Both the position numbers and the translations under genes were made by a program. A stretch of 64,000 nucleotides of DNA, taken from assembly GCF_011044495.1 (NCBI RefSeq), contig NZ_CP049143.1, positions 1,054,001 through 1,118,000 on the forward strand, in the 5' to 3' direction. The notes beneath the pieces were generated by a model. The model was not told the origin of the DNA. It saw nothing but the letters and a program-made list of their open reading frames with translations, and did not search any database. This DNA comes from Roseimicrobium sp. ORNL1. GTDB taxonomy: Bacteria; Verrucomicrobiota; Verrucomicrobiia; Verrucomicrobiales; Verrucomicrobiaceae. Numbering within the stretch: position 1 is the first letter of the stretch; each line of letters opens with the position of its first letter. Positions 1 to 64,000 of this stretch are shown here, piece by piece.

Positions 1-1
1 G

Positions 2-1441
2 GTGGAGGATTCGCAGGCGGCATTGGCTCTCACCACCTCGCGCATGCAGGAGCGCATTCGTCCTGCATTGGTAGAGGCAGGCATAGAGGGACTGGCTTTT
101 GCCTCCGTGGATTCCCTAACTGCAGGATTGGAGAGCCAGTGGCGACGACCTGCGGTGAACAGTGAATCACTTGCGTTTCTGCAATACACTTCAGGCTCTA
201 CGTCGCAGCCCAAGGGCGTCATGGTCAGTCATGGAAATCTCCTGGCCAATCATCGCATGATGCAGGAGGCCTTTGGTCAGACGAAGGACACACGCATTGT
301 CACCTGGCTGCCGCTGTTTCATGACATGGGTTTGATCGGCAATGTGCTCCAAGCCCTCTATCTAGGCACCGAGTGCGCCATCATTCCTCCCGAGGTCTTT
401 CTCATGAAACCAGTCTGCTGGCTGCAGGCGATGGCGCAACGACGTGCCACCTTCAGCGGTGCTCCGAACTTCGCCTACGAACTGTGCGCGCAAAAGATCT
501 CGGGGGAGCAGTGCCTTGGCCTGGACCTTGGCAGCTGGGAGACCGCGTTCTGCGGTGCGGAACCGGTGCGTCATGCCACCATGGAACGGTTTGCCGCAAC
601 ATTCGCCTCGTGCGGTTTTCGAAAGCAGGCGTTGTATCCCTGTTATGGACTCGCGGAGGGGACGCTGTTTGTCGCGGGAGCAGGCAAGTCCACAGGTGCG
701 CATGCGGCGTGTTTCAGCGCTGCGAGTTTGGAGAATCATCGCGCGCAGGAGGTGTCAGTCGCTGAAGCGGGCACTCCCTCACGCATCCTTGTAAGCTGCG
801 GTCACACGTGGGGACAGCAACAGATCGTGATCGTGGATCCAGAGACAAGGGAACGCTGCGCACCGGGAATGATTGGAGAAATTTGGATCTCGGGCCCGAA
901 CGTGGCGCAGGGATATTGGCTAGGTGGGATGAAGACGACGCATGGCTTTGATGCCTCTCTGCCTGACGTGGAAGGCGCGCATTTCTTTCGCACCGGTGAT
1001 CTGGGTTTCATCCATGACGGTGGGTTGTATGTCTCCGGTCGTATCAAAGACCTGATCATCATTGCCGGTCGCAATCACGATCCCGGCGACATCGAGCACA
1101 CGGTGTGCGCGAGCCATCCGTCGATTCGCTCATCAGGTTGCGCGGCCTTCCAGGCGGAAGTGGAGGATGATGCGAAACTCATCATCGCAGTGGAACTGGA
1201 GAGAACCAGCGACGGGCAGAATGGTGCCGCCACGTTGATATCTCCGATTGCATCCGCCTTGCAAACCATCGTTAAGCACATTCGCGAAGCGGTCGCGGCG
1301 CAACATGACCTATCCGTTCACGAAGTGGTGTTGCTGCGTCCAGCTGCCCTGCCGAAGACATCGAGCGGAAAAATACAACGCCATGCAACCAAGGTAGCGT
1401 GGATGGATCGATCTTTGAAGCTATGGCAATCAAGGAAGTGA
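2..1441 (+). CDS. fatty acyl-AMP ligase (FAAL-type), 5' end cut by window edge
   Basis: Acyl-adenylating enzyme of the AMP-binding superfamily, expected to activate a fatty or aryl acid as acyl-AMP and pass it to a carrier protein. The 479 visible residues include the P-loop core YTSGSTSQPKG, then WLPLFHDMG typical of stand-alone FAALs, GRIKDLIIIAGRNHDP near the hinge, and PKTSSGKIQR with the C-terminal catalytic Lys. The family is usually about 570-600 residues, so roughly 100 N-terminal residues lie left of the window; the first GTG is not the real start. The 3' end overlaps the next gene, which begins with a carrier domain, so the pair is probably translationally coupled. The acyl substrate cannot be read from sequence. 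Confidence 0.88.
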   Translation: MEDSQAALALTTSRMQERIRPALVEAGIEGLAFASVDSLTAGLESQWRRPAVNSESLAFLQYTSGSTSQPKGVMVSHGNLLANHRMMQEAFGQTKDTRIVTWLPLFHDMGLIGNVLQALYLGTECAIIPPEVFLMKPVCWLQAMAQRRATFSGAPNFAYELCAQKISGEQCLGLDLGSWETAFCGAEPVRHATMERFAATFASCGFRKQALYPCYGLAEGTLFVAGAGKSTGAHAACFSAASLENHRAQEVSVAEAGTPSRILVSCGHTWGQQQIVIVDPETRERCAPGMIGEIWISGPNVAQGYWLGGMKTTHGFDASLPDVEGAHFFRTGDLGFIHDGGLYVSGRIKDLIIIAGRNHDPGDIEHTVCASHPSIRSSGCAAFQAEVEDDAKLIIAVELERTSDGQNGAATLISPIASALQTIVKHIREAVAAQHDLSVHEVVLLRPAALPKTSSGKIQRHATKVAWMDRSLKLWQSRK

Positions 1442-3075
1442 CTCAGAGCGACATCCGGGACTGGCTCATTGCAAAGGTGGCAGACACCCTGAAGTGTGCA
1501 CCGGAAGACATTGGGCTGGAGGAGTCCTTCACCAGCCTGGGTCTGGATTCCCTGTCGATGCTGATGCTCACGGGGGATCTTGCCGCATGGCTGGGACGTG
1601 ATCTCCATGCCACGGTGCTGCTCAAGCATCCGTCGATCGAAGAAGTGGCGGAGTTGCTGGCGAGGTCCGGGCAGGGCGAGCTGGAACTGCAGAAGCCCAG
1701 TTCCTCTCGCGAGCATCCGCTGCCTGCCACACTGGCCCAGGAACGTCTTCTGAAACATGCCAGCCTTCCGCCCGAGCGCGACGCGAACATCGTGAATCCA
1801 CGGTTTATCCTGAAAGGGAATCTCGATGTGGAAGCCCTGCGCCGCGCGCTCGCTGAAATGGTCAGCCGGCATGAAATGCTGCGCACCACGTTTGCTCTGC
1901 ATGAGGGCACCTATGTCCAGATCGTGCATCCCACCGGGCCAGCGATAGTGGAAGAGGTGGATTGGACAGCGGAGGACTCGACGCAAACCGAGGAACAATT
2001 GCTGAGGCGTGCGCGCGAGAGGGTGATGAAGCCCATGAATATCGGCGCTCTTCCGCTGTTCGACACCACAGTCATCAAGATTGCGGAGCAGGATTACCGC
2101 TTGATGCTGGTCTTTCACCACCTGCTCTGTGATGCGGATGCGTTGCGTGTTTTTTTCGGGGAGCTGGGGCGGTTGTACTCCGCCTTTTGCAAAGGCTACC
2201 CACCAGCCCTGGAACCATTGGAATGGCAGATCGCAGACTTCGCGGTGTGGGAGCGGGAATGGTTGCGGCCTGAGGGCGAGCCCTATCAGGAGCGCCTGGC
2301 ATGGTGGCGGGACTATTGGAAGATGCCACCCAAGGAATTGCACTTTCCCTTCGCCTGGAGGCAACCGCCCACGACCATTCCCTCGCGGGCGACCACGAGG
2401 CACGGCTTGGTACCGCTGGAGACGAAAGAGCGCGCGGAGGCGTTTGCGCGACAGTCGCAAACAACCCTGTACACGGTGTTCTTCGCAGCCTTCGCCACTT
2501 ATCTTTGTGATCGGCTGGGTGAGCAGGAGGCGATCGTCGGCACTTATGTGTCTGATCGCAAGCGCATGGCTGCGGGCCAGCTCATGGGCATGTTCGTCAG
2601 CATGGTGCCGGTGCGTGTGAAGGTCTCGCCGGACAGCACATTCCGTGAGTACGTACTGCAACTGCGCGGTGAGTTGGACGAGCTTTCATTGCGCCGGGAG
2701 CTTCCCTTTGAGAAGCTCGTCGAGCATCTGCAGGCTACCGGACAAGAAGTTCCGCAAGTGCAGGTGGTGTATCAGCACATGCATCTTCCCGGTGAAGCTC
2801 TCAGCCTGGAGGGCGTGGAGTCCAGAGGCTGGCTTGAGCATGGACAGCGACTGGAGACATCAGGCTTGAGCCTTTCCACCGTCAGTTCTCCAAACGATCT
2901 GGACGTGTGGATGAGCTTTGACGGACTGCTGTATGATCCGGACGAGGTGGAAGTGTTCCTGCAGGGATTTGTGACGCACTTGCAAGCGTTGATGAACGAG
3001 CCGGATCAGTGGCTGGCGGATTTGAAGCAAGGAGAGGGGCCTCCTGAGTGGGAGAATATGTTTGGGCCGGGTTGA
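1423..3075 (+). CDS. acyl carrier + NRPS-type condensation didomain protein
   Basis: About 550 residues. Residues 5-85 form a phosphopantetheine carrier domain with attachment motif LGLDSLS (Ser43); residues about 105-540 form a condensation domain. The active-site motif reads HHLLCDA (His232-His233, Asp237) instead of HHxxxDG: the catalytic second His and the Asp are kept and Gly is Ala. There is no adenylation domain, so the upstream ligase presumably loads the carrier and this protein condenses the acyl chain with an amine or alcohol; the product is unknown. ATG 1423 overlaps the ligase by 19 bp; an in-frame GTG at 1399 is an alternative start. Confidence 0.85.
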   Translation: MAIKEVTQSDIRDWLIAKVADTLKCAPEDIGLEESFTSLGLDSLSMLMLTGDLAAWLGRDLHATVLLKHPSIEEVAELLARSGQGELELQKPSSSREHPLPATLAQERLLKHASLPPERDANIVNPRFILKGNLDVEALRRALAEMVSRHEMLRTTFALHEGTYVQIVHPTGPAIVEEVDWTAEDSTQTEEQLLRRARERVMKPMNIGALPLFDTTVIKIAEQDYRLMLVFHHLLCDADALRVFFGELGRLYSAFCKGYPPALEPLEWQIADFAVWEREWLRPEGEPYQERLAWWRDYWKMPPKELHFPFAWRQPPTTIPSRATTRHGLVPLETKERAEAFARQSQTTLYTVFFAAFATYLCDRLGEQEAIVGTYVSDRKRMAAGQLMGMFVSMVPVRVKVSPDSTFREYVLQLRGELDELSLRRELPFEKLVEHLQATGQEVPQVQVVYQHMHLPGEALSLEGVESRGWLEHGQRLETSGLSLSTVSSPNDLDVWMSFDGLLYDPDEVEVFLQGFVTHLQALMNEPDQWLADLKQGEGPPEWENMFGPG

Positions 3076-4189
3076 GTTCCGCGTGGGAAAGGGACTTGCT
3101 TTTGCTTTGTGGCGCGAGGCTTGCACCGATGGTCATGCGCACTTTGACCCAGAGATGATCCGAACCCAGTGGCGGCCCGGTCTCATAGTGCAGTATCGAA
3201 ACATTCTCGCTCGCCAGGATGTGATCGATGGGAATGCCGAGCCAGGGCAGGATGGGCTCACGTGGGAGACGTGGTCCCCAGGTGGGGAGATAGCCATACC
3301 CCTGTGCAGTGTCACTGAGGCCCGTCCGGCTTAGGATGGAACGAAAAGTCGGAGAAAAGGAGGTGGTGTTGAAATCGCCCATCAGCAGTTTTGCATCTGC
3401 CTTGGGATCCGAATTCAGCGCCCTGGCATAAATGGCCGCACACGCTCGTTGCTGGATGACGCGCGAGGCATTGCTGGGAATTGGAGGATGCAGCGCTGCA
3501 AGGCGAATTCGTGTGCCATGGAAGATCACCGTGCCGACCACCAGATCATCATTATGCCATGTGGAACTCCATTCTTCTGGAAGTGTGGCATTGCCGGGGG
3601 AGTCTGCCAGTGCAGACCTGGCGCTGGCGTAGGTCATGGAGAGGATCTCTGCGTTCTCCAAAGGATGCTTGCTCAAGAGCCAGTCGCTGCTGTTCTTTTT
3701 AGTGACCCGGTGTGGGTAGTCCTTCTCCAGAGGCTTCAGCCCGCAGAACCACTCCGGCGACATTTCGGTGAGATACACCACATCCGCCTGCTCCTTCTGA
3801 AGAGCATCGAGTACTTCCTTGTGACGTTTGTTGCCCCTGAAGACATTGAAGGACAGGACAGTGAGCGTTGCCGGGGGAGGAGCGCCCGCGGCAGTCGTCA
3901 CCGTCGTATCTTGGGAAGGAGGCAGCCAGAGCGTGGCCACCTGGGCTCCGAACCCCACTGCGAGGACGCTCGCGGCTGCGGCCCATTTCCACCGCTTCAT
4001 CACTGCCAACGTCAAGGCCGTTACCAAAGCGAGCGGAGCCCAGTGTGCCGGGAAGTGAACCAGCTTCTTCAGCGGTCCCCATTCAGAGCCGGCAAGATTC
4101 CCCAGGGCGACAAACGCCATGATTACGATGGCGGCTTGAGCCAGGCGGAGAAGGCCCCTCTGAAGCACATTCCTTGTGGGAGGTGTCAT
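2882..4189 (-). CDS. membrane-anchored endonuclease/exonuclease/phosphatase (EEP) family protein
   Basis: About 435 residues. Three hydrophobic segments at the N terminus are followed by an EEP-fold domain. Visible motifs are LSFNVFRGN, LTEMSPEW (metal Glu), LMGDFNTT, IPIDHIL and GSDHLW (terminal Asp-His). Such membrane EEP proteins are usually hydrolases of unknown substrate facing the periplasm. After the terminal His motif a tail of about 85 Ser/Pro/Ala-rich residues runs antisense into the end of the condensation gene, a 194-bp convergent overlap. A start at 4285 would add 32 residues but leave only 8 bp to the divergent gene at 4294, so Met 4189, just before the first membrane segment, is preferred. 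Confidence 0.8.
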   Translation of the reverse strand: MTPPTRNVLQRGLLRLAQAAIVIMAFVALGNLAGSEWGPLKKLVHFPAHWAPLALVTALTLAVMKRWKWAAAASVLAVGFGAQVATLWLPPSQDTTVTTAAGAPPPATLTVLSFNVFRGNKRHKEVLDALQKEQADVVYLTEMSPEWFCGLKPLEKDYPHRVTKKNSSDWLLSKHPLENAEILSMTYASARSALADSPGNATLPEEWSSTWHNDDLVVGTVIFHGTRIRLAALHPPIPSNASRVIQQRACAAIYARALNSDPKADAKLLMGDFNTTSFSPTFRSILSRTGLSDTAQGYGYLPTWGPRLPREPILPWLGIPIDHILASENVSILHYETGPPLGSDHLWVKVRMTIGASLAPQSKSKSLSHAELNPAQTYSPTQEAPLLASNPPATDPARSSTLASASQIPAGTLPPRPDHTAVRQSSSTRPDRLEN

Positions 4190-4293
4190 GACCACTGGTG
4201 GCACGCCGAGGAGGGGAGGGCAAGCTACACGTTCGCCAGTGGAACCCCATGGTCCGGTCTTGCGCGGACCCTCACTCTGCGGCATAGCCTCTC

Positions 4294-6291
4294 ATGGCGC
4301 GCACGGGCTTTGGAAAGAGTATCTCGCGGGCGGGGCAGTACCTGATTTACCTGCTGTTCCGCTCGGTGGAGGTCGTGCTTGGCTTGATGCCGTTGAAGGC
4401 CTGCGCACTGGTGGGCCGTGCCTGTGGTCTCATCGGGCACACATTCTTTCCCAGCTATCGCAAACTGGCACAGGCGAATCTGCGCATCGCCTTTGGCCGG
4501 GAGAAGGATGATGCTTGGATCAAGGCCACGGCACGTGAGCACTTCGCCTCTCTTGGGCAGAATTTCCTCTGTGGCTTGAAGCTGCCGCTCATGTCCCAGA
4601 AGGACGTGGAGTCCCACGTCACCGTGGAGGGCATGCACCATGCGGAAGCGGTGGCCGCAGAGGGGAAACCGCTGCTCTATGCCGTTTGTCATTTGAGCTG
4701 TTGGGAAATCTTCACGCAGGTGCCCTCCCTCTTCACCAGTGGCAGTATAAAGCCTGCCAGTGTCTTCCAGCCCCTCGGCAATTCGTTTCTGAATGAGCAT
4801 GTGAAGCGTCGCCGGGAGAAGCTGGGCTACACGCTCTTCGATCGCAGCCAGGGCTTCAGCGGTCCCATCCAGCACATGCGCACTTATAAGGGAGCCATGG
4901 GGGTGCTGGTGGATCAGCATGCCGGGGACAAGGGGGTGTGGTGTCCCTTCTTTGATCGCTTGGCCAGCACCTCCAGCCTTGCGGCACTCATGTCGCTGCG
5001 CGTAGACACGCCGCTGGTTCCCATCGCGATGTTCAATGATGGTCTGGCGCGCTGGCGCATGGTCTGCTATCCGCCCATCAACAGCGGTGAGAAAAAGACC
5101 ACGGCGGAAGGACTCACCGCGATGCTGAATATCGCGCTGGAGATTGTGATTCGCCGGGCTCCGGAAAACTGGTTCTGGGTGCACAATCGTTGGAAGACTC
5201 CCCAGCCAGAATTCCTGCTCTCAAAGTATCGGCGTGGTATTGCACTCCCCGTCGGCTATGACATCAGCCGGCTGCAGAAATTCAACCTGCTGGTGCGCTC
5301 ACCGAACTGGCTGGGGGATGCGTGCATGACGCTTCCTGCGATCCGCGCTCTGAAGCGCGGTCGCCCGGATCTGCGCCTCACCATTCTCACCCCATCGAAG
5401 CTCGCAGAACTTTGGAAGGCGGTGCCGGAGGTCGATGACATCATCGGCAAGGAGAAGGGCGAAGGCATCCGCGCCGTGGCGCGGAAGGTACGGCAGCGCG
5501 CCACCTATGACGCGGCCATCCTGCTGACAAACAGCACCCGCTCCACGCTGGAACTGTGGCATGCCGATATTCCTCGGCTGGTCGGGTACCGTGGCTCCCT
5601 TCGTGCGCGCTGGCTGCACCAGATCGTGCCGGAGCCCAAGGTGACGGGACCACCCGAGCACCATGCGGACCGTTACATTCGCCTCGCGGCGAACTGTGGC
5701 GCGAAGGTGGATGATCCGTCGCTCTTCGATGTGGCTGGTTCCGGTGTGGCGAATGCTGGTGCTGTAACCTCCATCGGCATTTGCGCCGGCGCTGAGTACG
5801 GACCTGCGAAACGTTGGCCGCTCGAGCGATTTGCCGAGGTGGCGAAGCGGCTTTCCGCCACATGGCCGGAGGTGGAGTGGGTCTTCTTTGGCGCGCCTAA
5901 CGAGAAAGCCATGGGCGAGGAACTCAGCCGCCTCATACCCCAGGTGAAGCACACCAATCTGGTCGGCAAGACCAGCCTGTCCGAGTTGATCGCACGCCTG
6001 CGCACCTGTCGCTTGCTGCTCACAAATGACACCGGCACCATGCACCTCGCTGCGTCACTGGGTGTGCCCACGGTGAGCATCTTCGGCAGCACCGAGCCCG
6101 TGCTCACCGGGCCGCTGGGACCGCAGCATCGCGTGGTGAGGTACCATGTGCCCTGCAGTCCGTGCTTCCGCCGCGAGTGCCCCTTTGGCCACTATGATTG
6201 CATGACCAAGGTGACGCCGGATCGGGTGGAGCAGGTGATGCGCGAGGCCTTGCCGGAGCTGGCATCGCAGGCTCATACCGTCAGCAGTTGA
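4294..6291 (+). CDS. lipid A acyltransferase (LpxL/HtrB-like) fused to heptosyltransferase (GT9)
   Basis: 665 residues with two enzymes in one chain. Residues 1 to about 315 resemble Kdo-lipid A late acyltransferases: an N-terminal membrane segment and the HX4E catalytic motif HLSCWE (His133, Glu138). Residues from about 328 are a family 9 glycosyltransferase of the ADP-heptose:LPS heptosyltransferase type: it opens with LLVRSPNWLGDACMTLPA and carries NDTGTMH (Asp579) and IFGSTEP, both typical of WaaF/WaaC. In proteobacteria these are separate proteins. The role is late lipid A acylation plus core-sugar addition at the inner membrane. No stop or frameshift interrupts the join. It is divergent from the EEP gene. 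Confidence 0.88.
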   Translation: MARTGFGKSISRAGQYLIYLLFRSVEVVLGLMPLKACALVGRACGLIGHTFFPSYRKLAQANLRIAFGREKDDAWIKATAREHFASLGQNFLCGLKLPLMSQKDVESHVTVEGMHHAEAVAAEGKPLLYAVCHLSCWEIFTQVPSLFTSGSIKPASVFQPLGNSFLNEHVKRRREKLGYTLFDRSQGFSGPIQHMRTYKGAMGVLVDQHAGDKGVWCPFFDRLASTSSLAALMSLRVDTPLVPIAMFNDGLARWRMVCYPPINSGEKKTTAEGLTAMLNIALEIVIRRAPENWFWVHNRWKTPQPEFLLSKYRRGIALPVGYDISRLQKFNLLVRSPNWLGDACMTLPAIRALKRGRPDLRLTILTPSKLAELWKAVPEVDDIIGKEKGEGIRAVARKVRQRATYDAAILLTNSTRSTLELWHADIPRLVGYRGSLRARWLHQIVPEPKVTGPPEHHADRYIRLAANCGAKVDDPSLFDVAGSGVANAGAVTSIGICAGAEYGPAKRWPLERFAEVAKRLSATWPEVEWVFFGAPNEKAMGEELSRLIPQVKHTNLVGKTSLSELIARLRTCRLLLTNDTGTMHLAASLGVPTVSIFGSTEPVLTGPLGPQHRVVRYHVPCSPCFRRECPFGHYDCMTKVTPDRVEQVMREALPELASQAHTVSS

Positions 6292-6295
6292 CAAG

Positions 6296-6492
6296 GATCG
6301 TTTTGCTGGGAGCGAAGGCCTGGGCAAAGGAGCGTGGACACTCTTGTCCGCCGTGCTGTTGCGCAGCAACCGTCTTCATGTGGAAGATACGAGCGATGTC
6401 TCGGGAGCAGCTGGTAGGAGGTGGCCCTGCCTGCCAGATGAAAGAAGGTTGTGAGTCAGGGGCAGCGGACAAGAGTGTCCGCGCTCCTTTGA
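6296..6492 (+). repeat. dispersed ~190-bp palindromic element, copy 1 (MITE/REP-like)
   Basis: Both ends carry GGAGCG(T/C)GGACACTC-type arms: AAAGGAGCGTGGACACTC on the left and GAGTGTCCGCGCTCCTTT on the right, forming imperfect terminal inverted repeats. The interior shares CCTGCCTGCCAGATGAAAGA and GCAGCAACC with a second copy at 48035-48220, which lies in the opposite orientation. It has no coding capacity of its own; short ORFs across it are artefacts. It fills most of the gap between the fusion gene and the next gene. Confidence 0.8.
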
Positions 6493-6516
6493 AAGGCCTG
6501 ACGCCGACGCCGTCGG

Positions 6517-7017
6517 TCAAGTGACCTTGTTGGCCCGGTTCACGACCTTCTTGATGTTCCGGTGGAAGACCTCCGCCTCTTTCATGTGCAGCCAGAGGGA
6601 AAAGACCAGAGCTGAGGCAACTCCGGCCATGAGGGCGAGATTCAGCCACGTGCCCAGCTTTCCTCCACCACCCACGAGGGCGAGCACGGCCAGCCCAGCG
6701 ACGGTGTAGTACACCCAGAGAGTGTCCTGGCGGACCTTGGTCTGTTCCTTGATGAAGGGGACCTGGGTGATTTCGCAGCCCTGCAAGATGCGCGTCATCG
6801 ACTTCTGTCGCAGTTCCGCTCCATAGACGGCGCTGCCGCAGGCCAGCAGGATCACCATGAGGGCCACGAGGCGGCATTTGTCCTCATGGAGGTAGAGGCC
6901 TATCACAAAGAACAGCAGGCCAAACAGGAAACCGAAGAGTGGCAACTGCTCCAGCAGCAGGTGGGCGTACTCCGCGTCCCGCAGTCGTTCGAAGAGGATG
7001 GTCAGGTTGGTGAGCAT
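6517..7017 (-). CDS. four-helix membrane protein of unknown function
   Basis: 166 residues. Hydrophobic segments lie at about 26-43, 50-66, 103-120 and 125-143, with a polar stretch containing a single Cys between helices 2 and 3. I do not recognise the family. It lies 24 bp downstream of ruvB on the same strand and may be cotranscribed, but nothing in the sequence links it to recombination. The basic C terminus suggests a cytoplasmic tail. Confidence 0.7.
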   Translation of the reverse strand: MLTNLTILFERLRDAEYAHLLLEQLPLFGFLFGLLFFVIGLYLHEDKCRLVALMVILLACGSAVYGAELRQKSMTRILQGCEITQVPFIKEQTKVRQDTLWVYYTVAGLAVLALVGGGGKLGTWLNLALMAGVASALVFSLWLHMKEAEVFHRNIKKVVNRANKVT

Positions 7018-7041
7018 GGACTGAGACTCTGGGGGGCGGTG

Positions 7042-8091
7042 TCAGCCGAAAAGTTCGCCCTGGGCATCGCGTGCTCCCTGGATATCACGCAATGCGATTG
7101 GCACGGGCAGGCCCAGCTTCTTGTAGGCGGCTGGCATGGCGATGCGGCCCCTCGGGGTGCGCTGCACATAGCCCTGCATCACCAGGTAGGGCTCGTGGAC
7201 GTCTTCCAGTGTGCTGGCGTCTTCGTGCACTGCCACCGCCACGGAGTTCAGCCCGACTGGGCCGCCGTTGAACTTGTTGATGACGGCGTCGAGGATGCGC
7301 TTGTCCATTTCGTCGAGCCCATCTTCGTCGATGTCGAGCATGGTGAGCGCGGCGGCGCCCACTTCCCCGGTAATGATGTTCTGCGCGCGGACCTGGGCGT
7401 AGTCACGCACCCAGCGCAGCAGGTGATTGGCCACGCGGGGGGTGCCGCGGGAGCGGCGGGCGATCTCTTCCGCCCCGGCGGGGTACATCTCCACCTGCAT
7501 GAGCTTGGCGGAGCGGATGAGGATGCCCTTCAATTCCTCCGCCGTATAATAGTCCAGACGGTTCGGGATGCCGAAGCGTCCGCGCATCGGGGCGGTGAGC
7601 ATGCCCGCCCGGGTGGTGGCCCCGACCAGGGTGAAGGGCGGCAGGTCCAGCCGGATGGTCCGGGCCTTGGGTCCCTGGTCGATGATGATGTCCAGCCGGA
7701 AGTCCTCCATGGCCGGGTAGAGGTACTCCTCAATGCTCGGGTGCAGACGGTGAATTTCGTCGATGAAAAGGACGTCCCGTTCCTGGAGATTGGTGAGGAT
7801 GCCCGCGAGGTCCCCGGCGCGCTCGATCTGGGGACCGCTGGCGCTGTGCAGTCTAGAGCCCATCGCCGTGGCCAGGATGTTGGCGAGCGTCGTCTTGCCC
7901 AGGCCGGGCGGCCCGCAGAGCAGCACGTGGGTGAGGGTCTCGCCTCGTTGCTTGGCCGCCTCCACCATCAGCATGAGCCGCTCTTTCACACGTTCCTGGC
8001 CGGTGAACTCGGAGAAGTCCGGCGGGCGCAGCGCCACATCGAACGGCGAGTCCGGGGCGGCAGCGGTCTGATCGTAGAAATTGGAACTCAA
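7042..8091 (-). CDS. ruvB: Holliday junction branch migration helicase RuvB
   Basis: 349 residues, full family length. AAA+ motor that, with RuvA, drives branch migration of Holliday junctions. Walker A is GPPGLGKTT, Walker B is LFIDEIHRL, sensor 1 is VGATTRAG, the arginine-finger region is PMRGRFGI, and the C-terminal winged-helix part includes [10 protein letters not shown]. The only possible start in frame is TTG at 8091, because an upstream in-frame stop follows at once with no ATG or GTG between. ruvA and ruvC are not in the window, as often when the genes are dispersed. Confidence 0.97.
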
Positions 8092-8192
8092 GGCGGGGTG
8101 AACTTGGATGCATCATCTCCCGGTCGCAAGCGTCACAAGAGAGGGCACGGAGGATGCTGGAAAATGCATGGGAAACAGCAGGCTTCAGGCAC

Positions 8193-8230
8193 CCTAAATT
8201 GTTACACGATTCATGTATTAACAATTTAGG
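8193..8230. promoter_or_regulatory. perfect 12-bp inverted repeat between ruvB and bamA
   Basis: CCTAAATTGTTA at 8193-8204 is exactly mirrored by TAACAATTTAGG at 8219-8230, separated by 14 bp. The arms are A+T rich in a G+C-rich genome and sit in the divergent gap, where a terminator for either flanking gene is not expected. It looks like an operator or a binding site for a dimeric regulator, but no protein can be named. Confidence 0.45.
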
Positions 8231-8350
8231 TAATCTTAACTATTTGCTTTGCCATTGCCACTTAAATCCTGTATTTCAAACTTGACGATTCATGGCCACA
8301 GACGCCATATGCCAGCCTCCCAACTCCCATCTGAAAACACACGGTTTGCC

Positions 8351-10642
8351 ATGACTTTTACCAACCTCGTTAGAATCACACTGGCCCTGCTGGTCGCCGG
8401 TACGTTTTCAGCACGAAGCTTTGCCCAAGCGGCTCTTCCCACGAAGAAAATTGTGCGCAGTGTGCAGGTGGTCTCGGCTGGCGGCGCCCAGATCGATGAA
8501 AACCGTATCAAGGCGAACATGGGCACGCGCGCAGGTCAGCCGTTTGAAGAGGAAGTCGTGGAGCGCGACATCAAGAATCTCTATGCCACCGGTCTTGTAG
8601 AGATGGTGGACATCACCACCCAGGATGTAGCAGGTGGAGTGAACGTCCTTGTGAAGGTGACGGGCCGCGGCGCCATCGGGGAGGTGGCCTTCACCGGCAA
8701 CACCGTTTTTGACGCTGACCGCCTCCGCAAGGAAGTGGAAGTGAAGATCAACGAGCCCGTGGAAGAGAGCAAGCTCTTCACCGGCGCCAACAAGATCCGT
8801 GAGTTGTACAACAAGAAGGGCTTCGCCGATGTGAGCGTGGAGTACAAGCTGGAGTCCCTGCCCACCGCTGGTTTCGTCCGTGTTGTGTATCACATCAATG
8901 AAGGCGCACGTGGCGTCATTCATGACATCCGCTTCGAAGGCCTCACCGCCGTGAAGGAAAAGGCCCTCCGCTCGAAGCTGAAGCTCAAGGAAAAGCGCCC
9001 CTGGCACCTCTGGGGTCAGTCGGGCAAGCTTAATAATGACTTCCTGCAGGAAGACATCCGTACCATCGAGCGCGCCGTTCAGGACCGTGGCTATGTGTAC
9101 GCGAAGGTGGTGCAGGTGCGCCGCGAACCTGTGGGTGACGACAAGATCGACCTCGTGTTCGTGATCGACGAAGGCCGCCAGTACAGCGTTTCCGGTGTGG
9201 CCATCGAGGGCAACACGGTCTTCACCACAGAGGAGCTGAATCCTGCCCTCATCATGGAAAGTGGCGCCGCCTATTCCGCCACGGACATCTCCAATGACGA
9301 GAAGATGCTGAGCGAGTACTATGGCTCCCGCGGTTACGCAGATGCCCGCATTGACACCAGCGTTGTCCCCGCCGGGACAGACTCGGTGAAGATCGTGTAC
9401 CGCGTCACGGAAGGTGAAAAGTCCTACATCCGGAAGATCAACATCGAAGGCAACACCAAGACCCAGGACCGCGTCATCCGCCGCGAGCTTGCCTTCGCCC
9501 CTGGTGAAGAGTTCAATACCGTCCGCATCGAGCGCAGCCGCAGCCGCCTTACCAACATGGGCTACTTCAGCGCGGTGGACTTCCGCAACAACCCGACCGG
9601 CACCCCTGGCTACAAGGACATCGATATCACGGTGACCGAGCAGTCCACCGGTTCCATCAACGTGGGTGCGGGCTTCAGCTCCATCGACAGCCTGGTCGGC
9701 TTCTTCTCCCTGACCCAGACGAACTTCGACATCACCAACTGGCCGAACTTCACCGGCGGTGGCGAGCGCTTCAACATCGACATCCGTGCTGGTGACAAGC
9801 GCCGCGACTTCAGCGTGAGCTGGGTGCAGCCCTGGCTCTTTGGTCAGCGTCTGTCCTTCGGCGTGGATCTCTTCTATCGCGACCTGTACTACCTGAGCGA
9901 TGTGTATGACCAGCGCGAATACGGCGCCTCGCTCAACCTGCGCAAGCCGATTGGCGAACACGCCTATGCCGAAGTCACCTTCACCTCCCGTCAGGTCGAG
10001 ATCATGGATGTGGATGACGATGCCTCCCAAATCATCAAGGATGAAGAGGGTGAGTACTTCCAGAACAAGTTCGACTTCAGCTTCGTCCATGACACCCGCG
10101 ACAACGTCTACCTGACCACCTCGGGCCATAAGGTCCAGGCTGGTGCCATGGTCTCCGCTGGCGGTGATGTGGATGCCTACGGATTCAGCATCGAAGGCGC
10201 CCAGTTCTTCAGCCTGCCCGGCAATATGATCCTGAGCTTTGAAGGCGCCCTCCGCACGGTGGATGGCAACGACAAAGTGCCGATCTTTGAGCGTCTCTTC
10301 CTCGGTGGCGCCAACAACCTCCGCGGTTTCGACTATCGTGACGTGGGTCCGAAGGACGAAAACGGCGAGCCCATCGGCGGCCTGACCTCGGCTTACGCCA
10401 CGGCAGAACTTACCTTCCCGATCATCGAGAAGGTGCGTGGCGCGGTGTTCTACGATGTCGGTATGGTCAGCGGCGACAGCTATGACATGGGTGGCGACGT
10501 GAACTCCGACGTGGGTATCGGTCTCCGCCTCTACTTCCTGCCGACCGGCCCCATCCGTCTCGACTTCGGTATTCCGGTTCAGGCTGACGAAGACAACGAC
10601 TCCAGCGGCCAGTTCAACTTCAATCTTGGCTACCGTTTCTAA
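8351..10642 (+). CDS. bamA: outer membrane protein assembly factor BamA
   Basis: About 763 residues. The core of the beta-barrel assembly machine in the outer membrane. ATG 8351 gives a clean signal peptide (ITLALLVAGTFSARSFAQA), whereas the upstream in-frame ATG adds a polar extension that would spoil it. Five POTRA-like repeats occupy about residues 25-390, followed by a 16-strand barrel with the loop motif NNLRGFDYRDVGP. The chain ends in Phe (NLGYRF), the usual C-terminal insertion signal. Gene order bamA-ompH-lpxD is the same as in many Gram-negative bacteria and fits coordinated outer-membrane and lipid A biogenesis. Confidence 0.96.
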   Translation: MTFTNLVRITLALLVAGTFSARSFAQAALPTKKIVRSVQVVSAGGAQIDENRIKANMGTRAGQPFEEEVVERDIKNLYATGLVEMVDITTQDVAGGVNVLVKVTGRGAIGEVAFTGNTVFDADRLRKEVEVKINEPVEESKLFTGANKIRELYNKKGFADVSVEYKLESLPTAGFVRVVYHINEGARGVIHDIRFEGLTAVKEKALRSKLKLKEKRPWHLWGQSGKLNNDFLQEDIRTIERAVQDRGYVYAKVVQVRREPVGDDKIDLVFVIDEGRQYSVSGVAIEGNTVFTTEELNPALIMESGAAYSATDISNDEKMLSEYYGSRGYADARIDTSVVPAGTDSVKIVYRVTEGEKSYIRKINIEGNTKTQDRVIRRELAFAPGEEFNTVRIERSRSRLTNMGYFSAVDFRNNPTGTPGYKDIDITVTEQSTGSINVGAGFSSIDSLVGFFSLTQTNFDITNWPNFTGGGERFNIDIRAGDKRRDFSVSWVQPWLFGQRLSFGVDLFYRDLYYLSDVYDQREYGASLNLRKPIGEHAYAEVTFTSRQVEIMDVDDDASQIIKDEEGEYFQNKFDFSFVHDTRDNVYLTTSGHKVQAGAMVSAGGDVDAYGFSIEGAQFFSLPGNMILSFEGALRTVDGNDKVPIFERLFLGGANNLRGFDYRDVGPKDENGEPIGGLTSAYATAELTFPIIEKVRGAVFYDVGMVSGDSYDMGGDVNSDVGIGLRLYFLPTGPIRLDFGIPVQADEDNDSSGQFNFNLGYRF

Positions 10643-10692
10643 TACTGGAGACCCCGGCCTTCCCCCCAAGCCCCGCCTTCGCTTCATTCCTC

Positions 10693-11349
10693 ATGAAATA
10701 TCTCTCTGCGCTCATTGCTGCTCTGTCCCTTACCGCTGCCACCCACGCTGCTGATCTCAAGATTGGCGTCGTGGACATGGGCCGCGTCCTCGATGAGTTT
10801 CACGAAACCGCGACCGCCAGAAATTTGCTGTCCACGAACAAGGCCAAGTTCGACGAGGAAATGCAGGAGATGCTTGGCAAGCTGAAGAAGCTCGACGGAG
10901 AAGCCAAGCAGTTGATGAAGGAAGCTCGTGACCCGGTCCTCAGCGAACAGATCCGCGCGAAGAAGGCGGGCGAGTTCGACTCCAAGGCCAGCGAACTCCG
11001 CTCCCTCTCCGAGCAGCTTGAAAAGGAACGCCGCCGCCGCGACGGCCAGCTTCAGAATGAAGCTGCCCTGCAGCGCCAGCAGATCTACGGCAAGGTGCTC
11101 AAGGTGGTGGCTGAAAAATCCAAGGCTGATGGCTACGACATGGTGTTCGACAAGTCTGCTGTCGGCGTGACCGGTTTCCCGGTGATGCTGCATGCCAAGG
11201 AAGGCGTGATGCAGGACTTCACTTCCGAAGTGATTGTGCAGCTTAACAAGGATGCTCCTGCGGGTGGTGCGGCTGCTCCCGCTCCTGCCCCCGCCCCGGC
11301 GCCGGAGCCTGCTCCCGCTGCGCCTGCGAAGAAGAGCTCGAAGAAGTAA
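10693..11349 (+). CDS. OmpH/Skp-family periplasmic chaperone
   Basis: 218 residues. A signal peptide (ending near ATHA-AD) is followed by an OmpH domain with the typical start IGVVDMGRVL and a long charged coiled-coil at about residues 45-150. Members are periplasmic holdases that carry unfolded outer-membrane proteins to BamA, which is encoded 50 bp upstream. The C terminus is a Pro/Ala run ending in Lys/Ser, unusual for Skp and possibly a flexible tether. A strong hairpin follows the stop codon. Confidence 0.9.
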   Translation: MKYLSALIAALSLTAATHAADLKIGVVDMGRVLDEFHETATARNLLSTNKAKFDEEMQEMLGKLKKLDGEAKQLMKEARDPVLSEQIRAKKAGEFDSKASELRSLSEQLEKERRRRDGQLQNEAALQRQQIYGKVLKVVAEKSKADGYDMVFDKSAVGVTGFPVMLHAKEGVMQDFTSEVIVQLNKDAPAGGAAAPAPAPAPAPEPAPAAPAKKSSKK

Positions 11350-11376
11350 GCCTCCTTTCCGATTCTCGTTCATTTC

Positions 11377-11420
11377 AAATCCCTGCCTTGAGGTTGCCTT
11401 CAAGGCGGGGATTTGTATTT
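11377..11420 (+). terminator. hairpin between ompH and lpxD, terminator or attenuator
   Basis: Arms 11377-11391 and 11400-11414 pair over 15 bases with one G-U wobble around an 8-base loop, followed by GTATTTATT. It would separate lpxD from the upstream genes or reduce read-through; lpxD starts only 20 bp after the hairpin. Confidence 0.6.
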
Positions 11421-11434
11421 ATTCCGGCCAAGTC

Positions 11435-12517
11435 ATGAACACCTCACTTAACAAAATCGCCCTTCTCGTGGAAGGTGAGATCACCGCCGGCGACCCGGAT
11501 ATGGTCGTGACCGGATTCAATTCCATCCAGGAGGCCGAGCCGGGCGAGATTACCTTTCTGGGAAATCCACGCTATGCCGTGGCGCTGCAGAAGAGCAGTG
11601 CCAGTGCAGTGATTGTCGACCGCCAGTTCACGGACCTGCCTCCGTCCATGGCAGTTATCCGCGTGGAGAATCCCACGCTGAAGTTTTCCACCATCATCCA
11701 GCGGTACGGTCCGCCCAAGCAGACTTTTGATCCCGGGGTGCATCCCACTGCCTTCGTCAGCCCGAAGGCTCAGATTAACGTAGACATGACCTATGTGGGG
11801 CCGAATGTGGTGATCGAAGATGGCGCCATCATTGGAGACGGGTCTTTCATCCACGCCGGGGCATTCATTGGCCGCAACACGCGGCTGGGCGCCAAGTGTG
11901 TGATTCATGCAAATGCGGTGGTCAAGGAGCGCTGCAAACTCGGCAACCGCGTCATCATCCACAGCGGCGCCATCATCGGCACGGACGGATTCGGTTATGA
12001 GTTCAGCGAGGGCAAGCACCTGAAGATCGATCAGGTGGGCATCGTGCAGCTCGATGACGACGTGGAGGTCGGCTCCTGCACCACCATCGACCGCGCGCGG
12101 TTTGGCCGCACGTGGATCGGCGAAGGCACCAAGATCGACAACCTGGTGCAGATCGCGCACAACTGCGTCATCGGAAAGCACTGCGTCATTGTCGCGCAGG
12201 TGGGCATTTCCGGCAGCACGCGCCTGGGTGACTTCGTGACCATGGCTGGCCAGGTGGGCGTGGCGGGACATCTCACCATTGGAAACAAGGTGACCTTCCT
12301 CGCCAAATCCGGCGTGACCAAGGACTATCCCGCACCGGGTGCTTACACGGGCTATCCTGCCAAGCCCCTCATCGAAGGCCGCCGCATGCTCACCTATCCT
12401 GCCCGCGTGCCTGAGTTGCTCGACCGGGTAAAGGAGCTCGAGGAGCGTCTTGCCGCTCTGGATGGGAAGAAGCCAACGAAGCGGAAAAAGGCCAAAGCGG
12501 AAGGCGCGGCTGAGTAG
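11435..12517 (+). CDS. lpxD: UDP-3-O-(acyl)glucosamine N-acyltransferase LpxD
   Basis: About 360 residues. Third step of lipid A synthesis: transfers a hydroxyacyl chain from ACP to the 2-amine of UDP-3-O-acylglucosamine. An N-terminal uridine-binding domain (to about residue 105) precedes a left-handed beta-helix of hexapeptide repeats (IGDGSFIHAGAFIG and others). The expected catalytic His lies in VQIAHNCVIG. A Lys/Ala-rich tail replaces the usual short C-terminal helix. ATG 11435 is chosen because longer in-frame starts read back into ompH. lpxA and lpxB are not present here. Confidence 0.95.
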   Translation: MNTSLNKIALLVEGEITAGDPDMVVTGFNSIQEAEPGEITFLGNPRYAVALQKSSASAVIVDRQFTDLPPSMAVIRVENPTLKFSTIIQRYGPPKQTFDPGVHPTAFVSPKAQINVDMTYVGPNVVIEDGAIIGDGSFIHAGAFIGRNTRLGAKCVIHANAVVKERCKLGNRVIIHSGAIIGTDGFGYEFSEGKHLKIDQVGIVQLDDDVEVGSCTTIDRARFGRTWIGEGTKIDNLVQIAHNCVIGKHCVIVAQVGISGSTRLGDFVTMAGQVGVAGHLTIGNKVTFLAKSGVTKDYPAPGAYTGYPAKPLIEGRRMLTYPARVPELLDRVKELEERLAALDGKKPTKRKKAKAEGAAE

Positions 12518-12613
12518 GGCTGCACGAGTCGCAACGGGGGATCGGTGCAGTGATGTGCCGACACCCTATGTTGGTTGCTGGGTTCCGGTGCGCTGCTATT
12601 TTGACTGGCGCCT

Positions 12614-13657
12614 ATGTCCCAAACCTCTTCCAATAAACCGTCCTGGATGGACCAGGCTCCGGCGATGCGCATCAACCCGCGGGGCATCCTGGCGATTCTC
12701 ATTGCAGGACTGGTGCTCATTGGTGTCTTCACGAGCTACTACACGGTCGAGGCGGATTCCGTGGCGGTGGTACAGCGCTTTGGCAGGTTCAAGACCGTGG
12801 TGGAGCCGGGGTTGAGATTCAAGATTCCCTTCGGCATCGATACGGTGACAAAAGTGGCGGTGCGCAGGCAGATGAAAATGGAGTTTGGTTTCGGCACCTA
12901 CTCTGGAACCACCAATCCGGATCAGTTCTCTGATGAACCGGAATTGGAGAAGAACATGGTGACAGGCGACTTGAATGCCGCCGAGGTGGAGTGGGTGATC
13001 CAGTACCATGTCTCCGATCCCCAGGCCTTTCTCTTCAATGTGCGCGAGCCGGGAGGTACGCTTCGTGACGTTTCCGAGTCCGTCATGCGCGAGGTGGTGG
13101 GAGATCGTCTGGTGGACGAGGTGTTGACCTTTGGTCGTGCGGAAATGCAGGATGATATGCTGAAAAAACTCCAGGCTCTCGTCACCAGGCTGGAACTCGG
13201 TGTTCACATTGATCAGGTGCAGCTCAACCGCGTGCATCCGCCCCGGCCGGTGCAGAGTTCCTTCGATGAAGTGAACAAAGCCCAGCAGGAGCGCGAGACG
13301 ATGATCAACGTCGCCAACGGGGAGTACAACAAAGTGGTGCCACGAGCGAAGGGCGAGGCTGAGCAGAAGATCAGCGAGGCCGAGGGGTACGCGATCAAGC
13401 GCGTGAATGAGGCTGAGGGTGACGTGGCCCGGTTCAAGGCGTTGCTGGAGCAGTATGAGAAAGCGCCGGACATCACTCGTCAGCGCCTCTATCTGGAAAC
13501 GATGGCTGAGGTGATTCCTCAACTCGGTGCGAAGATCATCCTCGACAGTGAGGCCAGGCAATTCCTGCCCCTCATGCACTTGCAGCAGTTCGCGCCGCAG
13601 GCCGCTCCCCAGGCTCCTGCTGCTCCCCGTCAGACACCCCAGTCCCCTCGTAGATAA
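12614..13657 (+). CDS. hflK: HflK-like band 7 membrane protein
   Basis: 347 residues. A short cytoplasmic N terminus and one membrane helix (about residues 25-45) precede an SPFH/band 7 domain with VQRFGRFKTVVEPGL and a helical region containing the family sequence QLNRVHPPRPVQ. It ends in a Pro/Gln-rich tail. HflK and HflC form a large periplasm-facing cage around the FtsH protease and modulate its activity. The stop overlaps the hflC start (TAATG), so the two are translationally coupled. Confidence 0.92.
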   Translation: MSQTSSNKPSWMDQAPAMRINPRGILAILIAGLVLIGVFTSYYTVEADSVAVVQRFGRFKTVVEPGLRFKIPFGIDTVTKVAVRRQMKMEFGFGTYSGTTNPDQFSDEPELEKNMVTGDLNAAEVEWVIQYHVSDPQAFLFNVREPGGTLRDVSESVMREVVGDRLVDEVLTFGRAEMQDDMLKKLQALVTRLELGVHIDQVQLNRVHPPRPVQSSFDEVNKAQQERETMINVANGEYNKVVPRAKGEAEQKISEAEGYAIKRVNEAEGDVARFKALLEQYEKAPDITRQRLYLETMAEVIPQLGAKIILDSEARQFLPLMHLQQFAPQAAPQAPAAPRQTPQSPRR

Positions 13658-14751
13658 TGAAGCCTGCTACACTCGCACTGGCTGCCTTTGGGGGATTTGT
13701 CTTCCTCGTCCTCCTTTTCAGCAGCGCCTACACCGTCTCCGAGGTGGAGCAGGTGATCATCACCGAGTTTGGCAAACCGGTGGGACAGCCCGTCAATGAG
13801 GATCCCGCGAAGAGCGAGGCCGGATTGCATTTTAAGGTGCCCTTCATCCAGACAGTGAACCGCTTCGACAAGCGCATCCTCGAGTGGGATGGACCTGCGA
13901 TGGAGATGCCAACCAAGGACAAGCTCTATGTCGTGGTAGACAACTTCGCACGCTGGCGCATTTCCGATCCGCGCGCGTATCTGGAACAGCTCAACAATGA
14001 GCGCACTGCCCAGTCCCGCCTCTCGACCATCATCGGGAATGCCACCATGAATGTCATTGCCAGCCATGACCTCATTGAAGTCATCCGCTCGGACAAGACA
14101 CGCAAGCTGACGGTGGATCCCGATCTTGCCGAGGTGAATCCCAATGCCGCCAACTTGCCCGCCATTCAGCGCGGACGCGCGGTGCTGGATCAGGAGATCT
14201 TCAAGATTGCCGCTGGGGAAGTGAAACGCGTTGGGATTGAATTGCTGGATGTCCGCTTCAAGCGCATCAACTACAACGCCAGGGTCACGGAAAAGATCTA
14301 TGATCGCATGGTCAGTGAGCGGCAACAGATTGCCGAGCGCTTCCGCTCCGAGGGGGCGGGCGAGGCGGCGAAGATCACCGGGCGGAAAGAAAAGGATCTC
14401 CGCGAGATTGAGTCGGGCGCGTACCGCACCGTCCAGGAACTGCAGGGCAAGGCGGATGCTCAGGCCACGGAGATCTACGCGAAAGCATACAGTACCCGTC
14501 CGGGCGCTGCGGATTTTTATCAATTCCTCAAAACGCTGGAGACCTACAAGACCACGCTCGGCCGCGACAGCACTGTGATCCTGACGACGGACAGTGACTT
14601 CTTCAAGTATCTGAAGCACATTGCGCCGGAGTCACGGACGAATGCAAATGGTGTGCCTTCTGCACCGGCACCATCACCAGTTCAAACTCCTGCACCGGTG
14701 CCAACGCCACTTGCGGTGCCGCCTCCAGCGAGTCCACCTCCGCAGCCCTAG
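13657..14751 (+). CDS. hflC: HflC-like band 7 membrane protein; stop codon completed by IS end
   Basis: 364 residues. N-terminal membrane helix (about 5-22), SPFH domain with YTVSEVEQVIITEFGKPVG, and the helical part with RFRSEGAGEA, typical of HflC. A Pro/Ala-rich tail follows residue about 325. The TAG stop is made of the TA target dinucleotide (14749-14750) plus the first base of the inserted element (14751). Before insertion the same TA was followed by G from the right flank, so the stop was TAG then too and the protein is unchanged. Confidence 0.92.
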   Translation: MKPATLALAAFGGFVFLVLLFSSAYTVSEVEQVIITEFGKPVGQPVNEDPAKSEAGLHFKVPFIQTVNRFDKRILEWDGPAMEMPTKDKLYVVVDNFARWRISDPRAYLEQLNNERTAQSRLSTIIGNATMNVIASHDLIEVIRSDKTRKLTVDPDLAEVNPNAANLPAIQRGRAVLDQEIFKIAAGEVKRVGIELLDVRFKRINYNARVTEKIYDRMVSERQQIAERFRSEGAGEAAKITGRKEKDLREIESGAYRTVQELQGKADAQATEIYAKAYSTRPGAADFYQFLKTLETYKTTLGRDSTVILTTDSDFFKYLKHIAPESRTNANGVPSAPAPSPVQTPAPVPTPLAVPPPASPPPQP

Positions 14752-15759
14752 AGCGTTTTCTATTTAATTTGTCGCACATTAAGGATGGTGTAGAGTGGAG
14801 TTCATGAAGAGCTTCAGTCTGGATCTGCGCAAGCGACTGGTGGCCGGGCGACGCCGGGGACAAAGTGCCGAAGAACTCGCGCGACTCTTTGGCGTTTCCA
14901 AACGCAGTGTAGAACGCTTCTGGAAGCGTCATGTGCAAGAGGGCACTGTGGAACCCAAGCAGCGAGGTGGATACCGGCGCTCGCGTCTCGAGGGGCATGA
15001 TGAGGTGCTGCATCAATGGATCACCCAACAACCTGATCTGAGTCTGGAGGAGATGTGTGAGCGTTTGAGCAAGCAGTTGGACATCCGCATTGGCACCACT
15101 GCCCTGTGGCATCGGCTTGAGAAGCTGGGCTTGAGCTATAAAAAAAACGCTTCACGCCGCCGAGCAAGAGCGGCCTGATTTGCAAGTCGCACGCCAGCTC
15201 TGGCGTGAGCAGCAGCCCCAATGGGACGGCCATCAACTGGTCTTCTTGGATGAGACAGGACTCAACACCAAAATGAGTCGGCTGTATGGGCGTTCTACTC
15301 GTGGACAACGCTGCCGCTGTGCGGTGCCCTTCGGCCACTGGCATACGGCGACATTGGTAGTGGCGCTGCGGCATGACCGCCTCTGTGCTCCTTGTGTTCT
15401 GGATGGTCCCATGAATGGACCTGCTTTTCTGGCCTACATCGAGCAGTTCCTGGCTCCGCAACTGGCCGCTGGCGACATGGTGATCTGCGATAACCTGGCC
15501 AGCCACAAAGTCAGTGGAGTGGCGCAGGCCATCGAAGCACGAGGAGCGCGCTTGATTTATCTGCCGGCGTACAGCCCTGACCTCAATCCCATTGAGATGG
15601 CCTTTGCCAAGCTCAAAGCCCACCTGCGCCGCGCAGCCCAACGCACTTTTGAAGGCCTGGAAACAGCCGTCGCACAAGCCCTGGACACTTTCTCACCAGA
15701 GCACTGCGCCAATTTTTTTCGTCATGCCAACTATGCGACAAATTAAATAGAAAATGCTC
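14751..15759 (+). mobile_element. IS630-family insertion sequence, 1009 bp
   Basis: The ends are 26-bp terminal inverted repeats (14751-14776 and 15734-15759) matching at 25 of 26 positions, beginning GAGC(G/A)TTTTCTATTTAATT. The element is flanked on both sides by TA, the expected IS630/Tc1 target duplication (14749-14750 and 15760-15761). One transposase gene fills it, split over two frames. It sits exactly between two convergent genes and leaves both complete. Confidence 0.95.
14804..15746 (+). CDS. IS630-family transposase in two frames joined at an A8 tract
   Basis: The first frame (ATG 14804, or GTG 14795, to stop 15178) encodes the N-terminal helix-turn-helix region (LFGVSKRSVERFWKRH). 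The second frame to 15746 encodes the DDE catalytic part: FLDETGLN (Asp), ICDNLASHK (Asp) and SPDLNPIEMAF (Glu). The reading frames join at eight consecutive A residues (15140-15147): with seven A the chain reads through as YKKTLHAAEQERPD, as family members do. It may be programmed slippage or a damaging one-base insertion. All three catalytic acids are intact. Joined length would be about 313 residues. Confidence 0.88.
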
Positions 15760-16559
15760 TAGTGCTTTGCTGCTGCCTTTTGCAGCATCATGAAAAATCC
15801 GGTGAACTCATAGCCGCTGCGATCCATGCGGTCCTTGCGCAGCAATCGGCGCCCGGACATGGGCTCGCCGACAATGTAATGATCCGGTGTCTCTCCGAGG
15901 ATGGCGATGAAATGTCCTGCACGCGCTCCCAGGCGCACTCCCGCGATCGCCGGGTAGAGCAGGGTGGAGGAAGCTGGATCGCGCAGGACATAGGAGCAGT
16001 CCACACCACGGTTTTCGATGGCGCGGTTCAGGTACCAGTTCTCCGTACCGCTGCTCGTTGAGAAGGCGTCCGCAGCGAGTTCCTTCTCCGTCACCTCAAT
16101 GCCCATGGCTTTCAGAAGCGTTGCCGCACTGGCGGGGCCGCAGGTGGAGGAGGAGCTCTGCATGCACACGCCATCCCTCCACTTTTCATGAAGCTCGTCT
16201 TTTCGCAGCGGGCTGAGGATCTGCTTGAGATACGGGACCGACAACCACAGCACGAAGAAGCACGAGACAAACCCCAGCGACCCGGCAAATCGCTTCGGCA
16301 GGTGCCAGTGGCACCATCCCACCAGCAAACCGCCCAGGGATGCCAGCAGCTCGGTACCCGGCCGCGAGCGCAACTCGTACAGCCAGACCGGCTCGTCCCA
16401 AAGGCGCGCGTAGTAGAGCCCATAAACCGCGCAGGGAATTGCGAGAAGGGCCAGAGGCAGCGCCATCCACCATTGCCTTGGAAACCTCCGTGCCAGCAGG
16501 GCTCCGAGCCAACAGCAAGCCACACCGAGGACATACACGCCGAATTGCAAGGGGTTCAT
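15759..16559 (-). CDS. membrane protein with C39-like cysteine peptidase domain
   Basis: About 266 residues. Four hydrophobic segments in the first 125 residues precede a C39-like domain with SSTCGPASAATLL (putative nucleophile Cys) and RAGHFIAILG (putative His). C39 domains usually cleave double-glycine leaders of exported peptides, but here there is no ABC exporter, so it may be a stand-alone protease or a non-peptidase relative. Its TAG stop uses the last base of the IS plus the TA duplication; before insertion it shared a CTAG with hflC. A start at 16634 would add 25 residues without visible support. Confidence 0.75.
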   Translation of the reverse strand: MNPLQFGVYVLGVACCWLGALLARRFPRQWWMALPLALLAIPCAVYGLYYARLWDEPVWLYELRSRPGTELLASLGGLLVGWCHWHLPKRFAGSLGFVSCFFVLWLSVPYLKQILSPLRKDELHEKWRDGVCMQSSSSTCGPASAATLLKAMGIEVTEKELAADAFSTSSGTENWYLNRAIENRGVDCSYVLRDPASSTLLYPAIAGVRLGARAGHFIAILGETPDHYIVGEPMSGRRLLRKDRMDRSGYEFTGFFMMLQKAAAKH

Positions 16560-16812
16560 CAGGAAGAGAGTGCCGAGTCCGGTGGATGCGCCATGGCTTT
16601 CATGACACTGGATGGCCGCGTCGGAGTCAAGCACGCTGGTCGCTGGTCCATCCGGGAATGAGTCGCGCTGAATCCAGAGCCTCCCGACCGTCGCAAAAAG
16701 TTGTGTGACCGCCTCACCGCTGCTACAGCTTACGAATTCTCCGATTCGGCCTGCCGCTGTGCTCGCGCCACAGGCAAAGCTGCGCCCCGTGCGCTCATCC
16801 CGGAGCTACTGC

Positions 16813-17379
16813 ATGGAGGAGGAAACAGACGAAGCCATTCTGCAACGCGTTGCCGCACGGGATGAGGCTGCGTTCGCCGAGCTGTACGATCGTTTTTCCG
16901 GCCCGCTCTTTGCCCTTGCCCGCCGGGTGCTCAATGATGAGCAGGAGGCCCGTGATGCCCTGCAGGAGGGCTTTCTCTATCTGTGGGATCGCGCTCATGA
17001 CTACGATGCGACCAAGAGCAAGGCCTTTACCTGGGCGGTCATCATCTTCCGCCACAAGGCCATCGACCGGCTCCGCTCCGTGCGTCGCCGGGCGAAGCTG
17101 GTGGAGGAGGCAACGGCAGAACTCCTGCCTGAGCTCGATGGCTCCGGCGTGGAGCGGGCGGATCGTGCGGCTGACCGTGCAGAGCGAGCCGGCATCGTGC
17201 GCCGGGCTCTGGAGGCCCTGCCCGAGGCGCAGCGACGTTCCATTGAGTGGGCGTTTTTGAAAGGGTTGACCCACTACCAGCTTTCCGAGAAATTTGATGA
17301 ACCTCTGGGAACGGTGAAGACCAATATCCGGCGCGGTCTGTTACGGCTGCGCGATATCTTGAAAGGAGGCGAGACATGA
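16813..17379 (+). CDS. ECF RNA polymerase sigma factor (SigK-like)
   Basis: About 188 residues. Region 2 is at 10-80 (LYDRFSGPLFALARRVLNDE, ALQEGFLYLWDRA) and region 4 at about 125-180, with the helix-turn-helix ending LGTVKTNIRRGLLRLRD. There is no region 3, as in ECF factors. ATG 16813 is followed by an acidic N terminus typical of the family; longer in-frame starts add low-complexity residues. The stop overlaps the start of an RskA-type anti-sigma gene by 4 bp, so this is probably a sigma/anti-sigma pair controlled by membrane proteolysis. Confidence 0.9.
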   Translation: MEEETDEAILQRVAARDEAAFAELYDRFSGPLFALARRVLNDEQEARDALQEGFLYLWDRAHDYDATKSKAFTWAVIIFRHKAIDRLRSVRRRAKLVEEATAELLPELDGSGVERADRAADRAERAGIVRRALEALPEAQRRSIEWAFLKGLTHYQLSEKFDEPLGTVKTNIRRGLLRLRDILKGGET

Positions 17380-18221
17380 CCGAACGGCAGCAGGAACAAA
17401 TCGCCTTGCACGCGCTCGATGCACTCACGCCTGAAGAGGTGCGGCTGCTGGAGGGCGAGTGGCGCTATGATCCCCGCTTGCGTGAGGAGCATGCGGAACT
17501 CGCCGAGGCAGCCGCGGAAATCGTGCACCTGCTTCCGCCGGAGACACCGCCGGCGGAAGTGCGCGAGCAGCTTCTCGCGACCCTGAAACGCCAGCGCCGC
17601 GCGAAGGTCACTCCCATTTCCGTCGCCTGGAAAGTGGTGCGCAGCCCGTGGGTTGCCTGGGCCGCCGCTGCCGCGATTGCCGTGTCCGCAGCAGGCCTGT
17701 GGACCGCCAACCGTGAACTGAGCAACCGCGTCACCACCTTGGTGAAGAGTGAAGTCGCCGCACGAGGTGAGGTGGAGGATGCGAGGGCACAGCGGGAGAA
17801 ACTGCAGACCCAGGTGGCGGAGGCAGGAGACAAATATGCCAAGCTCTCTGCAGAGGCGGAGCAACTCCGCAAGGGCATCGCTGTGGCCAGCATGGAAGTC
17901 TCCATGCTGCGGGCCAGTGTGAAGCGCTATGAAGAGGGGGAGGTACTGGTGGTCTGGGATCAATCCAAGCAGGAAGGGATCATCAAGTTGGCTCATATGC
18001 CGACGGTCCAGCCGGGCAAGGACTACCAGCTCTGGGTCTTCTGCAAACAACAGCGCACTCCGGTGAACGCTGGCGTGGTGAGGGTGGATGAGAAGGGTGA
18101 AGCCTCTGTCATCTTCCACCCGGTCAAGCACATCGCGGAAGTGGCAAAATTCGCCGTCAGCCTGGAGAAGGAAGGTGGCGTGCCGGAGGTGGAGGGCCCC
18201 GTCATCCTCGCCAGCAAGTAG
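17376..18221 (+). CDS. RskA-type anti-sigma factor
   Basis: 281 residues. A cytoplasmic N-terminal sigma-binding part (residues 1-75, including LHALDALTPEEVRLLE) is followed by one membrane helix (about 90-108), a charged coiled-coil (about 113-175) and an extracytoplasmic RskA C-terminal domain (about 178-281, with KDYQLWVFCKQQ). Such proteins hold the cognate ECF factor inactive until cleaved. The 4-bp ATGA overlap with the sigma gene supports the pairing. The coiled-coil is longer than in mycobacterial RskA. Confidence 0.88.
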   Translation: MTERQQEQIALHALDALTPEEVRLLEGEWRYDPRLREEHAELAEAAAEIVHLLPPETPPAEVREQLLATLKRQRRAKVTPISVAWKVVRSPWVAWAAAAAIAVSAAGLWTANRELSNRVTTLVKSEVAARGEVEDARAQREKLQTQVAEAGDKYAKLSAEAEQLRKGIAVASMEVSMLRASVKRYEEGEVLVVWDQSKQEGIIKLAHMPTVQPGKDYQLWVFCKQQRTPVNAGVVRVDEKGEASVIFHPVKHIAEVAKFAVSLEKEGGVPEVEGPVILASK

Positions 18222-18263
18222 CATGGAGCCGGTGATGGAGGGCAAGTTGTTCCGTTGTTTCGC

Positions 18264-19418
18264 ATGGTAACCATCTGGGTCCGTCTTCGGCTGATGGTTG
18301 CCATCTTGTGTGCGCTCCTCGCGTTGCATGTGGTGGTGCTCATCGATACCCGGTTGAACTGGCAGTTCACCTTGTTGGCCACCGAGTATGGACATCGGAT
18401 CGCCATACCGGCTCTCGTGCTGGCCTGCACGGGCACGTTCCTCCGCGGGCGCGATGCGCACGCTGGCACAGCGCTATTGTTCGGATCCGCGCTGGTGTTG
18501 TTGATCCCGGTCTGGCAAATGGGAAACATCACGCGTCGATTGCCGGCGGAGATGCAGGCTGCCTTCGGTGAAAGGGCCACACGCGGGGTGCACCGGATGT
18601 CGCTCACTTCTCTTTGGCTGGGTCTGGGCAAGCCGGCGGTGAAGCGCATTGAGGAGTTTGTCTATGCAAAGCCTGAGAAGAATGACCCTCTGCGCATCCA
18701 TTTCTTTCGCGCGGAGCAGCGTGTGGCGGCTCCGTGCATCATTGTGATTCACGGTGGTGGATGGGAGAACGGTTCGGCCACGGAGTTTTCAAACTGGAGC
18801 GCGTCCTGGGCTTCCCAAGGATATGCCGTGGCGTGTGTAGAGTATCGACTGGCGCCGCGGCATCAGTGGCCAGCTCCCCGGGAGGACATGAGGCAGGCAC
18901 TCGCCTGGCTGAAAGCTCATGCGGATGAACTGGACATTGATGCGACGCGCTTTGTGCTTCTCGGTCGTAGTGCGGGTGGGCAGATTGCCAGCGCGAGTGC
19001 CGTCGATTTGCGTGATCCGGCGATCCGCGGTTGCATTGCCATCTATGCGCCGCACGACATGATGTTCGCACGTCGCTTCGCGTTCGAGTCGGATGTGCTC
19101 AATTCCCTGCGGCTCCTGCGCAACTATCTGGGAGGTGATCCTGAGGAAGCCGCGGAGAATTATCGTGGTGCTTCCGCGTTCTCGACAGCGGACAGTCATC
19201 TCTGTCCCACGCTGCTGCTGCACGGCACTCGAGATACGTTTGTGTGGAATATGCAGAGCAGGCGATTTGCCCAGCGGCTGGGCAAGTTGGGTGTGGCCCA
19301 TCAGTTGATCGAGCTGCCGTGGGCCGTGCACGGTTTCGACTGGCCCTATGATGGTCCTTCCGGGCAGATCACACGGGAAGCGATCGATGGATTTCTCCAC
19401 GCGGTGGCAGCGGATTGA
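18264..19418 (+). CDS. membrane-anchored alpha/beta hydrolase (HSL/carboxylesterase type)
   Basis: About 384 residues. Three or four hydrophobic segments occupy the first 95 residues, then an alpha/beta hydrolase domain with the oxyanion motif HGGGW (His163), the nucleophile elbow GRSAGG (Ser236), an acid residue near HGTRDTF and the catalytic His in AVHGFD. These define the hormone-sensitive-lipase-like group acting on small esters. It follows the anti-sigma gene after 42 bp and may be in its operon. ATG 18264 is used rather than the weaker TTG 9 bases upstream. Confidence 0.85.
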   Translation: MVTIWVRLRLMVAILCALLALHVVVLIDTRLNWQFTLLATEYGHRIAIPALVLACTGTFLRGRDAHAGTALLFGSALVLLIPVWQMGNITRRLPAEMQAAFGERATRGVHRMSLTSLWLGLGKPAVKRIEEFVYAKPEKNDPLRIHFFRAEQRVAAPCIIVIHGGGWENGSATEFSNWSASWASQGYAVACVEYRLAPRHQWPAPREDMRQALAWLKAHADELDIDATRFVLLGRSAGGQIASASAVDLRDPAIRGCIAIYAPHDMMFARRFAFESDVLNSLRLLRNYLGGDPEEAAENYRGASAFSTADSHLCPTLLLHGTRDTFVWNMQSRRFAQRLGKLGVAHQLIELPWAVHGFDWPYDGPSGQITREAIDGFLHAVAAD

Positions 19419-19472
19419 ATGCGTGGAAATGCGTGCGTGCCTTCGGTGGTTTCCATGTCATGATGTTGCGAC

Positions 19473-20882
19473 ATGGAACACCACGAGCAGTCGCCCCGGC
19501 GCGAACCCCACGAACGGTGGCTGGATGAGGAGGAGGATGACTTCCCTCAGCCGCCGCCGGCGATGCGGCGTGGTAGTTTCAATGAACGGCGCTCGAGTGT
19601 GGCCCAGCGTGGCACACAGATGATGACCTTCCTCCTTCTCGGGGTGCTTGTGGTCATGGTGCTCGCATACACCTATCTGAAGGACGAATCCCGTCCGTGG
19701 GAAGATGACTTGAAGCGTCCTGCCCTCACGGAAAAGGCGCCGGATCTCTCCGCGCCCACGCGCATGAAAGTCATGCTCGTGGCGGGTGCGAAGATCCGGC
19801 TCAGTGAACTGCCGAACACCCCTCCGTGGGAGTGGGATACGCCTTCACTCTCCCAGGCTCTGGATGAGTATGGTGTGGTGCTGGATAATTTCCGGGATCT
19901 CCTGGGAGAGACAAAAGAGGAATGGGCGCCGCGCAGCCTGCTCTGGATGATCGAGGACTTCGGTTCGGATCCCGCCTGGCATGCCGTCATTCGGCTGAAG
20001 CAGGCGGAATCAGCCTATCTCGCCCGGAGCGGCAGGGAGGAGGCAGGATTTTTGGCGGCCATCGAACTGGCCAAGCTGGCTCATTTGGTGGAGCAACTCG
20101 ATGCCTGGCCGTCCTTCATGGATCGTTCGCTGGATCTGCAACAGGCCAGTGCCCAATCCCTGGCCAGTTTGCTCCGGCGCACCCAACTTGATGCAGCCGC
20201 CTTGCGCCGCTTGCAGGACGAGGAGTACCGGCAGTGGACGCCCTCCGTTGCGGGACTGCGGGAGGCGATGGGCGGCTACTACGCCTTTGAGCGGAAGTTG
20301 CTTATCGGACCGGAAGACGGCGAACCGCCCCTGCCGGATGGTTACATGCCCATCCGTACGGACTGGCTGCTCTTCAAGCCGAATGCCACGTTGCATCTCT
20401 TTGCGGACAGCTTCCGGGAACTGAAGAGCGAATCCTCTGCCACCGTCATGGCGCGCCAGAATCAGATCGGTTTCAGAATGGGCCGCCGCGCACGTGGAGG
20501 CGCGATCATCCCGGACGGAAATGCCACGGGGGAAGAATATTTCGCCACCCGCATCCAGCCCTACTTCGCCCTCCCGGATCGCCACGGTCTGGCTCGCGCC
20601 CAGCATGCGGGAGTGATGACGCTGTTCGCCGTGCGTCGCTTCCTGCTTACGGAGGCACGTGTCCCCAAGGACGTCGACGAATTGACCGCTGCTTATTTGC
20701 CAGATGATGTGGTGGACCCATTCTCTGGCTCACGCCTGCGCATCAATCTCGCTTCAGGCGTTATCTACTCCGTGGGTACGGACATGCGCGATGACGGCGG
20801 GCGTGCCACGCCGCTGCCACTGGATGATCCCACGGAGCCCACGCTGGACATTGGGATCTCCGTGGCGAAACCGGCGTCTTAA
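19473..20882 (+). CDS. single-pass membrane protein of unknown function
   Basis: 469 residues. An acidic, Pro-rich cytoplasmic N terminus (1-48), one membrane helix (about 50-67), then a large helical extracytoplasmic part. Near the C terminus, PKDVDELTAAYLPDDVVDPFSG resembles the region before the last strand of pseudopilin-like and secreted proteins common in PVC bacteria, but I do not recognise the family as a whole. No catalytic motif is visible. It ends 13 bp before a convergent gene. Confidence 0.75.
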   Translation: MEHHEQSPRREPHERWLDEEEDDFPQPPPAMRRGSFNERRSSVAQRGTQMMTFLLLGVLVVMVLAYTYLKDESRPWEDDLKRPALTEKAPDLSAPTRMKVMLVAGAKIRLSELPNTPPWEWDTPSLSQALDEYGVVLDNFRDLLGETKEEWAPRSLLWMIEDFGSDPAWHAVIRLKQAESAYLARSGREEAGFLAAIELAKLAHLVEQLDAWPSFMDRSLDLQQASAQSLASLLRRTQLDAAALRRLQDEEYRQWTPSVAGLREAMGGYYAFERKLLIGPEDGEPPLPDGYMPIRTDWLLFKPNATLHLFADSFRELKSESSATVMARQNQIGFRMGRRARGGAIIPDGNATGEEYFATRIQPYFALPDRHGLARAQHAGVMTLFAVRRFLLTEARVPKDVDELTAAYLPDDVVDPFSGSRLRINLASGVIYSVGTDMRDDGGRATPLPLDDPTEPTLDIGISVAKPAS

Positions 20883-20895
20883 TGAGGCGAGCGTC

Positions 20896-21270
20896 TCAGG
20901 AGTCGGTCTGCGAGTGCAAGGCGATGCGGTTGCCTTCGCTGTCGAGCACGATGGCACGGTAGCCCCATGGCCCAATCTGCTCCACATCGGAGCGCACCAC
21001 TCCGCCGTTGGTCTTGGCCGCTTCCACTGCGGCACGCAACCTGCCGTTCACGTTGAAGTATTGCATCGTACCTTGATCGGTGGGCTTGGTTTCATCGGAG
21101 ACATAGAGACAGCCTCCGAACACTTCTTCTTCGCCGGGAAGCAGTCCCATCACGAAGCCGGGGCCCATCTCCTGCTTGAGAACTTCTTCGCCGAGCACGG
21201 CGGTGTAAAATGCGATTGCCCGATCAAGGTCGAGCACGGGAACATCGAACCAGACAACGAGTCTTTTCAT
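20896..21270 (-). CDS. VOC (glyoxalase/bleomycin resistance) superfamily protein
   Basis: About 124 residues, the normal size of a single VOC protein. It shows the paired beta-alpha-beta-beta-beta modules: VVWFDVPVLDLDRAIAFYTAVLG and, near the end, IVLDSEGNRIALHS, with a Glu-rich middle. Start Met 21270 (MKRLVVWFDV) matches the family N terminus; longer in-frame starts add unrelated residues. The substrate is unknown; members range from glyoxalases to antibiotic-binding proteins. Confidence 0.85.
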   Translation of the reverse strand: MKRLVVWFDVPVLDLDRAIAFYTAVLGEEVLKQEMGPGFVMGLLPGEEEVFGGCLYVSDETKPTDQGTMQYFNVNGRLRAAVEAAKTNGGVVRSDVEQIGPWGYRAIVLDSEGNRIALHSQTDS

Positions 21271-21392
21271 GAGGCTGCGATTGTGCCGGTACGGACTTTG
21301 CCTGGCAACCGTCATCTTTGACACCTAGTGCGCGTTTACAGCCCGAACTTGGGGCTTGCCCTTCCTTGCGGTTTGGCGGCAGACTCGAAGAC

Positions 21393-22238
21393 ATGCGTAT
21401 CGCCCATTGCCAGTATGAATCGTGGGTAGGTGACTTCGAGCACAACCTCAAGCACGTGGAGGAGGGCTTGGCGCGCGCGGATCGGGAACAGGCGGAGGTC
21501 GTGTCCTTTCCCGAGTGTTTCCTTTCCGGCTATCCCGATACAGAGGACGAGGCGCGCCGCGGCGCCTTCTCCATGGACTCACCGCAAATGGCCAGGGTGT
21601 TGGATCTCACAAGCCGCTTCGACCCCACGCTGATCGTCGGCTTCAATGAACTGCGCGGTGCGGATCTCTACAACTCGGTGGTCGTGGCCCATCGTGGACA
21701 CGTGCTGGGTGTGTACAGCAAATGCGCTGCCTACCAGAAGTTTCACAAGCAGGGGCGCGAGTTCCCAGTGTTCGAGCGGAATGGGGTGAAGTTCGGCGTC
21801 ATCATCTGTGCGGACGGTGGCTATATCGAGCCCGTGCGCATTCTCGCTGCCAAGGGGGCACGCATCATCTTTGCGCCGCATTTCAACTACATCCGCGACA
21901 CCGGGCTCCTCAGTCACTTCATGAAGGTGCGGGCGGATCACACGGCTCGCGCCATCGAAAACAGCGTGTACCTTGTGCGCGGAAACAATGTCGTACTGGA
22001 CACTGCGAAGAGCGGTATCACCCGCAGTTCCGGCGTGGGCTATGGCGACAGCTATGTGATTGATCCCGGCGGAGAGATCCTGGTGCGCAGCAAGCGCCAC
22101 GTGGAGGACTTCATTTGCATCGACCTGGATACCAGCAAAGGACCCGATCAGGCCTTTGGCATGAGCAAGTCGGCGTGGAGCTTTCGCGAGTTCGGTGGCA
22201 TCCTTGAAGAGGCGCTGAAGCATGCGAAACCGGCTTGA
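21393..22238 (+). CDS. carbon-nitrogen hydrolase (nitrilase superfamily)
   Basis: About 281 residues. The catalytic triad is visible: Glu41 in FPECFLSGYP, a Lys in the KFHKQG region and Cys139 in IICADGGYIEP. The overall length fits amidase or N-carbamoyl-amine hydrolase members. Gly after the Cys-Ala-Asp motif suggests an amidohydrolase rather than a true nitrilase, but the substrate cannot be set from sequence. It stands alone, divergent from the VOC gene across about 120 bp. Confidence 0.85.
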   Translation: MRIAHCQYESWVGDFEHNLKHVEEGLARADREQAEVVSFPECFLSGYPDTEDEARRGAFSMDSPQMARVLDLTSRFDPTLIVGFNELRGADLYNSVVVAHRGHVLGVYSKCAAYQKFHKQGREFPVFERNGVKFGVIICADGGYIEPVRILAAKGARIIFAPHFNYIRDTGLLSHFMKVRADHTARAIENSVYLVRGNNVVLDTAKSGITRSSGVGYGDSYVIDPGGEILVRSKRHVEDFICIDLDTSKGPDQAFGMSKSAWSFREFGGILEEALKHAKPA

Positions 22239-22343
22239 GTTGCAACGACAGGGCCGAGTGAATGTCCGATTTCACACAAAGATTGTCCGCTAGAGCCCCG
22301 GCGTCTTCTCGTAGCCTCACCCACGCTCCAACGCATTTCCGCC

Positions 22344-25300
22344 ATGCACTCCTCACGTCTCACCCTGCCGCTCTTGCTCGCGGCTCTGGCCGGTTTTACC
22401 CCGCTTCAGCAGGCTGCTGCTGAAACCCTCATCCGCTGGGACAAGCGGGTGCTGGAAACCCGATTCTTCAGCGAAGGCGCGGCCTTCGGTGACCTGAACA
22501 ACGACGGCAAAAACGACATCGTCTACGGGCCCTACTACTGGCTCGGTCCTGAGTTCAAGGAGCCGGTGTCCTTCTACAAGCAGGATGCCTTCAACATCAA
22601 CGGCTACTCCAACAACTTCTTCTCCTATGTCCATGACGTGGACGGAGATGGATTCAAGGATGTGCTCGTGCTGGGCTTCCCCGGCAAGGAAGGCCGCTGG
22701 TACCGCAACCCGGGCAAGACTCCCGCTGCGGAGTGGGCCGTGTATCAGGTGGCAGATATCGTGGATAACGAATCTCCCGAGTTCACGGACATCACTGGCG
22801 ACGGCAAGCCGGAGATCGTGTGTTCGCGCGAGGGACGCTTCGGCTACTACTCCCCGGACGGTGGAGATGTGACGAAGGCCTGGCAGTGGCACCCGCTTAC
22901 GGAAGATGTGAAGGTGGGCAAGTTCACCCACGGCATGGGGATTGGTGATGTGAATGGCGATGGCCGTCTGGATTTCCTGGAGGCAAAGCGCTGGTGGGAA
23001 GCTCCTGCTTCGGGTGATGCCTGGAAGCAGCACACCTTCAATCTCACCGGTGGTGGTGGTGCGCAGATGTTTGCCTATGATTTCAATGGCGATGGTCGCA
23101 ACGACATCATCACCTCACTGAATGCGCACCAGTACGGTGTGGCCTTGTTTGAGAACAAGGGCGGGCAGGATGGCGCCGCTTGGGAAAAGCAGCTCATCGT
23201 GGGCTCCCAGCCCTGGGAGAATGCATACGGCATCCGTTTCAGTCAACCGCATGCCCTGGCGCTGCAGGATGTGGATGGAGATGGCATCAAGGATCTCATC
23301 ACCGGCAAGCGCTACTGGGCGCACAACGGCCACGACCCCAATGAGCGCGATCCTCGTGTGCTCTACTGGTTCCAGACGAAACGCGGCAAGGATGGCAAGG
23401 TCGACTTCATCCCGCACATGATCGATGGCGACACCGGCGTGGGTACGCAACTCACCACGGGTGACATTGATGGTGATGGCCTCCTTGATGTGGTAGTCGG
23501 CAACAAGTACGGCTGCCGTGTGCTTCTGCAGCGTCGTGAGCAGGTGAGTCCGGAGCGATTTGCGCAGTTCCAGCCCAAGAAGTTCTACGGTCCTGATTCC
23601 ACGCCTTCCTCGAAGTACGCAGGCGGCCAGAGTCCTCAGGATGCCATCAAGGGGATGACGCTGCCCGCAGGTTTCAAGGCGGAACTCGTGACCGCCGAGC
23701 CGGACCTCGTGCAGCCCATCGCCATGTGCTGGGATGAACGTGGACGCCTCTGGGTGGTGGAAGGGAACACCTATCCGCAGCGTGCCCCGGAGGGAGAGGG
23801 CAAGGACCGCATCCTCATCTTCGCGGATGAAGATGGGAATGGCAGCTTCGAGACGCGCAAGGTATTCGCGGATAACCTCAATCTCGTCTCCGGTATTGAA
23901 GTTGGCTTTGGCGGTGTGTGGATTGGTTCCGCGCCGAATTTCCTTTTCATCCCGGACAAGGACCGCGACGACAAGCCGGATGGCCCTGCGCAGGTGCTGT
24001 TGGATGGCTGGGGATACCAGGACACGCACGAGACACTCAACAGCTTCATCTGGGGACCGGATGGCTGGCTGTACGGCTGCCAGGGTGTCTTCACCCATTC
24101 ACGCGTCGGCAAGCCAGGCACGCCGGATGAGCAGCGCGTGCCGCTGAACTGCTGCGTGTGGCGCTACCATCCAGTGAAGCACGAGTTCGAAGTCTTCGCC
24201 CATGGCACCAGCAATCCATGGGGACTGGACTTCAATGACCAGGGCGAGTTCTTCGTGACCGCCTGTGTAATCCAGCACCTGTATCACATCGTGCCCGGTG
24301 GGCGCTATCACCGCCAGGCAGGCCAGCATTTCAATCCGTACACGTATGAAGATATCAGCACGGCGGCGGACCATGTGCACTACGCGGGTACCGTGGGTGA
24401 GAATGCCCACTGGGGACCGCGCGCCGGTCAGGTGAATCTCCCCGTCAGTAACGACACGGATCACGCCGGCGGAGGTCATGCGCACTGCGGACTCTCGATT
24501 TACAACGGCGACAACTTCCCGGCGGAATACCGTGGCGAGTTGCTCTTCAGCAATCTTCATGGCCATCGCCTGGTGCAGGATCATGCGGACCCCATTGCCA
24601 GTTCCTATGTGGGCCAGCATCGTGGCGACTTCCTTCGCAGCAATGATCACTCCTTCATCTCGGTGACGCAGAAGGTCGGGCCGGATGGCGCCTTGTACAT
24701 CAGCGACTGGGCGGACAAGCAGACCTGCCACCACCGCGATGTGAAGGCATGGGATCGCAGCAACGGGCGCATCTATCGCATCGTGTACGACACGCATAAA
24801 CCTTGGAAGGGTGATCTCTCCAAGCTGGGCGATGCCGACCTGGCGAAGATGGCGGTGGAGAGCACGAACGGATGGTTCGAGCGCATGGCGCGTCGCATCC
24901 TCATGGAGCGCGCCGCCTCGGGTAAACTGGAGAAAGGTGCTGCAGGTAATCCTGTGGCGTCGACACAACTCATGGAGTGGTATGTGAAGAACTCGCCTCC
25001 CGCCAGGGAGAGCGCGCCCAATGGCCGATTGAAGTCGCAGTGGGCTTTGGAGATGATTGGCGCCAACCAGCCAGACGTGGTGGGGGCTCCGCCCTCGGAC
25101 ACGGATGAGAGCCTCAACGTCTTTGCCATTCGCACCCTTCCGGGCAAGAGCTTGAATGCGGAATCCATTGGCCACCTCAATACCGCTGCGAAGGCTTCGA
25201 AATCTCCCGTGGTGCGTCGCGAACTCGCTTCGCTACTCCAGCGCCTCCCGATCGCACAGCGTGAGGGCATCGCGAAAGCGCTCATCGTGCGCAAGGAGGA

Positions 25301-27029
25301 TGCAACGGATCCCATGATCCCGCTGCTCATCTGGTATGGCATCGAGCCGCTCGTGGGTGAAGACCCTGCGAAGGGCATCGCGCTCGCCACTGTCAGTCAG
25401 ATGGACATGGTCACCGGCTTCATCTACCGCCGCTTGTCCGGGGAGCCTGCGGGACGTGAGGCGCTTCTGTCTGCCATTGCCGGTATGAAGGATCCCGCTC
25501 AGCAGAAGAAGACACTGGCCATGCTGGTGGATGCTGCACGCACGGCGGGCAAGCTTTCCCTGCCGCAAAACTGGTCTGCTACTTCGGCTTCTCTGCGTGC
25601 GGTGGATGCTGACGCGGTGAATGAGCTGTCCGCACTCTTCGGCGATGCAGCCGCCATCACGGCATTCCGCGAAGAGCTGGCGAATGCATCCGCTCCACCG
25701 CAAAAGCGCGAGGCAGCATTGCGCATTCTTCTGCAGGTGCGTGACGTTGCCTCCGCAAAGCAAAGCCAGCAGATCATCGATGGTGCGGCATCGCCTCTTC
25801 GTCGCAAGGCAATTCAAGCACTCGCGGGTCTTCCTGACGAAGGCAATGCTCCAGCGCTCGTGAAGGCCTATGCCTCCCTCTCCAACGAAGAGAAGAGTGA
25901 TGCCATTTCCGTGCTCGCATCCACGAAGGAAGGTGCGGTTGCGTTGCTGAAGGCGGTGGAGAGCAAGACGGTGCCCAGGGATGCGCTCACGCCCTTCCTC
26001 ATCCGCCAGCTCGAAACGCTCAAGGATAAGAACGTGGATGCGCTTGTCGCCCAGGTATGGGGCACCGTGAATCAAGCGAAGGCGGAGCTGCCGCAACGCG
26101 TGGCGAAGTTCAAGGCGATGCTTTCCGCAGACAAGCTCAAGGGCGCTGACCTCGTGAATGGCAAGCTCGTTTTCACCAGCACCTGCGGCACCTGCCACAG
26201 GCTTCTAGGTGAAGGCGCCAATGTTGGCCCTGACCTCACCGGATCGAATCGCGGTAGCATTGATTACCTTCTTGAGAACGTGCTCGATCCCAATGCCATC
26301 ATTGGGAAGGCCTACCAACTCAATCTTTTCTCCATGAAGGATGGCCGCGTGCTGAGCGGCATTGTGAAGGAGGAGACGGATGGCGCCTATCGCATGGTCA
26401 TGCCGGGCGGGGTGGAGTTCACTCTCACCAAAGCCGAGGTGGCCAAGCGTGAAGTGTCGAAGTTCAGCACCATGCCCGAGGGACAGTTCGAAGCGCTTCC
26501 GCCCGAGATGGTCATCAACCTCGTCGCTTACCTTCAGAATAACGTCTCCAAGCCCGCAACGCCTGTGGCCGCTGGTGGCAGTGCCCGCAGCGTGGAGGGC
26601 GCCATCGAAGGTGAATCACTCAAGGTGCTCAGCAAGACCGGCGGCACTGCCCGTCCGCAGCCCATGGGTGGATTTGGCCCCAACTGGAGCGGTGGCCAGC
26701 ATCTGTGGTGGACCGGCGCCAAGGCGGGCGACACCCTGACTCTCTCCCTTCCTGTGGAGAAGGCGGGCAAGTACGCTCTCAAGATTGCCCTCACCAAGGC
26801 GCGAGACTACGGCATGATCGAAGCCTCGCTGGACGAAACTCCCATCACCGCCGCGAAGCTGGATCTCTACAACACGCCAAACGTGGTCCACACCGGCGAG
26901 CTCGACTGGGGCAGCTACGATCTGCCGGCCGGCGAAAACAAACTCACCATCAAAATCACCGGCGCCAATGCCGCAGCCATCCAGAAGTTCATGGTGGGCA
27001 TTGACTACATCAAGCTTCAAAAGCTTTAG
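22344..27029 (+). CDS. giant secreted PVC-type haem-binding CxxCH protein
   Basis: 1561 residues with a signal peptide (cleavage near QQAAA). Order: FG-GAP/VCBS-like calcium-binding repeats (about 30-380, with DLNNDGKND and DVDGDGFKD), a PVC-type membrane-bound dehydrogenase-like propeller (about 425-830), a helical repeat region (840-1240), a cytochrome c module with CGTCH (Cys1281) and distal NVGPDLTG, and a C-terminal carbohydrate-binding-like beta domain (about 1420-1561). This architecture is characteristic of Planctomycetes and Verrucomicrobia, where such proteins are thought to oxidise polysaccharide-derived substrates outside the cell. It is the strongest taxonomic marker in the window. 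Confidence 0.9.
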   Translation: MHSSRLTLPLLLAALAGFTPLQQAAAETLIRWDKRVLETRFFSEGAAFGDLNNDGKNDIVYGPYYWLGPEFKEPVSFYKQDAFNINGYSNNFFSYVHDVDGDGFKDVLVLGFPGKEGRWYRNPGKTPAAEWAVYQVADIVDNESPEFTDITGDGKPEIVCSREGRFGYYSPDGGDVTKAWQWHPLTEDVKVGKFTHGMGIGDVNGDGRLDFLEAKRWWEAPASGDAWKQHTFNLTGGGGAQMFAYDFNGDGRNDIITSLNAHQYGVALFENKGGQDGAAWEKQLIVGSQPWENAYGIRFSQPHALALQDVDGDGIKDLITGKRYWAHNGHDPNERDPRVLYWFQTKRGKDGKVDFIPHMIDGDTGVGTQLTTGDIDGDGLLDVVVGNKYGCRVLLQRREQVSPERFAQFQPKKFYGPDSTPSSKYAGGQSPQDAIKGMTLPAGFKAELVTAEPDLVQPIAMCWDERGRLWVVEGNTYPQRAPEGEGKDRILIFADEDGNGSFETRKVFADNLNLVSGIEVGFGGVWIGSAPNFLFIPDKDRDDKPDGPAQVLLDGWGYQDTHETLNSFIWGPDGWLYGCQGVFTHSRVGKPGTPDEQRVPLNCCVWRYHPVKHEFEVFAHGTSNPWGLDFNDQGEFFVTACVIQHLYHIVPGGRYHRQAGQHFNPYTYEDISTAADHVHYAGTVGENAHWGPRAGQVNLPVSNDTDHAGGGHAHCGLSIYNGDNFPAEYRGELLFSNLHGHRLVQDHADPIASSYVGQHRGDFLRSNDHSFISVTQKVGPDGALYISDWADKQTCHHRDVKAWDRSNGRIYRIVYDTHKPWKGDLSKLGDADLAKMAVESTNGWFERMARRILMERAASGKLEKGAAGNPVASTQLMEWYVKNSPPARESAPNGRLKSQWALEMIGANQPDVVGAPPSDTDESLNVFAIRTLPGKSLNAESIGHLNTAAKASKSPVVRRELASLLQRLPIAQREGIAKALIVRKEDATDPMIPLLIWYGIEPLVGEDPAKGIALATVSQMDMVTGFIYRRLSGEPAGREALLSAIAGMKDPAQQKKTLAMLVDAARTAGKLSLPQNWSATSASLRAVDADAVNELSALFGDAAAITAFREELANASAPPQKREAALRILLQVRDVASAKQSQQIIDGAASPLRRKAIQALAGLPDEGNAPALVKAYASLSNEEKSDAISVLASTKEGAVALLKAVESKTVPRDALTPFLIRQLETLKDKNVDALVAQVWGTVNQAKAELPQRVAKFKAMLSADKLKGADLVNGKLVFTSTCGTCHRLLGEGANVGPDLTGSNRGSIDYLLENVLDPNAIIGKAYQLNLFSMKDGRVLSGIVKEETDGAYRMVMPGGVEFTLTKAEVAKREVSKFSTMPEGQFEALPPEMVINLVAYLQNNVSKPATPVAAGGSARSVEGAIEGESLKVLSKTGGTARPQPMGGFGPNWSGGQHLWWTGAKAGDTLTLSLPVEKAGKYALKIALTKARDYGMIEASLDETPITAAKLDLYNTPNVVHTGELDWGSYDLPAGENKLTIKITGANAAAIQKFMVGIDYIKLQKL

Positions 27030-27115
27030 GAAACGCGGCCTCGCGCATCTTCCTTGGATGGACAAAATCCCTGGCTTGTCTTAGAGTCAAGGCAAGCCGG
27101 ACTTTGTTCGAATGC

Positions 27116-27700
27116 ATGATGGAAGATCCTTTTGAACTTTTTGAGTCCATCAAAGGAGGTGTTTCCAAATTCTTCCTGGGCGATGCTCTCATGGGGTTGC
27201 GCCCCGTTTATCGTGATTCGGGTGGTAATCTTGAAATCCATCTGGGCTTGTATCGAAGGAAGCACGAGGAGGAGATCGTCCAGATTAAATTTGTGCCCGT
27301 CGAGGGAGTGTTCCGCTTCTCCTCTGGAGGTGTGACCGTTCGAGTGAGTAGTTTCCAGGAATTCGCCGAGTTCTTGGAAAACTCATTCAAGACTGCAACT
27401 TCCGAATTGTACGACCAGCAGGAGATTCCATTCGGCAGGAGGTTCGGGCTTATTCTTGGGGAGGGCGCACTATCCTCCATGTTCGTTGCTGAATACCATG
27501 AGCGAGAGGGGCGCCACACCCCGTTCGGCCCAATGACGAGCGTACCGTTTCGTCTTCACGCATTCACCAATCGAAAAGAAAAGGTTCGCATCCTCCTGGG
27601 TGACTCGGAGTGGGATGTGGTCTTCGATGCCGAAGCGCTTGTGGTACTGGCAAGCAACATCCGCGAATACATGGCCAGCTCCCGCCAGACTCCTGCCTGA
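27116..27700 (+). CDS. hypothetical soluble protein
   Basis: About 194 residues. No signal peptide or membrane helix; mixed alpha/beta composition with repeated Phe-rich strands. I do not recognise it. Base composition is somewhat lower in G+C than the neighbouring genes, with codons such as ATT and TTT used more often, which could reflect recent acquisition or low expression. It lies 86 bp after the haem protein and 65 bp before an ECF sigma gene. Confidence 0.65.
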   Translation: MMEDPFELFESIKGGVSKFFLGDALMGLRPVYRDSGGNLEIHLGLYRRKHEEEIVQIKFVPVEGVFRFSSGGVTVRVSSFQEFAEFLENSFKTATSELYDQQEIPFGRRFGLILGEGALSSMFVAEYHEREGRHTPFGPMTSVPFRLHAFTNRKEKVRILLGDSEWDVVFDAEALVVLASNIREYMASSRQTPA

Positions 27701-27765
27701 GCTGAGCGAGGAAAAAACAGTGGATTGCACACAAGCGCTCCGCCCTGTGTCGTTGTCATAGATGC

Positions 27766-28365
27766 ATGGCATTCATCCCATCTGGCAACGGGCGCACCCC
27801 ACCCAGCGACAGTAGCGAGCACGAGGGCGATTACACCTCTGGTCCCGCTCCAGTTGTCGCTGTGGAGTCTGTCCCGTGGCGGGAGTGGTATGAGGCGCAT
27901 GCCTCGCGCTTGCTGCTCTACGTCCGCCAGTGGCTGCCACGCCGGCAGGATGCGGAGGACGCGGTGCAGGCGGGGTTTGTGAAGTTCTGGAAGCACCGGC
28001 CGGATCCCGTGTCGGAGGACACGCCGCTGCTCTATGCCACCGTGCGGTGTGCGGCGCTGGATCTTCTCAAGTCCCAGATGCGCGCGGCGAAGCGGGAATC
28101 GGATGCGGGGCGCGAGTGGGATGACCGCTGGTGGGATGCACCCACCCTGGAGGAGCAGGAGCGTGCCCAAGCGCTGCAGAAAGCCATGCAACGCCTCTCC
28201 GAGGAACATCGTGAAGTCCTGCTGCTCAAGATTTGGGCGGAGATGACCTTCGCTGAAGTCGCCCAAACCCTGAACGAGAACCCGAACACCGTGGCCGCCC
28301 GGTACCGCTCCGCGCTGGCCAACCTGAAAAAACTTCTGCCCGAAGATTGTCATGAACGAGTCTGA
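27766..28365 (+). CDS. ECF RNA polymerase sigma factor
   Basis: 199 residues. A disordered N terminus of about 35 residues precedes region 2 (YEAHASRLLLYVRQWLP, DAEDAVQAGFVKFWKH) and region 4 (LSEEHREVLLLKIWAEMTFAE followed by LNENPNTVAARYRSAL). The next gene starts 14 bp inside this one and has a membrane helix, so it is probably the cognate anti-sigma factor. Targets are unknown. Confidence 0.9.
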   Translation: MAFIPSGNGRTPPSDSSEHEGDYTSGPAPVVAVESVPWREWYEAHASRLLLYVRQWLPRRQDAEDAVQAGFVKFWKHRPDPVSEDTPLLYATVRCAALDLLKSQMRAAKRESDAGREWDDRWWDAPTLEEQERAQALQKAMQRLSEEHREVLLLKIWAEMTFAEVAQTLNENPNTVAARYRSALANLKKLLPEDCHERV

Positions 28366-28888
28366 ATTCGAATCCTCCCTGCGCCGCTTCACCCCGGTGA
28401 AGCCATCGCCCGACCTGGCGCAGGGCATCGCTACCTCGCTGGAGCGCAGCGTTTCCGTCCCGGGGTCTGCATCCCGACGCGCATCTGCGGAGCCAGCGTC
28501 TTCCCTTCTCTGGGTTTGGCTGGATCGCCTGTTGTGGTCCACCTTGGGCGCCACGGCAGCCGTCGCTGTCACTCTGACCGTCGTTCGTCCTGCACCAGTG
28601 TCTACGCCGGTGCCCGCACCGACTGCAGAGCCAACGTTCACGGTCACACAACATGCTCCCCCGCCAGTGGCTCCTGCCGCTTCGGACTTCCAGAAGGTGC
28701 TGACCAGCAATGAGACCCTCGACTGGAAGGATGAGGGCATCCATTTCGACAGCACAGGGCAGCCCGTGCTGAAACTCCGGCGGACCGCCGTGGAGCATCA
28801 GGCCTGGGCGGATATCCAGAATGCCGGGGTCGTGCAGGTGGAGGTGCCCCGTCAGGAGGTCATGTACGTGCCCGTCCCTCTTCACTAG
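28352..28888 (+). CDS. putative membrane anti-sigma factor
   Basis: 178 residues. Cytoplasmic N terminus with FTPVKPSPDLAQ, one membrane helix (about residues 55-78), a Pro/Thr-rich stalk and a small extracytoplasmic domain. There is no zinc-finger or RskA domain, so the anti-sigma role rests on position: it overlaps the sigma gene by 14 bp and is followed closely by a PDZ protein. The N-terminal sequence is of the kind often seen on small Verrucomicrobial anti-sigma proteins. Not a confident family call. Confidence 0.7.
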   Translation: MNESEFESSLRRFTPVKPSPDLAQGIATSLERSVSVPGSASRRASAEPASSLLWVWLDRLLWSTLGATAAVAVTLTVVRPAPVSTPVPAPTAEPTFTVTQHAPPPVAPAASDFQKVLTSNETLDWKDEGIHFDSTGQPVLKLRRTAVEHQAWADIQNAGVVQVEVPRQEVMYVPVPLH

Positions 28889-28932
28889 TGGACCTTGTAA
28901 AAATCGAAGTCATTCCAACCAAAACTGTCGCC

Positions 28933-30147
28933 ATGAAATCGAATCGACTGAAGCAAGCGCTGATGTGCGTCTCCTTGTTATCCTCATGTCTCGTGCCCGC
29001 CGCCATGCTGAAGGCGCAGGATGAGAAAGAGAAAGACCCCATCGCCGAAAAGAAGGAACTGGTGGAAAAGGAGTTGAGAAAACTCAAGGAGCAGAAGCTC
29101 GAGAAGCAGTTCCATATGAAAGGTCCCGACTCCGGTGAGTCTGGTCCTGTCGTGAGGAAGATGCTCATGAAGAAAGAGGTGAAACCCGGGACGAAAGTGC
29201 CCTTCCTGGGAGTGGTGCTCGGACCGGTGGATGCATCCCTGGGCTCGCAGCTCGGCCTGCCGGATGGCATCGGTGTTCTGGTGCGCGCGGTCATGGATGA
29301 CAGCCCGGCGGCCAAGGCGGGTGTGATAGAACATGATGTGCTGCATTATTTCAATGACCAGCTCCTGGTGAATGAGCCCCAGTTGCAAACGCTGGTGCAG
29401 CAGGCCGGCATTGGCAATGAAGTGAAGCTCACGCTCTTCCGGAGAGGTAAATCCGAGGTTATCACCGTGAAGCTGGGCGAGATCCTGGCTAGTGATGAGC
29501 CCCGGCCAGAGGGCGATGGGCCGCGCATGTTCCGCCGGTTCACGGTCCCAGGTCCTGCGGGACGGGATGGAGACATCACGTTAACCGCCTCGGTCCGGAA
29601 CCCTGAGGTTTATGAACGTGAAGTGAAGGAGTTCCAGGAGCGCATGCACAAGCTGCAAGGGAACGCAGAGGAAATCCGCAAGGAGATTGAGCGCTTCACC
29701 GCCCACATGAAGGACACCGTCAAGCTTGAAGCCGCGAAGCAAAAGGGAGTCCTGCAGTATCGGGACAAGGAAGGTGGTGAGCCCAAGATCCGGGTGGAGA
29801 TCTTGACAGACGGGGAGGGTGGATCAGGAGCGGTGGCCTCAGCCATTTCCAGCGCCGTGGGCAAGGATGGCACCACCTACTTCACCCACAACAACGTGAC
29901 GGTCACCAAATGGAAGAACGATCAGGGCAGCGGAGAGCTCAAGGTGGAGAATGGTCGCAAACAGCTCACCGTGAGGGATACTGAAGGGAAGGAACTCTTC
30001 TCGGGTCCTATTGATACCCCGGAACAGCGCCAAAAGCTCTCTCCCGAAGTGCGTGAGCAGGTGGAGCGCATTGAGAAGGGCGTGAAGGTGGAGGTCCGCT
30101 CCTCCGATACTCCAAGCCCGGATTCCAAGAAGCCGGAAGGCGATTAG
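28933..30147 (+). CDS. secreted PDZ-domain protein
   Basis: About 404 residues. Signal peptide (LMCVSLLSSCLVPAAMLKAQ), a charged helical segment (about 30-60), then a PDZ domain (about 85-185: VPFLGVVLGPVD, PAAKAGVIEHDVLHYF, VKLTLFRRGKSE). No protease triad is present, so it is not DegP itself. A second helical region and a C-terminal basic/Pro tail follow. ATG 28933 gives the signal peptide; the GTG at 28888 does not. Third gene of the sigma/anti-sigma operon, so it may take part in signal sensing or be a target. Confidence 0.82.
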   Translation: MKSNRLKQALMCVSLLSSCLVPAAMLKAQDEKEKDPIAEKKELVEKELRKLKEQKLEKQFHMKGPDSGESGPVVRKMLMKKEVKPGTKVPFLGVVLGPVDASLGSQLGLPDGIGVLVRAVMDDSPAAKAGVIEHDVLHYFNDQLLVNEPQLQTLVQQAGIGNEVKLTLFRRGKSEVITVKLGEILASDEPRPEGDGPRMFRRFTVPGPAGRDGDITLTASVRNPEVYEREVKEFQERMHKLQGNAEEIRKEIERFTAHMKDTVKLEAAKQKGVLQYRDKEGGEPKIRVEILTDGEGGSGAVASAISSAVGKDGTTYFTHNNVTVTKWKNDQGSGELKVENGRKQLTVRDTEGKELFSGPIDTPEQRQKLSPEVREQVERIEKGVKVEVRSSDTPSPDSKKPEGD

Positions 30148-30196
30148 CATCTGCCTCGCGGGCATCGTTCAACGAGAACGGGGGGACATGCATCTA

Positions 30197-30222
30197 AGGG
30201 AATGGGAGAACCCCCATTCCCT
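30197..30222 (+). terminator. 10-bp perfect hairpin after the PDZ gene
   Basis: AGGGAATGGG (30197-30206) pairs fully with CCCATTCCCT (30213-30222) around a 6-base loop. There is no T-run, so termination strength is uncertain. It ends 2 bases before the ATG of a possible small gene at 30225, so it could instead mask that start. Confidence 0.5.
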
Positions 30223-30224
30223 CT

Positions 30225-30461
30225 ATGAGCACACGAGTCCTTGCCGGCCCCAAGCCGGACTCTTTACCGTTATCGGCATCTGACGGTTCGTCCCGGAAGT
30301 CGGAGCAGGACCAAGACCACGCCCGTCGTCGACGGCATACTCCGGAGCATCATCAGGACAGGTTTCTGCGACTTCTCTCCCGCATCCTGATGATCCTGGG
30401 GGCGCTCATGATGCTCTGGCTCCTGCTGAGAGCCTTGCTGCGAGCCTTGGGATGGGTTTAG
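30225..30461 (+). CDS. possible small membrane protein
   Basis: 78 residues: a polar, His/Arg-rich N terminus and one C-terminal membrane helix (about residues 48-74, ILMILGALMMLWLLL). This looks like a real tail-anchored shape, but no family is recognised and there is no clear ribosome-binding site; a hairpin lies directly in front of the start. It could also be chance coding in a G+C-rich gap. Confidence 0.45.
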   Translation: MSTRVLAGPKPDSLPLSASDGSSRKSEQDQDHARRRRHTPEHHQDRFLRLLSRILMILGALMMLWLLLRALLRALGWV

Positions 30462-30549
30462 GCTGCCGCGATCTTGCAATTGCAGCCAAGATCCCGAGTT
30501 TGCGCAACCAGTGTGGACAATGGTGGTTGAAATGCCTACCATCCCGCCC

Positions 30550-31233
30550 ATGCGCTTCCTCTCACGCATCGTTCCCGCCCTGTGCCTGCTTGGCCTTTCC
30601 GTTCTTTGCGGCGGGCTTCAGGCCCAGACTGCGACCACCACTTCCACCGGTCCGGTCGCCGTCTACCGCCTTTCGTTTGAGGAGACGGGGGACAGCGTGA
30701 ACTACCGTCCCTACCAGAATGGTTTCTACATCGCTCCCATCAACGGCGGCAGCGGTTCCCTCATTCTGACCCTCATCACCGGAAATCAACGGCAGTACTT
30801 CGCCTACGAGGCCTTCGGAGAATTGTTTGTCGCCGTCGATGGCAAAGAGAAGAAAATGGTGCTCAGCGCCACAGCTGCCAATGACGTGAGCACCACGGTG
30901 TTCTACGCCATCGGCAAGACCGAGAAGGAGCTGGAAGTCGAGAGCCGCAATGCCGTGAGCAAAGTGAAGGTCGCGGAGAAAATGACCGGCTATGCGGTGA
31001 GCGCCGACAGCGAAAAGGATCTTCCCTTCATCGGGGCAGGTACCTCGGTGGGCGTGGCTGGCGTGAGCATCCTCACCGCCAAGCTGGATCAGACCCTGAC
31101 AAATGTGGCTATCCGTGACAATGCGAGCGTAGACACTGAGGTGGACGAAATCATCGCCGACCTCACCGCCTCCGGATATACGAACGGCAGGCAGACGACC
31201 ACCGGGAACGGTGCTCAGACCCCGACGAACTGA
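30550..31233 (+). CDS. secreted protein of unknown function
   Basis: About 227 residues. Signal peptide (VPALCLLGLSVLCGGLQAQ) followed by a beta-rich domain. It has no recognised motif; the last 20 residues are Thr/Gly/Asn rich. ATG 30550 is preferred to the earlier GTG because it starts the signal peptide directly. A hairpin follows the stop codon. Confidence 0.7.
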   Translation: MRFLSRIVPALCLLGLSVLCGGLQAQTATTTSTGPVAVYRLSFEETGDSVNYRPYQNGFYIAPINGGSGSLILTLITGNQRQYFAYEAFGELFVAVDGKEKKMVLSATAANDVSTTVFYAIGKTEKELEVESRNAVSKVKVAEKMTGYAVSADSEKDLPFIGAGTSVGVAGVSILTAKLDQTLTNVAIRDNASVDTEVDEIIADLTASGYTNGRQTTTGNGAQTPTN

Positions 31234-31247
31234 GTGCCTCAAAAATA

Positions 31248-31277
31248 AAACCTCCGCCCGGTGTCGAGCGGAGGTTT
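31248..31277 (-). terminator. rho-independent terminator for the minus-strand lipoprotein gene, perhaps bidirectional
   Basis: AAACCTCCGC (31248-31257) pairs with GCGGAGGTTT (31268-31277). Read on the minus strand it is followed by TTTTATTTTT, so it ends the lipoprotein gene; read on the plus strand there is only a short T-run after the secreted-protein gene. Confidence 0.7.
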
Positions 31278-31315
31278 GCAAAAGGATGAGCCAAGATAGC
31301 TGCCAGAGCGGCTGC

Positions 31316-32224
31316 CTACTGCTTCTGCGGCGCGACTGTTTCCAAGCCTCTGCTGGAGGCCATGTCCGGCATGGGCACGCGGAAGAGTTTCCCGGTGTAG
31401 GGGCACTTCACTTCCATGCCAGGGGGCAGACCGGCCACATCCACGAGTTGGTGTTTCGCGGCATATGGGCTGATCACGAAGCCCGGGCGCCCGGGGACCG
31501 CCTCACCGTAGGGAATCTCCTCCACCGGTTTCGGAGCGGGAGGCGGCGGAGCTGGCGTCGTGTCGGCCATCATCGGAGTACTGGGGCTGGGTTTGGTCAC
31601 CGGCTTGTCTTCCGCTGCCTTGCTGGGAATGGGAGCAGGTGTGGGAGCGGGCTTGTCATTCAGCTCCACAGGCAGGGATTCGGATTTCGGCTTCACGGTG
31701 GGCTTGGGTGTCAGGCGTTCCGGAGCACCCACACGAGAGGCCTGCTCTTGGGCGAGCATGGTGCTGGGAGTGGGGACGGAGCCAGCAGCGCCGGGGACAA
31801 TGAATTTCCGACGGGTGTAGGGACACACCATCGTGGTGCCGGAGGGCACACCGCGTACGTCCACGAGGCGGGGCGGCGTGGTGTAGGGGGAGCGCACGTA
31901 GCCGGGCAGCGCAGGAACCGTGATTGCGGTGAGTGGTCCGCCGGCTTCGCCTTCCCTCAGGGACTGGATCATGTCCCTTTGAGCCAGCACCATGTCTGAG
32001 TCACCGGAGCGTCGGGTCGGGCTGGAGGGCTTCGTCGCAGCCGGAGTGTCTGCCGGAGCGCCCTGCTGCGGAGGTTCGAGCTCGTACTTGATGTACGCGA
32101 TCAATCCATCATCATGGATCTTGCGCCAGGCTTCGCGCGGAGGCAGGGCGCAGGATGAAAGGGCTACTGTGGAGGCCACGCTCAAGAGCGCGGCACGTGA
32201 TAGGTTGCGTGGGAGTTTGGCCAT
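31316..32224 (-). CDS. lipoprotein with two copies of an SPY-LVDV-CPYT motif
   Basis: 302 residues. Signal peptide with lipobox-like VALSSC. Two similar modules lie near residues 100-145 and 235-290: each has PG(Y/F)V.SPY, LVDV.G.P.G and CPYT..(K).F.VP. They are linked by a Pro/Lys-rich stretch of about 80 residues. The shared motif is not one I can name; the repeated Cys-Pro-Tyr-Thr may be structural rather than metal-binding, as only one Cys occurs per module. Likely outer-membrane or periplasmic. Confidence 0.75.
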   Translation of the reverse strand: MAKLPRNLSRAALLSVASTVALSSCALPPREAWRKIHDDGLIAYIKYELEPPQQGAPADTPAATKPSSPTRRSGDSDMVLAQRDMIQSLREGEAGGPLTAITVPALPGYVRSPYTTPPRLVDVRGVPSGTTMVCPYTRRKFIVPGAAGSVPTPSTMLAQEQASRVGAPERLTPKPTVKPKSESLPVELNDKPAPTPAPIPSKAAEDKPVTKPSPSTPMMADTTPAPPPPAPKPVEEIPYGEAVPGRPGFVISPYAAKHQLVDVAGLPPGMEVKCPYTGKLFRVPMPDMASSRGLETVAPQKQ

Positions 32225-32346
32225 AGTCGCGAAGTTGAGAGCTAATCCATGGTGTATGATTTCCAGAACAATTTTTCGAGGTGAGTTGGAGAAAAAACTC
32301 TAAAAAGATTTTTTTAGAAGAGTGGATTTTTTAGATAAATTAACCC

Positions 32347-32787
32347 ATGAAGTGGCAGATCATCGTTGTGGGAAAGCCGTCGCTCCCCTGGGCTCGCCAG
32401 GGGATGGAGGACTATGCCGGTCGACTCCGGCACAAGGCCTCCGTGGAAATCGTTCACCTTCGGGAGGGACCGCCTGCCCAGGTGGCGCAGAAGGCCCTTG
32501 AGGCGAGCGAGGGCGCCTGGCGTATTGTCCTCGACGAGAGAGGAAAGCAGATGTCCAGCGTGGCTTTGGCCCAGTGGATAGAGAAGCAGGAAATGTCCGG
32601 CCGGAAACGCGTCTGTCTGCTGATTGGTGGGGCGGACGGGCATCCTCCAGAAGTGCGCGCGGCCGCCAACGAGCTTTGGTCCCTCTCGGCCATGACCCTC
32701 CAGCATGAGCTGGCCCTGGTAGTGCTCATGGAGCAGATCTACCGTGCCTGCAGCATCAATCGAGGTGAGCCTTACCATAGGGTGTGA
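32347..32787 (+). CDS. rlmH: 23S rRNA (pseudouridine1915-N3)-methyltransferase RlmH
   Basis: 146 residues, close to the family length of about 155. SPOUT-class methyltransferase acting on helix 69 of 23S rRNA in the assembled ribosome. Seen: the N-terminal MKWQIIVVGK, VLDERGKQMSS, the SAM-binding knot LIGGADGHP and the C-terminal LMEQIYRACSI..G.PYHR. The upstream 122 bp is A+T rich and probably holds its promoter. Confidence 0.95.
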   Translation: MKWQIIVVGKPSLPWARQGMEDYAGRLRHKASVEIVHLREGPPAQVAQKALEASEGAWRIVLDERGKQMSSVALAQWIEKQEMSGRKRVCLLIGGADGHPPEVRAAANELWSLSAMTLQHELALVVLMEQIYRACSINRGEPYHRV

Positions 32788-32803
32788 TACACTAGGCTAT
32801 TCT

Positions 32804-32832
32804 TTCACAGCGCGATCGAGGGTGGCTATAAT
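32804..32832 (+). promoter_or_regulatory. sigma-70-type promoter for the PAS histidine kinase
   Basis: TTCACA (32804-32809) and a perfect TATAAT (32827-32832) are separated by 17 bp. This is the best sigma-70-like promoter seen in the window. Start of transcription would be near 32839, giving a leader of about 130 nt before the kinase start at 32969. Confidence 0.65.
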
Positions 32833-32941
32833 GCCGCGTGCCGCATTGGGAAACCCCGAAACGACGGTGAAAATGTTTTTAAAAAACGCTTCACGCCCCG
32901 TGCTTTTGCCTTGCTCGCGAAGCCTGGCAAAATAATAGTCA

Positions 32942-32968
32942 CCCCTGAGATTCAGGGGAGCTTAAGCT
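32942..32968 (+). promoter_or_regulatory. hairpin covering the ribosome-binding site of the histidine kinase
   Basis: CCCCTGA (32942-32948) pairs with TCAGGGG (32952-32958) over a 3-base loop. The 3' arm overlaps AGGGGAG, the only Shine-Dalgarno-like stretch before the ATG at 32969. A 10-bp palindrome, AGCTTAAGCT (32959-32968), directly abuts the ATG. The arrangement would limit translation unless the hairpin opens. Confidence 0.45.
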
Positions 32969-35900
32969 ATGGGCAACGGCCAGTTTTCACTACTGCGACA
33001 GGTCATTGAAGGCCAGGCTGAACCACAGCCGGGGGACGTTCCCGCATCGCCTCCCGCTGCCGCCCCTGAGGTTCCCAAGCCTGTCCCTGCCGCTGGTGCT
33101 CCCGCGGTGCCGCGTAGTAGCATCCCCAGCGAAGGGGATATCCTGCCCCCGTCTGTGGCTGCCAAAGGCGGCGCCGTGGGGCCCTCCTCGCGCACGGCAG
33201 CGCACTCGGGGCACATGAAGCTCCTGTTCGACAACGCGCCGGTGGCCATGGCCATGTTCGACACGGACATGCGATATCTCCTGGCGAATCGCCGGTGGCT
33301 GGAGGACTTCAAGCTGACCAAGGTCGACATCACCGGCCGCAGCCAATATGACCTGTTCCCCTCGCTGCATCCTGGCTGGAGGCATGTGTACAATCGCGCC
33401 CTCGGTGGTCAGGTCGTCCGCAGTGATCGTGATTCCATCACGCAGGATGGCAAGCGTGTGGTCTACCGCTGGGAAGTCCGTCCCTGGCGCCACATGGATA
33501 CCACCATTGGCGGCGTTACCATTTCCTGCGAGCGCCTCTTTCACGGCGGCACTCCCGCTCCCGTCGATGGGGATGACAGTGACAAGTCTGCCCGTCAGCA
33601 GGAGGCGGGAATCTGGAAAACGAAGATGCCCCTCCTGGCCCTCACAGACAAGGGGCGTATCCTCCGCGTGAGCGAGGGGCTTGCCGGTTCCGTGCCGGAT
33701 TGCTCGAATGAAGAAGAACCCGTGTTCTTCTGGGAAGCGTTTGCTGAGCCGGGCATGCATGCCCCCTTGCGTCGCGCCACGCTGGTAGCCCTGGACGCGG
33801 TACTTGGTGGGAGTGAGCCGCAGGCTTCCATCTTCACCTATCCCGCACCGGAAAAAGGAAACGCCCTGGCAGCCACGCCTCCCATCCAGTGGCTGGTGTC
33901 GCGCCTCGGTGGAGGATTTCCGGGTGTGGAGGGTGCCGTGGCACTCGTGGTGGGGCTTCATGGAGCCGCGCCTCCGGCCAAGGCTGAAGCTCGTCCCAAC
34001 AACGCTGTGCCCGTGGCGGGTAGCCCGGAATGGGATCAATTTGTCGCGGAGATCACCCGCCTCCGTCAGGCGCACAAGGAGGCCTCGGATGCCGCCACTC
34101 TTTCCCTCCAGCGTGAGGCCCGTCTGCGGGCGGTGCTGGAGCTGGCTCCCTGCGGACTCATGGTCATCGATGAGCATGCCCGTGCCATTTATCAGAACGC
34201 GCAGGTGCCCGGACTGCTCGGGCGAGTGGTCCCCGAAGGCCAGCCCATGCACGACTGGCTCGCGGAAGGTGCACGTGATGAGCTGCACCGCTACGAAGTC
34301 GTCCGTCTCTGGACAGAGGAGATCTGGAGGAAGCGCAGCACTGTTCCCGTGCCTCTCATCGGTGCGGATGGACTTTATCGCGAGGTCGAGATGCGTCCGG
34401 TACCGCTTCCGGGCGGCGGCCTTCTCCTGATGCTGCAGGACGTCACCGAGTCCCGTCGCAGCGAGGAAATGTTGCGGTCCACGGAGGCGAAGTTCCGCAC
34501 CCTGGTGCATGAGAATCCGATCCCCGTCGTGCTGGCGGATCGCTCCGGCGCGGTCTTCGATGTGAATCCGGCCTGCGAGCAACTCCTGGGTCACCCGCGG
34601 GCCGAGATGCGCCGCATGTCCCTGGAGCGGTGGCTGGATCTCCCGAGCCTCTCCCAGCGTGCCGCGGTGCTCGAGGAAATGACCCGGCGCGGCGAGCGCT
34701 ACACGGAGTTTCCCGTGAATGTCATCCACGCGAACGGGTATGTCCTCCCGGTGCAGTTGCGCCTTGCGATGGTTCCGGATGTCAGCGGGCAGCCGATGTT
34801 CACCCTGCACTTCTTCTCTCCCGTGGAGCAGCCTGCGGTGACCAGTGAGGTTGCGCCTCCACCTGCACCAGTGCCTTCCGAGGTGCCTGCTGTGGCGCTG
34901 GTGGAACCGGCGGCGCTGGCCGAGGAGGAAGAACGTCCGCAGGAAGTTCCCTCAATGAAGTCCGCCGCGCTCGCGGACGCCGCTGCGCTGATGAAGACCT
35001 TCGCGCCTCTGGCGAAGGCACCCACCGAAGCTGAACCCATTACTCCGTGGGGAGAAATCGCAGAAATCGAAGCGCAGCCTGAAGCTCTGGCTCATGCCAT
35101 CGAAGAAGCGAGTCCCGCGCCGGCCTTCTCCGATGTCGCCGTGGCTGATGCTCCCGTGGCTGACCCGCCAGTTACCGACATTCCCGTTCCTGCCGCAGCA
35201 CCTGAGTCACTTACTCCGGAGCCTGTCGCGTCTGAACCGCCCGCTTCAGAACCTGTAGTGCCGGATATTTCTGCCGATGTTCCTTCTGTGAGCGAACCGC
35301 CGCCGGTCGCGTTGGAATCACCTGTCTTGCCAGAGCCTTGGATTGCTCCTGCTCCAACACCCGCTCCGGCCCCCGTGCATACCAGCAATGGTGCGCACCA
35401 CACCGGCTTGGACCCGTGGAGTGTGCCGCAGCCAGCAGCTGCTGGGGACCCGGCAGTTGCCGCAGATCCGTGGAGCGCTCCGCAGGTGCAGGCATTCTCT
35501 CCGCCCGTGGCGGATCCTTGGGCGGCGCCTCAGCTACCTCCTCAAGCTTTCGTTCCCGTCGAAGTTCCTCCGGTGGAGGCGCTTCCACCCACGCCTGAGG
35601 CGACAGAAGTTGAAGCCGCGGTAACGGCTCTTCCCGAACCAATCGCGCCTCTCGCCACCACTCCGGTGCATGAGGAACTTCCTCCCCTCGAGGAAATCCC
35701 TGCTGCCGCCCCGCCGGTGCAGGAACAGGAAGCGAAGCTGGAGTCCGAACCCGTACCAGCGCCATCGCCGGCACTATTGCCAGCACCGGTAAGTGAATCG
35801 CGCTCCGTGGCGTTGCTTTCCACGGATGGTCATGGCCGCATAACGGCATGGACAGGCGACGCTGAAATCCGCTTTGGCTACTCTCCGGAGGAAATGCTCG

Positions 35901-37537
35901 GCCGTGGATTGCACAACCTTTTCCGCCCTTCGGATTCCACGGGTCTGCACATTGAAATTCTTACGTTGCCAGGATGGGCATCCTCGGTCTCCTCGACCGT
36001 AGTCTGGCAGTTCTTCCACAAGCAGGGAGAGCGTCAGGAGGCGATCTTCACATTGATTCCTCTGGAGCAGGGAGGGCTTTCGCTCATCCTTCAGGAGGAA
36101 CACCTGGAGTTCACTCCATCGAGCAAGTCCATCGCGCCTGTTTCCCCGCCCGCATCGCCGGAGCAGTCCATGCCAGAGTCAGAGTTGGCGCCGGTGACCG
36201 ACCCCGTGGTGGCGTCACCTGCGCCACAAACGGAGATCCTCGAGCCTGCGGTTTCCCTCGGTGAGCCGCAGCAGGAGGCGCCGCTATATGACGTGCCGCA
36301 GCCCATCGCTGCCATGGAGCCGCTTGCCGCCGAGCACCCAGTGCCCGAGCCGGTGTCCGCGACTGAAGCAGACCTGGATGCTGGGGATGATTCCATGGCG
36401 CCGCCGCCGCCCTTGCTGGATGATCTGGATGATCTAGATGCGCCCGATGAGTGGCCCGGCGTGCCCGCGAATTTGCTGGAGGACAATCTTCCTCCGATTG
36501 TTCCGGCCCCCATCGCCCCCCCGCTTTCCAGCATTTTTGATCGTGTCGAGCAAACTTTCGCGCCAGCGGGTCCGGCAGCGTACGAGCCGCAGGTACCGGC
36601 GCAGCCGCAGCCCTTGGAGACTCCAGCTCCGCTCTCGCTCGCGCCACCGCAGCGTATGTTTGCGGACGTGCCCCCGGTTCCGCCCAAGCCGCTGAGCCTC
36701 GCGCCTCCGCAGTCGCTGTACAAGGACGCGACCGCCGCCGCTGCCGTGGAAGCCAGTCTTGGCATGGCCTCCAAGCCGCCCGCAGCACCAGAGGATTCTG
36801 CACCCGCTCCAGCTCCTGCCCCCGTTGTTGAGCCTGTTGTCGAGCCCGTTCCCGAGCCTTCCGTGCCCCAGCAGCGACCTTCCATCGAAGAGTTGCAGCG
36901 CGAGCGCGAGCGGCTTCTGCTTGGCGAAACCCATCACCGGGTGAAGAACCATCTGCAGATCATCACCTCGATGCTCAATCTGCAGATGAGCACGCTGCAC
37001 AACGAGGAGGCGCGTGATGCCCTGCGTTCCAGCCAGAACAGAGTGCGTTCCATCGCGGCGCTGCACCAGCACCTGTATCTTCTCACCACGGGTGAGTCTG
37101 CGGACTTCCGTGCGTTTGCCACCGGCCTCATCAGCCATCTGCGCGAGTGTTATCATGTGCCCAAGGACCGGGTGTCCCTCATGCTGCATATTCCGGATCG
37201 TCTCCTGCCGGAGGAGTGGCTCATGCCGCTGGCGCTGGCCTTGAATGAGATGGTCTCGAATGCCTTCCAGCATGCATGGCCGGATGAGCGCTCCGGATCC
37301 ATGAGTGTTACGCTCACGTGTGGCGAAACGCCGGACGGCCAACCTCACGGACGTCTCACCGTTGCGGATGATGGCATCGGCCTGCTGCCGAACTTCGAGC
37401 ACATGGATCATCCCGGCATGGGCATGAAGATCCTGCGTGTCTTTGCCGGACAACTCGGCGGTGAAGTGAAGACGCGCGTTGGCAGCATGCAGGGCAGGGG
37501 AGTTACCTTTGAATTGGTGTTCCCGAGCGCCAGGTAA
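32969..37537 (+). CDS. multi-PAS sensor histidine kinase (HisKA_2/HWE type) with long Pro-rich linkers
   Basis: 1522 residues, no membrane helix. PAS-like domains at about 75-185, 385-480, 505-615 and 946-1045; two Pro/Ala/Glu-rich linkers at about 621-945 and 1046-1301; then the dimerisation/phosphoacceptor region with ETHHRVKNHLQ (His1323), an ATPase domain with NEMVSNAFQHA and VADDGIGLLP, ending at RGVTFELVFP. HisKA_2 kinases usually act with response regulators of light, redox or general-stress pathways; no partner is adjacent. The linkers total about 580 residues, far more than usual, and vary little in composition along their length. Confidence 0.88.
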   Translation: MGNGQFSLLRQVIEGQAEPQPGDVPASPPAAAPEVPKPVPAAGAPAVPRSSIPSEGDILPPSVAAKGGAVGPSSRTAAHSGHMKLLFDNAPVAMAMFDTDMRYLLANRRWLEDFKLTKVDITGRSQYDLFPSLHPGWRHVYNRALGGQVVRSDRDSITQDGKRVVYRWEVRPWRHMDTTIGGVTISCERLFHGGTPAPVDGDDSDKSARQQEAGIWKTKMPLLALTDKGRILRVSEGLAGSVPDCSNEEEPVFFWEAFAEPGMHAPLRRATLVALDAVLGGSEPQASIFTYPAPEKGNALAATPPIQWLVSRLGGGFPGVEGAVALVVGLHGAAPPAKAEARPNNAVPVAGSPEWDQFVAEITRLRQAHKEASDAATLSLQREARLRAVLELAPCGLMVIDEHARAIYQNAQVPGLLGRVVPEGQPMHDWLAEGARDELHRYEVVRLWTEEIWRKRSTVPVPLIGADGLYREVEMRPVPLPGGGLLLMLQDVTESRRSEEMLRSTEAKFRTLVHENPIPVVLADRSGAVFDVNPACEQLLGHPRAEMRRMSLERWLDLPSLSQRAAVLEEMTRRGERYTEFPVNVIHANGYVLPVQLRLAMVPDVSGQPMFTLHFFSPVEQPAVTSEVAPPPAPVPSEVPAVALVEPAALAEEEERPQEVPSMKSAALADAAALMKTFAPLAKAPTEAEPITPWGEIAEIEAQPEALAHAIEEASPAPAFSDVAVADAPVADPPVTDIPVPAAAPESLTPEPVASEPPASEPVVPDISADVPSVSEPPPVALESPVLPEPWIAPAPTPAPAPVHTSNGAHHTGLDPWSVPQPAAAGDPAVAADPWSAPQVQAFSPPVADPWAAPQLPPQAFVPVEVPPVEALPPTPEATEVEAAVTALPEPIAPLATTPVHEELPPLEEIPAAAPPVQEQEAKLESEPVPAPSPALLPAPVSESRSVALLSTDGHGRITAWTGDAEIRFGYSPEEMLGRGLHNLFRPSDSTGLHIEILTLPGWASSVSSTVVWQFFHKQGERQEAIFTLIPLEQGGLSLILQEEHLEFTPSSKSIAPVSPPASPEQSMPESELAPVTDPVVASPAPQTEILEPAVSLGEPQQEAPLYDVPQPIAAMEPLAAEHPVPEPVSATEADLDAGDDSMAPPPPLLDDLDDLDAPDEWPGVPANLLEDNLPPIVPAPIAPPLSSIFDRVEQTFAPAGPAAYEPQVPAQPQPLETPAPLSLAPPQRMFADVPPVPPKPLSLAPPQSLYKDATAAAAVEASLGMASKPPAAPEDSAPAPAPAPVVEPVVEPVPEPSVPQQRPSIEELQRERERLLLGETHHRVKNHLQIITSMLNLQMSTLHNEEARDALRSSQNRVRSIAALHQHLYLLTTGESADFRAFATGLISHLRECYHVPKDRVSLMLHIPDRLLPEEWLMPLALALNEMVSNAFQHAWPDERSGSMSVTLTCGETPDGQPHGRLTVADDGIGLLPNFEHMDHPGMGMKILRVFAGQLGGEVKTRVGSMQGRGVTFELVFPSAR

Positions 37538-37556
37538 CTAACTCTTGCCCGATACC

Positions 37557-37718
37557 TCAAGCCGCTCCGGTGCACGCCCGCATCAGCAGCAGGAGCAACA
37601 CCGTGCCCACGAGGGACACGGCGAGTGAACCCATGAATCCAAGGCGGTTGGAGAAAAAGGCGAACATCCCTCTGTGAATCTCGCAAGCAGGCGCGGGAGG
37701 ATGTGGCTGAGGTGGCAT
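37557..37718 (-). CDS. possible small membrane protein
   Basis: 53 residues from Met 37718: Pro-rich N terminus and one strong membrane helix (GSLAVSLVGTVLLLLLM) ending RACTGAA. No family recognised. It is the only plausible coding sequence in the 276-bp gap between the kinase and the MBOAT gene, and the helix is unusually well formed for a chance frame, but there is no visible ribosome-binding site. Confidence 0.45.
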   Translation of the reverse strand: MPPQPHPPAPACEIHRGMFAFFSNRLGFMGSLAVSLVGTVLLLLLMRACTGAA

Positions 37719-37813
37719 ATGGGGCACTCCCTCAGTGAAAAGCGCTTGCAATCGCGGAGCGAAAAGTTCATGCACACCTGGATGGCATGAAACATTCGGC
37801 TGGCTGAATCGCG

Positions 37814-39010
37814 ATGCTTTTTCTCACCTACTGGTTTGTCCTCTTTGCGGCAGCCTTTTTCATTCTCTACTGGTGCATCCCAAATACGGCCGTGCGCGTG
37901 GGACTGGTGCTCGTGTCGTGTGTGGTATTCCATACGCACTTTGCCGGACCCGCTGGTGTGGCGCCGGTGCTGGTGCTGGGTGTGGTGACTTACTTCGCCG
38001 CCCGATCCCAAAATAAGAGAGCGTGTCTTGCGGGCATCGTGCTCTGTGTGCTGGCGCTGATCTTCTACAAGTACTCAAACTTCATTCTTACGGGCATGGT
38101 GGCACCCATCGCTCCGGGACTTGCAAAGGTGCTGGAAGGCTGGGCAAAGCATGTGCTACCAGCCGCTCCACCTCTGGCCATCAGCTTCTTCGTCTTCGAG
38201 TTCGTGCACTATCTCTATGATGTGCGGAAGGGGAGTGCCCCTTTGAGAAACCCGGCGGACTTCGGAGCCTTCGCGGTCTTCTGGCCGACCATCGTGGCAG
38301 GTCCCATCAAGCGCTACGAGGAGTTTGTGCCGGCGATGTACGCCGGCGCTCGCAACGTATGCCAGCACGATGTGGCCATCGGCCTCATTCGTATCACCAT
38401 CGGGCTGGTCAAAAAGTTCATCGCAGACAACCTGACTGCCTACCTCGCCGTTTGGGTGCCGCACTATGATGCGCTCCCGCTTGCGACCAAGTGGTGGATT
38501 TTCTTTGCGCTGGGTCTCAGAATCCTGCTCGACTTCAGCGGATACAGCGACATGGCGATCGGCTTCGCCCGCATGATGGGGATTGTGATTCCGGAGAACT
38601 TCCGCTGGCCCTACCTCGCGAAAAACATCAATGACTTCTGGAGACGGTGGCACATTTCCCTGAGCACCTGGATTCGTGACTACATCTACATTCCCATTGG
38701 CGGAAATCGGTATGGGATCGCGCGAAGGATCTTCAATGGTCTGGTGGCTTTTGCGTTATGCGGCTTGTGGCACGGAGCCGCATGGAATTTCATGTTGTGG
38801 GGCCTGTACCATGGAGTGGGGCTCGCGATCGCCAGTAGCTACCGGGAACTGCTTGGGCGCCCGGGACGCTACCTCGCGGTCTGGTTTTCGCACAATCGCC
38901 TCCTGACCTGGCTGATGACGATGGCGTTTGTCCACGTGGGATGGTTGCTGTTCTTTTACCCGGTGCCGAAGGCCTGGCAGATGCTGAAGGGCTTGTTTGG
39001 CTACTATTGA
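37814..39010 (+). CDS. MBOAT-family O-acyltransferase (AlgI/DltB-like)
   Basis: 398 residues with about ten membrane segments. Family marks: FVFEFVHYLYDVRKG, WPTIVAGPIKRYEEF, LDFSGYSDMAIGFARM, NDFWRRWHISLSTW and the catalytic His in CGLWHGAAWNF. Such enzymes move acyl groups, usually acetyl, across the membrane to surface polysaccharide or teichoic-type acceptors. The next gene encodes an SGNH-like protein 7 bp downstream, the usual partner that completes transfer in the periplasm. Confidence 0.93.
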   Translation: MLFLTYWFVLFAAAFFILYWCIPNTAVRVGLVLVSCVVFHTHFAGPAGVAPVLVLGVVTYFAARSQNKRACLAGIVLCVLALIFYKYSNFILTGMVAPIAPGLAKVLEGWAKHVLPAAPPLAISFFVFEFVHYLYDVRKGSAPLRNPADFGAFAVFWPTIVAGPIKRYEEFVPAMYAGARNVCQHDVAIGLIRITIGLVKKFIADNLTAYLAVWVPHYDALPLATKWWIFFALGLRILLDFSGYSDMAIGFARMMGIVIPENFRWPYLAKNINDFWRRWHISLSTWIRDYIYIPIGGNRYGIARRIFNGLVAFALCGLWHGAAWNFMLWGLYHGVGLAIASSYRELLGRPGRYLAVWFSHNRLLTWLMTMAFVHVGWLLFFYPVPKAWQMLKGLFGYY

Positions 39011-39017
39011 TGCTCGT

Positions 39018-40268
39018 ATGAAGAAGAGTACCCGAACAACCTCGAAGAACTATTTTGTAGTTCCCTGGGCGCTCTTTGCGGGCGTGCTGGTTTCATTCGC
39101 AGCTTGTTGCGTTGCGGGCTGGCGAACCACGCAAGAGCACCAGTTGACGAGGTTCAACCGCTTCTACCAGCGGCTTTCGCCTGAGAGCATGTTCTATCCC
39201 ACAGCCTCCCACGTTTACCGGCTCGGGCTGGCCCGCACCAAAAAGGAGCGCATCAATGTGATCATCGGCGGAAGTTCCGTCTTGAATGGTACAGGTCAGG
39301 CCGCCAACGAGCTGTGGACAGACAAGCTTTCGGAACTTCTGGGGCCGGACTACCGGGTGCTCAACTTGGGATTCAGGGCGGCAGCGCCGGGTGAATTTGG
39401 CGCCATCGGGGCAGAGATGCTCCTGGACCGCCGTCGAGTGATCTTCGTTTCCATCATCTATCCCGCAGGCGTGGCCGGACAGCCGGACGGAGTCTTCTTC
39501 CGCTACTTTTTCTGGGATGCCTGGTACAAGGGGTTGATTGATCGAAACCTTCCGGATCGCGCTGCAAGCGTGGCTGGCCTGGACAAAAAGCGGGAGTCGG
39601 ATCCGAAATATTTCGAGCTGCGCCGTGGTGCCTGGTTGAACGCGCATCTCTTTTTCAATGACTGGTGGAACACGCTTGTTTACACCAAAGGGGGCACCGT
39701 GTGGAATCTGGTTACCCAATCAGACTCCTTCTCGCCAAGAATTCAGTTTGAGGATCTGGAGCCCGCCGCGGCCCCGCTGGACCAGAGGCTTGAAGCGGTC
39801 AGGCAGAACCTTGCCGTCAATCCCTACAAGGGCAAGATCCTCAAGATGCCCCTGAAAAAGGATGCTGATGGAGAGTGGATTCCCGATGCCAAGTGGTTCG
39901 GCGGCTGGAGTGGAGAGATGAAGTATATCTTCCCCAATGAAGTGCTGCGACAGCGCACCATCGTAGTCGTTCACAGGCCGCATGCCCTCGCGTTTGAGGG
40001 GATGACCGAGGACGAATTGGGATGCTGGTCTGCTTTGAGCTCTCTTACCGCCCGCGTGGTGGAGGAGAACGGAATGCGTTCCTTTGACATGGGGTTCATG
40101 TCCGAGCCCGACGATTTCAACGATCTCATCCACCTCTCAGGCAAAGGAGGAGAGAGGCTGGCGATGCAGCTCGCGCCAGATATTCGTAAACTGGCAAAAG
40201 ATCTGGGATACACCGAACCCGGCGCGGAAACCCGGAGCAGTAGCAGCAAGAACAAGAAGAAAAAGTAA
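39018..40268 (+). CDS. SGNH-hydrolase-like membrane protein, partner of MBOAT
   Basis: About 416 residues. One N-terminal membrane helix (about residues 13-32) and a periplasmic domain with IIGGSSVLNGTG (putative nucleophile Ser) and DDFNDLIHLSGKGG (Asp...His), matching AlgX/AlgJ-type or PatB-like acetyltransferase partners. The C terminus is Ser/Lys rich. It follows the MBOAT gene by 7 bp. The combined role would be O-acetylation of a secreted polysaccharide; the acceptor is not encoded nearby. Confidence 0.82.
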   Translation: MKKSTRTTSKNYFVVPWALFAGVLVSFAACCVAGWRTTQEHQLTRFNRFYQRLSPESMFYPTASHVYRLGLARTKKERINVIIGGSSVLNGTGQAANELWTDKLSELLGPDYRVLNLGFRAAAPGEFGAIGAEMLLDRRRVIFVSIIYPAGVAGQPDGVFFRYFFWDAWYKGLIDRNLPDRAASVAGLDKKRESDPKYFELRRGAWLNAHLFFNDWWNTLVYTKGGTVWNLVTQSDSFSPRIQFEDLEPAAAPLDQRLEAVRQNLAVNPYKGKILKMPLKKDADGEWIPDAKWFGGWSGEMKYIFPNEVLRQRTIVVVHRPHALAFEGMTEDELGCWSALSSLTARVVEENGMRSFDMGFMSEPDDFNDLIHLSGKGGERLAMQLAPDIRKLAKDLGYTEPGAETRSSSSKNKKKK

Positions 40269-40275
40269 GGATCGT

Positions 40276-40398
40276 ATGAAGCTCGCGGCACGCATCATCA
40301 TCTCCTTCATCATGGGCTGCATCATCGGCATCGTGGGGCACTACACGCTGTACCGCATGGGCCTGCCGGTGGAGCCATTTATCTACATGGCGTTCTGA
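40276..40398 (+). CDS. 40-residue membrane protein at the end of the MBOAT operon
   Basis: Forty residues: one helix (ARIIISFIMGCIIGIVGHYT) and a short tail, starting 7 bp after the SGNH gene. The same 7-bp spacing separates the MBOAT and SGNH genes, supporting a third operon member. The last 16 bp overlap the convergent GIY-YIG gene. No family recognised; a possible accessory subunit of the acyltransferase. Confidence 0.6.
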   Translation: MKLAARIIISFIMGCIIGIVGHYTLYRMGLPVEPFIYMAF

Positions 40399-41417
40399 GC
40401 AGGTGGCTCAGATGTCTCCGCGGGGGGAAGCAGCTTCTTGACGGCAAAGTGGTGTAACATTTCCGCCTGACCCGACCAGTAGGCAGCCATGCTGCAGGGA
40501 TCTGGGGTGACAAGCGGCTCCCCTGTGGAGTCTGGTGGAGGTGGCTCTGAAGAGGGCACTTCGACGAGCAATAACTCCAGCGCTGCGAGAAAAGTCTCTG
40601 TCTGTCCCGAAAGGAAGTCCTCCACCTGGCTCGCGACGAATGGCGCTTTTCCAGGAAACGGCAGCCGGAGCTTGAGCGGCGCGGTGAAGTTCAGCAGTCC
40701 TGCGGGGTACTCAGCCAGCGGAAGGTTCGGATGATGCATCCGCATGAGACAGCGGCAGAGCGTCGCATGGATCATGCGGGGCAGCGCAAACAGCCGGGGA
40801 TGCAGTCGTGTAGAATCCTCGGTGAGGTGTGGCTCATGATCCCTCGGAAGGGAATTGTCCGTGAGCGGGAGGTGAGGAGTGATTGCTTTTTTCTTGGGGG
40901 GAGTGCTGGCGACCGCTGTGGTTGTGGCTGGGACTGGGAGCACTGTTCCTGTTTGCGTAAGCGTGAAGTGCAGATGGTCCCGGGTCCAGGTGAGCTGCAG
41001 GTTCCAGGGCGGTGCCTGCCATGTGCCGGCGCGATTGAACGGCGGGCGGTGCTGGAGAAGCAGCACCCGCTCGAGCTCGATGGCCGCTTCCGGTGTTTCA
41101 CAGGTCTGCCATTCGATGCGGGCAATGCGATGCACGAGACGCAGAATGCGGCGCGGATGCCGTTCCGGACTCACATGACGGTAGGAGCTGACTCTTGCGC
41201 GCAGATTGAGAGACTGGCCGATGTACAGGAGCTTGCCTGTGACATCGTAGAAAAAATAAACGCCGGGGCAAGGTGGCAAGCCGGCGAATATTTCTGAACC
41301 AACCCGCGTGGTGATGGGATTGGTGACCTGCAGCAGCCGCAACTGACGCGGCCGCGTGGTGGATGCAGCCACCTCGGCCATGGGTTCAGAAGAGCAAGCT
41401 GGCGGCGTCGTGGTCAC
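40383..41417 (-). CDS. GIY-YIG nuclease-fold protein
   Basis: 344 residues. GIY-YIG domain at about 45-130: GVYFFYDVTGKLLYIGQSLNLRARV (GIY is GVY) and the catalytic Glu in AAIELERVLL. UvrC and the DNA polymerase epsilon-type exonuclease share this fold, but no UvrB-binding or exonuclease domain follows; the remaining 200 residues are not recognised. A role in DNA processing is likely but unspecified. It could start at Met 41381. Confidence 0.78.
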   Translation of the reverse strand: MTTTPPACSSEPMAEVAASTTRPRQLRLLQVTNPITTRVGSEIFAGLPPCPGVYFFYDVTGKLLYIGQSLNLRARVSSYRHVSPERHPRRILRLVHRIARIEWQTCETPEAAIELERVLLLQHRPPFNRAGTWQAPPWNLQLTWTRDHLHFTLTQTGTVLPVPATTTAVASTPPKKKAITPHLPLTDNSLPRDHEPHLTEDSTRLHPRLFALPRMIHATLCRCLMRMHHPNLPLAEYPAGLLNFTAPLKLRLPFPGKAPFVASQVEDFLSGQTETFLAALELLLVEVPSSEPPPPDSTGEPLVTPDPCSMAAYWSGQAEMLHHFAVKKLLPPAETSEPPAQNAM

Positions 41418-41446
41418 GGCGGGAACCGTACCTTACCGCAGCCGTC

Positions 41447-41486
41447 AAAAAAGAAAGCGAGTGCGAACAGATGTCCGCACTCGCTT
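41447..41486 (-). terminator. strong rho-independent terminator of the sigma-54 stress operon
   Basis: On the minus strand an 11-bp perfect stem (41476-41486 with 41455-41465) is followed by TTTCTTTTTT. It lies 30 bp after the last gene of the leftward operon and marks its end. Confidence 0.85.
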
Positions 41487-41516
41487 GGGGGATTTCCGGG
41501 GGAAAGGTTGACCAGG

Positions 41517-41759
41517 CTAGTTGGTCGCGTCCTTGACCGCATCTTTGGTGTCATGAGCGGCATCCTTGACGGCGTCGCCCACGTCTTCAGCGGCGTCCCT
41601 GACTCCTTCCGCGGGCCGGCGGTCGAGAGCGTCATCCACTTTTTCCTTCAGCGAATGATCGCGTTCGCAACTGGTCATGGCGAGAGGCAGCAGAACGGGA
41701 GAGGCCAGGAGGCAGAGGGAGACTCCTGCGGCCTTCAGGGTGTGGAATGCAGGTTTCAT
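41517..41759 (-). CDS. small lipoprotein-like stress protein
   Basis: 80 residues. Signal sequence with LPLAMTSC, where the Cys could be lipid-modified, then an amphipathic helix with repeated Asp-Ala-(Val/Ala)-(Lys/Glu) units (GDAVKDAAHDTKDAVKDA), similar to LEA-like or entericidin-type small proteins. Last gene of the leftward operon, 132 bp after the DUF1328 gene and 30 bp before its terminator. Role inferred only from operon. Confidence 0.72.
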   Translation of the reverse strand: MKPAFHTLKAAGVSLCLLASPVLLPLAMTSCERDHSLKEKVDDALDRRPAEGVRDAAEDVGDAVKDAAHDTKDAVKDATN

Positions 41760-41891
41760 GGTGTTTTTTGGGTGGGGTTATTGCGGGGTGTTGAGGGGAT
41801 GCACCGGTTTGCGAAGTGACTCGCAAGCCAGAAGGGGCTCCGGTAGCCGCGTTCCGAAAAAGGAGGAGCGGCGTACCGGAGCGTGCAGCAG

Positions 41892-42068
41892 CTAGACAAC
41901 GGGTCTGCCGCGACCACCGCGACCCGTGAGGATCGAGATGAGGAAGAGCACCAAGAAGACTACGAAGAGTATCTGGGCAATCCACGCAGCAGTGCCCGCG
42001 ATGCCGCCGAATCCGAGGACGCCCGCAATGAGGGCGACCACAAGAAAGATGATAGCGTAGTGGAGCAT
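41892..42068 (-). CDS. DUF1328 (YtjA-like) membrane protein
   Basis: 58 residues, the full family size. Two membrane helices with the typical [20 protein letters not shown] and the small-residue [16 protein letters not shown], ending in Arg/Gly. In other bacteria such proteins are induced by osmotic or general stress. Start Met 42068 gives the conserved length; the earlier ATG adds a polar stretch. Confidence 0.88.
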
Positions 42069-42176
42069 GGCTTTGTTTTGGTTTTGGGTTTTTTGTTTTG
42101 GGGTGATTTTTCGGAAAGGGGCCTGCAGCACGCGCGATGCGGCAGCAGGTAGGTGGGTGCTGTTGCAGGCAGAGCG

Positions 42177-42362
42177 TTACAGCTTCGCGATGAAGCTGCG
42201 GATGTTCTCCTTGGTCTCACCGGTGCGCTTCTGGATGCGGCCGATTACCTCTTCTTCTTTTCCTTCCTCGAAGAGAAGATCGTCATCCGTGAGCTGGGCG
42301 TACTTCTGTTTGATCTTGCCCTTCAGGGTGTTCCAATTGCCTTTGAAAGAGAGTTCAGTCAT
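42177..42362 (-). CDS. CsbD-family stress protein
   Basis: 61 residues, the family length. It has the CsbD pattern of N-terminal FKGNWNTLKGKIKQKYAQLTDDDL and a Lys/Glu-rich C-terminal helix. CsbD is a general-stress protein of the SigB regulon in Bacillus; its molecular role is unknown. It is cotranscribed with a YciE-like and a DUF1328 gene, a common grouping in stress loci. Confidence 0.92.
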   Translation of the reverse strand: MTELSFKGNWNTLKGKIKQKYAQLTDDDLLFEEGKEEEVIGRIQKRTGETKENIRSFIAKL

Positions 42363-42437
42363 GACGTTTGGGGGTTGGTTTTTTCTGGTTCGGCACTCGT
42401 CGGAATGCCAAGGATGAATCGCGTCTCGCAGGATTCC

Positions 42438-42953
42438 TCAGTGTGAGGAGCTTGCCTGAACAGCTTCCTGATTGATGCCCGAGCTGAACCATCCGCCGGT
42501 GGCGATGTACGAGAGCATCTTGTCGTGTTCTCCAGCGCGAGAGGCCAGCTTGCCAAGCAGGGACGCCACGTCACCCTTGCCCAAGCAACGGGCGAATGCC
42601 TTCGCCGTGCCGAAGCCGGCGATCTCGTAGTGGGCGATGCGCTGGGCATTCGCGATGAGGCAGGCATCAATGGTGGCCGTCTCACCCTGGCCGCCCGTGG
42701 TCTGGGTGGCTTCCCGAATCAAACCGCGCATGGCTTCGCAGGTGACTCCTGTGGGCTGAATCGCCATGAGCTGGCAGGCCTCCTGGAGTTCGCTGATGTT
42801 GGAGAGCGTGTTCTCGGAAATGTCTGAGAGGCTTTGACGCAGATCGGAGCTCGTTGCCCTGTCGATCATGTCTGGCAACATGGCGCTGAACTGGATTTCG
42901 GCGTCAAAGAGATCTCTCAGTTGTTCGCTGAGGAGTTCGTTCAGGGAGTGCAT
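42438..42953 (-). CDS. YciE/YciF-type ferritin-like protein (DUF892)
   Basis: 171 residues. Four-helix ferritin-like fold: N-terminal LNELLSEQLRDLFDAEIQF, later IANAQRIAHYEIAGFGTAKAFA with metal-ligand-type Glu and His, and a long last helix. YciE/YciF proteins are stress-induced and bind metals in a dimer, with no established reaction. First gene of the leftward operon; its start is about 22 nt after the predicted sigma-54 transcription start. Confidence 0.9.
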   Translation of the reverse strand: MHSLNELLSEQLRDLFDAEIQFSAMLPDMIDRATSSDLRQSLSDISENTLSNISELQEACQLMAIQPTGVTCEAMRGLIREATQTTGGQGETATIDACLIANAQRIAHYEIAGFGTAKAFARCLGKGDVASLLGKLASRAGEHDKMLSYIATGGWFSSGINQEAVQASSSH

Positions 42954-42986
42954 GAGTGTCTGGGATTGGATTCCCCTCCTGATAGG

Positions 42987-43001
42987 GCAATACTCGTGCC
43001 A
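42987..43001 (-). promoter_or_regulatory. sigma-54 (-24/-12) promoter of the leftward stress operon
   Basis: Minus strand reads TTGGCACGAGTATTGC (from 43002 to 42987), a full match to the YTGGCACG-N4-TTGC consensus. GG and GC are 12 bp apart as required. The start would be near 42975, giving a leader of about 22 nt before the YciE-like gene. Confidence 0.8.
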
Positions 43002-43165
43002 ATCGCGTTCGTGCGCGTCGTATATGGCTGGAAATGAGGTGAGTATACAAAATTACAAGTTCTTGCTGTTGGAGAAAATTATCCAGATCCGTCGCAAAAT
43101 GCATGCGATGCGCAGTCTCGGCTGAGCATTCTGCAATGTTGGTCCGTCCAAGCACGAAACGACCG

Positions 43166-43188
43166 GAGATTATCTCATGCTTGATTCC
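43166..43188. promoter_or_regulatory. candidate enhancer site, copy A
   Basis: A 23-bp stretch with core TATCTCATGCTTGATT lies about 175 bp upstream of the leftward promoter. It matches a stretch upstream of the rightward promoter at 17 of 23 positions (shared core ATCTCAnGCnTGATT). A dyad ATC-N8-GAT is visible. Fits an NtrC-type activator site but is only modestly beyond chance. Confidence 0.4.
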
Positions 43189-43224
43189 CTCGTGAGTCCT
43201 CCCTCATCATAACAATCCCCGCTG

Positions 43225-45357
43225 ATGCGACTCCGGCAGCAAACTCCCAAGTCGATCCTCGTGCTCTTTGCAGGGGCAATGATCCTCAGTGCGTTTGTGT
43301 TGTCCGTGATTGTATGGCTGAGGTTGAATGACAGTGTGGGAAGGCGCATGGAGGTGCGCACGGTGGCAATTGAGTGGGAGAAGCTGGTCTCCATGCTGAA
43401 GGACGCCGAGACGGGGCAGCGCGGCTATCTCATCACGGGAGATGAGACGTACCTGCAGCCCTTCCAATCCGCGGCCGCTGCATTGCCGGCGCAGTACCAG
43501 AAACTGACGGAGCTCGAGAACACGCAGGATGATGAGTACGGCGAGACCGAACTGCTGGCCTTTCAGCGGCTGACGGATCGTCGCATGGATGAATTGAGGG
43601 AGGCGATTACCGTCAGGCGACGGGAGGGTGCCGAAGCTGCGGCAACCTTGGTAAAACAGGGCAAGGGAATGGAGATCATGAATGATATCCGGCTCAAGGC
43701 CGGCGAGCGCGTCGCCGAGCTGGATGCCAGGATGGACCTGTACAATCGCGTCATGGAGGGAGATCTCAGGTGGGGATTCTACAGCGTCGCTGGCACTTCA
43801 CTGGCGAGCTTCCTCGCCGGACTGCTGGCATGGCGCCTGTTGCGGGAATCCGAGCAGCAGGCGCGGCGGGAGGAACGTCTCGCCATGGAGAAGCGCCGTG
43901 CGGAGCAGGCGGATCGCGAGAAGAGCATCTTCCTCGCGACGATGAGCCATGAGATCCGCACCCCCATGAATGCCATCCTGGGATTTGGGGAGCTGCTGGC
44001 AGGTGAGGCAGGGACGGACAAGGAGCGGCGCTATGCGCAATCCATTGTGCGCAGCGGGCACTCACTGCTGCAGATCATCAATGACATCCTGGACCTGTCC
44101 AAAATCGAAGCGGGCATGATGGAAATCAACCCTTCGGCCACAGACGTGCGGGAGCTGGCGGCCTTTGTGCAGCAGCTCTTCAATACCCAGGCGCATGCCA
44201 AGGGCGTGGAGATGCGTGTGGAGGTGAGCGAAGATGTGCCGCACTCGCTGCTACTGGACAGCACACGGCTGCGCCAGGTTCTCATCAATCTGGCGGGCAA
44301 TGCCTTCAAATTTACCGAGCAGGGCAGCGTGACGGTGCGCTTCAGCGGGCACCGCGAGGAGGACGTGCGGCCCATGTACCGACTTGTGGTCGAGGTGATC
44401 GACACCGGGGTGGGAATCCCGCCGGAGAGATTGACGGAGATCTTCAAGCCCTTCGTCCAGGCGAAGGTGAAGCGGGATGCCGAGAACCACGGCACCGGGC
44501 TGGGCCTCGCCATCGTGAGGCGCCTGGCGGATTTGATGCGAGGCACCATTTCTGTGCAGAGTGAGATGGGGAAAGGCAGCATCTTCCGCCTGGATCTTCC
44601 TAGAGTGGAGGTTTCTGCGCGATTGCCACAGGCTGCGGTGCCGGAGGAGCCGGCGGTAGACTTCAACGATCTCATACCCGCGGAGATCCTCGTGGTGGAT
44701 GACAACCCGGTGAATCGTGAACTGGTGCGCGGTTTCTTCGAGAACACCCATCACCAACTGCGCGAGGCCTCGGATGGACGCGAGGCGCTCCAGGCACTGC
44801 GGGAGCGCCGGCCGCATATCGTGCTCATGGACATCCGCATGCCGGTGATGGACGGACGCGAGGCCCTGCGGGCGCTCCGCGAGAGCAAGGACCTGGACCC
44901 GCTGCCTGTCATCGCGGTCACCGCATCCAGTCTGGTGGGGGAAGAGGCCAGCCTGCGACAGTCCTTTGACGGATTTGTACGCAAGCCCTTTTCCCGTGCC
45001 CAGTTGTTCCGGGAGCTTGCGCAGTTTCTCCCCCGCCGGAAGAGGGAGTCCGAAAGCGAGACGGAGATGCGTGAAGTGCAGCCAACCCCGGCCTGGAAGC
45101 AGCTGATCGAAAAATTGCACGATATGGAGGCGAGCACATGGCCTGCGGTGCGCGATGGAATGGTGATTTCCGAGGTCAGCGCATTCGCCGGGCGGCTGCG
45201 GGACCTGGCCTTGAAATATGCATGCCCACCTCTCGAACTTTATGCTTCCGATCTCATCTCTCAATGCCAGAGCTTTTCATCAGGAGGACTGGATAAGTTG
45301 ATGGAATCTTTTCCCCGAGTGATTGCAAAGATTGAGGAACGACTCGCCGCCACATGA
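43225..45357 (+). CDS. CHASE3 hybrid sensor histidine kinase/response regulator
   Basis: 710 residues. Two membrane helices (about 12-32 and 185-205) enclose a CHASE3 sensor domain with LKDAETGQRGYLITG. Then HisKA with MSHEIRTPMNA (His242), an HATPase (GTGLGLAI), a receiver domain with phosphoacceptor Asp536 (VLMDIRMPVMDG) and a helical C terminus that may be an Hpt-like module without a clear phosphoryl-accepting His motif. It is divergent from the stress operon and overlaps the next kinase gene by 4 bp. Confidence 0.93.
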   Translation: MRLRQQTPKSILVLFAGAMILSAFVLSVIVWLRLNDSVGRRMEVRTVAIEWEKLVSMLKDAETGQRGYLITGDETYLQPFQSAAAALPAQYQKLTELENTQDDEYGETELLAFQRLTDRRMDELREAITVRRREGAEAAATLVKQGKGMEIMNDIRLKAGERVAELDARMDLYNRVMEGDLRWGFYSVAGTSLASFLAGLLAWRLLRESEQQARREERLAMEKRRAEQADREKSIFLATMSHEIRTPMNAILGFGELLAGEAGTDKERRYAQSIVRSGHSLLQIINDILDLSKIEAGMMEINPSATDVRELAAFVQQLFNTQAHAKGVEMRVEVSEDVPHSLLLDSTRLRQVLINLAGNAFKFTEQGSVTVRFSGHREEDVRPMYRLVVEVIDTGVGIPPERLTEIFKPFVQAKVKRDAENHGTGLGLAIVRRLADLMRGTISVQSEMGKGSIFRLDLPRVEVSARLPQAAVPEEPAVDFNDLIPAEILVVDDNPVNRELVRGFFENTHHQLREASDGREALQALRERRPHIVLMDIRMPVMDGREALRALRESKDLDPLPVIAVTASSLVGEEASLRQSFDGFVRKPFSRAQLFRELAQFLPRRKRESESETEMREVQPTPAWKQLIEKLHDMEASTWPAVRDGMVISEVSAFAGRLRDLALKYACPPLELYASDLISQCQSFSSGGLDKLMESFPRVIAKIEERLAAT

Positions 45358-46517
45358 CCCAGCTCCCCGCGCAGACCATATTGATTGTAGATGACCAGGA
45401 AGAGAACCTCCGCCTTGTGGGGACGGTGCTTTCGATGATGAACTATGACATCATCCTGGCCAGTAGTGCGGAGCAGGCCTACAAGCGCCTGGCCTCGCGC
45501 CTGCCGGATCTCATCCTGCTGGATGTGCTGATGCCGGATGTCGATGGCCTTTCGACCTGCCGGCAGATCAAGGCCGAACCCAAGTGGGCGGATATCCCGG
45601 TGATCTTCCTCTCTGCGGCAGATGACAAAAATCTCATCGTGCAGGCCTTGGAAGCGGGTGGCGTGGATTACGTGACGAAGCCCTTCAACATGGCAGAGCT
45701 GGTTTCCCGCGTACGGACCCAGCTTTCCCTGAAACAGGCGAGGGATCAGCTGCGCATCCTCGCCGAGGACAAGGACGAAATCCTCGGCATCCTCGCGCAT
45801 GACCTGAAGAACACGCTGGCAGGCATGAAACTGAGCTCGGCATTGCTGCAGGGCCGGTCCGCCGATCTGCCTCCACGATGCATGGCGCTGGTGGACAATA
45901 TTGCGAACTCCACGGAACGCATGCTGTCCTTCGTGAAGGAATTCCTCGCCAACCAGCACGCGGAGCGACTGCAGATGAAAAAGCAGACGCTGAACCTCGG
46001 AGACTTCGTCACCCTGCTCACGGCGAATCACCAGGCGGCGGCCCAGGCCAAGAGAATCACCCTTGTCTCTCAAATACCCGGTTCTGCCGTGCAAGTGGAA
46101 GGGGACCGTGAGGCCATGACGCAGGTGCTGGAGAATCTTGTTTCCAACGCCCTGAAGTTCACGCCGCCTGGTGGCAAAGTGGAGGTGACCGTGGAACCAC
46201 CCATCGCCGGGATGGCGAAGTGCATTGTGAAGGATAACGGCCCCGGTTTCACCGAGCAGGATCGCGGGAAGATGTTCCGCCGCTATGGACGCCTGAGCGC
46301 CCGGCCCACGGGTGACGAACCCTCTACGGGACTGGGGCTTTCCATCGTGAAACGACTGCTCGACGCCATGGGAGGCAGCATCGTCCTTGCCGAGAATGCC
46401 AGTTCGGGTGCAGAATTCATTGTATCTCTTCCTATTGCCACTACGACAGAACCTGCCGAAGAGCCCGCCACCACCCAATCAGCGGCCGACGCCCCCACGG
46501 AGCGCTCAAGTTCCTAG
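45354..46517 (+). CDS. receiver-histidine kinase fusion
   Basis: 387 residues: N-terminal receiver with Asp57 (LLDVLMPDVDG), then a HisKA domain with LAHDLKNTL (His149) and an HATPase domain (LVSNALKFTPPGG, STGLGLSIVKRL). No membrane helix. It overlaps the upstream hybrid kinase by 4 bp and lies 21 bp before the NtrC-type gene, so all three are one signalling operon. Likely relays phosphate between the membrane kinase and the activator; the direction of transfer is inferred. Confidence 0.92.
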   Translation: MTQLPAQTILIVDDQEENLRLVGTVLSMMNYDIILASSAEQAYKRLASRLPDLILLDVLMPDVDGLSTCRQIKAEPKWADIPVIFLSAADDKNLIVQALEAGGVDYVTKPFNMAELVSRVRTQLSLKQARDQLRILAEDKDEILGILAHDLKNTLAGMKLSSALLQGRSADLPPRCMALVDNIANSTERMLSFVKEFLANQHAERLQMKKQTLNLGDFVTLLTANHQAAAQAKRITLVSQIPGSAVQVEGDREAMTQVLENLVSNALKFTPPGGKVEVTVEPPIAGMAKCIVKDNGPGFTEQDRGKMFRRYGRLSARPTGDEPSTGLGLSIVKRLLDAMGGSIVLAENASSGAEFIVSLPIATTTEPAEEPATTQSAADAPTERSSS

Positions 46518-46538
46518 TTTCGCTTTCGCTCACTCCGA

Positions 46539-47903
<1,365 letters not shown>

Positions 47904-47941
47904 CACGAAGTCGGAGCGCCAGACCAGCGAAGAGAATAGAG

Positions 47942-47966
47942 GGCGGGTTGTCCAACCCGCCTTTTT
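47942..47966 (+). terminator. rho-independent terminator of the signalling operon
   Basis: GGCGGGTT (47942-47949) pairs with AACCCGCC (47954-47961), loop GTCC, followed by TTTTT (47962-47966). It ends the kinase/activator operon and separates it from the next promoter. Confidence 0.9.
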
Positions 47967-48034
47967 GCTTGGTTATATCGAGAGCTGTAAATAGACCTTG
48001 GTTCGAGACCTGTGAGGGGCAAGCGTTGGGCAAT

Positions 48035-48220
48035 TCAAAGGAGCGCGGACACTCCTGTCCGCCATCCCTGACATACCAACATCTTTCATCTGGCAGGCAA
48101 GGTCGCATTCCACCAGTGCTCACCAGTCGCTTCCGCAGGATGGGGGTTGCTGCATCATAGAACGGCGGACAAGAGTGTCCACGCTCCTTTGCTCAGACCT
48201 TCGCTCCCAGCGCAACGACC
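48035..48220 (-). repeat. dispersed palindromic element, copy 2 (inverted relative to copy 1)
   Basis: Its reverse complement aligns with 6296-6492 across almost the whole length: both contain GCTGGGAGCGAAGG, GGAGCGTGGACACTC, GCAGCAACC, CCTGCCTGCCAGATGAAAGA-type interior and the terminal GTGTCCGCGCTCCTTTGAA. The middle of the two copies differs by insertions. It lies between the terminator of the signalling operon and the enhancer-like site. Confidence 0.8.
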
Positions 48221-48315
48221 TTTTTTAACTATTGATGGGCATTAGCAGTTCCAATCAGGAGAGCGCGATGGTAAAAATTTACGCGATGAAATCGTGGACG
48301 CATGAACGTCCGAGG

Positions 48316-48338
48316 GAGGCAATCTCACGCATGATTGC
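48316..48338. promoter_or_regulatory. candidate enhancer site, copy B
   Basis: Shares 17 of 23 positions with 43166-43188. It contains a better dyad, GCAATC-N8-GATTGC. It sits about 135 bp upstream of the rightward sigma-54 promoter, a normal distance for NtrC-type activator binding. Confidence 0.45.
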
Positions 48339-48462
48339 TGTGCAACCTGCATAGGCATTTCTCCCTGCCACATGCACATTGCATGAGAAAAGGTTCGGTG
48401 GCTGAAGTGTGTCGTCGCGATAAGTGGTTGATGTTGAGCATTATTCCTTAATCACTTTTCGA

Positions 48463-48478
48463 TGGCACGCGCCATGCA
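48463..48478 (+). promoter_or_regulatory. sigma-54 (-24/-12) promoter of the rightward stress operon
   Basis: TGGCACGCGCCATGCA: TGGCACG is perfect, the -12 part is ATGC rather than TTGC, and GG to GC spacing is 12 bp. The start would be near 48489, leaving a leader of about 267 nt before the first confident gene at 48756. Confidence 0.7.
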
Positions 48479-48489
48479 CTTAGGAGGGC

Positions 48490-48684
48490 ATGGCTACCCT
48501 ACTCTTTTTCCCCGCTCAAGATTGCTCTGAAGTGCCACGGCATCGCAGCCGCAGCCGGCACAGCAGTCATCTTGCCGCCGCCTTCGCTGCTCTCAGCTCG
48601 GCGCATGAAGATAATGTGGACCTCCGCCTTCTGGAGCATCTGGTCATGGAAGAAGACGAAGGTGATGAACCTCGCGCCGCCTGA
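48490..48684 (+). CDS. doubtful small ORF in the sigma-54 leader
   Basis: 64 residues with an AGGAGG at 48482-48487 only 2 bases before the ATG. The predicted transcription start (about 48489) would leave that site outside the RNA, so if translated it would be leaderless. Composition (His/Ser/Arg rich) gives no domain. Listed because of its place, but more likely part of an untranslated leader. Confidence 0.2.
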   Translation: MATLLFFPAQDCSEVPRHRSRSRHSSHLAAAFAALSSAHEDNVDLRLLEHLVMEEDEGDEPRAA

Positions 48685-48755
48685 GCGCGCGATTCCCTTT
48701 TCGAGTAATACCGACTGAACCCCCAAGAAAACAAACATCCATACCCCTCCCTACC

Positions 48756-49082
48756 ATGAGCACTTCCGGACCTTCCGCTGAAACCCTCAAGCGCGATGCG
48801 CGCTCCCTCGCTGACGACACCCTCAAGATGGCGCAGAGCCGTTTGGTTGAGCCCACCATGGATGCCGCCCAGCGCGCGAGTGAGCAGGCCCGCAAGGCCT
48901 TCCAGCAATCGCGTGAACGCATGAACGAGCAACTCGCGGTCGCAGAGAAATATGCCTCCCGCGGTTACGACCAGACCACCACGTGGATTTCCGCGAATCC
49001 TCTGGCTGCTGTCGGCATTGCCATGGGTGCCGGCCTGCTGCTGTCTTCCATCTTCCGCGTGTCCTCGTCCTCGCGTCGCTAG
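48756..49082 (+). CDS. YqjD/ElaB-like (DUF883) membrane protein
   Basis: 108 residues. A long charged amphipathic helix (about 5-75) precedes a Gly/Ala-rich C-terminal membrane helix (ISANPLAAVGIAMGAGLLLSSIF), the hallmark of YqjD/ElaB proteins. In E. coli these bind ribosomes at the inner membrane in stationary phase. The following genes resemble YqjE and YqjK, so the E. coli yqjDEK order seems conserved. Confidence 0.85.
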   Translation: MSTSGPSAETLKRDARSLADDTLKMAQSRLVEPTMDAAQRASEQARKAFQQSRERMNEQLAVAEKYASRGYDQTTTWISANPLAAVGIAMGAGLLLSSIFRVSSSSRR

Positions 49083-49164
49083 TCGCGAGTGACACGATAT
49101 TAGCCGCAACAGTGTTCGTTCGCGCCCGCATGGACGCGATGAAACCTCCCACCTCCCTGCGAAC

Positions 49165-49602
49165 ATGCATGCCACCTCGTCTCCCTCGTGGTCATCCCGT
49201 CTTGATCGGGGACACAGCCTTTCGGACTCGGTCCGCACGTTGTTGTCCTCACTAATGACCTATCTGGAGACGAGGTGGCAGTTGTTCAAGGTGGAGTCTG
49301 AGCAGGCCATGCGGCTGGGCATCCAGGTGGCAATCGCGGCGCTGTTCGGCCTCGCGTGCGCCTTTGTGATGTACGTGTGCGCCATGGTCGGCGTCACGCT
49401 GTGGATTGCCCACCAGTGGTGGGACGGAGCGGTGATGCCTGCGGCCTTCATCATGGCGGGAGTGCATCTCCTGCTGTTGTCAGGTTGTGCCGGTTTCATC
49501 GTCTGGGCCCTGCGCGGACGTGAATTGTTTCACGATACGAAGACCGAATTCAAAGAGGACAAACGATGGCTGCACATGCAACAAACGACATCCAGCGACT
49601 GA
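49165..49602 (+). CDS. YqjE-like (phage holin superfamily) membrane protein
   Basis: 145 residues. An N-terminal amphipathic segment, two adjacent membrane helices (about 50-73 and 90-113) and a polar tail. The sequence LMTYLETRWQLFKVESEQA before the first helix is typical of the YqjE group. It overlaps the next gene by 37 bp, supporting a tight operon. Confidence 0.82.
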   Translation: MHATSSPSWSSRLDRGHSLSDSVRTLLSSLMTYLETRWQLFKVESEQAMRLGIQVAIAALFGLACAFVMYVCAMVGVTLWIAHQWWDGAVMPAAFIMAGVHLLLLSGCAGFIVWALRGRELFHDTKTEFKEDKRWLHMQQTTSSD

Positions 49603-50000
49603 GGACCCAGCTGGAATCCAGCCGCTGGCAGATGCATTCCGGCATCCAGCGGATCGAGGATCAGCTCAATGTCTCCAAGCGCGTCCGCACGGAGTTCAAA
49701 GAACATCCGCTGAAGTGGGTAGTCATCAGCGCCGGAGTGGGACTGGTAGCAGCCAAGCTGATCCCGATGCTTCTCGGCGGAAGAAAGAGAGGAGTCATGG
49801 GGCGCATGCTCACTCCGCTGGTTCGCGCGGGCGCCGCGGCGGCCATGCCGATTCTCGCTCATCAGGTTTCAAACTGGATGTCGCAAAAGGGACTGAGCAT
49901 TCCCGGCCTGACGCCGATGTCCATGCCTGCTGAAGCTGCGTCCGAGCCGCCGCTGACACCATCCCAAACTGTGCCGATCCAGCACGACGCCTATCCCTGA
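49566..50000 (+). CDS. YqjK-position membrane protein
   Basis: 144 residues. A charged coiled-coil N terminus (about 5-50) and two weak membrane segments (about 50-68 and 85-103) with KEHPLKWVVISAGVGLVAAKL. It resembles the third protein of yqjDEK in place and outline; sequence identity to YqjK cannot be judged here. Its stop overlaps the start of the next gene (TGATGA). Confidence 0.7.
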   Translation: MAAHATNDIQRLRTQLESSRWQMHSGIQRIEDQLNVSKRVRTEFKEHPLKWVVISAGVGLVAAKLIPMLLGGRKRGVMGRMLTPLVRAGAAAAMPILAHQVSNWMSQKGLSIPGLTPMSMPAEAASEPPLTPSQTVPIQHDAYP

Positions 50001-51916
50001 TGAATCCCTTCTCTTCACAAGACCGCACGTTGGTGCTTGCAGCCAGATTTGTGATTGCGGCCCTCACGTGCGGTCTTTTGTATTGGGGAAGAGAGGTGCT
50101 CATGCCGCTGGCGCTCGCGACGCTGATTGCGTTCATGTTGCACCCCCTCGCTGTGCGGCTGCAGCGCATTCGGGTACCACGCCTGATTTCCGTGGGTGCG
50201 GTCATGCTCTTCTCTACAGGGCTGATTGTTGCAGCCATCTGGTTCATCACCGTGCAGGTGGCCAGCTTTACGAATGAACTGCCCCTGTATCAGAAGAACA
50301 TCAGCGAGAAGATCGGCCAGGTGCAGGGCTCCATGCGCGGAGGCGCCCTGGAGAAGCTGCAGAAGGTCTTCCACTCCATTGAGAGTGAGGTGAAGGCCCG
50401 TGAGGCATCCGCCGCTCCGACCTTTTCACCTGCTGAGCCACTCCCCGTCGTCGTCGAAACCAAGGAAAAGTGGTTTGATTTCAACATCGCCAATGCCGCG
50501 GTGCCACTCATGGAACCTCTGGTCACCGGCGGCCTGATTTTCCTGCTGGTGGCGCTGATGCTACTGCGCTGGGAAGACCTTCGCGCGCGGCTTGTGAGCG
50601 TGATGAACCAGAACATCACCCGCACGACGCGCGCGATTGATGATGCCGGCAAGCGGATCGCGCGTTACCTCGCAGCGCAGCTGTTTGTCAATGGGAGCTT
50701 CGGCCTTGCCGTAGGGTTGGGATTGTGGGCGCTGGGTGTGCCCTATGCGGGACTGTGGGGATTGTGCGCCGCCATCTTTCGCTATGTCCCTTATCTTGGC
50801 CCCATGGTGGCTGCAGTATTGCCCATCATGGTGAGCCTGGTGACGTCCGAGGGATGGACCCAGGTGCTTAGCGTTGGGGCTCTGTTTCTCGTCTTGGAAC
50901 TCGTGAGCAACAATGTGCTGGAACCGTGGCTGTACGGATGGCGCGTGGGACTCTCCGAGATCGGTGTGATCGTGTCGGCGGTGGCATGGACATTTCTGTG
51001 GGGCACGGCGGGGCTGGTGCTGGCTGTACCGCTCACCGTGTGCCTCGTGGTGCTGGGCGAGCACGTGCCTGCCTTGTCATTCTTCCCGCAACTCTTCGGA
51101 GACAAACCGGCGCTGCCGCTGCACCTGCGCTTTTATCAGCGACTGCTGGCGCATGACAAGACAGAGGCTGCGGATTTGGCGAAGAAGTATGTGAAGGCCC
51201 ACGGCTTCGCCAAGACTGGGGACGAAGTCATTGCCCCGGCCCTGGCCCACGCACGAGTGGAAGAGATGCGAGGAGCCTTGAGTGACGAAGAGGTGCGGGA
51301 GTTCGTCACGGCCATCCCGTATGTGCTGGATCGGGCGGACGACGAACTCGACGATGAGGACGACGAGGTTGATGAAAACAACACGCGCAATGTGGAGGTC
51401 GCGGCGGGTCCCGTGGTGGTGTGGCCGCTGTGCACTCTCTCGGAAGCGTTGGTGCCTGTGTTGCAACATCACTGCCGGGACCTTCCCTGTCGTTGGGAGG
51501 TGATGTCAGAGGAGTCGCTTACTTCCGAAGTGATTGCGAAACTGGCCCGGGAAGAGGAACCACCCGAGGCGGTTTGCCTTCTGCTGCTCATCCAGGAAGA
51601 TCTCACACGTGCTCGCAACCTCTGCAAAAAACTGCGTCACACCTTTCCGGACGTGCACATCACCGTCGGCTTCTGGTCCGGCTCCAAGGTCGAGTCTGAG
51701 ATAACACAGACGATGGAGAAGACGGGGCAGGCCAAGATCACGTGGACGCCTTCCGAGACGCGGAGTGACCTCGCTCCGCATGTCCTGGATCGCGCCAAGG
51801 AAGTGGCGCCAGAAGTCGCTGCCGAAATGAGGACGGAAGAGCAAAGACCGCGAAAAGGCGAAAGCGAAGACGATACTCCTGCGCGGAAGCAGTCTCGCGC
51901 GATCGTTCACGCGTGA
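50000..51916 (+). CDS. AI-2E/PerM-family transporter with a C-terminal cytoplasmic domain
   Basis: 638 residues. About eight membrane segments in the first 360 residues, with the family signature RYVPYLGPMVAAVLPIMVSL and a mid-region rich in Lys/Glu. After it comes an acidic patch (DDELDDEDDEVDENN, near residue 450) and a C-terminal alpha/beta domain (about 470-600, including CLLLLIQEDLTRARNLCKKL). PerM-type proteins move small molecules or ions; the family includes sodium/proton exchangers and autoinducer exporters. Fourth gene of the rightward operon. Confidence 0.85.
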   Translation: MNPFSSQDRTLVLAARFVIAALTCGLLYWGREVLMPLALATLIAFMLHPLAVRLQRIRVPRLISVGAVMLFSTGLIVAAIWFITVQVASFTNELPLYQKNISEKIGQVQGSMRGGALEKLQKVFHSIESEVKAREASAAPTFSPAEPLPVVVETKEKWFDFNIANAAVPLMEPLVTGGLIFLLVALMLLRWEDLRARLVSVMNQNITRTTRAIDDAGKRIARYLAAQLFVNGSFGLAVGLGLWALGVPYAGLWGLCAAIFRYVPYLGPMVAAVLPIMVSLVTSEGWTQVLSVGALFLVLELVSNNVLEPWLYGWRVGLSEIGVIVSAVAWTFLWGTAGLVLAVPLTVCLVVLGEHVPALSFFPQLFGDKPALPLHLRFYQRLLAHDKTEAADLAKKYVKAHGFAKTGDEVIAPALAHARVEEMRGALSDEEVREFVTAIPYVLDRADDELDDEDDEVDENNTRNVEVAAGPVVVWPLCTLSEALVPVLQHHCRDLPCRWEVMSEESLTSEVIAKLAREEEPPEAVCLLLLIQEDLTRARNLCKKLRHTFPDVHITVGFWSGSKVESEITQTMEKTGQAKITWTPSETRSDLAPHVLDRAKEVAPEVAAEMRTEEQRPRKGESEDDTPARKQSRAIVHA

Positions 51917-51934
51917 GCAACCACCACTCCCAAG

Positions 51935-53461
51935 TTACTCCCGGGCTGGCGCCAGACGTTCGTCGCCCAGGTCGAGCCGGTACATGAGCTGATTGTAATC
52001 GTAGCGTGCCGGCGCAATCGGATTGCCGCTGAACTCCAGCGTGTACGTCCCTTCGAAGTAGATGATCTTGCCACCCTCCTTGTTCAGGAAGCTGTGGTGG
52101 ATGGGATTGTAGTAGGAATAGCGCGGATGCGTGGCTACTTTCACCGCCTTCTTCCACGGTCCATCGGGCGCATTGCTCTCGGCATACCACATCTCACCGA
52201 GGGGTGATGGTGCCGGCACCTTGGTCTTGAAACCATTCTGCACTCCCAGAAGAATCCAGCGCTTGCGCCACGGGTTCCACTGCACGCTGGCGTTGTGAAA
52301 GAGCACGGGAGCATTTGAGGCGGCGTCGCGAATGTCAAAGCGCGCCTGCTCCATCTTCATCTTCTCCTGCTTCAGGAGGATCTGTTCCGCTTCCTGGTTG
52401 GTTGGGGTGTGTTCCTTTTGCCATTTCCATTCGCCTTTTTCCGAGTCGAACCAGAGCGCTTCATACTTGGTGGGATCCAGCAGGTCTGCCAGCGTGGCGC
52501 GTACGCGGGTGTGGGGCAGGGGAGCGCAGAAGTAGTAGTAGCCATCCTCGGACAGCACCGCATGTCCCTGCATGTAGCGCCACTCGTTGGACATCTCGAG
52601 CTTCACCGCGCTCTTGAAGGTCTGCGTTTCATCATCGAAGCGCGCAATGCCATGCTCCGCGTGCGGCTTGAGCCCCTCATGCCTCCCGTAGTGCGCCAGC
52701 AGAACTTCCTTGCCACTTTCATCCTTTACCGTGAGCAGGCCAAAGAGCCACACCGCACCCGGTCCTTCCAGGGGCATCATCTTGCGCAACCGCTTCGGGT
52801 CCTTTTCATCCATGTAGTACTCAAAGGCGATGCCCTTTTCCGGATCGATCTCGCGTGGAGTGGTGGCACACGTGGTGTTGTAGTTTCCCAGAGGATAGTT
52901 GGGCATGTTCGTGTCTCCCCAGAGCCAGAAGATCTTGTCCTGGTACGGCACCGCCTGCACCGAGTCCTGGCCCATCACGCCGGAGGGATTGATGTTCGGC
53001 AGCGGCAGGGGAAGGCCGAGCAACTCACTCGCATTGAATTGTCCCTGACCCGTGAGGCGACCCACGCGCTCCGCGACATTGTTGCGCTGGAGTCTTACCG
53101 TGAAGGTCTCTCCTGACTTCGGCGTGGGTCGGATGCCGATGTAACCAAAGCCATCCTTCTTCCATTCATAACCCGGTCCGCTGACATAGAACCACACTTC
53201 GCGATCCATGAGTCCCGGTTCGTAGAAGGCGACCCACCCGGCGTTGTCCGTCACATAGCGCAGGTCATTCACCGTGCGCAGCTCGATGAGCGGAACGCCA
53301 CGTCCGGTGGCTTCATCCACCACGTGAATGCCGAAGTACTTGGATGCCTGGGTTTGAGCGCTCAGATTTCCCGCAGGGAAAAAACTGCTGCAAGCCCAGC
53401 ATAGGAGCAGAAGTGCGGCGGAACGTAAACGCGACGGCATGGAACGAGGATTAGAAATCAT
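51935..53461 (-). CDS. secreted protein with regulatory-like N domain and beta-propeller-like body
   Basis: 508 residues. Signal peptide (cleavage near GNLSAQ), a small carboxypeptidase-regulatory-like beta domain (about 40-130, FGIHVVDEATGRGVPLIELRT), then a large region with repeated Trp/Asp motifs (WLWGDTNMP, LFHNASVQWNPWRKRW) resembling five-bladed propeller glycosidases or DUF4185-type proteins. No catalytic acids could be assigned. The end is 18 bp from the convergent AI-2E gene. Met 53440 is an alternative start. Confidence 0.72.
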   Translation of the reverse strand: MISNPRSMPSRLRSAALLLLCWACSSFFPAGNLSAQTQASKYFGIHVVDEATGRGVPLIELRTVNDLRYVTDNAGWVAFYEPGLMDREVWFYVSGPGYEWKKDGFGYIGIRPTPKSGETFTVRLQRNNVAERVGRLTGQGQFNASELLGLPLPLPNINPSGVMGQDSVQAVPYQDKIFWLWGDTNMPNYPLGNYNTTCATTPREIDPEKGIAFEYYMDEKDPKRLRKMMPLEGPGAVWLFGLLTVKDESGKEVLLAHYGRHEGLKPHAEHGIARFDDETQTFKSAVKLEMSNEWRYMQGHAVLSEDGYYYFCAPLPHTRVRATLADLLDPTKYEALWFDSEKGEWKWQKEHTPTNQEAEQILLKQEKMKMEQARFDIRDAASNAPVLFHNASVQWNPWRKRWILLGVQNGFKTKVPAPSPLGEMWYAESNAPDGPWKKAVKVATHPRYSYYNPIHHSFLNKEGGKIIYFEGTYTLEFSGNPIAPARYDYNQLMYRLDLGDERLAPARE

Positions 53462-53514
53462 GGACGCCCCTCACGTGAAGGAACTGCATGGAAAAGTTCA
53501 GTGAATCCCCAACC

Positions 53515-54000
53515 TCAGGTCACGACATCTCCATTTCCGGGGCTCTTGAACAACTTCGAGACGAAGATGAGGATGATGCCGAGGGCAAAGGCCGAGACGG
53601 CCCAGATGCGATTGTAGTGCGCTCCCCAGTCGGGTCCATATGCAGGAAACGTGATGCTGGCAGCTCCTTCGATGCTCCTGCCTTCATAGGCCACGAAATC
53701 GAAGAGCACTCCATGCGTCCGACCACGGCGAAACTCAGTGATGGCGAGTTTTTCCCGTTGCTCATGGCCCTCCGTGCCAAACTCGAAATGAGTCACGCTG
53801 CCATCGTTGGGCTGCCAGTCGGACCACTGGAAGGCGCCGGGCGTGGAATAGGTGTGATGGTCCCGGATGTAGTTGCGCTCGGCAAAGTTGGAAACCTGCC
53901 GCAGGCCTGTGAAAGCGAGAAGCACGCAGCCTATCAAAATGAAGAGCCAGCCTGCGACGATGAGCGCGACCCGCAGCATGGGATTTTGTCGCCTCGCCAT
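53515..54000 (-). CDS. membrane protein, paralogue 1 of a tandem pair
   Basis: 161 residues: membrane helices near both ends (about 8-30 and 132-150) and a periplasmic loop with QWSDWQPNDGS, FRRGRTHGVLFDFVAYEGR and TFPAYGPDWGAHYNRIWA. The gene at 54096-54596 shares all three motifs, so the two are a local duplication. Family not recognised. Confidence 0.75.
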   Translation of the reverse strand: MARRQNPMLRVALIVAGWLFILIGCVLLAFTGLRQVSNFAERNYIRDHHTYSTPGAFQWSDWQPNDGSVTHFEFGTEGHEQREKLAITEFRRGRTHGVLFDFVAYEGRSIEGAASITFPAYGPDWGAHYNRIWAVSAFALGIILIFVSKLFKSPGNGDVVT

Positions 54001-54095
54001 GCCTCAGAGTACCAATCCGGCGAGACGCATCCAAGGCAAAAAGAGCCGCGGTCCGGTGACTGCCGAATCCTCTGCGACCTTGACCGACGCACGTA

Positions 54096-54596
54096 CTAGG
54101 TTGTTTCTGCGGTCGGGTTGGGCAGATGCGGCGGGGAGTGTGCCGGTCGCACGTAGCGCGACGCAAAAATTCCTGCGATGCCAAGAGCTATCGCAGGGAT
54201 GGCCCAGATGCTGTTGTAGCTGGCGCCCCAATGGGGACCGAGGGCCGGAAAGGTAGCGTTACTCTCAGAGTTGACTCCCCGGCCTTCGTACACGGTAAAG
54301 TTGAAAAGGAACCCATGAACGTCGCCTCTCCGGAACTGGGCAAATTTGGGTTTCTCAACCTCAGGTTGAAATCCAGAAAAGGGGGTGATCGACCCATCGT
54401 TTTCCTGCCAGTCAGTCCACTGAAGTTCTTCATGAGCGGAGAAGCGCCCCGTGTGAGAAATGCGGCCCCACTCACCGTCATTGATGCCCTGGTATACGAT
54501 GGGGCCTGCTAAAAAGAGAAGACCGAGCAGGATGCCGATCCCGAGCAGGATGCTTCCGCCGACGAGGAGAAAATTTCTAACGAGCCTCGGGTTCAT
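54096..54596 (-). CDS. membrane protein, paralogue 2 of a tandem pair
   Basis: 166 residues with the same layout as the preceding gene on this strand: two membrane helices and the loop motifs QWTDWQENDGS, FRRGDVHGFLFNFTVYEGR and TFPALGPHWGASYNSIWA. The start overlaps the upstream secreted-protein gene by 20 bp, so the three minus-strand genes may form one operon. Confidence 0.75.
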   Translation of the reverse strand: MNPRLVRNFLLVGGSILLGIGILLGLLFLAGPIVYQGINDGEWGRISHTGRFSAHEELQWTDWQENDGSITPFSGFQPEVEKPKFAQFRRGDVHGFLFNFTVYEGRGVNSESNATFPALGPHWGASYNSIWAIPAIALGIAGIFASRYVRPAHSPPHLPNPTAETT

Positions 54597-55083
54597 GCAA
54601 CATGCGGTTGATTGCGTCGAAGGACTCTTTGAAGTGAGCCGCGGTTTTATGTTCTCCCATGGGGAGCTTGTGTGCCTCGAAGATGGACGCGAGTGCCACG
54701 AGATCGATATAACCGGAAGAGTCCTCCGGAGAGATGCGGTGGTTGAAGCACTTGAAGCAAATCTCTACATAGGCGACTGGTTTCTTCGCAGCATCGTAGA
54801 ATACGAAAGCGTTTCGGGGAATGTGGCACGCGGCGACGGGATATTTGGGATGTTTTCCGGTGACAGCGGCGATGAGTTTCTTGCTCTGCTCCGGTGTGAG
54901 GACTGCTCCTTCCTCGTTGATGACTCCGGGGCCCAGCTTCATGCCCTCAAGGATGACGGCTCTGGGAGATTTTTCTTTTGGCCAGGCGTAGGCTCGAATC
55001 TCCGTATAGGCGACGCCAGGCCATGGTTCGGCCGAAAGAAGCGGCGAAGTCAGCAAGAGGAGAAAGAGGGCGATCCGGTGCAT
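54577..55083 (-). CDS. secreted protein of unknown function
   Basis: 168 residues. Short signal peptide (LFLLLLTSPLLSAEP), then a small alpha/beta domain with two Cys (EICFKCF) and a His-rich end. The arrangement ACHIPRNAFVFYD...VAYVEICF resembles small periplasmic proteins of PVC bacteria but I do not recognise it. It overlaps the following paralogue gene by 20 bp. Confidence 0.7.
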   Translation of the reverse strand: MHRIALFLLLLTSPLLSAEPWPGVAYTEIRAYAWPKEKSPRAVILEGMKLGPGVINEEGAVLTPEQSKKLIAAVTGKHPKYPVAACHIPRNAFVFYDAAKKPVAYVEICFKCFNHRISPEDSSGYIDLVALASIFEAHKLPMGEHKTAAHFKESFDAINRMLHEPEAR

Positions 55084-55267
55084 GGTGAGGAATCTTCACC
55101 GTATCAACACCCTCGATGACACTCCATAGAAAAAGGGCTCAGTTGGACGCACCTGCCGCATCCGTCGCTTGCAAGTCGCGCGCTGGCAGGCACAGGCTTT
55201 GCTTGTAGTTCCCTCCCCACCGTCCATTTCTCCCAATCCCGCACCGCTCCCCCGTACGCCCTCCCTC

Positions 55268-58036
55268 ATGGAAGACAAGACATCGCCAGCCCCCGACTAT
55301 CTCGACATCGGTTTCGAGCAGATTGACCGTGACCTGAAGTTTTTGATGGGGGCCTTTGGAGAGGTGCTGACCGGGCTGGGGATGCCCGAGCTTGCAGAAC
55401 ACCTTCCCTGGACGGGCAACGAACCCTCCACCACCTCGCTGCCGCCGCGGCTGGGGCTGGCCTATTCCCTGGCCTTCCAGTTGCTGAACATGGTGGAGGA
55501 GAGCGCCGCTGCTAGCGTGCGAGCCATCCGTGAAGAGCACGAGGGCATCGCCGCTGAGCGGGGTCTGTGGGGCAGCCAGCTCCGTCGCCTTCAGAAGAAG
55601 GGGGCTTCGGCGGAGGAGATTGTGGCGACTTTCCGTGAAGTCTGCGTGGAACCCGTGCTGACGGCCCACCCCACCGAGGCGAAGCGGCTCTCCGTGCTGG
55701 ACCATCACCGCAGCCTCTTCGGCCTGTTGAATGCCCGACACCACCGTGAAGGCGGCAGCATCGGGGCGAAGCGTCAGCGCGCCGAGGTGAAGGCTGCCAT
55801 CGAGCGCCTGTGGCGCACCGGAGAGATCCTCCTCGAAAAGCCCACCCTCACCGACGAACGGCGCAATGTGCTCTACTACTTCCGCGAGGTTTTCCCCTCG
55901 GTACTGCGCGTCCTGGATGAGCGTCTCCGGTTTGCCTGGAGTGAGGTGGGGCTGGACCCTGCCCTGTTGAAGGAGCCGGATTCCCTGCCTGTGGTGCGTT
56001 TTGGCACGTGGGTGGGTGGCGACCGGGATGGCCACCCGGGGGTGACCGCTGAAGTGACCGAGGAAACCCTCGAGCGCCTCCGCACCAATGCCATGGTGGT
56101 GCATCATCGCCACCTGGCTGACCTCGCCACCAAGCTCACGCTGACGACCTGGATGCAGGCCCCGCCAGCCCGCCTGGAGGCCCTGCGGGAGCGATTGATT
56201 GCCACCAAAGTGCAGGTGGAGCCCCTGATGGCCTCCAGCTCTGAGGAGCCCTGGTCTCAAGTGGTGAAACTCATGCTCGCACGGTTGCCGGTGAATGTAT
56301 CTCCCGGCACGCTTGCGCACTTGCGGCACGGGGAGACCTACTATGCGAGGGCGGAAGAACTCGCCGCGGACCTTGCCGAACTGAGCGCCGCACTGGTGGA
56401 AGCCGGAGCGGAGCGCCTGGCGGTCACGGATGTGGAGCCACTCCAGCGCGCGGTACAGGTCTTTGGGTTCCATCTTGCCTGCCTGGATGTGCGGCAGAAT
56501 TCCGCCTTCCACTCGAAGGCCCTGTCCCAGCTCATGAATGCTGCCGGGCTGGACGGCACGGACTGGGAAGACTGGGCCGAAGGCGAGCGACTGCGTTTCC
56601 TTGAGAAGGAGTTGAAGTCGCCTCGTCCCTTCCTGCATGCCAATGCCTCCGCTGGTCCTGAGGCGGACGCGGTGCTGGCTTGCTATCGGGTGCTGGCAAA
56701 GCATCTGGATGTAAATGGTCACGAAGGACTCGGCGCTCTCATCGTGAGCATGACGCGTCGTCTCTCCGACCTGCTGCTGGTCTATGTGCTGGCTCGCGAG
56801 GCGGGTCTCATGAAGCGCACTCCGGAAGGATTGGTGTGCCTGCTGCCGGTGGTGCCGCTCTTTGAAACGGCGGATGACCTCGAGGGCGGCCCCGAGATGC
56901 TGCGGAAGTTTGTAGAGGAGCCGCTCACGCGCCGCAGCCTGGAGTACCATGCGAAGCGGGCAGGGAAGCCCGGGCGCTTGGTGCAACAGGTCATGATAGG
57001 ATATAGTGACAGCAATAAGGATGCGGGCATCCTGGCGAGCCAGTGGGCGCTGCACCTGGCGCAATCCCAACTCAGCGCCGCCGGGCAGGACGCCGGGGTG
57101 AAGGTGCGCTTCTTCCACGGTCGTGGTGGCACCGTGAGCCGTGGCGCGGGTCCTACCCACCGCTTCCTGGATGCGCTCCCGCATGGTTCCCTGTGTGGTG
57201 ATATCCGCACCACGGAGCAGGGCGAGACCATCGCGCAAAAATTTGGCAATCAAGACACGGCCGCTTTCAATCTCGAATTGCTGCTTGCCGGCGTCTCCGC
57301 CACCGCGTGCCTGCATGGGCGCGGTCCCGCTCCGGAGCATCCTCTGGCGCCGCTGGCAGGCAAGCTGGCCTCCGCTTCGCGCATCGCCTACCGCGCTCTG
57401 CTGGAGAATGAGGGCTTCATGACCTTCTACCGCCAGGCCACGCCCATCGATGCGCTGGAGCACAGCCGCATCGGTTCGCGCCCTTCACGCCGGACGGGCA
57501 AGGCGAGTCTGGATGACCTCCGCGCCATCCCTTGGGTGTTCTCCTGGAATCAGTGTCGCTTCTACGTGCCTGGCTGGTACGGCACTGGCACGGCTCTCGC
57601 TTCGCTCACGGATGAGGAGTTTGCCAAACTCTCCAGCGAACTGCGCAGCTGGCCCTTCCTGCACTACGTGATCACGAATGTGGAGTCCTCCCTCGCGAGC
57701 ACCGATCACAGCCTCATGGCCGCGTACGCGGATCTCGTGGAGGACACCGAAGTACGGGACAAAATCTTTGGCCAGATCGAGCAGGAGTGGAATCTCACGC
57801 GCGTGATGCTCGATCGCCTTCGTGGAGGTCCCATGCATGAGATGCGTCCCCGCATGTGGAGAACGCTGGAACTCCGTGCGGCTGCCTTGCGCACGCTGCA
57901 CCAGCAGCAGATCGATCTGCTGCGTGAATGGCGCGGCCTGCTCAAGAACGGTGATGAAGACGCGGCGAATGACTTGCTGCCCGAGGTACTGCTGAGCGTG
58001 AATGCGATCGCGAGTGGCTTGCGCACGACGGGTTAG
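55268..58036 (+). CDS. ppc: phosphoenolpyruvate carboxylase
   Basis: About 922 residues, full length. Anaplerotic enzyme that makes oxaloacetate from PEP and bicarbonate in the cytoplasm. Active-site motifs: VLTAHPTEAKR (catalytic His), GGDRDGHPG, MIGYSDSNKDAG and FFHGRGGTVSRGAGP, and the C-terminal NAIASGLRTTG. ATG 55268 is chosen because the longer start (55169) adds 33 low-complexity residues. Stands alone; no sign of the plant-type regulatory N terminus. Confidence 0.96.
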   Translation: MEDKTSPAPDYLDIGFEQIDRDLKFLMGAFGEVLTGLGMPELAEHLPWTGNEPSTTSLPPRLGLAYSLAFQLLNMVEESAAASVRAIREEHEGIAAERGLWGSQLRRLQKKGASAEEIVATFREVCVEPVLTAHPTEAKRLSVLDHHRSLFGLLNARHHREGGSIGAKRQRAEVKAAIERLWRTGEILLEKPTLTDERRNVLYYFREVFPSVLRVLDERLRFAWSEVGLDPALLKEPDSLPVVRFGTWVGGDRDGHPGVTAEVTEETLERLRTNAMVVHHRHLADLATKLTLTTWMQAPPARLEALRERLIATKVQVEPLMASSSEEPWSQVVKLMLARLPVNVSPGTLAHLRHGETYYARAEELAADLAELSAALVEAGAERLAVTDVEPLQRAVQVFGFHLACLDVRQNSAFHSKALSQLMNAAGLDGTDWEDWAEGERLRFLEKELKSPRPFLHANASAGPEADAVLACYRVLAKHLDVNGHEGLGALIVSMTRRLSDLLLVYVLAREAGLMKRTPEGLVCLLPVVPLFETADDLEGGPEMLRKFVEEPLTRRSLEYHAKRAGKPGRLVQQVMIGYSDSNKDAGILASQWALHLAQSQLSAAGQDAGVKVRFFHGRGGTVSRGAGPTHRFLDALPHGSLCGDIRTTEQGETIAQKFGNQDTAAFNLELLLAGVSATACLHGRGPAPEHPLAPLAGKLASASRIAYRALLENEGFMTFYRQATPIDALEHSRIGSRPSRRTGKASLDDLRAIPWVFSWNQCRFYVPGWYGTGTALASLTDEEFAKLSSELRSWPFLHYVITNVESSLASTDHSLMAAYADLVEDTEVRDKIFGQIEQEWNLTRVMLDRLRGGPMHEMRPRMWRTLELRAAALRTLHQQQIDLLREWRGLLKNGDEDAANDLLPEVLLSVNAIASGLRTTG

Positions 58037-58120
58037 AGCGATCAAGGATGCAATGATCCAACGAACGACCACGCTGCGGCCGAATTCGCATCGAGCTTCT
58101 TTTAGAGTGGTTGCTCGATC

Positions 58121-58172
58121 GCTTTGCGTCTTGGAGTGCGGTGGCAAGCGCTAAGGCGCGACACCGCTTTGA
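58121..58172 (+). repeat. REP-like palindromic repeat, left copy
   Basis: GCTTTGCGTCTTGGAGTGCG...GCGACACCGCTTTGA, with internal GCGGTG/CACCGC pairing. Its inverse occurs at 58279-58337 with one mismatch in the first arm, so the two could form one long hairpin. Confidence 0.75.
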
Positions 58173-58278
58173 ACGAAGCGATTTGGCACCTTGTGTCCTC
58201 TTGACCCAACAGGAACCCCTGAGTTGACGATGTTGGACACTGATAAATCAATGTGGCTCCTGCCATCATACACTCCGG

Positions 58279-58337
58279 TCAAAGCGGTGTCGCGGCCTCA
58301 AGGGAGGCCTTTGCCACCGCAGTCCAAGACGCAAAGC
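58279..58337 (-). repeat. REP-like palindromic repeat, right copy (inverted)
   Basis: On the minus strand it reads GCTTTGCGTCTTGGACTGCG...GCGACACCGCTTTGA, almost the same as the left copy but with a longer, internally palindromic middle (AGGCCTCCCTTGAGGC). About 106 bp separate the two. Confidence 0.75.
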
Positions 58338-58423
58338 GCAGGCGATACGGTGAGGCGTGGCACGAGATGAGCCGAGGCAACGCGGTTCTGATACACCCTC
58401 GCAAGGGGCTCGCGATGCGAGCA

Positions 58424-58459
58424 CAAAAAAGCGCTGATCCCGCATGCGAGACCAGCGCT
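58424..58459 (-). terminator. rho-independent terminator of guaB
   Basis: On the minus strand AGCGCTG (58459-58453) pairs with CAGCGCT (58436-58430), followed by a run of T. It lies just after the guaB stop codon. Confidence 0.8.
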
Positions 58460-58481
58460 CTCAAAGTCTTTCCTATTCAAA

Positions 58482-59939
58482 TCAACCCACCTCGTAATTC
58501 ACCGGTTCCTCGGTGATCACGATGTCGTGCGGGTGGCTTTCCTTCAGGCCACCGGCGGTGATCTGGACGAAGTTCGCCTTTTGGCGGAGCTCTTCGAGGG
58601 TGTTCGCGCCCACGTAGCCCATGCCGCTGCGGAGACCGCCCATGAGCTGGTAGACCACATCGGCCAGCGGACCCTTGAAGGGCACACGGGCTTCGACGCC
58701 TTCCGGCACCAGCTTGCCGCTGGAGTTCTGACCGTAGCGGTCGCCAGCGCCCTTGCGCATGGCCTTGAGGGAGCCCATGCCGCGGTATTCTTTGAAGGTG
58801 CGGCCCTGGAGACGCACGGTGGCGCCGGGGCTTTCTGCGGTACCGGCGAGGAGGGAGCCGATCATTACGCAATCCGCGCCTGCGGCCATGGCCTTCACCA
58901 CATCGCCCGAGTAGCGTACGCCACCATCGGAAATGACGGCGACACCACGAGCGCGACAGATCTCTGCGGTTTCCTGCACGGCGGTGAACTGCGGCATGCC
59001 CACGCCCGAGATGACGCGCGTGGTGCAAATGGAGCCGGGGCCTACACCCACCTTGATGGCGGACGCGCCGGCATCGCAGAGGTCGCGAGCACCGTCCTTG
59101 GTGACCACGTTGCCTGCGACAATCGGGGTGCGATCGCCCAGTGCTGCGCGGAGCTGCTCAATGACCTTGATCACGCGGGCCGTGTGACCCGTGGCCGCAT
59201 CGATGAACACCGCGTCCGCACCGGCGGCTTGCATGACGAGGGCGCGGTCCACGCAGTCCTCGCCCACGCCCACGGCGGCACCCACGCGGAGGCGGCCCTG
59301 GTCGTCCTTGGCGGCGTTGGTGTACATCTGGCGCTTTTCGATGTCCTGCTTGGTGATCAGCCCGGCGAGATGGCCGGCGCCGTCCACGAGCGGGAGCTTT
59401 TCAATGCGGTTGATCCACAGAATCTTCAGCGCCTCTTCCCAGGTGGTGTCCGGCTTGCCGATCGCGAGCTTCTCGCGGGGAGTCATGATTTCGCGGACCG
59501 GGGTGTTCTCGTCTTCGAGGTACCACATGTCTCGGCTGGTGACCATGCCGACGAGGGAACCCTTGTCATCCACGACCGGGAAACCGCTCACGCCCTTCTC
59601 GCGCATCAGCCGGGACACTTCGCCGAGCGTGGTCTCGGGCTTCACGCGCAGGGGGTTGTGAATCACCGTATTCTCCGAGCGCTTCACGCGCGCGACCTGC
59701 TCTGCCTGATAGTCGATGGGGCAGGCGCGGTGGATGACGCCCATGCCGCCCTCACGTGCCAGAGCAATGGCCAGCTCGCTTTCCGTGACCGTGTCCATGG
59801 CGGACGACAGCACGGGGATATTCAGCGGCAGGGTGGGGGTCAGATTAGTACCCAAAAGAACCTCACCCGGCAGTACTGCACTTTTCCCCGGGAGGAGAAG
59901 AACGTCGTCGAACGACAAAGACAAAGGAATCGCGCCCAT
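58482..59939 (-). CDS. guaB: inosine-5'-monophosphate dehydrogenase
   Basis: About 485 residues. Converts IMP to XMP with NAD, the committed step of GMP synthesis. The N-terminal [10 protein letters not shown], two CBS domains (about 95-205, with [19 protein letters not shown]), the catalytic Cys loop GSICTTR and the flap [11 protein letters not shown] are all present. ATG 59939 is the only start consistent with the family N terminus; longer frames upstream read into a gap and the next gene. The N-terminal MGAIPLSL is short, as normal. Confidence 0.96.
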
Positions 59940-60051
59940 GTTCCACCTAAGCGAGTATTTGCCGTTTGTCAGGTGGTTTTTTGGACGGTGTGCGAGGAGT
60001 TGCCGCCGGGAACCTTGATGGCTGCTGCCATGGCATCGGCGATAGCAGATC

Positions 60052-60084
60052 AAAAAAATGGCGCCATCCCTCGGAGGCGCCATT
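60052..60084 (-). terminator. rho-independent terminator of the Sel1-repeat gene
   Basis: On the minus strand AATGGCGCC (60084-60076) pairs with GGCGCCATT (60065-60057), then a run of seven T. It isolates guaB from the gene upstream of it. Confidence 0.85.
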
Positions 60085-60114
60085 CCAAATCGTTGAGCTT
60101 TCGTCGTTCGCGGA

Positions 60115-61251
60115 CTACACCACCGGCTTCCGTCCGCTACCATCTTCCTCGTCACGCTTCGGCGAAGTCTTCGGCTTGCGGCGGGGGACGATTTCCTCCT
60201 GCAGGATGCGATCCTCCACGAGGGGCTTGGCGTTCGGCTCGGGTTTCGGGTGCTTTTCCGTCCAGGCGCGCTGCTCCTTGTACTTGGTGAGGCGCTCGCC
60301 GAGTTCCTTCTCCAGCTTGGAGCGGTCTTCGTCGGTGTACTCCTTGTTCTTGTCCTCACCAAACATCACCAACGCCTTGGTCTGGAGCTGGACGGCTTCA
60401 CCAAATTTTCCGTCGCGGGCCAGGGCGGCGGCGAGGGTATCCACCACCTGGTAGTCCTGCTTCTGCATCTTATCGACGGCGCTGCGGGCATACTCCACGG
60501 CGCCAGGGCCATCGTGGAAGGTCTCATCCGGGCATACGGAGAGGAACCACGCGAGGTCATTGCGGGCCCAGGGATCTTCGGAGCGGGCAGCGCGGCGGTA
60601 CCAAGCCTCAGCGCGACGGTAGTCCAGCGGCACTCCGGTACCGGTGTAGTACATGTACGCCAGGTGCGTCATGGCGCGGATGAGTCCATTCTGCGCGGCT
60701 TTCAGGTACCACTTGGCTGCCTCCGGGGTGTTCTTTTCGACGCCACTACCCCTTTCAAGTTTCCAAGCGTAGAGCGCCTGGGAGGGAGCGAACTCCTGGT
60801 GGGCGGCACGCTCCAGCCACTTCATGGCCTCGGCGGGATTCTTTTCGACCCCTTTGCCTGACTCGTAGCACTCAGCAAGATTCTGCTGGGCGAGTGGAAA
60901 GCCGTACTTGGCGGCCTTTTCATACCACTCGAATGCCTTCTTCTCGTCTTTGGGAAGACCCACACCCTCTTCGTGCAAAGTGCCAAGGGCATTCATTGCG
61001 GCCAGATTGTGCTGGTCGGCGGCCTTCTGCAGCCACTCGGCAGCCTTCTTCTCATCCTTGGTGAATCCCTCCCCACCCAGGTACCGGACTCCGAGCTCGA
61101 ATTGAGCGTCCGCATTGCCTCGTTCCGCGAGCTGCTGAAGCGCGGAAGCATCGAACTTCTCTCCATCTTGCGTATCCGCTCCAAACTGGGCATGCACTGG
61201 CAGGGCAACCAGCACCAGCAAGGCGGCAAACCAAAGGCAGCGTTGTTTCAT
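60115..61251 (-). CDS. secreted Sel1-repeat (TPR-like) protein
   Basis: About 378 residues. Signal peptide (WFAALLVLVALPVHAQ) and about six Sel1-like repeats in residues 40-260, with units such as AQFELGVRYLGGEGF, AMNALGTLHEEGVG and AQQNLAECYESGKGV. A final helical part with a basic Lys/Pro/Arg tail follows. Sel1 proteins act as interaction scaffolds in the periplasm; no partner is evident. Met 61251 gives the signal peptide. Confidence 0.88.
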   Translation of the reverse strand: MKQRCLWFAALLVLVALPVHAQFGADTQDGEKFDASALQQLAERGNADAQFELGVRYLGGEGFTKDEKKAAEWLQKAADQHNLAAMNALGTLHEEGVGLPKDEKKAFEWYEKAAKYGFPLAQQNLAECYESGKGVEKNPAEAMKWLERAAHQEFAPSQALYAWKLERGSGVEKNTPEAAKWYLKAAQNGLIRAMTHLAYMYYTGTGVPLDYRRAEAWYRRAARSEDPWARNDLAWFLSVCPDETFHDGPGAVEYARSAVDKMQKQDYQVVDTLAAALARDGKFGEAVQLQTKALVMFGEDKNKEYTDEDRSKLEKELGERLTKYKEQRAWTEKHPKPEPNAKPLVEDRILQEEIVPRRKPKTSPKRDEEDGSGRKPVV

Positions 61252-61496
61252 GCTTGAGATCATAACCACAACCATACGCTTCACAACACCAGACCTCGCT
61301 TGCATTTTTCGTGCCCAGCGATTGCTGAAGGCCTGAATCGAGGCTCAGAACGGCAGCGCGCCTGGTTTCCCTGAGGAATCTTGAATTTCGGGATGCTCGT
61401 AGTTGCTGGGCAACAAAGCGCGCCATGATGCGGGTACCCCGGGAAATCGGGGCTTCTGCATGCATGGCGCGCGGCGTGGGGTGGCGATGCTCCTTA

Positions 61497-62777
61497 TTAG
61501 GCAGCGGCCGGCTCTTCCGCTTCCAGCGGTTCGCCGTAGGGCAGGTCATCCGGCAGCGGCACGAACTCGCGAATCTTGTCCCACAGGCCGGTGAAGTCCT
61601 TGTTCACATCGCCGGAGAGGCAGTCGGTGATTTCGCCCGCAGCTTCGGGATACTTCTTGATGACTTCGCGGAAGGAGAACTTCGGATCGTAGAAGGCGTA
61701 AACCAGCTTTCGCATGTTCTCCACACCGAATCGGACGGCCTTGCCGTACTCTTCGAACCGCGCCGGTGAGAGGTCGCCGTCCAGCAGGCCTTTGTGAATC
61801 TCTTCCGCGACGAGGTGGCCGCTCTTGAGGGCGAGCATCACGCCGCTGCTGAAGACGGGATCGAGGAACGCAAAGGCATCACCCACGAGGACCAAACCGG
61901 GAGCGGCGCAATACTTCGAGTGGCGGGAGTACTCGCTGGTCACGAAGTACTGGCCGGTGGACTCGCCTTCCGAGAGGAAGGTCTTGATCCACTGGTTCTC
62001 TTCGATCTCGCGATTGAAGATCTCCTTGGGATCCTTCACGCCGTCGCGGGTGAGGTACTTGCCCTCGGCCACGATGCCCACGCTGGTCATCTGGTCGTGC
62101 TGCGGGATGTGCCAGAACCAGCCCTTGTCCGGCACATAGGCCACCGTGGTATCGCCTTCATCGATGCCTTCGCCGCGACGCGAGCCCTTGTAGTAGGTCC
62201 ACACGGCGATCTTGTTGAGGTAAGGGTCGTTCATGCGCCAGCCACGCTTGTTGGAGGTGAAGGCCTCCTTGCCGGTGCAGTCGAGTGTGATGGGCGCGCG
62301 TAGCTCGTAGGTCTTGCCGCTCTTGTCCGTGGCTTCCACGCCCACGACCGTGTCGCCGTCCATGAGGAGCTTCTTCACGGTGGTTTCCTCGCGTACTTCG
62401 GCGCCCTTCTCACGGGCGTTGTCCAGGAGCATCTGGTCAAACTCCGAGCGCAGCACCTGCCATGTCTGGGCGATGGTCTCCCGGTCATAGCGATTGAAGA
62501 AGTAGAAGGGCTGCGAGCGCTTCCCATCCGGCTGCACGAAGGTAACGCTGTACTTCTTCACGAAGTGCGACTTCTTCATCTTCGGAATCATGCCGATGCG
62601 CTCCAGCGGTTGGAAGGTGAAGGGGATTAGCGATTCACCAATGTGATAGCGCGGAAACTTCTCACGTTCGAGGATGATCACCTTGTGGCCGTACTCGCCG
62701 AGAATCGCGGCAGCGCAGGAACCGGCGGGGCCGCCGCCGATGATAATCGCATCATAGTCGTTTGGGTTCTTCTTCAT
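61497..62777 (-). CDS. FAD-dependent oxidoreductase, halogenase/geranylgeranyl reductase-like
   Basis: 426 residues. FAD-binding IIIGGGPAGSCAA at the N terminus, LEREKFPRYHIGESLIP, and a second flavin motif GLVLVGDAFAFLDPVFSSGVM. The sequence GWFWHIP contains WxWxIP, which marks flavin-dependent halogenases, but the conserved halogenase Lys could not be placed with confidence, so a tryptophan-halogenase-like monooxygenase or reductase is equally possible. C-terminal tail Glu/Ala rich. It lies 57 bp downstream of the ABC transporter gene on the same strand. Confidence 0.8.
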   Translation of the reverse strand: MKKNPNDYDAIIIGGGPAGSCAAAILGEYGHKVIILEREKFPRYHIGESLIPFTFQPLERIGMIPKMKKSHFVKKYSVTFVQPDGKRSQPFYFFNRYDRETIAQTWQVLRSEFDQMLLDNAREKGAEVREETTVKKLLMDGDTVVGVEATDKSGKTYELRAPITLDCTGKEAFTSNKRGWRMNDPYLNKIAVWTYYKGSRRGEGIDEGDTTVAYVPDKGWFWHIPQHDQMTSVGIVAEGKYLTRDGVKDPKEIFNREIEENQWIKTFLSEGESTGQYFVTSEYSRHSKYCAAPGLVLVGDAFAFLDPVFSSGVMLALKSGHLVAEEIHKGLLDGDLSPARFEEYGKAVRFGVENMRKLVYAFYDPKFSFREVIKKYPEAAGEITDCLSGDVNKDFTGLWDKIREFVPLPDDLPYGEPLEAEEPAAA

Positions 62778-62834
62778 AAGGGGCGTGTCGTGTCTGGTGG
62801 TGGTAGCGGGTGATTCGAAAAGAAAATGGAAAAC

Positions 62835-63668
62835 TCAGTGGGACTGCGCCGTGACTCCGCCCTGGGCGTCCATGCCCATGATGGAGAAGATGCGGTCGCG
62901 GACGGACAGGTAACGCGCGTCATCGAGGTTTCGTGGACGTGGTAAATCCACAATCACCTCCTCTTTGATCGTGGCCGGCCGGCGGCTCATGACGAGCACG
63001 CGGTCCGCGAGCTGCACGGCCTCCTCGATGTCATGCGTGACGAAGAGAATGGTCCTGCCCTCCTGCTGCCAGATGCGCACGAGATCGGCGCGCATTTTCA
63101 ATCGCGTGAGGAAGTCCAGCGCGCCGAAGGGCTCATCCATGTAGAGCACGTGAGCCTCAGCGGCGAGTGCACGGGCGATCTCCACGCGCTGGCACATGCC
63201 GCCGGAGAGCTCGCGTGGGTACGCTTTCTCAAAGCCGGTGAGCCCGACCATTTCGATGTAGTGGCGCACCTGCTTTTCGCGATGTGCCTTGGGGCGATTC
63301 AGCAGGCCGAAGCCGATGTTGTCCTGCACGGTGAGCCATGGAAAGACGCCATTCTCTTGAAACACAAAGATGCGCGAAGGGTGCGGTCCCTGAACCGGCT
63401 CGCCTTCGACCATCGCCGTGCCCCGGGTTTGTTTGATGAAGCCGCCGAGGACATTCAGCAGCGTGGTCTTCCCACAGCCGCTCGGTCCCACAATGCAGAC
63501 AAACTCACCGGGACGGACGGTGAACTGCACGTTCTCCAGCACATGGACGGACTCCTCCGAGCGTCGGCCGGCATAGGTCATCCACAGATCTTCAACTTTG
63601 ATCACGGGAGCCGTGCTCACGTTGCTACCGCTCTTCGCGCCATCCATCTTGTCCATCGCGGCACTCAT
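62835..63668 (-). CDS. ABC importer ATP-binding protein (nitrate/sulfonate/taurine type)
   Basis: About 277 residues. Walker A GPSGCGKTT, Q-loop VFQENGVFPW, signature LSGGMCQRVEIARAL, Walker B VLYMDEPFGALD and H-loop FVTHDIEEA. Highest resemblance is to SsuB/TauB/NrtD-type ATPases. ATG 63668 overlaps the permease stop by 4 bp (TCAT on the plus strand), so the two are coupled. The substrate-binding protein is not in the window. Confidence 0.93.
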   Translation of the reverse strand: MSAAMDKMDGAKSGSNVSTAPVIKVEDLWMTYAGRRSEESVHVLENVQFTVRPGEFVCIVGPSGCGKTTLLNVLGGFIKQTRGTAMVEGEPVQGPHPSRIFVFQENGVFPWLTVQDNIGFGLLNRPKAHREKQVRHYIEMVGLTGFEKAYPRELSGGMCQRVEIARALAAEAHVLYMDEPFGALDFLTRLKMRADLVRIWQQEGRTILFVTHDIEEAVQLADRVLVMSRRPATIKEEVIVDLPRPRNLDDARYLSVRDRIFSIMGMDAQGGVTAQSH

Positions 63669-64000
63669 CGTTGGCCCACCCCCCAGCGTACTTCGTCGAA
63701 CTTCTCCAGGCGCCGCATGAGCAGGTCGAGTCCAAGGCCGATCAATCCAATCATCACCATGCCCGCGACCACGAGGTCGTAACGCTTGCCCGCGTTGCGC
63801 GCGTCGATGATCAAATACCCGAGCCCACCGCCCTGGGTGGCAATCATCTCCGCGGCCACCACCACCAGCCACGCAATCCCCAGCGCGATGCGCAGGCCCG
63901 TGATGATCTGCGGCAGCGTGGCAGGAAGAATGACGCGACGGAAAAGTTGGATGCCGCTGAGGCCGAAGTTCTGCGCGGCACGAAGGTAGACCAGTTGCAT
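63665..64000 (-). CDS. ABC importer permease, cut by the right edge
   Basis: 111 residues of the C-terminal part. Several membrane segments and the EAA-loop-like region NFGLSGIQLFRRVILPATLPQIITGLRIALG, typical of BPD permeases of the SsuC/TauC group. The N-terminal half lies beyond base 64000. It overlaps the ATPase gene by 4 bp and forms a nitrate/sulfonate/taurine-type importer with it. Confidence 0.93.
   Translation of the reverse strand: MQLVYLRAAQNFGLSGIQLFRRVILPATLPQIITGLRIALGIAWLVVVAAEMIATQGGGLGYLIIDARNAGKRYDLVVAGMVMIGLIGLGLDLLMRRLEKFDEVRWGVGQR

What the first reader, a model, noticed from the sequence alone, without database searches (positions are those of the whole stretch)
42987..43001. 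Full-consensus sigma-54 promoter before the YciE/CsbD operon
The minus strand matches every fixed base of YTGGCACG-N4-TTGC with correct spacing, about 22 nt before the first start codon, and the operon ends at a strong terminator (41447-41486). The match and position make it one of the surest regulatory elements in the window, and it ties a CsbD-type stress operon to sigma-54, which is unusual.
Basis: partly seen in the sequence, partly recalled or inferred. Interest (0 to 1): 0.65.

Follow-up and report, generated by a model that had tools for sequence, protein, structure and literature searches.

The report
Sigma-54 switch for small stress proteins
The predicted promoter is real: with two activator-binding sites and a neighbouring sensor-kinase/activator operon it forms a switch, conserved across Verrucomicrobiota, that most likely turns on small envelope-stress proteins through sigma-54, a job other bacteria give to different stress sigma factors.

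Summary
TTGGCACGAGTATTGC (42987-43002, minus strand) is an exact sigma-54 consensus ending 33 nt before the yciE start. The operon yciE-csbD-DUF1328-lipoprotein ends at a good terminator. Of three exact matches in the 8-Mb genome, only this one sits correctly before a gene. The finding did not mention the divergent operon (43225-47903): two histidine kinases and a sigma-54 activator (REC-AAA+-Fis, GAFTGA). Between the operons lie paired palindromic activator sites (TTGCA-N3-TGCAA type), found by unbiased enumeration. The promoter is conserved in the genus-mate (15/16 bases; background 62%) and in four other genomes with this layout. Around orthologous activators, paired sites plus a -24/-12 box occur 55 times versus 0 in reversed sequence, with helical spacing (21-24 or 30-33 bp). 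The same architecture precedes csbD elsewhere almost only in genomes carrying this activator, and also precedes yqjD/E-like genes (window 48462), a second DUF1328, entericidin-like lipoproteins and, beside this activator in Prosthecobacter-type genomes, a second rpoN. Best reading: a Verrucomicrobiota kinase/sigma-54 regulon for small envelope-stress proteins. The architecture is strongly supported; activation, signal and stress function are inferred. No prior description was found in the library searched.

The parts
42987..43002 (-). sigma-54 (-24/-12) promoter TTGGCACGAGTATTGC; predicted transcription start near 42975
   Evidence: exact consensus; conserved in L061-L065
43092..43104 (-). proximal activator site ATGCATTTTGCGA, 89 nt above the box
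   Evidence: fits the enumerated motif TGC-N5-GCA; kept in L061
43126..43136 (-). distal activator site TTGCAGAATGC, 32 bp above the proximal one
43104..43114 (-). possible third site TGCGCATCGCA between the two (weaker; not kept in L061)
   Evidence: sequence
42438..42953 (-). yciE-like gene (DUF892), first gene of the operon
   Evidence: Pfam PF05974 E=1e-33
42177..42362 (-). csbD-like gene
   Evidence: Pfam PF05532 E=4e-17
41892..42068 (-). DUF1328 membrane protein gene
   Evidence: Pfam PF07043 E=1e-17
41517..41759 (-). small lipoprotein-like gene (lipobox-like TSC, charged repeats)
   Evidence: no Pfam family; homologues near other copies of the activator
41447..41486 (-). intrinsic terminator of the operon
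   Evidence: 14-bp stem and T-run
43225..45357 (+). HK1: CHASE3-HisKA-HATPase-receiver hybrid histidine kinase
   Evidence: Pfam
45354..46517 (+). HK2: receiver-HisKA-HATPase kinase
   Evidence: Pfam; alignment A1
46539..47903 (+). sigma-54 activator: receiver-AAA+ (GAFTGA)-Fis
   Evidence: Pfam PF00158 E=6e-69, PF02954; alignment A2
48341..48382 (+). second pair of activator sites (TGCAACCTGC, TGCACATTGC, 32 bp apart)
48462..48478 (+). second predicted sigma-54 promoter ATGGCACGCGCCATGCA after the activator gene
   Evidence: same position in L061-L065
48756..49082 (+). yqjD/elaB-like gene (DUF883 C-terminal region, weak)
   Evidence: Pfam E=1e-3, below cut-off
49165..49602 (+). yqjE-like gene (Phage_holin_3_6)
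   Evidence: Pfam PF07332 E=2e-12
49566..50000 (+). 144-aa membrane-anchored protein gene of the same operon, no family
50000..51916 (+). AI-2E family transporter gene
   Evidence: Pfam PF01594 E=1e-41

Best explanation
The motif is a working sigma-54 promoter and the output of the divergent signalling operon. A stress signal at the CHASE3 sensor kinase HK1, with HK2, leads to phosphorylation of the receiver of the activator (46539-47903). The activator binds as oligomers to paired TTGCA-N3-TGCAA sites about 90-130 nt upstream of the -24/-12 box, loops to sigma-54 polymerase and drives promoter opening. YciE, CsbD, DUF1328 and a small lipoprotein are then made as one transcript that ends at 41447. 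The same activator drives the yqjD/E-like operon at 48462 and several distant small-protein genes, so this is one promoter of a sigma-54 regulon for small envelope and stress proteins conserved in Verrucomicrobiota. Shown: sequence elements, conservation, co-occurrence with the activator. Inferred: binding, order of phosphotransfer, signal, stress induction.
For: Exact consensus, well placed. One rpoN. Divergent GAFTGA activator operon. Conservation against a drifting background. Activator sites found without prior motif: 10 of 12 sequences, 15 copies versus 1.2 expected. 55 paired-site-plus-box combinations versus 0 in reversed DNA, with helical spacing. csbD genes carry the architecture in 10 of 22 cases with the activator and 1 of 42 without. 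In five genomes a second rpoN lies in the cluster, in three of them examined behind one of the best-scoring promoters of this type. Invariant recognition helix in the close activator group.
Against: No expression data. Several Verrucomicrobiota loci with the kinase operon have no recognisable box facing the divergent gene (L225, L226, L228, L229, L233, L235). Some csbD copies in activator-bearing genomes lack the sites. The genome has about 24 or more activator-family genes, so cross-control is possible. Stress function rests on gene content, and an RpoS-like sigma is also present.
Confidence: 0.82

Rival explanations
1. A genuine sigma-54 promoter, but controlled by a different activator of the genome; the divergent kinase/activator operon is a neighbour that regulates something else.
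For: The genome encodes many activators of this family (25 matches listed).
Against: The paired sites and box follow this activator across genomes and gene orders; the module stays linked to YciE/CsbD/DUF1328 in distant Verrucomicrobiota.
Confidence: 0.1
2. The operon is mainly expressed from an unrecognised sigma-70-family promoter, for instance around TATACT near 43045 or from the RpoS-like group-2 sigma; the sigma-54 site is secondary.
For: A TATACT hexamer lies about 45 nt above the box; an RpoS-like sigma exists; related genes are sigmaS-dependent in enteric bacteria.
Against: No sigma-70 site passes the scan; the TATACT region is not conserved as a promoter in L061 while the sigma-54 box is.
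Confidence: 0.06
3. Chance match to the consensus with no function.
For: Most other exact matches in the genome lie inside genes and look like chance.
Against: Position, conservation, adjacent activator and paired sites.
Confidence: 0.02

Closest known systems
NtrC-family two-component activators (REC-AAA+-Fis) with -24/-12 promoters, e.g. NtrC, ZraR, AtoC (from general knowledge)
   Same: Domain order, GAFTGA loop, paired palindromic upstream sites, adjacent kinase genes, divergent target promoter.
   Different: Two kinases (CHASE3 hybrid and receiver-kinase), a TGC-N5-GCA site, and targets that are small envelope and stress proteins.
General stress regulons: sigmaS (enterics), EcfG (alphaproteobacteria), sigmaB (Bacillus)
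   Same: Overlapping gene content: CsbD homologues, entericidins and YciE/YqjD-type genes; csbD (yjbJ) and ecnB are in the Salmonella sigmaS set (PMC5437024), csbD and ecnAB in the Sphingopyxis EcfG regulon (PMC7083833).
   Different: Here the promoter type is sigma-54 with an ATP-driven activator instead of a dedicated sigma-70-family stress factor.
Sigma-54 stress regulons of Desulfovibrio vulgaris (DVU3305 'general stress', DVU1419 and DVU3381 'envelope stress'; PMC4641369)
   Same: Receiver-type sigma-54 activators annotated with stress targets.
   Different: CsbD is not mentioned in that paper; a different phylum; relatedness of those activators to this one was not tested.

Membership tests
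Sigma-54 promoter | GG at -24 and GC at -12 with 10-nt spacing and extended consensus | tested here: met
   Exact YTGGCACG-N4-TTGC
Sigma-54 promoter | rpoN in the genome | tested here: met
   One copy, PF04552 E=1e-60
Sigma-54 promoter | Conserved position before orthologous genes | tested here: met
   L061-L065
Sigma-54 promoter | Transcription start about 12 nt downstream, dependent on RpoN | not testable with these tools
   Needs 5'-end mapping and a mutant
NtrC-type activator regulon | Activator with receiver, AAA+ with GAFTGA and Fis-type DNA-binding domain | tested here: met
NtrC-type activator regulon | Paired palindromic activator sites upstream of the box | tested here: met
NtrC-type activator regulon | Activator binds the sites and is needed for expression | not testable with these tools
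   Needs gel shift or mutant
General stress regulon | Typical gene content (CsbD, YciE, DUF1328, YqjD/E, entericidin) | tested here: met
   YqjD match is weak
General stress regulon | Controlled by a dedicated sigma-70-family stress sigma factor | tested here: not met
   Promoter is sigma-54 type and no sigma-70 site was found; an RpoS-like sigma exists in the genome without a seen link to this operon
General stress regulon | Induced by several unrelated stresses | not testable with these tools
   Needs expression data

The most novel reading that the evidence does not exclude
Verrucomicrobiota have moved the core of a general (envelope/osmotic) stress response from a stress sigma factor to sigma-54: a two-kinase relay and one enhancer-binding activator, in some genera with a dedicated autoregulated second sigma-54, control the small-protein stress regulon.
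Probability: 0.45. Interest if true: 0.8.

Novelty: new variant of a known kind. Interest (0 to 1): 0.62.

Why it matters
I found almost nothing on stress regulation by sigma-54 in Verrucomicrobiota. This gives a concrete activator, binding site, promoter and target list, testable by one deletion plus RNA-seq, in a phylum with named isolates such as Prosthecobacter, Brevifollis and Verrucomicrobium. If confirmed, it shows that CsbD, YciE, DUF1328, YqjD-like and entericidin-like proteins stay together as a regulon although the transcription machinery that controls them has been exchanged, which points to a shared role for these poorly understood small proteins.

Tried and rejected
A paired-site-only search (60 versus 4 in control) is inflated by a dispersed repeat (TGCAGCCTGCTGCCGCTTTC...), so paired sites alone are not a safe regulon call. 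The single-site-plus-box search over 68 genomes is enriched in the 15 activator-bearing genomes (36 matches versus 3 control; roughly 57 versus 17 in the other 53, counted by hand), but many hits lie in genes; it was used only to locate the conserved promoter after the activator. A low-threshold -24/-12 scan was useless. Sigma-70 promoter: none found. The idea that sigma-54 stands in for an absent RpoS was dropped because the genome has an RpoS-like group-2 sigma, below the curated cut-off. A yciE paralogue at G000 2825640 has paired sites but no clear box. Paper searches joining CsbD or YciE with sigma-54/RpoN, or Verrucomicrobia with sigma-54 activators, gave nothing on this link; the main text of the sigma-54 survey PMC3162934 holds neither Verrucomicrobia nor CsbD.

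Full report
OBSERVATION. The 16-mer TTGGCACGAGTATTGC lies at 43002-42987 on the minus strand and matches the sigma-54 consensus exactly. Weaker matches in the window are at chance level (16 found, 16.6 expected at up to two mismatches), so only the exact one deserves attention. Across the 7.96-Mb genome TGGCAC-N5-TTGC occurs 29 times versus 14 for the reversed pattern. Most copies lie inside genes; of three that fit the full consensus only the reported one is intergenic with a start codon at the right distance. Another exact core, L008, lies 45 nt before a gene that looks like a branched-chain amino acid/urea transporter permease (my reading of the sequence). The motif ends 33 nt before the ATG, so the predicted transcript begins near 42975 with a 22-nt leader. 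The terminator is confirmed and no sigma-70 promoter is found.

SURROUNDINGS. The operon encodes DUF892/YciE, CsbD, DUF1328 and a small lipoprotein-like protein. The finding does not mention the divergent operon that starts at 43225: a CHASE3 hybrid kinase, a receiver-kinase, and a receiver-AAA+-Fis protein with the GAFTGA loop that contacts sigma-54. The genome has one rpoN. A sigma-54 promoter facing away from a sigma-54 activator operon is a classical arrangement (general knowledge).

CONSERVATION. Orthologues of the activator (about 59-95% identity) occur in 15 of 68 genomes of the family. In L061 (same genus) the intergenic region is 62% identical overall, but the promoter is 15/16 identical and two further blocks, ATTGCAGAATGCT and ATGCATTTYGC, are kept. 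In L062-L065 a box stands at the same place with the same spacing: CTGGCACGCGATATGC, GTGGCATGCCATATGC, GTGGCATGAGGAATGC, GTGGCACGAGGAATGC; L066 has a weaker one.

ACTIVATOR SITES. I listed all gapped palindromes in the 200 nt above the -24/-12 boxes near orthologous activators (12 non-redundant sequences). TGC-N5-GCA was the clear winner: 10 of 12 sequences, 15 copies, versus 1.2 in shuffles. The fuller form is TTGCA-N3-TGCAA. Sites come in pairs. In a scan of activator neighbourhoods and target loci, 55 combinations of paired sites plus box reached the threshold, against none in the same DNA reversed. Pair spacings cluster at 21-24 and 30-33 bp, about two and three helical turns, and the proximal site lies most often 76-78 nt above the box. 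In the window the pair is 43126-43136 and 43092-43104, 32 bp apart, the proximal one 89 nt above the box.

REGULON. In this genome the same architecture precedes (i) the YciE operon; (ii) a yqjD-like/yqjE-like/AI-2E-type transporter operon right after the activator gene (box at window 48462-48478), a position conserved in L061-L065; (iii) a second DUF1328 gene; (iv) an entericidin-like lipoprotein gene followed by a receiver-Fis-like protein without AAA+ domain (weaker box); (v) a 145-aa protein without family; (vi) a short ORF with a longer distance. Tested from the gene side, among csbD genes of the family 10 of 22 in activator-bearing genomes have the architecture within 600 nt (the window and L061 copies lie further down their operon and are not counted), versus 1 of 42 in other genomes, Fisher p=4e-5. 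The exception, G036, is an 87% complete draft in 1230 contigs. Caveats: related genomes are not independent, and the cut-off was set after seeing the scores; at a stricter cut-off the contrast is 5 of 22 versus 1 of 42 (p=0.016).

BEYOND THE FAMILY. HK2 relatives of about 50% identity or more were found only in Verrucomicrobiota records (Brevifollis, Prosthecobacter, Verrucomicrobium, Opitutaceae, Limisphaerales, Akkermansiaceae; L213-L238), and full-length hits in other phyla fall to about 33% and below. Loci not used to define the sites show CsbD, DUF1328 or YciE divergent from the kinase operon, and the sites plus box in several, e.g. L220, L221, L237, L238. Other apparent targets are a PRC-barrel protein with a YflT-like protein (L228), DUF5670 and small lipoproteins. 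Some loci (L225, L226, L228, L229, L233, L235) lack a recognisable box facing the divergent gene next to HK1, so control is not uniform.

A SECOND SIGMA-54. In five Prosthecobacter-type genomes (G013, G014, G017, G018, G047) a second rpoN lies beside this activator and csbD, in three of them with yciE as well; the other nine activator-bearing genomes tested have a single rpoN. In L069, L070 and L071 that rpoN has one of the best-scoring paired-site promoters. This independently ties the activator module to sigma-54 and suggests positive feedback there.

MECHANISM. Shown at sequence level: promoter, paired sites, activator, terminator, conservation, co-occurrence. Inferred: signal sensed by CHASE3, phosphotransfer through the two kinases, activator binding and looping, stress induction. 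The stress reading rests on gene content: the CsbD homologue yjbJ and ecnB belong to the sigmaS set in Salmonella (PMC5437024) and csbD and ecnAB to the EcfG regulon in Sphingopyxis (PMC7083833). It is not shown that this genome lacks another stress sigma; an RpoS-like group-2 factor is present.

NOVELTY. Sigma-54 activators for stress exist, e.g. several in Desulfovibrio vulgaris (PMC4641369). I found no paper linking CsbD/YciE-type genes or Verrucomicrobiota stress genes to sigma-54 in the library searched; most subscription papers are not covered. I file it as a new variant of a known kind: ordinary sigma-54/activator machinery with an unexpected regulon and, in some genera, its own sigma-54.

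Noticed in passing
L067-L071 (G014, G047, G013, G018, G017), e.g. L070 3582-4985: A second rpoN (sigma-54) gene sits inside the activator/csbD cluster of five Prosthecobacter-type genomes; in L069-L071 it has its own paired-site -24/-12 promoter, suggesting a dedicated, autoregulated sigma-54.
   Followed up: partly
L122 2400-3400, minus strand (G000 about 7.0874-7.0884 Mb): A receiver-Fis-like protein that lacks the AAA+ domain follows an entericidin-like lipoprotein gene behind paired activator sites; it could act as a brake on the activator by occupying its sites.
   Followed up: no
window 48341-51916: A second predicted promoter of the same type after the activator gene, before yqjD-like, yqjE-like and AI-2E transporter genes; its position is conserved in relatives.
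   Followed up: yes
G000, e.g. L086, L087, L098, L102-L106, L109, L111: A dispersed repeat with core TGCAGCCTGCTGCCGCTTTC...TGCAGCCTGC occurs about 20 times in the genome; nature unknown.
   Followed up: no
window 43225-45357, last ~80 residues of HK1: After the receiver HK1 ends in a helical stretch that resembles a phosphotransfer domain without an obvious phospho-accepting histidine (by eye only).
   Followed up: no
L072-L078: A second subfamily of the two-kinase/activator operon (activator about 60% identical) is linked to small lipoprotein, entericidin-like and YqjD-like genes instead of YciE.
   Followed up: partly
L168 (G036): A csbD gene with a near-perfect paired-site promoter in a draft genome where no close activator orthologue was found; probably a gap in the assembly.
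   Followed up: no
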